Below are positions 1 to 36,489 of a stretch of DNA of 36,489 bases, piece after piece. Each line of letters begins with the position of its first letter. Position 1 is the stretch's first letter. Origin of the DNA: Candidatus Daviesbacteria bacterium. GTDB taxonomy: Bacteria > Patescibacteriota > Microgenomatia > Daviesbacterales > UBA10151. Below the pieces are notes generated by a model that did no database searches, was not told where the DNA came from, and saw only the letters and a list, made by a program, of their open reading frames with translations. The stretch is taken from assembly GCA_016183305.1 (NCBI GenBank), contig JACPEW010000007.1, positions 1 to 36,489 on the forward strand, in the 5' to 3' direction. Both the position numbers and the translations under genes were made by a program.

Positions 1-294
1 ATGAAGATCCTGTTTTGGTTGTTCTAACCCTCACTCCTAAATTGTACAGCTTAGTATGTACACACAGAAGGTCAATTGGATGATTGGATTGTTGTAACAA
101 GTAATTGATTTTTTAAGAGGAAAATTTAGCAGAAGCCAGGATAATATTGAGGCCGAATTAAAAAGACTGCTTGATCAATATCTAGATACAAAATTACACA
201 TGGAATTTGTGGGTGAACGGCCTGCTAGATTATTAGCTTCTTAGCAGATTAATATTATTATATTCTCTATTTTATTCAGCTACAAGTTAATAAA

Positions 295-2064
295 CTACCA
301 AATTCTCTTTTTGAGTATCCCGGGTAGGTTTACGCCTGGCCTTTTTGCAAGTAGTCCTGATACTGATTCACCAGGTGGTCTGCCATACCAAGTATCGGTA
401 GCTTGGCCAATAGCGCCAGCCCCTCTTCCTACCCCTCCAGTAAACTGGCCATAATATCCTTGTCCGCTTCTAGTTTCAGCTCCAATTTCTTGTCCAATCA
501 TTTGTCCTGCTTGGCTGGCTCTGCCAACTGCTCTACATATTATATCAGGAATGGCAGGAGTGGCAAGCAAAGCCCCAAATGCCAATAACATTCTAATAAA
601 AGATAAATTCAGTCCACCGAATAGGGGTATGGTATGGTTATCTGTTGGGTTTAAGACGCTAGTAATTCCAAAAAAGCCTCCTCCATCACTGGTAGGCCCA
701 AATAAGTATGCAGCAAAATAGAACACTGCATAAACAGCTGGAAAAGCTAAAACATTACAAAGCATACTTAAAATCCAGCCTGTAATAATATTTTGTCTGC
801 CTGGTAGGGACGCAAAAAGAAATTGAAAAGGTGCAGAAATAGTTAAAAAGATAATGTTGAGGTAATTGGTAATTAGCTTTAGGAGTAATTTAAACATAGT
901 ATAAATTAAAACTGCAATGGCTATAAAAAAGAGTACCAAACCAAAGGTAAAGGCGGGATCAAGATAAGCAACAGCACCCAAACCTATACCTGTCAATAAC
1001 CCTCCTGCTATGCCACCAACCAAACTGCATACAGGGGCACCAATTGCACCTAGGGCTGCACCTACTCCTGGTAAGACAAGTGTAGGAAATCCTATGCAAC
1101 CTGCTAGACCCGCTAATGAACCAATCGGACTTCCTAACGAATTACCCGCTGAAAAACCTAATATTGCTGCAAACAACCTTGTATAAAAAGTAACGGTAGT
1201 ATTAAAGTGATTCATAATAGCCCCCATTGCATTGCCAATATCTCCATGTGAAATTTGGCCAACAAATCTACTGAATATAGAAACAACACTTTCATTAGAA
1301 ATATCCTGAACAAGCTTTGGAGAAGCTCCTGGTTGGGCAGCGCTAAAATAATAACCTACAACATTAACCCCCAAAAAAGCTGTATCAGTAAGCAGTGAAG
1401 CAAAAAAATAACTTAAAGTAATCATAATTAAACCAATTACTAAGCCTGGTAAAGCTGCCTGGGCTGTAATGACTGTTTGAGGGTTTAGTTTATTTCTAAA
1501 TAAGACCATAAACCCAATAATTAGAAAAATAATAATCATCAAAACATAAGAAATATTTCTCGACACTTGCCATAAGCTTAAAATTGGGTTTAAAACTTGA
1601 GATCCTGATCCTGCTACTTGAGCTTGAGCTTCTCTAACTATCCCGAAATTTCCTGAAATTGAGGCAACATAATCTGCTGTTCTGACAGGAGGATTTTGGT
1701 ATAAAGCTACAACCAGTCCTGTAACAGCTCCTAAAGTTCCTCCAGAAAAATTAGTTTGAGAGAGAACAGGAACTCCTTGTAATACCCCCTGAGCATCTTT
1801 GGTTAGTTTATAACTTAAACAAGGCTGTCCAATCACTGATTGTCCTATTGCTAAACAAGAAAAAGAATGGAATAAATTATTTACTAAAAGATCAGTATAA
1901 ATAGGGGACGTAGGTGAAACATAAGCTGGTAGATTGTAGGTAGTAGAGGGAAGGGTAGTAGCAGCTGAGGGTGTAGCAACTGGTGAGGCAGCAAATGAGG
2001 GAGTAACTAAAACAAATAACAATAAAAAGCTTGTGGCAAATAAGCAGACAAATTTAGTAAACAT
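295..2064 (-). CDS. Polytopic membrane protein, VirB6/TrbL-like type IV secretion component (putative)
   Basis: 589-aa ORF with N-terminal signal peptide and many hydrophobic helices; directly upstream of VirB2-like small pilins on the same strand. Confidence 0.6.
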   Translation of the reverse strand: MFTKFVCLFATSFLLLFVLVTPSFAASPVATPSAATTLPSTTYNLPAYVSPTSPIYTDLLVNNLFHSFSCLAIGQSVIGQPCLSYKLTKDAQGVLQGVPVLSQTNFSGGTLGAVTGLVVALYQNPPVRTADYVASISGNFGIVREAQAQVAGSGSQVLNPILSLWQVSRNISYVLMIIIFLIIGFMVLFRNKLNPQTVITAQAALPGLVIGLIMITLSYFFASLLTDTAFLGVNVVGYYFSAAQPGASPKLVQDISNESVVSIFSRFVGQISHGDIGNAMGAIMNHFNTTVTFYTRLFAAILGFSAGNSLGSPIGSLAGLAGCIGFPTLVLPGVGAALGAIGAPVCSLVGGIAGGLLTGIGLGAVAYLDPAFTFGLVLFFIAIAVLIYTMFKLLLKLITNYLNIIFLTISAPFQFLFASLPGRQNIITGWILSMLCNVLAFPAVYAVFYFAAYLFGPTSDGGGFFGITSVLNPTDNHTIPLFGGLNLSFIRMLLAFGALLATPAIPDIICRAVGRASQAGQMIGQEIGAETRSGQGYYGQFTGGVGRGAGAIGQATDTWYGRPPGESVSGLLAKRPGVNLPGILKKRIW

Positions 2065-2115
2065 CTTAATTGTTATTTATTCTAGCGTATCTTTTTTTAG
2101 GCAAAATTGCAACAG

Positions 2116-2436
2116 TTATGGTTGGCAAAATGGTAAAGTCTTTGGATCTCCGCATAAAGCTTTGATATTAAATATTGTAATATCAATTCCAGTAAAGCCT
2201 GCAATTAGTTGCAGAATAAGCCAGGCAATAGCCATAAAAAGTATTCCCAATAAAGCCCAAGTAGTAACAGCATGGGCTGATTGAATGGCTTTAGGTTCTC
2301 CTCCGGAAGTAAGGTACTTAAACCCTGCCCAAACCAGCATAACCAATAAAGCTATAAAACCCAGCCCTGCAAATACAGAAATAATATTTCCCACCATCTC
2401 TTCAAACTCATTTAATCCTGCAGGATCTGGTCCCAT
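2116..2436 (-). CDS. VirB2/TrbC-like two-helix pilin-type membrane protein
   Basis: 106 aa; two TM helices separated by the motif WAGFKYLTSGGEPKAIQSAHAV, shared with the other pilin-like ORFs here. Confidence 0.65.
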   Translation of the reverse strand: MGPDPAGLNEFEEMVGNIISVFAGLGFIALLVMLVWAGFKYLTSGGEPKAIQSAHAVTTWALLGILFMAIAWLILQLIAGFTGIDITIFNIKALCGDPKTLPFCQP

Positions 2437-2482
2437 ATTTTTAGCTTAACATCATTATTTTTAAGGGTCAATGAGGATATAT

Positions 2483-2814
2483 TTAGATTCCCGGGGCATT
2501 AGGATCAGGTGCTGGGATAGTTAGGTTAAACAGGTCTAGCCCGGTAAATCTGGCAGCTACATTAGCTAAAGCAAAAGCAACAGCCAGTACTGCCAAACCA
2601 ATCAAGGCATTAATAATCCTGCCTCTGGCTTTACCAACAGCTTCTTTATCCCCTCCAGAGGTAATCCATTCAAAAGCTTCAGGATATTATTAATAGCATT
2701 ACCAAGAGTGGTAAAGCCCCTTGAGGGCGGTGTAATTACAATATCTGCTGCCAATACCTGGACAGGAGTTAAAAAGGAAAATATTGCAGAGCCTAAAATT
2801 GCCAATTCCTTCAT
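2483..2814 (-). pseudogene. Damaged VirB2-like pilin gene, copy A (TM1 segment deleted, frame shifted)
   Basis: Signal peptide and PPSRGFTTLGNAINNILK in one frame; EWITSGGDKEAVGKARGRIINALIGLAVLAVAFALANVAARFTGL...PNAPGI* in another; middle segment missing. Confidence 0.7.
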
Positions 2815-3013
2815 AATTTATAATCCAGGAGCTCCACGGTCAGGAGCTGGGATGGTTAAATCAAACAGATTCAGCCCGGTAAATCTGGCAGCTACATTAG
2901 CTAAAGCAAAAGCAACAGCCAGTACTGCCAAACCAATCAAGGCATTAATAATCCTGCCTCTGGCTTTACCAACAGCTTCTTTATCCCCTCCAGAGGTAAT
3001 CCATTCAAAAGCT
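2538..3013. repeat. Tandem 141-bp identical direct repeat (2538-2678 and 2873-3013) within the two pilin copies
   Basis: Direct reading: agcccggtaaatctggcagctac...gaggtaatccattcaaaagct occurs twice. Confidence 0.9.
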
Positions 3014-3256
3014 ATTACCAAGAGTGGTAAAGCCCCTTTGAGGAGCAATTACACCAACTTTGGCTGATTGGCATGTGCCTTTTGTAGGGTCTGCAGGTGC
3101 TTGGTTTGGTCTGCAGAACAAATCTGGATTTGCACAGTCATTGGTTATTGCTAGATCACAGGGGTCGTTTACATTCTTAGCAAATACACTGGAAGTATTA
3201 AATAAGGCAAAAAAGACAAAAGTAAATACGGTTCCTAATACCAGTAATTTTTTCAT
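2818..3256 (-). pseudogene. Damaged VirB2-like pilin gene, copy B (TM1 segment deleted, frame shifted)
   Basis: Signal peptide plus Cys-rich ectodomain ends TTLGNSF*; EWITSGGDKEAVGKARGRI... resumes in another frame; 141 bp identical to copy A. Confidence 0.7.
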
Positions 3257-3527
3257 TACAATATAATCGTAGTCATAATAGACTTCACTTGTCAAGTGTC
3301 ACTCTGTGCGTGATTTAAGATCAAATAACAGATCCCTGTACGAATTTCGCAGCTGTCATTGCGAGGAGCGAGTCTTCGAGCGACGTGGCAATCTAGATTA
3401 GTAAAGATTCCCACGCTCGGCCTTTGGCCTCGCTCGGGATGACAAGAAATGCGAAACTTGTGTTTTTGTTTCCCATAGGGTAGTTTTCCTACCCTATGTA
3501 GCACCCACGTAACATTACTTGTCAAGT

Positions 3528-4205
3528 TTAATGGCCCTGACATTCTTTTGCAGGATCTGCGATATAACCGCCTGGTCCGCCTTTGGGGGTTCCATCAGAG
3601 CAAATGACTCTCTCGATTTGGCCCTGTGCGTTTCTAAAAACCTTAATATTTTCTTTAAAAAAGGTAAATCCTGTAAATATTCCTAGGACCCTAATAATGA
3701 CAAATGCTACAGCAAAAAGAAGAATACCAATGATGGCATGAAGAATCCTTTTTTGGGCGGAAGCAATTTTTTCTTTATCCCCTCCGGAGGTAATCCATTC
3801 AAAAGCTGCCCAGATAAACATGAAGACTAATACTATCCCTGCTATAGAAAATAGCAAAGCTATAAAATTAGTTAAAAACTGGCTGATAGCCCCAGCTCCT
3901 GTTGGATTATTCCCAATAAGTCCTCCTAAGGCTCCTGGAACCTGGATTATGCCGAAAACTTTACCTACAGCTGATACAGGCAAACAGGCGTATAGACGTT
4001 TTGTTTTAGTAATTGCATCAAATTTAGGTTTACCGTCAGATTCGAAATCTGGTTGGCAGGCAAAACTGTTGCCCTGAGGATCATTTTTGCAAGTATCTCC
4101 TTTCTCGCATGGACCTAATGGATCTCTCTCTGCAGCAAAAACAGAATTAGTGCTAAGCAAAAAAACAACACATGTTACTAATAAAAGAAGATTTTTTTTA
4201 AGCAT
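3528..4205 (-). CDS. Secreted Cys-rich protein with C-terminal VirB2-like two-helix module
   Basis: Signal peptide, Cys-containing ectodomain, then FIWAAFEWITSGGDKEKIASAQKRILHAIIGILLF. Confidence 0.65.
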   Translation of the reverse strand: MLKKNLLLLVTCVVFLLSTNSVFAAERDPLGPCEKGDTCKNDPQGNSFACQPDFESDGKPKFDAITKTKRLYACLPVSAVGKVFGIIQVPGALGGLIGNNPTGAGAISQFLTNFIALLFSIAGIVLVFMFIWAAFEWITSGGDKEKIASAQKRILHAIIGILLFAVAFVIIRVLGIFTGFTFFKENIKVFRNAQGQIERVICSDGTPKGGPGGYIADPAKECQGH

Positions 4206-4305
4206 TGAAACCTCTTTAAATTATATTACCACAAAATTCATACTTATTTCTTACTTTATTTACATTCTTCTAACTTGTTCAGAACCTAAAATAAAGGCTC
4301 AAAAT

Positions 4306-5214
4306 ATGAAGAGTCCTGAAAGAAAAATAGAGGAACCTACCTCCTTAATAGGTAGAAGAGAAACCCTTGTTACCAGGTTAACTAAAGAGTATAAACATTG
4401 TAGAGCAATCGTAATTGCTGCTGGTGGGTTTGCTTTATCATTATCACTGGTAGCATGCTCTGGAGAGAGTGATAGCACTACACCAACTATTTATGCTAAT
4501 GGCGGTCATCCTGAAACTGCTACTGTCACGCCTGCTGCTACCGCGACTGCCACAGAAACTGTCACACCTACTCCTACCCATACTCCAACCCCAACTTTTA
4601 CCCCTTCTTCTACGCCTGATATAGATGGTACTGTTAGAGCCAGGTTAACTGCCTCTGCTACTGTTCCGTCTACGCCTGATATTCCTAGTACGGTTCGCGC
4701 TATTTTAACACCTGGCCCTGCTGCGTCTCCACCCACTTCAGCCCCTGTTCCTCCTGGTGTGGTGATAGTACCTATTCCTCAAGTAAACCCTGGGCCTGAT
4801 CGTGACGTAATAGTGGTTAAGCCTGAGGTTGTTAAACCAGAAGTGGTAAAACCAGAGATTGTAAAAGTACCAGAAATAGTTACAGTACAAGTACCTGTTG
4901 AAGCCACACCTAATCCTGACATTATTAGTTTACACAAAAAGGATTTTTATGATGATGTAGAAAGAAGGGCGCAAAAGATAGCAGAAGATAAAACCTTAGA
5001 GATTAAGCAAAAAGCAGAGGCGGAAGCAAAAGCTCAAATTGAAGCTGCTAAAAAAGCAGAAGAGGAGGCAAAAAGGGCTAAGATTGCTGCTGAGACCAGG
5101 CCTTGGAGTTTTGATTGGACATCTGGCCTTATTGCTGGCGCTGTGGGTTTGGGTCTTGGGGCAGCAGAAGTCTGGAGAGGATTAAAAACAAATAAATGGT
5201 TTATTATTAAGTAA
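4306..5214 (+). CDS. Secreted or lipoprotein-like Thr/Pro-rich protein with KPEVV repeats, coiled coil and C-terminal hydrophobic segment
   Basis: In-frame ATG at 4306 is preferred because the earlier ORF start lies antisense to the 3528-4205 CDS; LSLSLVACS lipobox-like segment; low-complexity TPTPTHTPTPTFTP. Confidence 0.55.
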   Translation: MKSPERKIEEPTSLIGRRETLVTRLTKEYKHCRAIVIAAGGFALSLSLVACSGESDSTTPTIYANGGHPETATVTPAATATATETVTPTPTHTPTPTFTPSSTPDIDGTVRARLTASATVPSTPDIPSTVRAILTPGPAASPPTSAPVPPGVVIVPIPQVNPGPDRDVIVVKPEVVKPEVVKPEIVKVPEIVTVQVPVEATPNPDIISLHKKDFYDDVERRAQKIAEDKTLEIKQKAEAEAKAQIEAAKKAEEEAKRAKIAAETRPWSFDWTSGLIAGAVGLGLGAAEVWRGLKTNKWFIIK

Positions 5215-5410
5215 ATTTGACCGCTATTGACAAATTTCCCCTCATTTGTGTTCTAATAAACTTGTAGCGAAATAATTATATCTCAAATTTGATTTAAATA
5301 AATTGATTTGTCATTACGAGGAGTTCCGCCTTGCGAACAGAGGGATATGGCAATTTGCTATTTATCCTATAATTTAGTAAAATCTGTGTGGAATTAGTTT
5401 TTTAAACTTA

Positions 5411-6515
5411 TGTCAGAACGATTAAAGCCAACAGATGTTCCGGGACAGTCTGGAAGTATTCAAAATACCCGTCGAATAATTGATGCTTTAATTTAAGCAT
5501 ACCTCATTTTCCGGTACAGACGCTGGAGAACTTCTTATCGGTTTAGACAGATTAGAAGCGGAAACAGAAGCAGAAAAAGTATTAAAAGCTCCTCAAGTTC
5601 AAGATGCCCTCGGAGTCGTATCTTCTATACTTGCAAAAGGTTTTATTTCAAAGAATCAGCCGATAGCTTTTCCGCTCGTTTAAGTGACCCTGCAACAGCA
5701 GAGGTATTGAAAAGAGAAGTCCTCCCTAAAGGGATAGGAAGAAGAAGATTTTTGGTGGGTGCAGGAATATTAACAGCAGGAATTGGGCTTATTTCTATTT
5801 TTACAATTGAAGAAGCTAATCGTCAAAAGGCTGCTCATCAGGAAGCAGAACGAGCAGCAGTCGTCCGCGAAGCAGCTAATCCTATAATGATAGAGCGTGC
5901 TAAGGAACTCATTGGTAAGGATTTCTTAGGGATAGAAGCTGTAAGAAATATGGAAAGCAAGCTTAAGGGAGTAGGAATTAATGTTGAGTTTTTATTAAAT
6001 AACCTTCCTTCATTCCTCTATTACAGAGGAAGACTTACAAACAGCTAAGGCTTTTAGTGAAATGCTGGTTCTTAGGCCGGAGGCAATGTTAAGAGGTGGC
6101 AGAGAAGTTCCGCTGACCATGATTGAGTTTAGGGAATTATTCCGCAAAGACCCACTGGGAAAAATGCAGGCAGTAGTTCATTCTTTTAGAACCGATGCTA
6201 ATGATTGGTATAAGGGAGAAAAATTTGCAACTGGCGCCGGAGAAATAAAACTAGGCTGGTCACTAGTTAAAAAGAAAGGGTGCCAGAAATGCATCTGTAA
6301 AACGCAGAACTGGTACAGAAGCCGTTTACGATGAACTCCTTTACTATGTGAATACGGGAGAAAGGCTTCTTCCGGTTAAATACGATTGGACGCAAACCCG
6401 CACGTCCGTTGGTTATCTGGTGTACGTGAGTAGCTTCGGCTCGGGTGGTCTGAATGTGTACAGCGACTCGCCTGGGCGCTCGCTCTCCGGCTTCGGTGTG
6501 TGTCCTTCCCGGTAG
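5411..6515 (+). pseudogene. Multiply frame-disrupted protein gene with TM anchor and a C-terminal DGR-variable-region-like segment
   Basis: Consecutive pieces in shifting frames: MSERLKPTDVPGQSGSIQNTRRIIDALI / TSFSGTDAGELLIGLDRLEAE... / ADSFSARLSDPATAEVLKREVLPKGIGRRRFLVGAG... / SITEEDLQTAKAFSEMLVLRPEAM... / KGARNASVKRRTGTEAVYDELLYYVNTGERLLPVKYDWTQTRTSVGYLVYVSSFGSGGLNVYSDSPGRSLSGFGVCPSR*. Confidence 0.6.
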
Positions 6516-6673
6516 TTTAGGTACTTGATCCCTTGGACTCTTGGTTCTTTTGGTTCCTTAGTTTTTGTCCACTTCTTACTCAAAACCCACTGGTTTCTGT
6601 CAACAGAAATGTCAGTACTGAGCGAAGTGAATGTATTGACAAATATATAGACATAAACTACAATATTTGTATT

Positions 6674-6946
6674 ATGTTGAATACTGTCACAGTAACCGCC
6701 AGGGATATACTCAGAAACTACAAAGAAGTTTTTGGTAAAGTCAAAAAGACCAAACAACCTGCTGTGGTGTTTGTCCAAAAAGAGCCTCAAGTAGCAATTA
6801 TCTCTTTAGATGATTTGGAAAAACTTAAGGTTCTGAAAAATAAACAATCCACCAAAGCCCTTTTAGATCTGGCTGGCATTATTCCCAAAGGAAGTGGCTT
6901 ACCGGCTGATTTATCCGAAAGGCACGATGAATACACCTGGGACTAA
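6674..6946 (+). CDS. Phd/YefM-type antitoxin
   Basis: MLNTVTVTARDILRNYKEVFGKVKKTKQPAVVFVQKEPQVAIISLDDLEKL; overlaps downstream PIN gene; TTGACA-17-TACAAT just upstream. Confidence 0.7.
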   Translation: MLNTVTVTARDILRNYKEVFGKVKKTKQPAVVFVQKEPQVAIISLDDLEKLKVLKNKQSTKALLDLAGIIPKGSGLPADLSERHDEYTWD

Positions 6947-7364
6947 GAAACCATTAGTTGTAGTAGGAGATACCGACGGTCTGATTGCTATTCTGTATGA
7001 AGGTGACTTGCATCACCAAAAAGCTGTTGAAACTGTTTCCAAGCTACTTGCCCGTGATGCCCAGGTCATCTTTCCTCTGACAACTATTACAGAAACTATT
7101 ACTACACTGATCCGCAAACTTAATCAACCTGATTTGGCTGCCCGCGTAGTAGAGAGAATAACCAATGGGTTGTTAGCAGTTGAAAATACAGATACTGATA
7201 TGCTGGATGAAGCCTTAAAAGTATTTGATCCAAAAGGCAGCAAGAAAAAAACAATCTTTGATGCTATGGTGGTGGCTACTGCAAAAAAGCTGGACACTAG
7301 TGTTATCTTCTCCATGGATGACTGGTACTGCAAACTCGGTTTTACTTTAGCAGTTAAGTTATGA
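6927..7364 (+). CDS. PIN-domain toxin (VapC-like)
   Basis: VVGDTDGLIAIL...AVETV...TTITETI...KTIFDAMVVATAKKLDTSVIFSMDDWY; start overlaps antitoxin end. Confidence 0.75.
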   Translation: MNTPGTKKPLVVVGDTDGLIAILYEGDLHHQKAVETVSKLLARDAQVIFPLTTITETITTLIRKLNQPDLAARVVERITNGLLAVENTDTDMLDEALKVFDPKGSKKKTIFDAMVVATAKKLDTSVIFSMDDWYCKLGFTLAVKL

Positions 7365-8478
7365 AATCAAGGTAATTTTCTGAGTTGATGATTGAAACTT
7401 CAGACCCTGGGTATGTTTTCAAAAAATCCTGGGGTATCCTGTCTTTGCCGGGAGAGTATTTAAACTCATAGCCAAACAGTTTGCCTTCCCTCTCTTCAAC
7501 AAGATCAACCTCTTTTTGATCCCAAGTCCGCCAGAAATAATTATTCGAAAGTATTGACCGGTAAGCCTGTTTCTTAAGACGCTCCACCACCAGAAAGTTT
7601 TCCCATAGTTTACCAACATCATCCCGTAAATTTATAGGATTGAAATTATTAATGACTGCGTTCCGTATGCCGTTGTCGTAAAAGTAATATTTGCTTTTGT
7701 TGCTTATTTCTTTTCTTAAGTTCCTGCTATAGCCCCTGATATTAATCAATATGAATGATTTTTCCAATAAATCCAGGTATCTGGCAACTGTTTTAGGGTC
7801 AATCGGCAGGTTTTGGGCCAGCTCAGACAATGATACTTCATTGCCAATCTGAAAGGCCAGTAACCGGAGCAGGTCTAACAGGATTTTTGACCCCTTTACT
7901 TCCTCCAGATCAAGAATATCTTTTAACAGGTAAGAAGTAACAAGCTGGGATAGGTTTTTGGCCTTATCTGCAAAAGATTCCATGGTTAAAACCTTTGGAT
8001 ATGATCCATAGATTAAATACTCTTCTTTTTTCCGGGAGAGCTCAAATTTATTCATCTGGTTTAAAAGCTCAAGCTGGGAAACAGGGTAGAGTAGCAGGGT
8101 AGTACTGCGGTCTGTCAAAGGCTCGCCCACCTTATTGGACAGTTCAAAAGAAGCTGAACCGGTTGCAATCACTTTAATCGTTGGCACTGTTTCAATCAAC
8201 AGCTTTAAAGCATCCCCGATATTGGGAATGTATTGGGCCTCATCAATGGCAATCAGTTCATACCTCTGGGCATACTGGCGGAAAGTCTCAGCCCTTTGGG
8301 AAGAAAATATTTCCTGGATTCCCAAATCACTGCCATTTTCTAATTTATACTTCAGGGAAGTTTTAGCCAGGAAGTTTTCCAAAAGGATGGTTTTGCCTAC
8401 TCTTCTCGGGCCATAAATAATCAAGACTTCTTTTGGATGGAGGTATTTACTAAGGTCGTTATAGATTCTAACAATCAT
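7354..8478 (-). CDS. AAA+ ATPase with DUF4143-type C-terminus
   Basis: Walker A YGPRRVGKTILLENF, AIDEAQYIPN, C-terminal nuclease-like WRTWDQKEVDLVEEREGKLFGYEFKY. Confidence 0.8.
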   Translation of the reverse strand: MIVRIYNDLSKYLHPKEVLIIYGPRRVGKTILLENFLAKTSLKYKLENGSDLGIQEIFSSQRAETFRQYAQRYELIAIDEAQYIPNIGDALKLLIETVPTIKVIATGSASFELSNKVGEPLTDRSTTLLLYPVSQLELLNQMNKFELSRKKEEYLIYGSYPKVLTMESFADKAKNLSQLVTSYLLKDILDLEEVKGSKILLDLLRLLAFQIGNEVSLSELAQNLPIDPKTVARYLDLLEKSFILINIRGYSRNLRKEISNKSKYYFYDNGIRNAVINNFNPINLRDDVGKLWENFLVVERLKKQAYRSILSNNYFWRTWDQKEVDLVEEREGKLFGYEFKYSPGKDRIPQDFLKTYPGSEVSIINSENYLDFIT

Positions 8479-8558
8479 TATTTGATAGTAACATAACTCC
8501 TCATAATTGTCAAATTATAAGGAATCAAGCTCCTGATAATAGCCTTATTATGAGGAAT

Positions 8559-8942
8559 TTAGAATAACCTTAAAACAGTAATCCCGAGTAAAGAAGACAG
8601 TAAAAATTGTAAAATAAAGAAAGCAAATATTAGGATAACAAAGCCAATTATGGAATGGGTAATCATCTGTTGGGCCCCTGCAACTTCTTCTTTATTTCCT
8701 GCAGCTTTTAAATACTTAAAAGCACCAAGCAAAAAGTAGATAATTACCAGTACTGCAGCTATGGAAAAGAATGGAGTAACTAATTTAGAGGTCCCTTCTC
8801 CTAAAGATGGAATATCCCCAAAACCAAATTTGTCTTCAATCTTCACCTCAGCATAGGCAGGGAACAGGTTGTAGGTTACAGGGTACAGCAGGATTAATAA
8901 GTAAACTGTAAACTGTAAACTGTAAACTGTAAACTTTCTCAA
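8559..8942 (-). CDS. VirB2-like two-helix pilin-type protein
   Basis: Signal peptide; IIYFLLGAFKYLKAAGNKEEVAGAQQMITHSIIGFVILIFAFFILQF. Confidence 0.65.
   Translation of the reverse strand: MRKFTVYSLQFTVYLLILLYPVTYNLFPAYAEVKIEDKFGFGDIPSLGEGTSKLVTPFFSIAAVLVIIYFLLGAFKYLKAAGNKEEVAGAQQMITHSIIGFVILIFAFFILQFLLSSLLGITVLRLF
8901..8935. repeat. Five perfect tandem copies of the heptamer GTAAACT at the start of the pilin gene
   Basis: gtaaact x5 read directly; encodes KFTVYSLQFTVY on the minus strand. Confidence 0.9.
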
Positions 8943-9898
8943 AATGGCACCCCTCCTATATTTGGTTTAAAGATCTCGCTGGCAAATTTAGCAATAGAGT
9001 AAGAAAGAAGGATTATAATGAGTCCTATTATAGCCCAGGTAATCCTGGCTCTGGCTTTTCCCAGCTCTTCTTTTTTACCTCCTGCCATAATATACTGGAA
9101 AGCTCCCCAAACTAAAAAATAAAAAGCTAAAAATATTGCTACATAAAAAGCAATATTTATGAGCCTGGAAACAATATCACTTAATTTTTTAAATTGAGGT
9201 ATTTTACTGTTACTAAAGGCATAAAGGTCTTGAAGCCCAGGGATTGCAGATGTTGGAGCAACAGCAGCAGCTCCTCCTGGAGCAGCAGTTGGAGCAGCAG
9301 TTGGAGCTGCAGGAGCTGGACCAGATTTAGTAGTTACTGAATTAGAAGAAATATTTCTATATCCAGAGCAACCACCGCTATTACAAGCTACAATAATGAT
9401 GTTATATGAAGTTTTTGGGGTAAGCCCTTCAATGGTTGTACTTATATTTCTAGAAGTAGAAGTAGAAGTAGTATGCTCCACCCGTTTAACAGTAGTGTAA
9501 TTTTTTTCAGCAGTAGTTTTATAAGAAACTATGTAATAATCTGCTGTTGATACTTCTTCCCAAGCTATAGGGATGGTTGTTTCGGTTTGCCCATAGTTTT
9601 GTACAACAAGCCAAACAGGTGGCCAGGAAGGAGGTGGAGGATTTGGTTCCCTGGCGAGAATAGGTAAAGAGGAAAATAGCGCTATTATTCCAAATGTCAG
9701 CAAACTGAAAAGTGCTATAAACTTCCGCGGACTAAAATCCGCGGTTTCCCCCTTCAAGTTTACAAGAGCAGCAGAAAATCTGTTCTTTTGTGTACACCGA
9801 TCTGTCTGCGGAAGGCTGTCATCACAAACATTCATCCTTCCGCCAATGGTGGGGAGTTTTCTGCTAGTGATTATAAATTTTAGAAAAAGTTTATTCAT
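8939..9898 (-). CDS. Fibronectin type III domain protein with C-terminal VirB2-like two-helix module
   Basis: FN3-like ...NYGQTETTIPIAWEEVSTADYYIVSYKTT...TIEGLTPKTSYNIIIVACNSGGCSGYRNISSNSVTT; Ala/Pro linker; FLVWGAFQYIMAGGKKEELGKARARITWAIIGLIIILLSYSIAKF. Confidence 0.65.
   Translation of the reverse strand: MNKLFLKFIITSRKLPTIGGRMNVCDDSLPQTDRCTQKNRFSAALVNLKGETADFSPRKFIALFSLLTFGIIALFSSLPILAREPNPPPPSWPPVWLVVQNYGQTETTIPIAWEEVSTADYYIVSYKTTAEKNYTTVKRVEHTTSTSTSRNISTTIEGLTPKTSYNIIIVACNSGGCSGYRNISSNSVTTKSGPAPAAPTAAPTAAPGGAAAVAPTSAIPGLQDLYAFSNSKIPQFKKLSDIVSRLINIAFYVAIFLAFYFLVWGAFQYIMAGGKKEELGKARARITWAIIGLIIILLSYSIAKFASEIFKPNIGGVPF
9725..9880. mobile_element. MITE-like or REP-like 156-bp in-frame insertion in the signal-peptide region
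   Basis: Flanked by tataaactt (9716-9724) and tataaattt (9872-9880); contains CCGCGGA-N6-TCCGCGG, GCGGAAGG...CCTTCCGC and AGCAGAAAA...TTTTCTGCT inverted repeats. Confidence 0.5.
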
Positions 9899-9899
9899 T

Positions 9900-11120
9900 T
9901 TAAGGTCCAAATCCTGGGATTGCTAAAATACCAAACCCAATAATCTGTAAAAATAGGATAGAAAATATTATAAACAATAATCCAATTACAGCGCTGGTTA
10001 ACCTTTCCCTGCCTGCATTTAGGGTTTCCGGGTTACCCTGGGAGGTTAACATCTGAAATGCTCCCAAAAGCATCATCAAAAATGCCAACCCCCCTCCTAT
10101 TCCTATTATAAACTTCATAAGGTCTTTAACAAATTCAGCAGGGTTGGTATGGATACAGCCAATAGCAGTAGCAATTGCTGGGTTATTAGGATCAAAGTTG
10201 AGATCTTTGGGATTATTGCACCCTGAAACTAGTTTGCCTCCTCCGCTACTACACTTTGGATCATCTTTTGCACAGGCAGTGCTTGAGCCGGTTGTGCCAG
10301 GAGTACCGGGTTGGGTAATACTTCCTGGGCTGCCACTTGAGGCTACATTCATATTATACTTACAATTCGTGACGAATTCCGATATGTTAGGCGTGATGGC
10401 TCCTACGGGGGATTGTGTTTTATATAATGTAATAGTGTAATTTCCTGGATTAAGCTTTCCAGTCGGCCCCAATGGCGTAGATTTAAAATTACCTGTTGGA
10501 TCAACTGTTATAACAACATCAAGCTTGCTTGGACCTTCAATTTTTAATTTATAACCTTGATTTATGAGAATGGTTGATTGAGGTGGTGGTTGAATATAAC
10601 CTGTAACCTCAATTTTATCTGTTTCATTAGGTGTCAATGTGCTGAAATTAATTACACAAGCTGTTATTCCTCCAGACTCATCTTTTTTTATTGTATACTT
10701 GCCTTTGCAATAATTACCCGGTGAACCTTTTCTTTCCAAATAAAATGTATGGTCTCCAGGTTCAAAAAGACTGCCACCATCATAATATATGCCCGGAAAC
10801 ACAGGACCATCTGTTAATGTCTCATCCACTAATGTCCCATCCACTGGTCTGGAAGTTAGATTATCTCTTTCTATGCTTCCTATACCTCCTACCTTACCAC
10901 TAGGAAAGACTAATTTATAAGTACTTTTTGTATCTTTCGGAATAATTTTAAACTGCACCCAACCAGGGCTAGAGCTTGAGATGGGAGCGACATTTTGAAC
11001 CAAGGCTGGAGGAACTTGTTCGATAGGTAGGCAGTTGCCTGCATCTGCAGATACACGTTGCAGAAAAAGTTCTGGCTGGATTAATAAAACAATGAGTAAA
11101 AAAAAGGCCTTTTTGGACAT
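9900..11120 (-). CDS. Secreted beta-rich ectodomain protein with C-terminal VirB2-like two-helix module
   Basis: 406 aa; signal peptide; C-terminal LMMLLGAFQMLTSQGNPETLNAGRERLTSAVIGLLFIIFSILFLQIIGF. Confidence 0.6.
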   Translation of the reverse strand: MSKKAFFLLIVLLIQPELFLQRVSADAGNCLPIEQVPPALVQNVAPISSSSPGWVQFKIIPKDTKSTYKLVFPSGKVGGIGSIERDNLTSRPVDGTLVDETLTDGPVFPGIYYDGGSLFEPGDHTFYLERKGSPGNYCKGKYTIKKDESGGITACVINFSTLTPNETDKIEVTGYIQPPPQSTILINQGYKLKIEGPSKLDVVITVDPTGNFKSTPLGPTGKLNPGNYTITLYKTQSPVGAITPNISEFVTNCKYNMNVASSGSPGSITQPGTPGTTGSSTACAKDDPKCSSGGGKLVSGCNNPKDLNFDPNNPAIATAIGCIHTNPAEFVKDLMKFIIGIGGGLAFLMMLLGAFQMLTSQGNPETLNAGRERLTSAVIGLLFIIFSILFLQIIGFGILAIPGFGP

Positions 11121-11258
11121 TAATCCTAGCTTAGCATAATTAAATAGAAAATGGTAGAATTTTAGGGCAAATGTTTGCCTGCAAGAAATCCCTTTAATCT
11201 TTAATTTTGCTTTGCAAAATTCGTTGATCTAAAGATCTCAAAATTGCTAATTGCTTCT

Positions 11259-11303
11259 TTCGTCTCATTATGATACGATTCGTCTATATGAATGAGACGA
11301 ATC
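11259..11303. promoter_or_regulatory. Operator-like nested inverted repeats over the Fic gene start
   Basis: TTCGTCTCATT (11259-11269) with AATGAGACGAA (11291-11301); GATTCGTCT (11277-11285) with AGACGAATC (11295-11303). Confidence 0.6.
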
Positions 11304-12340
11304 TTACTCCTAGACAAGATCTAATATTATCTTTAATCAATAAGTCAGATGGGCTTGGCCGGGTGGAACTTGAAAAAAAGTTAGCAAACCGCTATCCGTC
11401 CTCAAAACCAACCATTGTCAGGGATTTGGTTTACCTTCTTCAGAAAAATCTTATTAAAATTTCCGGAAAAGGTAAAAACACCAGATATCTCCCTTTGATT
11501 GAAAACCCGCTACTTCGTTATATTGACGGGAAACAATATTTTAGTCTTGAGGTTGACCAGCGTCCAGGTGCTACCACTTTTGACTTCAGCATATTTAACT
11601 ATCTGCATGATCTTTTTTCAGTAGATGAAAAAAAGCAAATTGCCAATATCCGCAAAAGTTTTATTCAACAGACAAAAAAACTGCCAGAAGATATTTATAG
11701 AAGAGAATTGGAGCGCTTTATTATTGAGTTATCTTGGAAATCATCTAGAATTGAAGGTAATACTTATTCACTGCTTGATACTGAAACTTTGATTAAACAA
11801 AGCATTGAAGCACAGGGGCACCCAAAACAGGAAGCTATTATGATTTTAAACCACAAAACAGCTTTTGAAACAATCTTGGCTCATAAACAAGAATTTAAGA
11901 AGATAACGCTATCTATAATTACTCAGCTTCATAATTTAATGGTAAAAGATCTCAGTATAACAACTGGCATAAGGAATGAAGCAGTTGGCATTACTGGAAC
12001 TACTTATCAACCTTTAAACAACCAGTTTCAAATTAAAGAAGCCTTAGAGAAAACAATTTATGCCATAAATTTGGCAAGTGAGCCTTTAGAAAAGGCTTTG
12101 ATAGCAGCTGTTTTTATTCCTTATATCCAGCCTTTTGCTGATGGCAATAAAAGGACTAGCCGAATGCTAGTTAATGCTATCTTGATGACTTATGATTATT
12201 ATCCGCTTTCTTACCGAAGTGTTGAGGAAACAGCCTTTAAGGAAGCATTAATCCTTTTTTATGAGACTCACAGCCTTGTCCAGTTTAAAAAAATCCTCAT
12301 AAACCAATATCAGTTTGCCCAGGATACTTATTTCAGATAA
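11288..12340 (+). CDS. Fic-domain protein with N-terminal winged helix; catalytic His replaced by Gln
   Basis: N-terminal wHTH-like region, SSRIEGN inhibitory-type motif, IQPFADGNKRTSR in place of HPFxxGNxRxxR. Confidence 0.8.
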   Translation: MNETNLTPRQDLILSLINKSDGLGRVELEKKLANRYPSSKPTIVRDLVYLLQKNLIKISGKGKNTRYLPLIENPLLRYIDGKQYFSLEVDQRPGATTFDFSIFNYLHDLFSVDEKKQIANIRKSFIQQTKKLPEDIYRRELERFIIELSWKSSRIEGNTYSLLDTETLIKQSIEAQGHPKQEAIMILNHKTAFETILAHKQEFKKITLSIITQLHNLMVKDLSITTGIRNEAVGITGTTYQPLNNQFQIKEALEKTIYAINLASEPLEKALIAAVFIPYIQPFADGNKRTSRMLVNAILMTYDYYPLSYRSVEETAFKEALILFYETHSLVQFKKILINQYQFAQDTYFR

Positions 12341-12363
12341 TGGTATGTTAAAATTTTAAGGTT

Positions 12364-14091
12364 ATGTTTGCCCACAAGAAAGTTTACAGGTTACAGATTT
12401 TAGTGGTTAGGTTAATCACATTTATAGTCTTGTTTTCTGTCTTACTGTACCCTGTAACCTACAACCTGTTTACTGCCTCTGCTGATGAAATAGATGACCT
12501 GCAAAAACAAATTGATGAACTAAATAAAGCTAGGAGTTTGTCTGTTTCTGCCACAAAGCCTTTAGAAGGACAGCTTGAATCTTTAAAAAGACAACTATCC
12601 CAAATCCAAAATAACCTAGATGCCTTAGCAGCAGGGATTAAAGCCAAACAAAAGGATTTAGATATTAGGGAAGATAAATTAGCTCTGCAGCAAGCTCTGC
12701 TGGAAACCAGAATTAAAGCTTACTATATCCGCTCCTATTTAACAGATCCTTTATTGGTTATTTTTTCTTCTATGCAGTCAGGTGATTTGTTTAGGGAATT
12801 ATCTTACCGTCAAACTGTAACCAGGGAAGATAAATCAATAATTTCTTCTATTACCTCAGAAGTAGTTGATTTGTTAACCCAACAAGAAAAGCTGGAAAAA
12901 GATAAACAAAAGCTTGCCAGTCTTCAGGCAGAAGTGGATAAAAATGCTGGTTTTTTAGCAGGGGAAATTAAAAAAGCTAAAGATTATCAATCAGACTTAA
13001 CTGGAAAAATTGCTGAACTATCTGCCAAACAGCAGGCAATATTGGCAGCCAGGTCTGGTCAATTTACTGCCAGTATTGGAGATTCAGAGCTGGCTGATGA
13101 TTATAATGCTTCTATTAAAGGCTTTAGGGAAGCAGCGCCGAGTGGTTCTTTTGCTGTTTTTTCTTTTGGAGCCCATACTCATAGAAAAGGGATGAGCCAA
13201 TATGGGGCAAGAGGCAGGGCTTCCTCGGGTCAAGACTACAAAGCAATTTTAAGAGCTTACTTTGGGAAAGAACCAGTAGGCAAAGATACAGGAGGGGATA
13301 TTAATGTTTCTGGTTTTGGCTCAATGAATTTTGAGGAAAAGTATTTGTATGGTATTGCTGAAATGCCCTCAAGCTGGCACCCGGAAGCATTAAAAGCGCA
13401 AGCTATAGCTGCCAGAACCTATGCTTACAGGTATAAACAAAATGGTCAGTCAATCTGCACCACCGAGGCTTGTCAGGTATTTTCCAAATCCAAATCAGAT
13501 AATCCTCCTGATGCTTGGAAAGATGCTGTAAATAGTACCCGCGGGCAAGTGATTGAGGATGTGGTAACTTTTTATGCTTCTACTCATGGAGGCTTTGCTT
13601 CACCAATTGGTTGGGATACTACAGATGGTTCTGGTGGAGGGAATTTTGCAGATAAATCTTATGATAAGCTTGGAGGTTCGCCCTGGTTGTATAAGGCCTG
13701 GTATACACAAGGCTATAATATTAACAGTGATAAATGTGGCAAGTCTAACCCCTGGTTATCTGGTACAGAACTGGCTGATATAGTTAACGCTGCTTTAGTG
13801 CTGATTAAGGGTAGCAGCGAAGAAGCCTCTAGGGTTACTCCAATCTCTTCCTGCTGGGGAGGAAGTCCTTATAGTATGGATGAGCTTAGGTCTGTTGCCA
13901 GCAAATATGGAGGTATTTCAAATGCTTCATCCGTCAGTGTAATCCAGGGTAATGGTAATACAAATCAGGTAACTATTGATGGAGTGAGTTTGTCTGGGGC
14001 AGACTTTAAAAAAGCCTTTAACTTAAGAGCTCCTGGCAGGATGTCTATCCCTCAGAGCGGTTTCGCTTTCTTTAATATCGAGAAAAAGTGA
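12364..14091 (+). CDS. SpoIID/LytB-domain protein with N-terminal coiled coil
   Basis: Signal peptide, long coiled coil, then GHGxGMSQYGA-like HRKGMSQYGARGRA and ALKAQAIAARTYAY. Confidence 0.8.
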   Translation: MFAHKKVYRLQILVVRLITFIVLFSVLLYPVTYNLFTASADEIDDLQKQIDELNKARSLSVSATKPLEGQLESLKRQLSQIQNNLDALAAGIKAKQKDLDIREDKLALQQALLETRIKAYYIRSYLTDPLLVIFSSMQSGDLFRELSYRQTVTREDKSIISSITSEVVDLLTQQEKLEKDKQKLASLQAEVDKNAGFLAGEIKKAKDYQSDLTGKIAELSAKQQAILAARSGQFTASIGDSELADDYNASIKGFREAAPSGSFAVFSFGAHTHRKGMSQYGARGRASSGQDYKAILRAYFGKEPVGKDTGGDINVSGFGSMNFEEKYLYGIAEMPSSWHPEALKAQAIAARTYAYRYKQNGQSICTTEACQVFSKSKSDNPPDAWKDAVNSTRGQVIEDVVTFYASTHGGFASPIGWDTTDGSGGGNFADKSYDKLGGSPWLYKAWYTQGYNINSDKCGKSNPWLSGTELADIVNAALVLIKGSSEEASRVTPISSCWGGSPYSMDELRSVASKYGGISNASSVSVIQGNGNTNQVTIDGVSLSGADFKKAFNLRAPGRMSIPQSGFAFFNIEKK

Positions 14092-14175
14092 CACTTCGTG
14101 TCATCCTGAACTTGATCTAGGATCTGTATAAATTCCAACTTTCGTTGGAATGACAAGAATGCTATACTTGTTTTA

Positions 14176-14748
14176 ATGTTTCCAGCGTTTGTAGAAAACC
14201 CAACAGACTGCCGTTTTGAAGGCCAGGACATAGATGAAAAAATCCTTTTGCTTTTAAGGGCTCATCCAATTACTAATTTAACCTGGATTATTCCTGCAAT
14301 ACTATTGTTTTTTGTACCATTTTTTGTGCCTGGGTTATTGCCTTTGTTAAGTATTGATTTTTCTTCCTTGCCTCAAGCTTTTGGACTGGTTTTTTTAATA
14401 ATTAATTATCTGCTGGTTTTAATAATTGTTTTTGAAGGGTTCCTGCAATGGTATTTTAATGTTTATATTGTGACTAATAAAAATATTGTGGATGTTGATT
14501 TTCATTCACTGCTTTTCAAAAATATTGATGTGGCTCCTTTAAGAAATATTGAAGATGCCTCATCTTCAATGGGCGGAATTTTAAATGCCATTTTCCATTA
14601 TGGTCATGTTTTTATCCAAACAGCAGGCAATGCCAGGAATATTGATTTTCATTCTGTGCCAAAACCACACCATGTTGCTGATTTTATTTTAGATGAGGCT
14701 CACAAGCTTTATGGAAAGGGGAGGGATGCCTACCACCACCCAGCTTAA
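14176..14748 (+). CDS. Membrane protein with bacterial PH-like domain
   Basis: Two hydrophobic helices, then YFNVYIVTNKNIVDVDFHSLLFKNIDVAPLRNIEDASS. Confidence 0.55.
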   Translation: MFPAFVENPTDCRFEGQDIDEKILLLLRAHPITNLTWIIPAILLFFVPFFVPGLLPLLSIDFSSLPQAFGLVFLIINYLLVLIIVFEGFLQWYFNVYIVTNKNIVDVDFHSLLFKNIDVAPLRNIEDASSSMGGILNAIFHYGHVFIQTAGNARNIDFHSVPKPHHVADFILDEAHKLYGKGRDAYHHPA

Positions 14749-14962
14749 TCTATTTGATTCAGATGCAGCCTTGATGGTTTCAAAGGGAGTAATTTTGCTA
14801 ATTTTAATTTTTTACGCGGTATTTGCTTTAATTGTAGTAAGGCAGGTAGATTTAATGAGTAAAACTTTAATTACTAAAATTTCACCATATGTTAAAGCAG
14901 CAGCCATAGTTCATGCAGGATTTGCTATTGGACTAATAATTTTAGCCTGGGGAATATTATAA
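14726..14962 (+). CDS. Small two-TM membrane protein
   Basis: In-frame ATG at 14726 overlapping upstream stop; two hydrophobic helices. Confidence 0.5.
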   Translation: MPTTTQLNLFDSDAALMVSKGVILLILIFYAVFALIVVRQVDLMSKTLITKISPYVKAAAIVHAGFAIGLIILAWGIL

Positions 14963-15063
14963 GGACCTGCTACGCGCGCAGTATGAAATATTTTACTGCC
15001 TGCTTGCAGAACCTTGCCTTTTTAAATCAAAGGCTATTATATTTTTAAGGAGGATTTAAAAAC

Positions 15064-16983
15064 GTGAAACTAAAAATTGCTCAAGTTATTGGCTTAAATA
15101 CTGACCAAAAAGCGGCTCAGGTTTCTTTTTCCAAAAGAGAAGAAGCGGCTTTTTTAGCTGTGTTAGAACTTGTCTCTGATGATGCTTTTACCAAAGGCAG
15201 GCAAATTTTATCTGAACTGGAGGATTTCTATTTTGACTCTGAAGGTTCTGTTTCAGAAAAACTAACAGCAACTTTTAATGAGGCTTCAAATAGATTCCCC
15301 GGGGGTTCAGAATATAGTTTAAATTTAGCAGCCATTGCCGGGAAAGTTTTATATATTATTGGCAAAGGTCAAGTTGAGGCTTATTTAAAACGGGCAGATA
15401 AGTTACTGCCTCTTTTATCAGTTGGCGCTCCTTCTCAGCTTATTTCTGGGTTTATTAGTGATGGCGACAGGTTGTTATTTGCTACCAAAAGCCTGATTTC
15501 TTTTCTAAATTCAGACTTGGAAAAATCCTTAAGTTTACCAATTGATGCTTTTGAGGAAGAAGTAGGGGGAAAAATTGGAGTATCTGAGTCTGAAAACCAA
15601 GGCTTGGCTGCTTTAGTAGTTGAAGTAGTAGAAAAAGAGGAAAAAATAGATCAACAAATCAGCCAGCAGCTTCTTAGTGAGTCTGTTAAACCAGGGCTTA
15701 ACGCTCCTTTGGTAAACGGGATTGTTGCTAAGGCAATAAACAAGTTTGTTGCTGGCGCAATAAACAAGTTTGTTGCTGGCGCAATAAACAAGTTTGTTGC
15801 TGGCGCAATAAAACCTGGTTTATCAGGAGTATTAGGAATATTTAGAAAATTACCCAAGTTTTTACCAACAACTGGGAGAGGCAGGTTGGCTGCAGCAATA
15901 ATTTTAATTGTTATTTTAAGTTTGGGAGCAGGGTATAAATATAAATTAAGTAAAGATGCCCAGAGGAATCAGCAATTTAATCAAATGCTGCAAAGCGCTT
16001 TAGAAGATTTTAATGAAGCCAAGGGTTTGGCTAGCTTAAACCCAATAGAGACTAAAAACAAGATTGAATCTGCTAAAGACAAAGTTGATAAAGCTTTGGG
16101 TATAAAGCCAAAAGCTGCTCAGGCTCAAGATTTACAAAAACAAATCGAAAATGAATCTCCTGATATCTTGCAGCAATCTGCTGTCTCTTCCTTTCCGGTA
16201 TTTTTGGATATGGATTTAGTTAAGAAAAATTTCAGGGCAGAGAAAATAAGTTTATCAAAAGATAAACTGCTGCTTTTAGACCCAGGCACAAAAACTTTGG
16301 TGGTGGTGGATCTTACAAAAAAGAGTAATCAAATCTTGGGAGGATCTTCTAATTTAGGTGAGGCAACTGCATTTTCCTTAAATGGAAGCGCAGCTGTTAT
16401 TTATTCAGATACAAAAGGAGTCTTAAAAATAGACATTGGGAGTCAAAAATTAACTACAGTAGCTAAAAAAGATACTGATTTGGGTAAGATCCAGGATATT
16501 TATGGTTTTGCAGGCAATGTATATCTGCTGGATAGCGGGAATCCTTCGACAGGCTCAGGACAAATTTGGAAATATTTATCAACCACTGATGGTTATTCTG
16601 GTGCCAGGGAATATTTAGGCAAAGGCGTTAAAGCTGATTTTAGCAATGCTTTAAGGATGCAGATTGAGTCTTCTATTTATGTGTTAAAAAGCGGAGGGGA
16701 GATACTAAGGTTTACTAAAGGAGATAAAGACAGTTTTAGCTACTCGGGCTTGCCTTCTAATGTCAAAGATCCCAAGAGTTTTTTTGTTTCTTCTGATACT
16801 GATAATTTATATGTTTTGGATTCAGGCAATTCCAGGCTGCTGGTTTTAACTAAAACAGGCAGCTACAAAAACCAAATTACAGGAAATAAGTTTGCTACAG
16901 CAGGAGATTTAGTAGTAGATGAGGTAGGGAAAAAGGTTTATCTTCTTGAGGGTGGTAAAATTTACTCAGTGGATTTAAAATGA
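15064..16983 (+). CDS. TM protein: phosphatase-like N-terminal region, one TM, C-terminal beta-propeller-like region
   Basis: GTG start with upstream aaggagg; TM AAAIILIVILSLGAGY; repeated VYLLDSGN/LYVLDSGN/VYLLEGG motifs. Confidence 0.5.
   Translation: MKLKIAQVIGLNTDQKAAQVSFSKREEAAFLAVLELVSDDAFTKGRQILSELEDFYFDSEGSVSEKLTATFNEASNRFPGGSEYSLNLAAIAGKVLYIIGKGQVEAYLKRADKLLPLLSVGAPSQLISGFISDGDRLLFATKSLISFLNSDLEKSLSLPIDAFEEEVGGKIGVSESENQGLAALVVEVVEKEEKIDQQISQQLLSESVKPGLNAPLVNGIVAKAINKFVAGAINKFVAGAINKFVAGAIKPGLSGVLGIFRKLPKFLPTTGRGRLAAAIILIVILSLGAGYKYKLSKDAQRNQQFNQMLQSALEDFNEAKGLASLNPIETKNKIESAKDKVDKALGIKPKAAQAQDLQKQIENESPDILQQSAVSSFPVFLDMDLVKKNFRAEKISLSKDKLLLLDPGTKTLVVVDLTKKSNQILGGSSNLGEATAFSLNGSAAVIYSDTKGVLKIDIGSQKLTTVAKKDTDLGKIQDIYGFAGNVYLLDSGNPSTGSGQIWKYLSTTDGYSGAREYLGKGVKADFSNALRMQIESSIYVLKSGGEILRFTKGDKDSFSYSGLPSNVKDPKSFFVSSDTDNLYVLDSGNSRLLVLTKTGSYKNQITGNKFATAGDLVVDEVGKKVYLLEGGKIYSVDLK
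15733..15804 (+). repeat. Three perfect 24-bp tandem repeats coding AINKFVAG
   Basis: gcaataaacaagtttgttgctggc x3 read directly. Confidence 0.95.
16546..16564 (+). repeat. Dispersed hairpin repeat half inside CDS, coding PSTGSGQ
   Basis: ccttcgacaggctcaggac within ...LLDSGNPSTGSGQIWKYL. Confidence 0.6.
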
Positions 16984-17093
16984 CACCTTTGTCATCCTGA
17001 ACGCAGTGAAGGATCTCCCGGTTTGTTCGGGATGCCTTAATACTTGCATTCGCAAGAGATTCTTCGTTACACTGTCAGAATGACAGAGTGACT

Positions 17094-17534
17094 ATGCGCA
17101 TAGTTAACAAAAAAGCCCTACATAACTACCATATCCTCGAGCATCTAGAAGCTGGGATAGTTTTAACTGGTGGGGAAGTCAAATCAATTAGGACTGGCAG
17201 GATAGATTTAGGGGAAAGCCATATAAGGATTTTAAATGGGGAGGCATATCTTATTAATGCCAATATTCCCCAATATGCTCAATCTGCTAATAAAGAATAT
17301 GATGCAGGCAAAAGCAGAAAATTGCTTATGCATAGAACTCAAATTGATTCTTTAATAGGTAAAACTTCAGGTAAAAATACTACTTTGGTGCCAGTTTCTA
17401 TTTATGAGAAAAATAACAGGTTTAAGGTAGAAGTAGGTTTAGCAAAAAGCAAAAAAGAATTTGACAAAAGAAAGATCATTAAAGAAAAAGACCACCAAAG
17501 AAGAGTAGAGCAGGAACTTAGAGGAAAAGGGTAA
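17094..17534 (+). CDS. smpB: SsrA-binding protein SmpB
   Basis: NKKALHNYHILEHLEAGIVLTGGEVKSIRTGRIDLGESHIRI...EAYLINANIPQY...RKLLMHRTQIDSLIGK. Confidence 0.95.
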   Translation: MRIVNKKALHNYHILEHLEAGIVLTGGEVKSIRTGRIDLGESHIRILNGEAYLINANIPQYAQSANKEYDAGKSRKLLMHRTQIDSLIGKTSGKNTTLVPVSIYEKNNRFKVEVGLAKSKKEFDKRKIIKEKDHQRRVEQELRGKG

Positions 17535-17582
17535 TCACTCTGGCATCTTGACAATATGTACATAATTCTGTAACATAAAATT

Positions 17583-17858
17583 ATGACAAAAACTTTACCT
17601 ATTACTGAGGCTAGAGCTAATTTAACCGCGCTGGTTGATAGAGCCAACAAAAGGTTGGATGAGTATGTTATTACAGTTAATGGTAAACCTGCTGCGGTAT
17701 TGATGTCAGCCCAAGAATATGATTCCTGGAGAGAGACGAACGCAATTTTAGCTGATAAAAAATTAGTAAAAGCTATTAAGCAGGGCGGGAAAGACATTAA
17801 AAAAGGCAGACTTTATGATTGGGAAGAGGTTAAAAAAGAGCTTGGGATAAATGTATAA
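17583..17858 (+). CDS. Phd/YefM-type antitoxin
   Basis: KTLPITEARANLTALVDRANKRLDEYVITVNGKPAAVLMSAQEYDSW. Confidence 0.8.
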   Translation: MTKTLPITEARANLTALVDRANKRLDEYVITVNGKPAAVLMSAQEYDSWRETNAILADKKLVKAIKQGGKDIKKGRLYDWEEVKKELGINV

Positions 17859-18102
17859 AGTTAAAATTACTTTTAAAGCCAAAAAAGAACTTAAAAACCT
17901 TAATAAATTAGATAGATTATCCATCGCTGAAATTATTGAAGAACTTAAAGAAGATCCCAAGATTGGTAAACCATTATCCAGAGAGTTAATCAGAAAATTT
18001 TCTTATAGAGTAGGAGCTTATAGAGTTATTTATATAATAAACCACCAGGATAAAATAGTGATTGTATTATCCGCAGGTCACCGTGGTTTGGTATATAACT
18101 GA
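17851..18102 (+). CDS. RelE/ParE-type toxin
   Basis: YKVKITFKAKKELKNLNKLDR...GKPLSRELIRKFSYRVGAYRVIYIINHQDKIVIVLSAGHRGLVY; overlaps antitoxin end. Confidence 0.8.
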   Translation: MYKVKITFKAKKELKNLNKLDRLSIAEIIEELKEDPKIGKPLSRELIRKFSYRVGAYRVIYIINHQDKIVIVLSAGHRGLVYN

Positions 18103-18103
18103 T

Positions 18104-18519
18104 TGGTGGAGATGTCGGCTGTGAGCCGAGTCCAAAATTGTGACTTTAAAATCTTCTACAAGCTTAGCTAATTAATTTGTATTCATCAGTTGTAACCAAT
18201 TAGCAGGAAAACTAATGAATGACCAAACTTTCTTTTGTTAATACTGATCGGTCAAAATTGTATTAACAGCACCCTGACTTTGTACGTACCTTAGTGTTCC
18301 GTCAAGAAGAGAATATTTTCTAAAGTAGCTTTAAGCAGCTAAAGCGAGAGAAGGTCCAAATCCAGGTGCAACCCCGTAAATGAGACCTTTTACGCTATTA
18401 ACAGCGTTGGCAACGGAATTTTTAGTGCCGTTTGTGTTTTGAAACAATATTTTACGGATAATGTTTCCTATCCGGCTTGCAGTTTTTAAAGAGCAATCCT
18501 GTCGAAACTATACATCCCC
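18104..18519 (-). ncRNA. ssrA: tmRNA
   Basis: Minus strand GGGGATGTATAGTTTCGACAGGATTGC...; 5' GGGGATG pairs with 3' CATCTCC followed by ACCA; internal ORF ending ...PSLALAA-TAA; TTGATT-17-TAATAT promoter 8 nt upstream; smpB nearby. Confidence 0.88.
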
Positions 18520-18527
18520 AGAATTGT

Positions 18528-18556
18528 ATATTACCATAAACTGAGCGTAGAATCAA
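18528..18556 (-). promoter_or_regulatory. Sigma70-type promoter of ssrA
   Basis: -35 TTGATT (18556-18551), 17-bp spacer, -10 TAATAT (18533-18528), 8 nt to first G of the tmRNA. Confidence 0.7.
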
Positions 18557-18570
18557 GCTATCTTCTTTTT

Positions 18571-18606
18571 GTCATTGCGAGGAGCGAAGCGACGTGGCAA
18601 TCTATA
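18571..18606. repeat. Dispersed hairpin repeat TCATTGCGAGGAGCGAAGCGACGTGGCAATCT
   Basis: Related copies at about 3355, 5310 and 21827. Confidence 0.75.
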
Positions 18607-18610
18607 TTAT

Positions 18611-19306
18611 GTGAACCTTCTTCTTGATCTTCTCTTCCCTAAAAAATGTGTAGGCTGTGGAAAGTTTGATACACATTTTTGTCAGGATTGTGTCAGTAAT
18701 ATCTTACAGGCAGACCTAGTTTGTCCAAGTTGTGAGAAATTAGCTATTGGAGGTCAAACTCACCCTATTTGTAAAAAAAGGTTTGGCTTAGATGGTTTGT
18801 GGAGTTTAGGGATTTATAGAGGTTCTTTAAGAGAGGCAATAAAGCAGCTTAAATATAGCAGGGTTCAGGGCTTGGCAGAAACTTTGGTAGATATCTTAGT
18901 AGAGTATTGGGCTAAATATCAGCCATTTGTTTTAGAACAGATAAAAAGAAATAGGGGAGAAGGATGGGTGGTAATTCCAGTGCCTTTGCACTGGTGGAGG
19001 GCAAACAATAGAGGTTTTAACCAGTCTTCTTTGTTTGGACAAATGTTATCCAAAAAATTAGGTTTGGATTATTGTGATAGTCTAAAACGAATTCGCTATA
19101 CCTCTTCACAAGTTGGTCTGAAAAGAGGAGATAGAAAAAATAATGTTAGAGATGCTTTTTCCCTTAATACCAAATACTCAATACATAATACTAATGTTCT
19201 GCTTATTGATGATGTCTGGACCACGGGTTCTACTCTAAAAGAATGTTGCTATGCGCTGAAGAGAGCCGGAGCCAAAAAAGTCTGGGCTTTAACTTTGGCT
19301 AAATGA
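18611..19306 (+). CDS. ComF-family phosphoribosyltransferase-like protein
   Basis: LLDLLFPKKCVGCGKFDTHFCQDC zinc motif; VIPVPLHWWRANNRGFNQSS; VLLIDDVWTTGSTLKE; GTG start at 18611 preferred because MSLRGAKRRGN upstream is repeat-derived. Confidence 0.85.
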   Translation: MNLLLDLLFPKKCVGCGKFDTHFCQDCVSNILQADLVCPSCEKLAIGGQTHPICKKRFGLDGLWSLGIYRGSLREAIKQLKYSRVQGLAETLVDILVEYWAKYQPFVLEQIKRNRGEGWVVIPVPLHWWRANNRGFNQSSLFGQMLSKKLGLDYCDSLKRIRYTSSQVGLKRGDRKNNVRDAFSLNTKYSIHNTNVLLIDDVWTTGSTLKECCYALKRAGAKKVWALTLAK

Positions 19307-19688
19307 GCTTAAGATTTTTAATCTTTTTAAATATCTTATCGCCGGATATTAAAGTTAAATTATGTACCATTGCAGTTGAAGCTATTAATAAATCGAAATT
19401 AGGAATTCTTTCACCGTTCTTTTCAAAGTTAGCCTGAAATTTAGCATACTGATTGGCTATCTCTAGATCTACTGGTAAAATTCGAATTTGCGCTGTAATT
19501 AGAAAATCTTGAAATACTTTAATATTCTTTCTTGGATTTCCAGATCGATAAGCCCCCCGTAAATATTCTGCTATAGTAATTACACTGATAGCAATACCCT
19601 CTCTGAATAATGGAGTCAGCTTTTCAATAGTTTCAGCAATATTGTGGAAGTAATTGATTATTTGATTGGTATCGAGAATATATTTCAC
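19299..19688 (-). CDS. PIN-domain toxin (VapC-like)
   Basis: KYILDTNQIINYF...ISVITIAEYLRGA...PNFDLLIASTAMVHNLTLIS. Confidence 0.85.
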   Translation of the reverse strand: MKYILDTNQIINYFHNIAETIEKLTPLFREGIAISVITIAEYLRGAYRSGNPRKNIKVFQDFLITAQIRILPVDLEIANQYAKFQANFEKNGERIPNFDLLIASTAMVHNLTLISGDKIFKKIKNLKLI

Positions 19689-19951
19689 AGAGGTTTAATC
19701 TTTGTTGATCTTTCAGATAACTTATCATTTTCTTCAATACTTTTTAAAATTATTTTAGCATCTTTGTCGGATAAAACTCCTGCAAACTTTCTAATATTTG
19801 ATTCAAACATCTCTGAAGCGGGTTTTTTGATCTCTACCATTACTTTTCTGTTTTTGGTCACCAGAAAAGTGGTGTCAGAAAAATAGGCTTCAGATAAAAT
19901 CCTACTTAAATTGCTGCGGGCTTCGGCAGCAGATATGGTGATTGTTTTCAT
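19685..19951 (-). CDS. Phd-type antitoxin
   Basis: MKTITISAAEARSNLSRILSEAYFSDTTFLVTKNRKVMVEIKK; overlaps PIN gene. Confidence 0.75.
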   Translation of the reverse strand: MKTITISAAEARSNLSRILSEAYFSDTTFLVTKNRKVMVEIKKPASEMFESNIRKFAGVLSDKDAKIILKSIEENDKLSERSTKIKPL

Positions 19952-19958
19952 AATATTA

Positions 19959-19987
19959 ATTATATTACAAATTGTACAATTTGTCAA
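19959..19987 (-). promoter_or_regulatory. Consensus promoter with 18-bp perfect palindromic operator in the spacer
   Basis: TTGACA-17-TATAAT on minus strand; ACAAATTGTACAATTTGT at 19967-19984. Confidence 0.7.
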
Positions 19988-20043
19988 TAATTTACCAATT
20001 GTGCATGGCAAAGGATCTAATATTCTGGTAAAATTAGGCCACT

Positions 20044-20130
20044 GGAGGAGTCGCATAGTGGCCGAGTGCCGCGCAGTGCTAATGCGCTATACCCGTAAGG
20101 ATATCGTGGGTTCGAATCCCACCTCCTCCG
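20044..20130 (+). tRNA. tRNA-Ser(GCU)
   Basis: GGAGGAG/CTCCTCC acceptor; anticodon arm GCGCA-GTGCTAA-TGCGC; long variable arm; GTGGGTTCGAATCCCAC. Confidence 0.93.
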
Positions 20131-20156
20131 CACTTCGATAAACTCAGTGTAAACTT

Positions 20157-20238
20157 GGAGGAGTTGAGCAATGGTGGCTCACCAGTCTTGAAAACTGGGG
20201 CCTGAAAGAGTATGTGGGTTCGAATCCCACCTCCTCCG
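20157..20238 (+). tRNA. tRNA-Ser(UGA)
   Basis: CCAGT-CTTGAAA-ACTGG anticodon arm; GTGGGTTCGAATCCCAC T-arm; GGAGGAG acceptor. Confidence 0.9.
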
Positions 20239-20461
20239 CAAGATGAAAAAGTTACAGGAGAAAACTACATTTTTTTGGAAATTAGTTAGTTCTTCCCAGA
20301 GATTTTGTCATTCTGAGGCTGAAAGCCGAAGAATCTTCAGACTATTAGATCCTTCGCTACGCTCAGGATGACAGTTTACTGGGAAACACTAATTAGTTAC
20401 TTTTTTTGTTATTGTCTTATTTTGAAATTGTTATTATACTTACTACAATTACTAAAAACTT

Positions 20462-20737
20462 ATGAATAATGACGATCTAATTAAAAAAGCTGATATTCAG
20501 AAAATAGCAGGAGCAGGAGCGAAAATATACGAAACAATAAAATTGCAATATGAACCCGCTCAAACTGGTAAGTTTTTGGCTATAGATATTGAAAGTAAAG
20601 ATACCTATATTAGCAATACGAGTAGTGAAGCAGTTGAGTTAGCAAGAAAGGCTCATCCCAATAAAGTTTTTTATGTTGTAAAAATTGGTTTTTCAGCAGC
20701 CGAAACTTTAGCCAGCTTAGCTTCTAACAGTTTATGA
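20462..20737 (+). CDS. Hypothetical protein, stop overlapping the start of a protease-like gene
   Basis: 91-aa ORF; ATGA overlap with the 20734 ORF. Confidence 0.55.
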   Translation: MNNDDLIKKADIQKIAGAGAKIYETIKLQYEPAQTGKFLAIDIESKDTYISNTSSEAVELARKAHPNKVFYVVKIGFSAAETLASLASNSL

Positions 20738-21127
20738 TTAAGGGAATAATCCACAACAACAGGCCACTTATTTCTTTGGTTGTCGGCTGGAAACTCGGTG
20801 TCCAAGATCTTATAGCGTTAGTTGACACGGGTTTTACAGGAGAGTTAAAAATATCCCCGGAAAAGGCTTTAGAATTAGGACTTCAAACTACTCACACAGA
20901 ACGCGTTACCTTGGCGGAGAGAAAGCAAGGAAGTTGAAGTGAGGTTGTCAAGACAAGGGATAGGAAAACACAGAGTGAGAATTCAGGTGGTAACCTTACT
21001 AGGTAAACCAAATTGGTACGGTGATTACAAAATTCTATCTTTTGAAATGAAAGAAAAGGAGGATCTTTTAGTTAAATACCCTTTTTTTGCTAGAGTAATT
21101 TTATGGTTAAAAGAATTATTTAACTAG
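20734..21127 (+). pseudogene. Retropepsin-like (clan AA) aspartic protease, frame-disrupted
   Basis: ALVDTGFTGELKISPEKALELGL then LAERK / KEVEVRLSRQGIGKHRVRIQVVTLLGKPNWYGDYKIL in another frame. Confidence 0.6.
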
Positions 21128-21220
21128 CTAACAGATTCTTTTGACTGATTTCGTCAAAAATTCTAGAGCACCCATCGGTTGATTTAATAATATCACAACT
21201 TATGCTACACTTTATTCAGT

Positions 21221-21820
21221 ATGCCCAAGGAAACCAAACAAGATTTACCTAAAAAGACTCAGTCCAAAGGCCAGCCAGGGCAATCTGCTAGGCCTGAGTT
21301 TTTTACCCCTAAAATGATGGAGGCTGAGGAGATTAAGACTTTCATTTCTTGGGAAGCTGCCTCCCGCCCTTTTAGGAAAAAAGACAGGTCTTATTACACC
21401 ACCTTGGCTATTATTGTTATTTTGCTGGTTTTAATACTTTTTATAGCTAAAGAATTTTTGCTTATTGCCACTTTACTCTCTTTTGCCTTTGTCGCTTATG
21501 TATTAGCCTTTGTCCCGCCTCACAATATCACTTATAGAATCTCTACCCAGGGTATTACTATCGGGGAAGACTTTTACTTCTGGCATTTTTTGGATACTTT
21601 TTGGTTTACCAAAAAAGAAGGTTCAACTATTTTGCATATCCAAACTAGATTAAGGTTCCCCGCGCAGCTAATGTTAGTTTTAGGTGAGGGAGATGAGGAG
21701 AAGATTAAAAAAATAGTGGCCAGGTTTTTACCATTTGTGGAAGTTCCCTATAAATCATGGATGGAAAAATGGTCAGAATCCCTGCAAAAACATTTCCCTT
21801 TAGAAAAAGTCCATAGATAA
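21221..21820 (+). CDS. Hypothetical membrane protein
   Basis: Two adjacent TM helices; soluble C-terminal region. Confidence 0.55.
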   Translation: MPKETKQDLPKKTQSKGQPGQSARPEFFTPKMMEAEEIKTFISWEAASRPFRKKDRSYYTTLAIIVILLVLILFIAKEFLLIATLLSFAFVAYVLAFVPPHNITYRISTQGITIGEDFYFWHFLDTFWFTKKEGSTILHIQTRLRFPAQLMLVLGEGDEEKIKKIVARFLPFVEVPYKSWMEKWSESLQKHFPLEKVHR

Positions 21821-21898
21821 TCACTGCGTCATTGCGGGGTACGTTCATGTCAACTGAACGTACCGTGGCAATCTGATTCGTGCTAGAATACCCATATT

Positions 21899-21971
21899 GC
21901 GCCCGTAGCACAATGGATCGTGCACATCGTTGCGGACGATGCGGTTGTGGGTTCGAGTCCCGCCGGGCGCG
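21899..21971 (+). tRNA. tRNA-Arg(GCG)
   Basis: GCGCCCG/CGGGCGC acceptor; CATCG-TTGCGGA-CGATG; encoded CCA at 21972-21974. Confidence 0.93.
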
Positions 21972-21983
21972 CCAGGCTCCTAA

Positions 21984-22065
21984 GGAGGGTGGGCCGGACG
22001 GTAAGGTAATGGTTTCGAAAACCATCGGGTGTAAGCCCTAGCAGGTTCGACTCCTGCACCCTCCG
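21984..22065 (+). tRNA. tRNA-Ser(CGA)
   Basis: GGAGGGT/ACCCTCC acceptor; anticodon loop TTCGAAA; long variable arm; encoded CCA. Confidence 0.9.
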
Positions 22066-22068
22066 CCA

Positions 22069-22140
22069 GTCCTTGTAGGCTAATGGATAGACCCCGGGAT
22101 TCCGGATCCCGTGATGAGGGTTCGATTCCCTCCAAGGGCA
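22069..22140 (+). tRNA. tRNA-Arg(CCG)
   Basis: GTCCTTG/CAAGGGC acceptor; CGGGA-TTCCGGA-TCCCG. Confidence 0.9.
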
Positions 22141-22157
22141 CAGTATAGTAAATTAAA

Positions 22158-22574
22158 ATGAAACGGGAATTTTCTGCTGGTGGAATAGTTTTTAATGATA
22201 AAGGACAAGTGCTGGTAACTCAGCACTCTCAAAATCACCATTGGAGTTTTCCTAAGGGCTTACTTGATCATCCTGAACAAACTACAGAGGAATCTGCTTT
22301 AAGGGAGGTGAAAGAAGAAGGCGGGATAAAAGCTGAGATTATAGGCAAAGTTGGTTATTCCAAGTATGTATATAGTTTCAATAGGGAAAAGATCTTTAAG
22401 ATAGTAACCTATTTTCTGATGAGATACCTCTCAGGAGATCCCAAAGACCATGACTGGGAGGTATCAGAGGCCGGTTGGTATGAGCCTGAGGATGCTTTAA
22501 AACAACTCACTTTCAGTCAAGATAAAGAACTGTTGAAAAAAGCTTTAGAATTACTTAAAACTTTAGAATCATGA
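22158..22574 (+). CDS. NUDIX hydrolase
   Basis: Nudix box GLLDHPEQTTEESALREVKEEGGI. Confidence 0.9.
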   Translation: MKREFSAGGIVFNDKGQVLVTQHSQNHHWSFPKGLLDHPEQTTEESALREVKEEGGIKAEIIGKVGYSKYVYSFNREKIFKIVTYFLMRYLSGDPKDHDWEVSEAGWYEPEDALKQLTFSQDKELLKKALELLKTLES

Positions 22575-22587
22575 ATTACGGATAAAC

Positions 22588-23175
22588 ATGGATAACCAAT
22601 TCGTTTCCCGTGGCGGGATTAAATTACAAGCAGCTATTGAAAATTGGAAACTGAAAATTGAAAATTTAGCAGTGCTTGATGTAGGTTCTTCAACTGGTGG
22701 TTTTGTAGACTGTCTTCTGCAAAATGGAGCACAAAAAGTTTATGCTTTGGATACTGCTTATGGGGAGTTGGCATGGAAACTCCGGAACGATCCTAAAGTG
22801 GTAGTGACGGAGAGGACTAATATCCTTCATTTGGATAAACTTCCATCTTCTGTCATTCCTGCTCGCCGGGATGACGATTCAAAGGTAGATATCGTCACTA
22901 TCGATGCCGGCTGGACTAAATTAGAATTAATCTTACCAATAGTAAAAAAATTTCTAAAACCTGAAGGATTGATTATAGCCTTACTTAAACCTCATTATGA
23001 AGCTGAAAAAAAAGATCTAATCAAGGGAGTTCTGCCTCCAGACAAAGCTAAAAAGGTTAAAGAACAAGTGATTAAGAAGATTAATGATTCAGGATTTAAG
23101 ATTTATGAGCAAATGGAATCACCAATATTGGGGGGAGCAGGGAATAGCGAATATTTACTTCTTCTTAAACTTTGA
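22588..23175 (+). CDS. TlyA/FtsJ-like rRNA methyltransferase lacking the S4 domain
   Basis: FVSRGGIKLQAAIE, VLDVGSSTGGFVDCLLQNGAQKVYALDTAYGEL, LLKPHYEA. Confidence 0.8.
   Translation: MDNQFVSRGGIKLQAAIENWKLKIENLAVLDVGSSTGGFVDCLLQNGAQKVYALDTAYGELAWKLRNDPKVVVTERTNILHLDKLPSSVIPARRDDDSKVDIVTIDAGWTKLELILPIVKKFLKPEGLIIALLKPHYEAEKKDLIKGVLPPDKAKKVKEQVIKKINDSGFKIYEQMESPILGGAGNSEYLLLLKL
22856..22877 (+). repeat. Dispersed repeat fragment inside CDS (GTCATTCCTGCTCGCCGGGATGAC type)
   Basis: gtcattcctgctcgccgggatgac codes VIPARRDD in the methyltransferase. Confidence 0.55.
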
Positions 23176-23403
23176 GGAAAAAAAGGTTTTAATATCTGTT
23201 AAGACTTCATCTAATTGTTTGGTTCTCCAAAGATAAAAGATAGGAATAAGTCCAAAGAGATTAATTAAAAGAATGGCTATAAACCATACTAAAGCTCCTT
23301 TTTTGGCAGATCTCCATAGTCCAATTCCTTTCCAAAATAATTCCCACATAATAAGCAGTAAAACTATCCCGCCTTCTAGATTTGGAACTTGCCAGTTAAA
23401 CAT
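23155..23403 (-). CDS. Small two-TM membrane protein (DUF5652-like)
   Basis: WELFWKGIGLWRSAKKGALVWFIAILLINLFGLIPIFYLW. Confidence 0.65.
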   Translation of the reverse strand: MFNWQVPNLEGGIVLLLIMWELFWKGIGLWRSAKKGALVWFIAILLINLFGLIPIFYLWRTKQLDEVLTDIKTFFSSKFKKK

Positions 23404-23423
23404 CAGATTATTATAACACTAAG

Positions 23424-23508
23424 CGGAGAGGGAGGGATTTGAACCCTCGATACCTTACGGTATACGCGCTTTCCAAGCGCGCGCACTAGGCCACTATGCG
23501 ACCTCTCC
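23424..23508 (-). tRNA. tRNA-Ser(GGA)
   Basis: Minus GGAGAGG...CCTCTCC; CGCGC-TTGGAAA-GCGCG; long variable arm. Confidence 0.92.
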
Positions 23509-23648
23509 AGTGAAGGCTATTATACCTAATTTTAGGTTCTAGTTACTAGATCTATTCATGCTTGTCTTCGGGATCTTTTTGGTGTACAATTCACCCGCAA
23601 TACCTGAAAGTTTTAATTTATATGGGCTTTTGGGATTACTGCAGGTCT

Positions 23649-25424
23649 ATGGATGATACAGAACTGATAAAACAGAAAATAAATATTGTAGATTTAATCT
23701 CCGGATATCTTCCTTTAAAAAAAGCAGGTATAAATTTTAAAGCCAATTGCCCTTTCCATAACGAGAAAACTCCTTCATTTGTTGTTTCTCCTGAACGCCA
23801 AATCTGGCACTGTTTTGGCTGTCAGAAGACAGGAGACCACTTTACTTTTTTAATAGAAAAAGAAGGAATGGAATTTAAAGAAGCCTTAGAAGTACTGGCT
23901 AAAAAAGCAGGAATAGTCTTACAAAGAAAAACTGGTGACAAGAAAGACTTTAAAGACAGGCTATTTGAAGTAAATTTAAAAGCTCAAGAATTTTTCCACT
24001 ATATTCTAACCAAACATCTCTTGGGCAAAAAAGCCCTTGAGTATCTAAAAAATAGAGGAGTAACAGCTTCTTCCGTTGAACAGTTTGGCCTAGGTTATGC
24101 TCCTAATTCCTGGGAATCTTTAACTAAGTTTTTGTTAAAAAGAGGTTTTTCTATGCAGGAAATTATAGCTTCTGGTTTAGGGGTAGTTTCAAAATCAGGC
24201 TGCTATGACCGTTTCAGAGGCAGAATTACTTATCCTTTATTTGATAGTAAGGAAAAATTAAGAGGTTTTTCTGGCAGGGTATTAGTTGCTGCTGAACCTA
24301 AATATATTAATACCCCTCAAACTCCAATTTTTGATAAAAGCAATCTTTTGTTTGGTCTAAATTTAGCAAAGACAGAAATCAGGAATAAAAAAGAGGCAGT
24401 TTTAGTAGAAGGAGAAATGGATATGATTATGTCTTTTCAGTCAGGTTTTAAAAATGTAGTAGCTTCAAAAGGCACAGCCTTAACTGAAGGACAAATAGAT
24501 TTACTGAAAAAATACACAGAAAACCTCTCTTTAGGTTTTGATATGGATTTAGCAGGAGACAGTGCTTGCAAAAGGGGTATTGAAATGGCAGATAAGGCAG
24601 GATTAAATATTAAAATAGTTCAACTTCAAGGCGGGAAAGATGCAGCAGAAGTCATCCGCGGGAATCCTGCTGTTTGGCAGAAAGCTTTGGAAGGATCTGT
24701 GCCTATTTATGATTATTATCTGACCTCTGTTTCCAAAAGATATGATACAAAAAAACCCTCAGATCTTAGAAAGATTGGGGAGGAGCTCATTCCTGTTTGG
24801 GCAAAGATTACTGATGATTTAGTAAGAGAACATTATATTCAAAGGTTAGCAGCTTTTCTGCAAACAGATGAAAAAATAATGCGTGATTGGGTGGAAAAAG
24901 CCAGAAACCTGCCACAAAAAAGTTATGCCAGTATTTTTACTAAAAAAATGGAAGATAATATAGTCACACCCAGATCCAGAAGAGATTTATTAGAGGAGTA
25001 TTTGATAGCTTTATTGCTGCATCTTCCTAAAGATTATAATTTTGTTCCTAATTTTCCCGAGACCCTATTTTTAGCAGAGAAATGGCGCGAGTTGTATGTT
25101 TTGCTGGTGCTTTATTTAGACTCAATTTCTTTTAAAAGCACCTCATTTAATATTAATGAATTTATTTTGAGTTTGCCTAAAGAAATAGTTGCTGAAGTAG
25201 ATAGGTTGTATTTAATGGAACTTGATAGTAAACTTATGGACAATAAATATTGGAAAAAGGAGACGGATGGGGTAGTTTCAGAGCTTAAAAAAGCTCTAAT
25301 TAAAGCATCGCTCCAAAAACTGTCTTTGGAAATAAAAAATGCCCAAGAGTTTGATAAGATAGAAGTCGTAGAAACCTTAAATAAAAGATTTAGAGACCTG
25401 TCTGTTAAATTAAAGAATTTCTGA
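23649..25424 (+). CDS. dnaG: DNA primase DnaG
   Basis: CPFHNEKTPSFVVSPERQIWHCFGCQKTGD zinc finger; FSGRV; VEGEMDMI Toprim; start codon choice uncertain. Confidence 0.95.
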   Translation: MDDTELIKQKINIVDLISGYLPLKKAGINFKANCPFHNEKTPSFVVSPERQIWHCFGCQKTGDHFTFLIEKEGMEFKEALEVLAKKAGIVLQRKTGDKKDFKDRLFEVNLKAQEFFHYILTKHLLGKKALEYLKNRGVTASSVEQFGLGYAPNSWESLTKFLLKRGFSMQEIIASGLGVVSKSGCYDRFRGRITYPLFDSKEKLRGFSGRVLVAAEPKYINTPQTPIFDKSNLLFGLNLAKTEIRNKKEAVLVEGEMDMIMSFQSGFKNVVASKGTALTEGQIDLLKKYTENLSLGFDMDLAGDSACKRGIEMADKAGLNIKIVQLQGGKDAAEVIRGNPAVWQKALEGSVPIYDYYLTSVSKRYDTKKPSDLRKIGEELIPVWAKITDDLVREHYIQRLAAFLQTDEKIMRDWVEKARNLPQKSYASIFTKKMEDNIVTPRSRRDLLEEYLIALLLHLPKDYNFVPNFPETLFLAEKWRELYVLLVLYLDSISFKSTSFNINEFILSLPKEIVAEVDRLYLMELDSKLMDNKYWKKETDGVVSELKKALIKASLQKLSLEIKNAQEFDKIEVVETLNKRFRDLSVKLKNF

Positions 25425-25481
25425 TAAGTACCAAAGTTTGGAATACTTGAAGTTTGGTTCTTGGAAAACTTAATTAAAGTT

Positions 25482-26570
25482 ATGGCTAAACACAAAGAAA
25501 CGCAACTGGATATAAAAAAGCTTTTTAAATTAGGCAAAGACAGGGGTTTTGTAACCCAAGAAGAAATTTTGCAAATCTTTCCAAAACCAGAAGATACTTT
25601 AGAGGAGCTTGATGAGTTTTTTATTAAGCTAACTAATGAAAATATTGATGTTTTTGAAACAACAGCAGAAGAATTAGAAGCTGAGACTAAATCCCCCTCA
25701 GAGTTAGAAAAAGAGCTGGAAGTACTAACTACCCTAGAGGGAGGTTTTGTTACAGATCCTGTCAGGCAATACCTCCGTGATATAGGCAAAATTCCTCTTT
25801 TAACAGCAGCTGATGAGATAGAGCTTGCTAAGAAAGCAGAAAAAAATGTGAAAGTAGCCAGAGATAAGTTAATCAGTGCTAACTTAAGATTGGTGGTATC
25901 TATTGCTAAAAAGTATGTGGGTAGGGGAATGAGTTTATTGGATTTAATTGAAGAAGGTAATATTGGTTTGATGAGGGCTGTTGATAAATATGATTGGAGA
26001 AGAGGTTATAAATTCTCAACATATGCTACCTGGTGGATCAGGCAGGCTATCACCAGGGCCATAGCTGATCAGGCCAGAACTATCAGGATTCCTGTTCATA
26101 TGGTAGAAACAATTAATAGATTTAATAGAACCCAAAGAAAATTAATGCAGGAGCTGGGCAGAGAGCCTGCCCCGGAAGAAGTAGCTAAAGCTTTGGGGAT
26201 AGATGAAAGCAAAGCCAGGGAAATTATTAAAGTATCTCAAGAGCCAACATCCCTTGAAACTCCAGTGGGGGATGAAGAGGATTCTCATTTGGGAGATTTT
26301 ATAGCAGACCAGGGTCTGCAGCCTGATGAGCAGGCAACAAGAGAGCTTTTAAAAATTCACTTAGATGAGGTGTTAGATTCTTTATCACCCAGGGAAAAAA
26401 GGGTTTTACAATTAAGGTTTGGGTTAGAAGATGGCAAGCAAAGAACTCTGGAAGAAGTAGGTAAAGAATTTGGAGTTACCAGGGAAAGAATCAGGCAGAT
26501 TGAGGCAAAAGCCATTAGAAAATTAAAGCATCCCACCCGTGCCAAAAAGCTCAGGGACTACCTGGAATAA
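25482..26570 (+). CDS. rpoD: RNA polymerase primary sigma factor
   Basis: [95 protein letters not shown]. Confidence 0.96.
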
Positions 26571-26579
26571 TTCCCTTAA

Positions 26580-26840
26580 TTATTTCTGTATCTTATTCCA
26601 CAGCATGGCAAACACGTAGCCAAAACCATAACCTATTATGGCAGTCACTGCTACTAAAGTTACCCACTTAATTAGATCAAATGGTTGGATAGTAAATGGA
26701 TTATTCAAAAAATGAAGATCCAAAATCCAACTTTGCAGGGCTGATGCCCATCCCAAAAGTACTAATAATCCCCATACTATATGCCAAAGCCCGGCAAAAG
26801 TTCCCAATACCATAGCTGTTTTACTAGGATTTAATTTCAA
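26580..26840 (-). CDS. Small membrane protein
   Basis: 86 aa with two TM helices. Confidence 0.55.
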   Translation of the reverse strand: MKLNPSKTAMVLGTFAGLWHIVWGLLVLLGWASALQSWILDLHFLNNPFTIQPFDLIKWVTLVAVTAIIGYGFGYVFAMLWNKIQK

Positions 26841-27011
26841 ATTTTCTCACCTCTTTTCATATGTCATTCTGTGCTTGACAGAGTGCGTGTCCTCCGGACA
26901 ACGGAATCTATATAAAAATAGACCTTAAACTAGATGTACACCCCTGTGTTTAAAAATGCAAGTAGAGATGGTAAAATTCCCATTGGTACATTTACATTTA
27001 TAATTTAATAA

Positions 27012-27083
27012 TCCCCTGTAGCTCAATGGTAGAGCGAGATCCTGTTAAGATCGAGGTTCGTGGTTCGAATCCACGCGGGGGAG
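27012..27083 (+). tRNA. tRNA-Asn(GUU)
   Basis: TCCCCTG/CGGGGGA acceptor; anticodon loop CTGTTAA; T-arm CGTGGTTCGAATCCACG. Confidence 0.92.
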
Positions 27084-27159
27084 CAGATTGTTTTACGCAC
27101 GAATATGTTAAATGTTGACATGTTAAGTATATGTAAAATGATTATGTTATAATATATGG

Positions 27160-27576
27160 ATGAAAAGATGTTATAAGTGTAAACAGACAAAATCTTTAAG
27201 TGAGTTCTATAAGTTATCAAGGAGCAAAGATGGCCTGCAGCCGATTTGTAAGGTTTGTGATATTGCACAAACCAAAGCTAGATATAGGAATAATAAAAAA
27301 TATTATATAGATGCTGCTAGAGCTAATAGACAAAAAACAATAGATTTTATAAACAAAGTTAAATCAAATCCATGTACTGATTGTGGGAATATTTATCATC
27401 CAGTATGTATGGATTTTGACCATCTTGAAGAAAAAGAAAAAGCAATATCTTTACTTAAAGGTCGTTCAATAGCAGGGATAACTAAGGAAATTATGAAATG
27501 TGAACTAGTTTGTTCAAATTGTCATAGACTAAGAACTCTTAAAAGAAGTGTAACGCTTAACATGAATGAATTATGA
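27160..27576 (+). CDS. Zinc-binding HNH-endonuclease-like protein
   Basis: CYKCKQTKSLSEFY...CKVC...CTDCGNIYHPVCMDFDHLE...CSNCHRLRT. Confidence 0.75.
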   Translation: MKRCYKCKQTKSLSEFYKLSRSKDGLQPICKVCDIAQTKARYRNNKKYYIDAARANRQKTIDFINKVKSNPCTDCGNIYHPVCMDFDHLEEKEKAISLLKGRSIAGITKEIMKCELVCSNCHRLRTLKRSVTLNMNEL

Positions 27577-27773
27577 AACAATCTAAATTTAACGTTAATA
27601 AAAAATACTGGGCATTGTGTAACGAATGTGGTACTGAGCTTTACCCGAATTCTAATAAGGCAGAATGGGGAGCTATAACTGTTTCTATGGGTAAAAAATG
27701 TCCAAGATGTGGCAAGAAAGCTATTTTGATACCTGTAGATGATTGGGAAGATAGAGAGTTTGATTATGCCTAA
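27573..27773 (+). CDS. Small zinc-ribbon protein
   Basis: CNECGTELYP...CPRCGKKAILIP; overlaps upstream stop. Confidence 0.5.
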   Translation: MKQSKFNVNKKYWALCNECGTELYPNSNKAEWGAITVSMGKKCPRCGKKAILIPVDDWEDREFDYA

Positions 27774-27857
27774 ACCGTATAAAGAATCCTAATATTATTT
27801 CTATAGCCAATAAAAAATAGTGAGAAGTTTTTACATCCTATTATTAAAGCCATCTTC

Positions 27858-28394
27858 TTGCATTTTTGGATTGGTTATTTACACCCTTTTGTTGATGGAA
27901 ATGGTAGATTGGCAAGGACTTTATTTTATTGGTATCTTCTAAAGAAAAAGTATTGGACTTTTATGTATTTACCAATTTCTCTGGTAATTAAACGAGCCCC
28001 AATTCAATACTCAATGGCTTATATTTACTCCGAACAAGACTCCTACGATGCTACATATTTTTTCGATTTTCATATAAGAAAAATTATACAAGCTCTTAAT
28101 GACTTTAATGAGTATGTGAGTGAGAAGATTTTAGAAAATAAGCAGATAGATAGTATTATCAGCAAAGATATAAATCTTGTAGATAGACAGAGATATTTGA
28201 TACACCATTTAGCTTCTGAGACTAACGCATATTCTACAATTACATCTCATGCTACCCTTAATAATATTTCTAGGCAGACGGCTGCTAAGGACATTAAACA
28301 GCTGGTAAATATAGGGTTAGTGAAGGGAACAAAAGAAGGAAAGTATATAAAATATCGTGCTACCCAAAAACTTCTTGATATGCACCTGGCGTGA
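27858..28394 (+). pseudogene. 5'-truncated Fic-domain protein
   Basis: HPFVDGNGRLARTLFYWYLLKKKYW and C-terminal wHTH, but the N-terminal Fic portion is absent and stops lie upstream. Confidence 0.6.
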
Positions 28395-28442
28395 CTAATA
28401 TTTAGAAGGATAGAGGTAGTAGCTTAAATCTGCTTAATGTAG

Positions 28443-29363
28443 TGTCAAGTACCCCATTCATTAAGACATTATTCTTTAACTAATTGAGCATAAACGGCAG
28501 GCGGCATTTTTAGAACGGTGTGGATCTTTTCAAAGTTGTAGTAGTGGATCTGGCTGTAGATCTCCTCAATTAATTGCCCAATTGTTTCAAACCTGTTTAA
28601 ATCTCCTGCTTCCATTTTAAACTTACCAAAGAATGATTCCTGATAGCCATTTTGCCAGGGTGAGGCTTTGTCTGAAACTGATATTTTAGTTCCCGCTCCT
28701 TCTAAATGGTCTGTACAAACCTTAGCCATAAATTCAGTCCCCTGGTCAGAATGGAAAATTTTAGGAACCTGTTTAGTGATTAAGACAGCCTGCTTAATAG
28801 TTGCTGAAACCAGCTCACTGTTGTGGTATTTGCCAAAATTTACACCAACCATCTGTCTGGTGAATATATCTTCAATAGTTGCCAGATACCAGAATCTACC
28901 CTGGAATTTAATGTAGCTTAAATCAGAACACCATAGCTCATTAGCCTTGGTTGGGACAAAGCCTTTGATTAAGTTAGTGTAAGTATGGTGGGAGGTGGAT
29001 CTGGTAGTGTAAAAATGGTTTTTTCTTCGGGGTGGTTTAATCCCAAATATTTTCATTACCCTGCGGATCCTCTTATGGTTAATCTTTAACTCTAACCCCA
29101 GTCTTTTATGCCCATATGCCGGGTGTTTCACCCAAATCTGGTTAATATCATCTCTTAAGGCCAGGTCTTTAACAGTCTGTTTACCTGCTTTGTAGTAAAT
29201 ATTCTTTCTGTTAATTCCTAAAGCCTCTGCCCTGACTGATTTAATATTACCAGCTTTAATCTCAGCTGGAATAATTTTTCTTTGCATGGATACTCCTTTC
29301 TAAACTCTCCCGGATTTTAACAAAAGTCAGAGAATCTTGTCTTAGTTTAAGGGGTACCTGTCA
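28443..29363 (-). mobile_element. IS3-type insertion sequence with imperfect terminal inverted repeats
   Basis: Ends TGTCAAGTACCCC / GGGGTACCTGTCA; encloses transposase ORF. Confidence 0.8.
28469..29287 (-). CDS. IS3-family OrfB-like transposase (rve integrase core)
   Basis: HPAYGHKRLGLELK; ANELWCSDLSYIKFQGRFWYLATIEDIFTRQMVG; FHSDQGTEFMA; SDKASPWQNGYQESFFGKFKME. Confidence 0.9.
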   Translation of the reverse strand: MQRKIIPAEIKAGNIKSVRAEALGINRKNIYYKAGKQTVKDLALRDDINQIWVKHPAYGHKRLGLELKINHKRIRRVMKIFGIKPPRRKNHFYTTRSTSHHTYTNLIKGFVPTKANELWCSDLSYIKFQGRFWYLATIEDIFTRQMVGVNFGKYHNSELVSATIKQAVLITKQVPKIFHSDQGTEFMAKVCTDHLEGAGTKISVSDKASPWQNGYQESFFGKFKMEAGDLNRFETIGQLIEEIYSQIHYYNFEKIHTVLKMPPAVYAQLVKE

Positions 29364-29382
29364 ATCGGGTAGGGGAAACCCG

Positions 29383-29778
29383 ATGCTTTCTTTTGATGAA
29401 AAAGTAGCACGAATTCTTTATTGGTTAGATAGTAAAAGAATAGCACATAGTAACCCTACTTTGGGGATTTATTATTTGTATCGTGATGAGGTTGGGGTGG
29501 AAAATGTAAAATGGGATGCCTGTGTGCCTGTTAGCGAAAGAGTTGGAACAAAAGGAAATTTTAAATACCAAAAACTACCTGAAACTAAAGTTACAAGTGT
29601 CATTTTGACAGGAGGTTATGATTTAATTGGACCTGCTTTGAAATGGATGGATAGTGAAGCAGAGGCAAGGGGTATAAAAACTAAATGGCCATTGACAGAG
29701 ATATACATCAGGGAAGGAGACAATCCAATTACTGAATTACAGTATTTGGTGGACGATAAAGAGCAAGATGTTCATTAA
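29383..29778 (+). CDS. GyrI-like effector-binding domain protein
   Basis: IYYLYRDEVGVENVKWDACVPVSER...YQKLPETKVTSVILTGGYDLIGPALKWM. Confidence 0.6.
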   Translation: MLSFDEKVARILYWLDSKRIAHSNPTLGIYYLYRDEVGVENVKWDACVPVSERVGTKGNFKYQKLPETKVTSVILTGGYDLIGPALKWMDSEAEARGIKTKWPLTEIYIREGDNPITELQYLVDDKEQDVH

Positions 29779-29965
29779 TGCATTTTAGACTGTAAGAGCA
29801 AGGGAGGGTCTGACTTTTTCTATTTCCTCTCTGATTTGAGCTATCCTTCGGTTTCGCTCAGGACTATAGCAAGCCTAAAATCTTCAAAAGTCTTGATGGT
29901 ACTAACCAGCTCTGTGGCTGTGTTAGAGTTATGGTTTTCAAACAAAAGCCAAAATTTAATGGATA

Positions 29966-30012
29966 TTGACAAATGTAATGTAATTTGATATACATAATGT
30001 ATGACATACATG
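29966..30012 (+). promoter_or_regulatory. Promoter and palindromic operator of AbrB-VapC operon
   Basis: TTGACA (29966)-17-TATACA; ATGTATG-A-CATACAT at 29998-30012 over the start codon. Confidence 0.6.
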
Positions 30013-30252
30013 GTTTCAATTACTTCTCAAGGTCAAATAAGTATTCCTGCTAAACTCAGAAGAGAGTTGGGATTAAATACTGGGAAAAAAGCTCTAGTTT
30101 CTGTGGAAGACAAAAAGTTGCTTATCGAGCCGGTAAAAGATTTTTTGGAGCTTAGGGGTTCGTTAAAGACTGATATTAAGGCCACTCCTGGACAGATCCG
30201 TGAAGCCTTTGGGGAATATTTAGCCAAGCATGCTGTTAAGGGTATAAAATGA
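30001..30252 (+). CDS. AbrB/MazE-type antitoxin
   Basis: SITSQGQISIPAKLRRELGLNTGKKALVSVEDKKLLIEP. Confidence 0.85.
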   Translation: MTYMVSITSQGQISIPAKLRRELGLNTGKKALVSVEDKKLLIEPVKDFLELRGSLKTDIKATPGQIREAFGEYLAKHAVKGIK

Positions 30253-30638
30253 GTGGACTGATAGCTGATACCAATATTTTTCTAAGATTAATTTTAAATG
30301 ATATCCCCAAACAAGCAGACGAAGTTGAGAGATTACTAAAAAAGGTAAAAAAAGATAATATTAAAATATTAGTTCCTCAAATAATTATCTTTGAAATAGA
30401 ATATGCCCTGTCCAAGTATTACAAGTTTCCCAAAATTGAGATTATTGATAAGCTTGAAGCAATACTTGCGGCGCCGTATTTTTCTATACAAGATGGGAAC
30501 ATTTTTAGAAGGAGTTTAAAGGACTACAGGGAGAAAAATCTTAGCTTAGTTGATTGTTTTCTACTGGCCAAATCAAAAATTGAGGAGGTTCAGATTTTTA
30601 CTTTTGATAAAGATTTAAGTAGGTTGATAAGAGCGTAA
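30249..30638 (+). CDS. PIN-domain toxin (VapC-like)
   Basis: LIADTNIFLRLILNDIPKQADE...LVPQIIIFEIEYAL...LVDCFLLAKSK...IFTFDKDL. Confidence 0.85.
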   Translation: MSGLIADTNIFLRLILNDIPKQADEVERLLKKVKKDNIKILVPQIIIFEIEYALSKYYKFPKIEIIDKLEAILAAPYFSIQDGNIFRRSLKDYREKNLSLVDCFLLAKSKIEEVQIFTFDKDLSRLIRA

Positions 30639-30716
30639 TATTTTATAAATTCTAATGCCTTCTTTATAAATGTAGTATTTGTAACTAATGTTTGCGGGAT
30701 CTTCATCTGGGAAGGC

Positions 30717-31421
30717 TTAAGAGAAGAGTAGTGATAAATCAGAGGTTTTTTCGTAGTCACTTGGTTCTACTTTGGCTAGAATCTCTTCGAGTTCGTTTAT
30801 AGTTTTAGCTGGTGCTTGAACTCTCTTTGATGGTTTTTTGTTTGGTTCTATGTATTTGAATTGAGTTCCAGTGATGAACTTTTGTTCTGGATTTAGTTCC
30901 TTAATTAGCTCCTTAATTGTTTTAACCTTTTGGTTATTTGTCGTATCAATTACTCTTAATGCATGTGTTTCATTGATTGCTTTTGTAGGATCCCCGGCGT
31001 ATCGTTCGACCCTTTGCTCTAGATCTAAAAGTACTGTTTGCATTTCCGTATCTTGAGATATTTCTGAAAGGAGATCTGAAACTACTCTAAGCCCTTTTGC
31101 AGTGAGATCAATTGTTTTACCTTCTGTTTTGACAAGATCTGCCTGTTCTAATCCTTCCATATATTGGTAAAAAATATTATTAAATGGCCCGTAGGTGTTA
31201 ATAAAAAAGAAGGTATTTAAGAAGGAAATATCCTTTGCTGCTAACGATTGCACGGATTGAAAAAGGGTTTTTTGGAGTGTTAATTTTGTTATTTCCTTAT
31301 CCTTACTATTTGCAATGAATAGAGCTGTAACTAAAAAGAATAGGTCACTGGTTTTCTCTGAAGACGATTGTGGTAGGTGTTTATTGTAATCGAAAGAAAC
31401 GACTTTAGATAAAAGTGGCAT
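30717..31421 (-). CDS. Hypothetical winged-helix-like protein, possibly Panacea/SocA-like
   Basis: ITKLTLQKTLFQSVQSLA...FFINTYGPFNNIFYQYMEGLEQADLVK. Confidence 0.35.
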   Translation of the reverse strand: MPLLSKVVSFDYNKHLPQSSSEKTSDLFFLVTALFIANSKDKEITKLTLQKTLFQSVQSLAAKDISFLNTFFFINTYGPFNNIFYQYMEGLEQADLVKTEGKTIDLTAKGLRVVSDLLSEISQDTEMQTVLLDLEQRVERYAGDPTKAINETHALRVIDTTNNQKVKTIKELIKELNPEQKFITGTQFKYIEPNKKPSKRVQAPAKTINELEEILAKVEPSDYEKTSDLSLLFS

Positions 31422-31567
31422 AGTCTAGATTATAGCACCATCATTATTAATTGATTCTTGCGTTGTTAGTTGGTTGCCTAATTGAGGATAATTAAAAAGT
31501 GTAAAAATTGCCGCCTTATCATTTACTACCGACATAACCAAGTTAAGTTGTTGTGTATAATGAGAAT

Positions 31568-32320
31568 ATGCCTGCCACTTCTTTCAAATATGCTTACCTT
31601 ATAGCAAACTTCTTCTTTTTGGCTGTTTGGTTTCTTATCTTCTGGAAAGTGAAACATTTAAGACGGCCAATGCTCATTATGAGTTTAATTACCGCTTCTT
31701 TCGGTCCTATTTCCGAGCTTTGGTATTTTGCTGATTATTGGAAGCCTGAAATTGCACTTCCTTTGCCAATTGGCGGGGTTGAGGATTTACTTTTTGGGTT
31801 TTCCATTGGCGGGATTGGCGCTTTTGCTTATGAGTCTTTGTTTGTCAGAGGAGTTTGTAAGTGTGAGGAGAAGAAATTAAAGAGAGAGTGGTTCTTATTT
31901 ATATTTTTTGCTGTAGTTGGTGTTTCCATGATAATTCTCAATAATCTTTTGGGGCTAAACTCTATTTTTGCCAGTTCAATTGGAATGATGATAGTGGCCA
32001 TTATCATGCTTTATTTAAGACCGGATTTGATTACCAATGCGATAGGCTCGGCCGTTTTGGTAGCAGGGGTAATGTTTATCATTTACTTTTTAGGTCAAGA
32101 GATTTTCCCGGGTAGTCATGCCTGGATGCTCAGAATATGGAAGCTTTCAGGAACACCTGAAGGAATTATTTTCTTTAAACACATACCATGGACAGAAATG
32201 CTCTGGGGACTTTCCTGGGGTTTAGTCTGGGGGCCAATGTACGAATTCTTAGTGGGAGCAAGGACAATAAAATTCAAACAGAAGGGAGGTGGACATGATG
32301 AAACAATATGCTATTCCTAA
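31568..32320 (+). CDS. Lycopene-cyclase-domain-like membrane protein
   Basis: PISELWYFADYWKPEIALPLPIGGVEDLLFGFSIGGIGAFAYE; multiple TMs. Confidence 0.6.
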   Translation: MPATSFKYAYLIANFFFLAVWFLIFWKVKHLRRPMLIMSLITASFGPISELWYFADYWKPEIALPLPIGGVEDLLFGFSIGGIGAFAYESLFVRGVCKCEEKKLKREWFLFIFFAVVGVSMIILNNLLGLNSIFASSIGMMIVAIIMLYLRPDLITNAIGSAVLVAGVMFIIYFLGQEIFPGSHAWMLRIWKLSGTPEGIIFFKHIPWTEMLWGLSWGLVWGPMYEFLVGARTIKFKQKGGGHDETICYS

Positions 32321-32526
32321 TACCTTAGCGGCTACAACAGCCGTTGTTTATATTTTATGCTTAGTTTTATAGAGATATATCTATTGCTGTTGCCCGATCT
32401 TGGTTTCATGATATAGGACTAAGCAAAGCTACCCTGAACATAACCCTTGGCTCTTTTGTTTTAGGGTTAGTTTCGTCAGTTATAACTGCTTGGGGTAATA
32501 GGTTATATTTTTATAAAAGTTCATAA
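32295..32526 (+). pseudogene. DUF5676-like small membrane protein, frame-disrupted
   Basis: MMKQYAIPNTLAATTAVVYILCLVL* then ISIAVARSWFHDIGLSKATLNITLGSFVLGLVSSVITAWGNRLYFYKSS in another frame. Confidence 0.6.
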
Positions 32527-32785
32527 GCTATTTACTAAATAAGACAAGAATTAGTATAAATAACTTTAAGCAGTAGCTGCTCTTGTTGGAAGAAAGTCTT
32601 TATATTACAATCAAATCGTCCAGTTCGATTAATCCAAGGAATACGGAGCACTTCGACGCGCTTCACTTGCTCAGTGCAACTCGAAGGGAATCCAGGTTAT
32701 AACCCTGAGTTTACCGAAGGGTCGAGGAGCCAAAGTTGAGATTAGATTGTTAAGATAGATAGAAATTGCTCTAACTTAGCTGAGC

Positions 32786-33192
32786 CTATATTTCTAACAG
32801 TAAGATAGCGTAGGCTGGTTTTACTGGCAATGTCTCTCTAAATTCTGCCTTAATATTTATATCTGGAAGATTTATCCAAGGGTTCATCCATAAATTGTTG
32901 TATCTACAAAGGAAATGTCCGCAAGGATGAGTTTTTGATTTTTTAATAAAAACAATGGATAAGTTGTTAAATTCTTTTTCAGATATATTCTTTAGTAGTT
33001 TTTTCCAAGCATATTTTAGTCCTTCATTTTTCAGAATTTGAACAATCTCAGGACAGTAGAAGTTTGCTCTTCTTTTACTCTTCTTTTTCCATCAGAAAAT
33101 AGTTTTACTGCCTCTGAATATGGTATTTGTAGAATGAATGCAACACAGGCAACTGCACAACCCAGTCCATCTTCTTGCTTAACAGGTTTCAT
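32786..33192 (-). pseudogene. C39-like/papain-fold cysteine peptidase-like protein, one frameshift (absent from ORF track)
   Basis: Manual minus translation: MKPVKQEDGLGCAVACVAFILQIPYSEAVKLFSDGKRRVKEE / ANFYCPEIVQILKNEGLKYAWKKLLKNISEKEFNNLSIVFIKKSKTHPCGHFLCRYNNLWMNPWINLPDINIKAEFRETLPVKPAYAILLLEI*. Confidence 0.6.
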
Positions 33193-33301
33193 AAAACCTA
33201 TTTTAGAGCTTATATATTTATAAACAAGTACTAAAGAAGACTCAAAATTATCTACTGATTATGTGTATTGACAAAGTATGTACAAGGAGGATAATGTATT
33301 T

Positions 33302-33601
33302 GTGAAGTATAAAGGTTGCAGACTTGAGTTCTCAGAAGAGAAAAACTTATTATTAAAGGAAACTAGAGGGTTAGGATTTGAGGATGTCGTTACTGTTATT
33401 GAAGGGAAGAAAATACTAGGTGATCTAAAACACAGTAGTAAAAAATATCCTCACCAGAGAATATTAGTTATAAAGATAAAAGAGTATGTGTATGCAGTGC
33501 CTTACGTAATAGACAAAAAAAGGAAAGTAATTTTCCTTAAAACAGTCTATCCAAGTAGGGTTTTGACTGATAAGTATGTGAAAGGAGGTGAAAAAATTTG
33601 A
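33302..33601 (+). CDS. BrnT-like toxin
   Basis: VKYKGCRLEFSEEKNLLLKETRGLGFEDVVTVIEGKKILGDLKH...YPHQRILVIKIKEYVYAVPYVIDKKRKVIFLKTVYPSR; GTG start after AAGGAGG. Confidence 0.65.
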   Translation: MKYKGCRLEFSEEKNLLLKETRGLGFEDVVTVIEGKKILGDLKHSSKKYPHQRILVIKIKEYVYAVPYVIDKKRKVIFLKTVYPSRVLTDKYVKGGEKI

Positions 33602-33882
33602 AAGTAATACTAGATAAATATGAACGAGAGATAGAAGATGCACTAGAAAAGGGTGAATTTGTTAGCGCGCCTGACTTAGAAGCTACTAAACAGATGTTTC
33701 AGGAAGCAGCTAGAAACTTCAGACAGCTACAAGAAACTAAGAGTATTACCCTCAGGGTTAATAAAGAGGATCTTATTAAGGTTAAGGCTAAAGCCAAGAG
33801 AAATGGAGTGGCTTACCAAACCCTGATTAATTTGTTAATCCGCCAATACGTAAAGGGGGAGAAAAAAGTAATTTTAGATTGA
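33598..33882 (+). CDS. BrnA/CopG-like antitoxin
   Basis: KSITLRVNKEDLIKVKAKAKRNGVAYQTLINLLIRQYV (RHH-like); TTG start after AAAGGAGG. Confidence 0.7.
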   Translation: MKVILDKYEREIEDALEKGEFVSAPDLEATKQMFQEAARNFRQLQETKSITLRVNKEDLIKVKAKAKRNGVAYQTLINLLIRQYVKGEKKVILD

Positions 33883-34003
33883 GAAGCAACGTTCTGGTAT
33901 ATCCAGCTCAGAGGTACAAATTGTGGAGACTCTGTTTATATCGATCCCAAATCTAGCGCCACATCAGTCGACAATACTTTTGTGTCCGCCCCAGAAGCTA
34001 GCA

Positions 34004-34330
34004 AGCGCCAGTGGCGCTATGGCAATTATGTTATTCCAATCTTCGGTAATCCCAAGTAGCTATGTCAGAATCCTAAAAGGATACACAAGAAGCGTTGAGT
34101 TAGTTGTAGAGTAAGTTCTGAAAATTCTTGATCATTGGACAGAGAATCTTCCTGGCACAAAGTTGTGCGGGGAGGTTCGCTCTTTTTGACTCCTGTCAAA
34201 AAGGGTATATCATCCAGGTCGGGGAGCTTACAAAAAGTCCGGATTCGTAACTGCGAGTCCTATTGGACGAGCCTGTTCGTTCCGGCAAAGCCGGACGTGA
34301 TTATCCTCTCGGGGGGAGTAGGTATATAAT
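34004..34330. other. Hairpin-rich, relatively GC-rich region; candidate structured RNA of unknown class and strand
   Basis: Perfect hairpins AGCGCC-AGT-GGCGCT (34004-34018), GCACAA-AG-TTGTGC (34155-34168), CTTTTTGAC-TCCT-GTCAAAAAG (34182-34203), GTCC-TATT-GGAC (34257-34268), TCCGGC-AAA-GCCGGA (34281-34295). Confidence 0.35.
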
Positions 34331-34471
34331 TTAGAGCTTCATGAGGTTATTAAATTAACTAACAAAATGAATTACTGTATTATTCGTTACTCGATTAACT
34401 GATAATAAGATATTACATATTGCTATTTATGGTATAATGTAGTAACATGGTTAATGTTATTATTAATTTAA

Positions 34472-35629
34472 ATGGCTAATCAAACCCAGCAACAATTTCA
34501 ATCAGGAACTCAAATAAAGCACTTTCTTGGTAAGGAATATGAGTACAAAAGCTTCTTACCATCGTTAATAAATCATCCTTATGAATGGCAGGACAAACGA
34601 ATTCCCGTACTACTTGAAGAAGCAATTCGTTTGGTAGGTGAGTTAAATGCTTATTCGATATTAGTACCAGACGTTGATTTTTTTATTCAGATGCATGTTC
34701 GAAATGAAGCAGTTAAATCTAGTCGAATTGAGGGAACTCGCACAGGTATGGATGAAGCTGTATTACCAGAAGAAGAGATTGCTCCAGAGAAAAGAGATGA
34801 TTGGGCAGAAGTGCAAAATTATATCAAAGCTCTCAATCGCTCAATTGAAAGATTGAAAGAACTTCCTTTGAGTATGCGTTTGTTGCAAGAAGTTCATATG
34901 ATACTGTTATCGGGAGTCAGAGGAGAACACAAGCAGCCTGGTGAAGTTCGGATAGGTCAAAATTGGATTGGAGGTACAAATATTCAGACAGCTGCCTTTA
35001 TTCCCCCTCACCCAGAGGATTTGCCGGAATTATTAAAGGATCTTGAGTACTTTTGGCATAATAAAAGTCTTAATATGCCTAACCTCATTAAAATGGCAGT
35101 ATCTCACTACCAGTTTGAAACGATTCATCCGTTCAACGACGGCAATGGGCGGATTGGACGTATGATTATTACTTTGCATTTAATCGAGCTAGGTATTTTA
35201 AGAAAACCCACTCTTTATCTTTCTGATTTTTTTGAAAGGAATAAGGGCGAGTATTATGATTCATTGACATTCGTTCGTTCCAGGAATGATTTGGATCAAT
35301 GGATTATTTTTTTCTTGTCAGCTATTATTGAAACAGCAAAAAAAGGAACAGCAACTTTCGAGAAAATTATTGTATTAAGAGATCGTTATGAGAAGGAGAT
35401 TATGGGGCTTGGGAGACGGGCCAAGCTTGGACACATACTCTTGTTGCAGCTTTTTTCTAACCCCGCCACGAATGTTTCCACTGCTGCGAAGAAGCTAAGC
35501 ATCTCCGTAAGCGCTGCTAACACTCTTGTAAACGAGTTGACAAATCTTGGAATTTTAAAGGAATTGACTGGTTTTTCCAGAAACAGAATTTTTTTACTTC
35601 AGGAATATATAGATTTGTTTAGAAATTAA
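34472..35629 (+). CDS. Fic-family protein with C-terminal winged helix
   Basis: [20 protein letters not shown] canonical Fic motif. Confidence 0.9.
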
Positions 35630-35757
35630 ATAAAAATAGCTTCAAATCAGTGGAGCCAGTAGTTTGCCTGGCCACTTCAGCCCCTTTTTCCCTAGCCTCA
35701 GATAACCCAATGGCTATTGCCTGTTTTCTGGATGTGACTGTTTTACCACTTCTTCCC
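35627..35757 (-). pseudogene. Remnant of DUF6496-like small protein
   Basis: Minus: SGRSGKTVTSRKQAIAIGLSEAREKGAEVARQ preceded by stops. Confidence 0.35.
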
Positions 35758-35854
35758 GACTATTACTTCTGGCAATAAGCCGATACAAATTTTGGGTGGG
35801 ATATCAAATAATGCTAACGATCAGATTTGAACTCAAACGGTATGTACTTGTAGT

Positions 35855-35880
35855 GTGCTGTAAAGAGCTCTTTACAGCAC
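35855..35880. repeat. Perfect 26-bp palindrome GTGCTGTAAAGAGCTCTTTACAGCAC
   Basis: Read directly; flanked by GTACTTG (35844-35850) and CAAGTAC downstream. Confidence 0.9.
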
Positions 35881-36002
35881 CTGACTTGACAGCAAGTACG
35901 TAATATGTTGCCTTGTAAAGGATATGCAAATTGTTGAACTGCTGACTATTAATATATGAAACAAGCAAGACAATTAGATAACATACCTATGAAGGGAAGA
36001 AA

Positions 36003-36299
36003 ATGGTTCAAATTGGGATAATAAGAATTAGAAAACCAGGAGGGATTTATAATGATCATTCTGCAATTAGCCACTATCAGTGGAGGAATGAGACAACGGG
36101 TGAAACATATACTTGGGATAGGATGACAATGGTTAATTGGATTCTTCAAAATCCAAGAGAAAATGTAGCTTACGTTAAAGATTTCAAGGGTAACATTGCT
36201 TACTGTAAGGTAGTAAGGAACCAATTCGGTACAATGTTTCTGGAGACTTATTCTGACAATACAATGTCTGATAATATCCTAAGTTTGCCGCAAATCTAA
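36003..36299 (+). CDS. DUF3892-like small protein
   Basis: GIIRIRKPGGIYNDHSAISHYQWRNETTGETYTWDRMTMVNWIL...AYVKDFKGNIAYCKVV. Confidence 0.5.
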   Translation: MVQIGIIRIRKPGGIYNDHSAISHYQWRNETTGETYTWDRMTMVNWILQNPRENVAYVKDFKGNIAYCKVVRNQFGTMFLETYSDNTMSDNILSLPQI

Positions 36300-36349
36300 A
36301 AATAGAATGCCAAATAACTCTTCTCAATTTACATTTGAAACTCAACAGA

Positions 36350-36489
36350 TGTCAAGTACCCTTTTTCTCCGACAACATTCTATGACAACTGTTTAGCATA
36401 AACAGCAGGCGGCATTCTTAAAGCTGTGTGAATTCTTTCATTATTGTAGTAGTGAATCTGGTGGAAGATTGCCTCAATTAATTTACCAA
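36350..36489 (-). mobile_element. 3' end of a second related IS3-type element, running off the window
   Basis: TGTCAAGTACCC end and coding similarity to the 28443 element (gcataaac.gcaggcggcatt, ttgtagtagtg.atctgg). Confidence 0.7.

Follow-up and report, generated by a model that had tools for sequence, protein, structure and literature searches.

The minus strand of the window, as we call the whole 36,489-nucleotide stretch of Candidatus Daviesbacteria DNA analysed here, carries a 156-bp mobile element at positions 9717–9872. The element belongs to a family of miniature single-strand transposons that spans a class of Patescibacteria with tiny genomes. The family very probably consists of transposase-less derivatives of an IS200/IS605-type insertion sequence, that is, MITEs resembling palindrome-associated transposable elements (PATEs), one of which has inserted in frame in a gene for an FN3/T4SS-pilin protein. 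The window thus offers an example of an element that lengthens the N-terminus of a secreted protein while the frame stays open.

A repeat search of the region with default settings finds no repeats. Same-genome copies match the insertion at E values down to 5e-17, and a covariance model built from 27 copies, the window copy among them, scores it at 127 bits (E 4.5e-22), indicating that the insertion is real. In the own genome, a DNA search queried with a more typical copy, followed by the covariance model, gives at least seven full matches; a further right end, at C26:293, is truncated. Copies are found in 18 of 56 genomes by DNA search alone and, by covariance model, in 52 of the 374 sampled genomes of the class, among them Ca. 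Daviesbacteria, Levybacteria, and other Microgenomates; the per-genome copy counts from the model are lower bounds, as no more than seven candidates were scored in each genome. Public records with a strict right-end pattern come nearly all from Candidatus Daviesbacteria, Levybacteria, and Microgenomates, and the pattern is absent from viral contigs. The copies are about 110–210 bp long and contain no transposase gene. The first-pass annotation had taken the insertion for a non-autonomous mobile element, which is borne out by this recurrence in the own genome and across the class and by an exact empty site for another family copy, described below.

The copies lie between unrelated genes at many loci, in either orientation. 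Most are intergenic, and about seven or eight of 71, window included, interrupt a gene. The frame runs on through the element in three of the 71 (window copy L001, L126, and L256), and some other gene-splitting copies introduce stops. The window copy and L126 agree in orientation and phase, and their encoded peptides are similar, both with FSPRKF at the end. Several copies abut a start codon (e.g. L019 and L036), because the TTTAT of the element makes ATG when it precedes G. The open frame, with a start codon that lies close to the preceding stop, would also suit a reading in which the 52 added residues simply belong to the protein as a conserved segment. However, the same DNA stands between unrelated genes elsewhere, in both orientations, and the pilin orthologues do not have the segment; the dispersed copies refute this reading, to which we give practically no weight.

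The strings on which the first-pass annotation relied are all present, with tataaactt at 9716–9724, tataaattt at 9872–9880, and CCGCGGACTAAAATCCGCGG starting at 9725. The annotation placed the insert at 9725–9880. The length of 156 bp is right, but the register is shifted by 8, since the near-repeat makes the ends ambiguous and the other copies, together with a gap-free empty site in a VIT1 gene, place the element at 9717–9872, with the left end at 9872 and the right end at 9717 on the minus strand. On the element strand the order is TTAT/AATCAC-TAGCAGAAAA-(left hairpin)-GATGAATGC-GTGATTACA-CTTCCGCGG-...-GGTTTTCTGC-...-TGTAAACTT-...-AGAAAACCGCGGAC-loop-GTCCGCGGAAGTTTAT/, where slashes mark the boundaries. 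The retained target TTAT, the left cleavage site, lies in the flank (9873–9876, minus strand). The equivalent place among 71 copies holds TTAT in 58, CTAT in 8, TAAT in 2, TCAT in 2, and TTAC in 1. The right end TTTAT, the right cleavage site (9717–9721, minus strand), is encoded by the element and constant in the aligned copies, with L009 of the own genome, whose right end is an atypical GACTGT, left out. A target duplication is rejected, because the left site varies among copies while the right TTTAT stays unchanged. The 9-bp flanking near-repeat is therefore present as described, but it is the target TTAT plus the element's own TTTAT end.

Genes split by other copies support these boundaries. 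In genome G024, a 136-bp copy splits a VIT1 gene, and the joined flanks align without a gap across the junction with two orthologues (55% over 224 and 53% over 217 residues) and match Pfam VIT1 over its full length. In a methyltransferase gene split by a 152-bp copy, the joined form retains a continuous Methyltransf_11 match. The joined frame is also natural in a PMT-like glycosyltransferase (L126), in a quinone-oxidoreductase-like protein (L256), and in a four-helix-bundle-like protein (L276), the latter two assigned by reading the sequence.

On the minus strand, the host ORF spans 8939–9910. The upstream ORF stops at 9900 and the ATG at 9898 follows directly, which favors a start at 9898. 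By Pfam matches and open frame, the gene (8939–9898, minus strand) encodes 319 residues with a signal core, an fn3 domain, and a T4SS_pilin domain. The element follows codon 8, with TTAT at codons 8–9, and contributes 52 codons; joining the flanks gives MNKLFLKFIALFSLLTFGIIALFSSLPILA. Since the element is 156 bp long and free of stops in the phase in which it landed, 52 extra residues precede the signal core. The peak of the hydrophobic core moves from residue 8–9 without the insert to residue 60–61 with it, and the core itself is unchanged, as the first-pass annotation had proposed in describing an insert that keeps the frame and pushes the signal sequence downstream. The empty site of this gene would read MNKLFLKFIALFSLL. 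A search of the orthologues of relatives finds no empty allele, because these orthologues have no counterpart of the whole signal-peptide and FN3 part. Orthologues within the genus are pilin-only proteins that do not cover the insertion site, and the signal-FN3 part therefore appears, on sequence comparison, to be specific to the window lineage. The host gene lies in a run of three consecutive minus-strand ORFs (8559–11120), all with a T4SS_pilin domain at their end; the longer two have, in addition, large N-terminal parts, with fn3 in the host gene, that are absent from the pilin-only relatives.

Near-terminal hairpins occur at both ends of the element, with compensatory changes in 27 copies. 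The right-end hairpin, CCGCGGATTTTAGTCCGCGG (9725–9744, minus strand), also folds in the window copy. The left-end guide region, GCAGAAAA (approximately 9856–9863, minus strand), adjoins the left hairpin and matches the IS608 code. A core strand, TTTTCTGC (9771–9778, minus strand), is an 'anti-guide' to this region, with which it pairs family-wide with compensatory changes. The nested inverted repeats of the first-pass annotation, GCGGAAGG (9808–9815) with CCTTCCGC (9836–9843) and AGCAGAAAA (9770–9778) with TTTTCTGCT (9857–9865), are present in sequence and position, but none of the repeats is a terminal inverted repeat. The right-end hairpin accounts for CCGCGG...CCGCGG, and GCAGAAAA pairs with TTTTCTGC over a long range, whereas GCGGAAGG/CCTTCCGC occurs specifically in the window copy, in which the left hairpin and core region (9808–9843, minus strand) have decayed relative to the typical fold.

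The single strand of the window copy folds better than all of 200 dinucleotide shuffles (z = −4.2). Among the full copies of the own genome, the window copy has diverged most, with 72–74% identity to the others compared with 87–94% among typical copies. In addition to the decayed left hairpin, its right guide has one change. The window copy is probably an old insertion. Two other copies of the genome, L009 and L010 (G000:C1 and C28), have one additional palindrome in common, CAATTTGTAAAACAAATTG, inserted in the left-hairpin loop, and L035 and L036 (G026 and G014) have an extra hairpin-like insertion of about 27 bases after the TTTTCTTG core strand. Positions that tolerate hairpins seem to be open to palindromic inserts in these elements.

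The arrangement of the ends resembles that of IS608, which inserts 3' of TTAC, retains this tetranucleotide in the left flank, and has guides 5' of each hairpin that pair with the cleavage sites (PMC5934647). Its two pairs are CL TTAC with GL AAAG and CR TCAA with GR GAAT (PMC5934647). From them we derive a code in which guide position 1 pairs with target position −3, 2 with −4, and 4 with −1. The code predicts AANA for TTAT and AGNA for CTAT. In the window copy, we infer that the guide is AAAA, the last four bases of GCAGAAAA. AANA guides are found on the left in 56 of 59 TTAT copies and on the right in 67 of 73. An AGAA guide occurs only in CTAT copies (3 of 8), and A or G at the guide position is associated with the target (Fisher's exact p 6e-4, a test that ignores kinship). 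The remaining five CTAT copies depart from the predicted AGNA; four keep A at that position and one is decayed. The code is therefore supported, not proven, by natural variation among the copies, which, with their different targets, provide an independent test of the IS608 code. At IS200 TnpA loci of the class, a predicted site lies just downstream of the right hairpin in 13 of the 20 loci in which this hairpin was detected automatically, against about four expected; the expectation is rough (13 positions times 1/64), and at least one of the 13 (L051) used the wrong hairpin. Two loci, L077 and L104, fit the code at the left end too.

By analogy with IS608, a Y1 (HUH) TnpA acting in trans would bind both subterminal hairpins on single-stranded DNA. 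Next to each hairpin, the guide AAAA would pair with TTAT, in the left flank and at the right end respectively. The strand would be cut, the circle joined, and the element reinserted 3' of TTAT in a new single-stranded target, with no target duplication. In the window, such an insertion would have occurred after the TTAT at codons 8–9 of the FN3/T4SS-pilin gene. The repeat family with its fixed ends, the TTAT that is retained, the correspondence of guides and cleavage sites, and the exact empty sites of other copies are observed; that a TnpA mobilises the element, and which TnpA does so, we infer.

An alignment of 74 copies shows three conserved pairings in addition to both hairpins and the TGTAAACTT/AAGTTTAT stem. 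The first, TAATCAC with GTGATTA, is 93% paired, with double changes at five of seven pairs. The second, between the left guide region GCAGAAAA and the core strand TTTTCTGC, is 90.6% paired and has 15 double-change cells, compared with 2.5 in shuffles. The third, between the core strand CTTCCGCGG and the right end, is 94% paired, with 33 of its 36 double-change cells at one pair and mostly reflecting one clade difference. The second and third pairings are absent from the covariance model that aligned the copies. Column shuffles retain the relatedness of the copies and slid controls remove it; all slid versions of the core pairings score far lower. Since TAATCAC/GTGATTA crosses GCAGAAAA/TTTTCTGC, the two form a pseudoknot or alternate. 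The pairing of CTTCCGCGG with the right end is incompatible with the right hairpin, so these two must alternate.

Covariation in the core suggests that the element is regulated from within. The core might, as a tentative reading that we hold less probable than not, act as a built-in switch in which the left guide is masked by TTTTCTGC while the right hairpin and the cleavage end are contested by CTTCCGCGG, so that the folded single-stranded DNA would gate access to guides and ends for a TnpA supplied in trans. If true, the switch could explain why a transposase-less element keeps its structure across a bacterial class. We know of no description of such self-regulation of miniature IS200/IS605 elements at the level of single-stranded DNA.

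The long-range covarying pairings, one of them crossing, and the RNA fold of a typical copy (z = −4.9) could alternatively reflect a structured RNA, such as an omega-RNA-like guide RNA, a riboswitch, or a self-removing intron, that spreads with the transposon by chance. However, no Rfam family matches at the element, and the copies stand in either orientation to genes, some of which they split with stops. TnpB (PF07282) has no match in the own genome, a MAG that is about 85% complete, and occurs in only one of 45 family genomes, which argues against a TnpB omega-RNA system and against TnpB as the driver. We consider a structured RNA quite improbable.

By the features tested, the family of putative IS200/IS605 derivatives fits PATEs, which were described in Haloquadratum walsbyi and are related to IS605-type transposons (PMC3119063). 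Like PATEs, its members are short and transposase-free, with IS605-type near-terminal palindromes, a short target oligonucleotide, and no terminal inverted repeats (PMC3119063). They differ in being found in a class of small-genome Patescibacteria, in the target TTAT, and in having inside the element a conserved core, covarying with both the left guide region and the right end, that the PATE description does not mention (PMC3119063). In contrast to IS608, with TTAC and TCAA, the left and right sites are both TTAT, and there is no tnpA or tnpB inside (PMC5934647). Rickettsia palindromic elements are likewise repeats of about 150 bp that can sit in frame in a protein gene and add residues (PMC10969869). 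However, the copies here are mostly intergenic, and the share that reads through in frame, 3 of 71, is too low for identity with them. IStrons are also IS605-linked elements inside genes (PMC4227781); the present element is too short, has no group I intron, and has no Rfam match, and we reject this identity. The open-access papers searched contain no description of such elements in these bacteria, and the family may be new to the literature.

Y1 genes are present in 41 of the 45 family genomes; by length and motif, most are RAYT-like and some are true IS200 TnpA. The searches run find only RAYT-like Y1 genes in the copy-rich genomes, so either mobilisation by RAYT or loss of the donor is possible there. 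These observations would suit a REP/REPIN-like repeat moved by RAYT-type (TnpA_REP) Y1 proteins instead of IS200 TnpA, and REP/REPIN are likewise non-autonomous hairpin repeats tied to relatives of Y1 transposases (PMC8266576 and PMC3116915). However, compared with short REPs, the unit is longer and has a fixed target, distinct left and right ends, and guides, and the RAYT genes are flanked by other hairpins. In a model search of 66 Y1 loci, full-length copies lie near two only (the IS200 locus L047, and L291), and no Y1 gene is flanked on both sides by copies, so we reject identity with REPs. We regard movement by RAYT as unlikely.

The IS200 TnpA elements of the class have ends similar to those of the miniature family, in line with the proposed derivation from an IS200/IS605-type element. 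The model, made from miniature copies only, weakly matches two IS200 elements. In L051 it matches the left end (E 0.09) and the right end (E 0.18), in the correct order, and in L047 the right end (E 0.13), all where IS ends are expected. Two IS200 TnpA protein queries find no autonomous donor with identical ends in the 374 genomes, only related ends. The resident IS200 TnpA L011 is rejected as donor, its ends (ACTCTCTGTGGTCTCTGCCACAGAGT ... CCCTGCGGTCTCTGCCGCAGGG) being different. L011 (G000:C24:4804-6748, about 1300–1945) is an IS200 with its own tnpA, situated where a truncated lon gene ends, close to the end of the contig; lon may have been disrupted, or the assembly may break here. The short tnpA pieces of G002 and G169 are not miniature derivatives but result from breaks of the assembly at full IS copies, as their location at contig ends shows. 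At L106, L107, and L112 (G002) and at L109 and L110 (G169), the contig stops within an IS200 tnpA copy. These IS are therefore multicopy and assembly-breaking, and autonomous copy numbers are underestimated in such MAGs. Genome G085 (0.9 Mb) contains ten IS200 tnpA copies of equal score, a sign of a recent burst.
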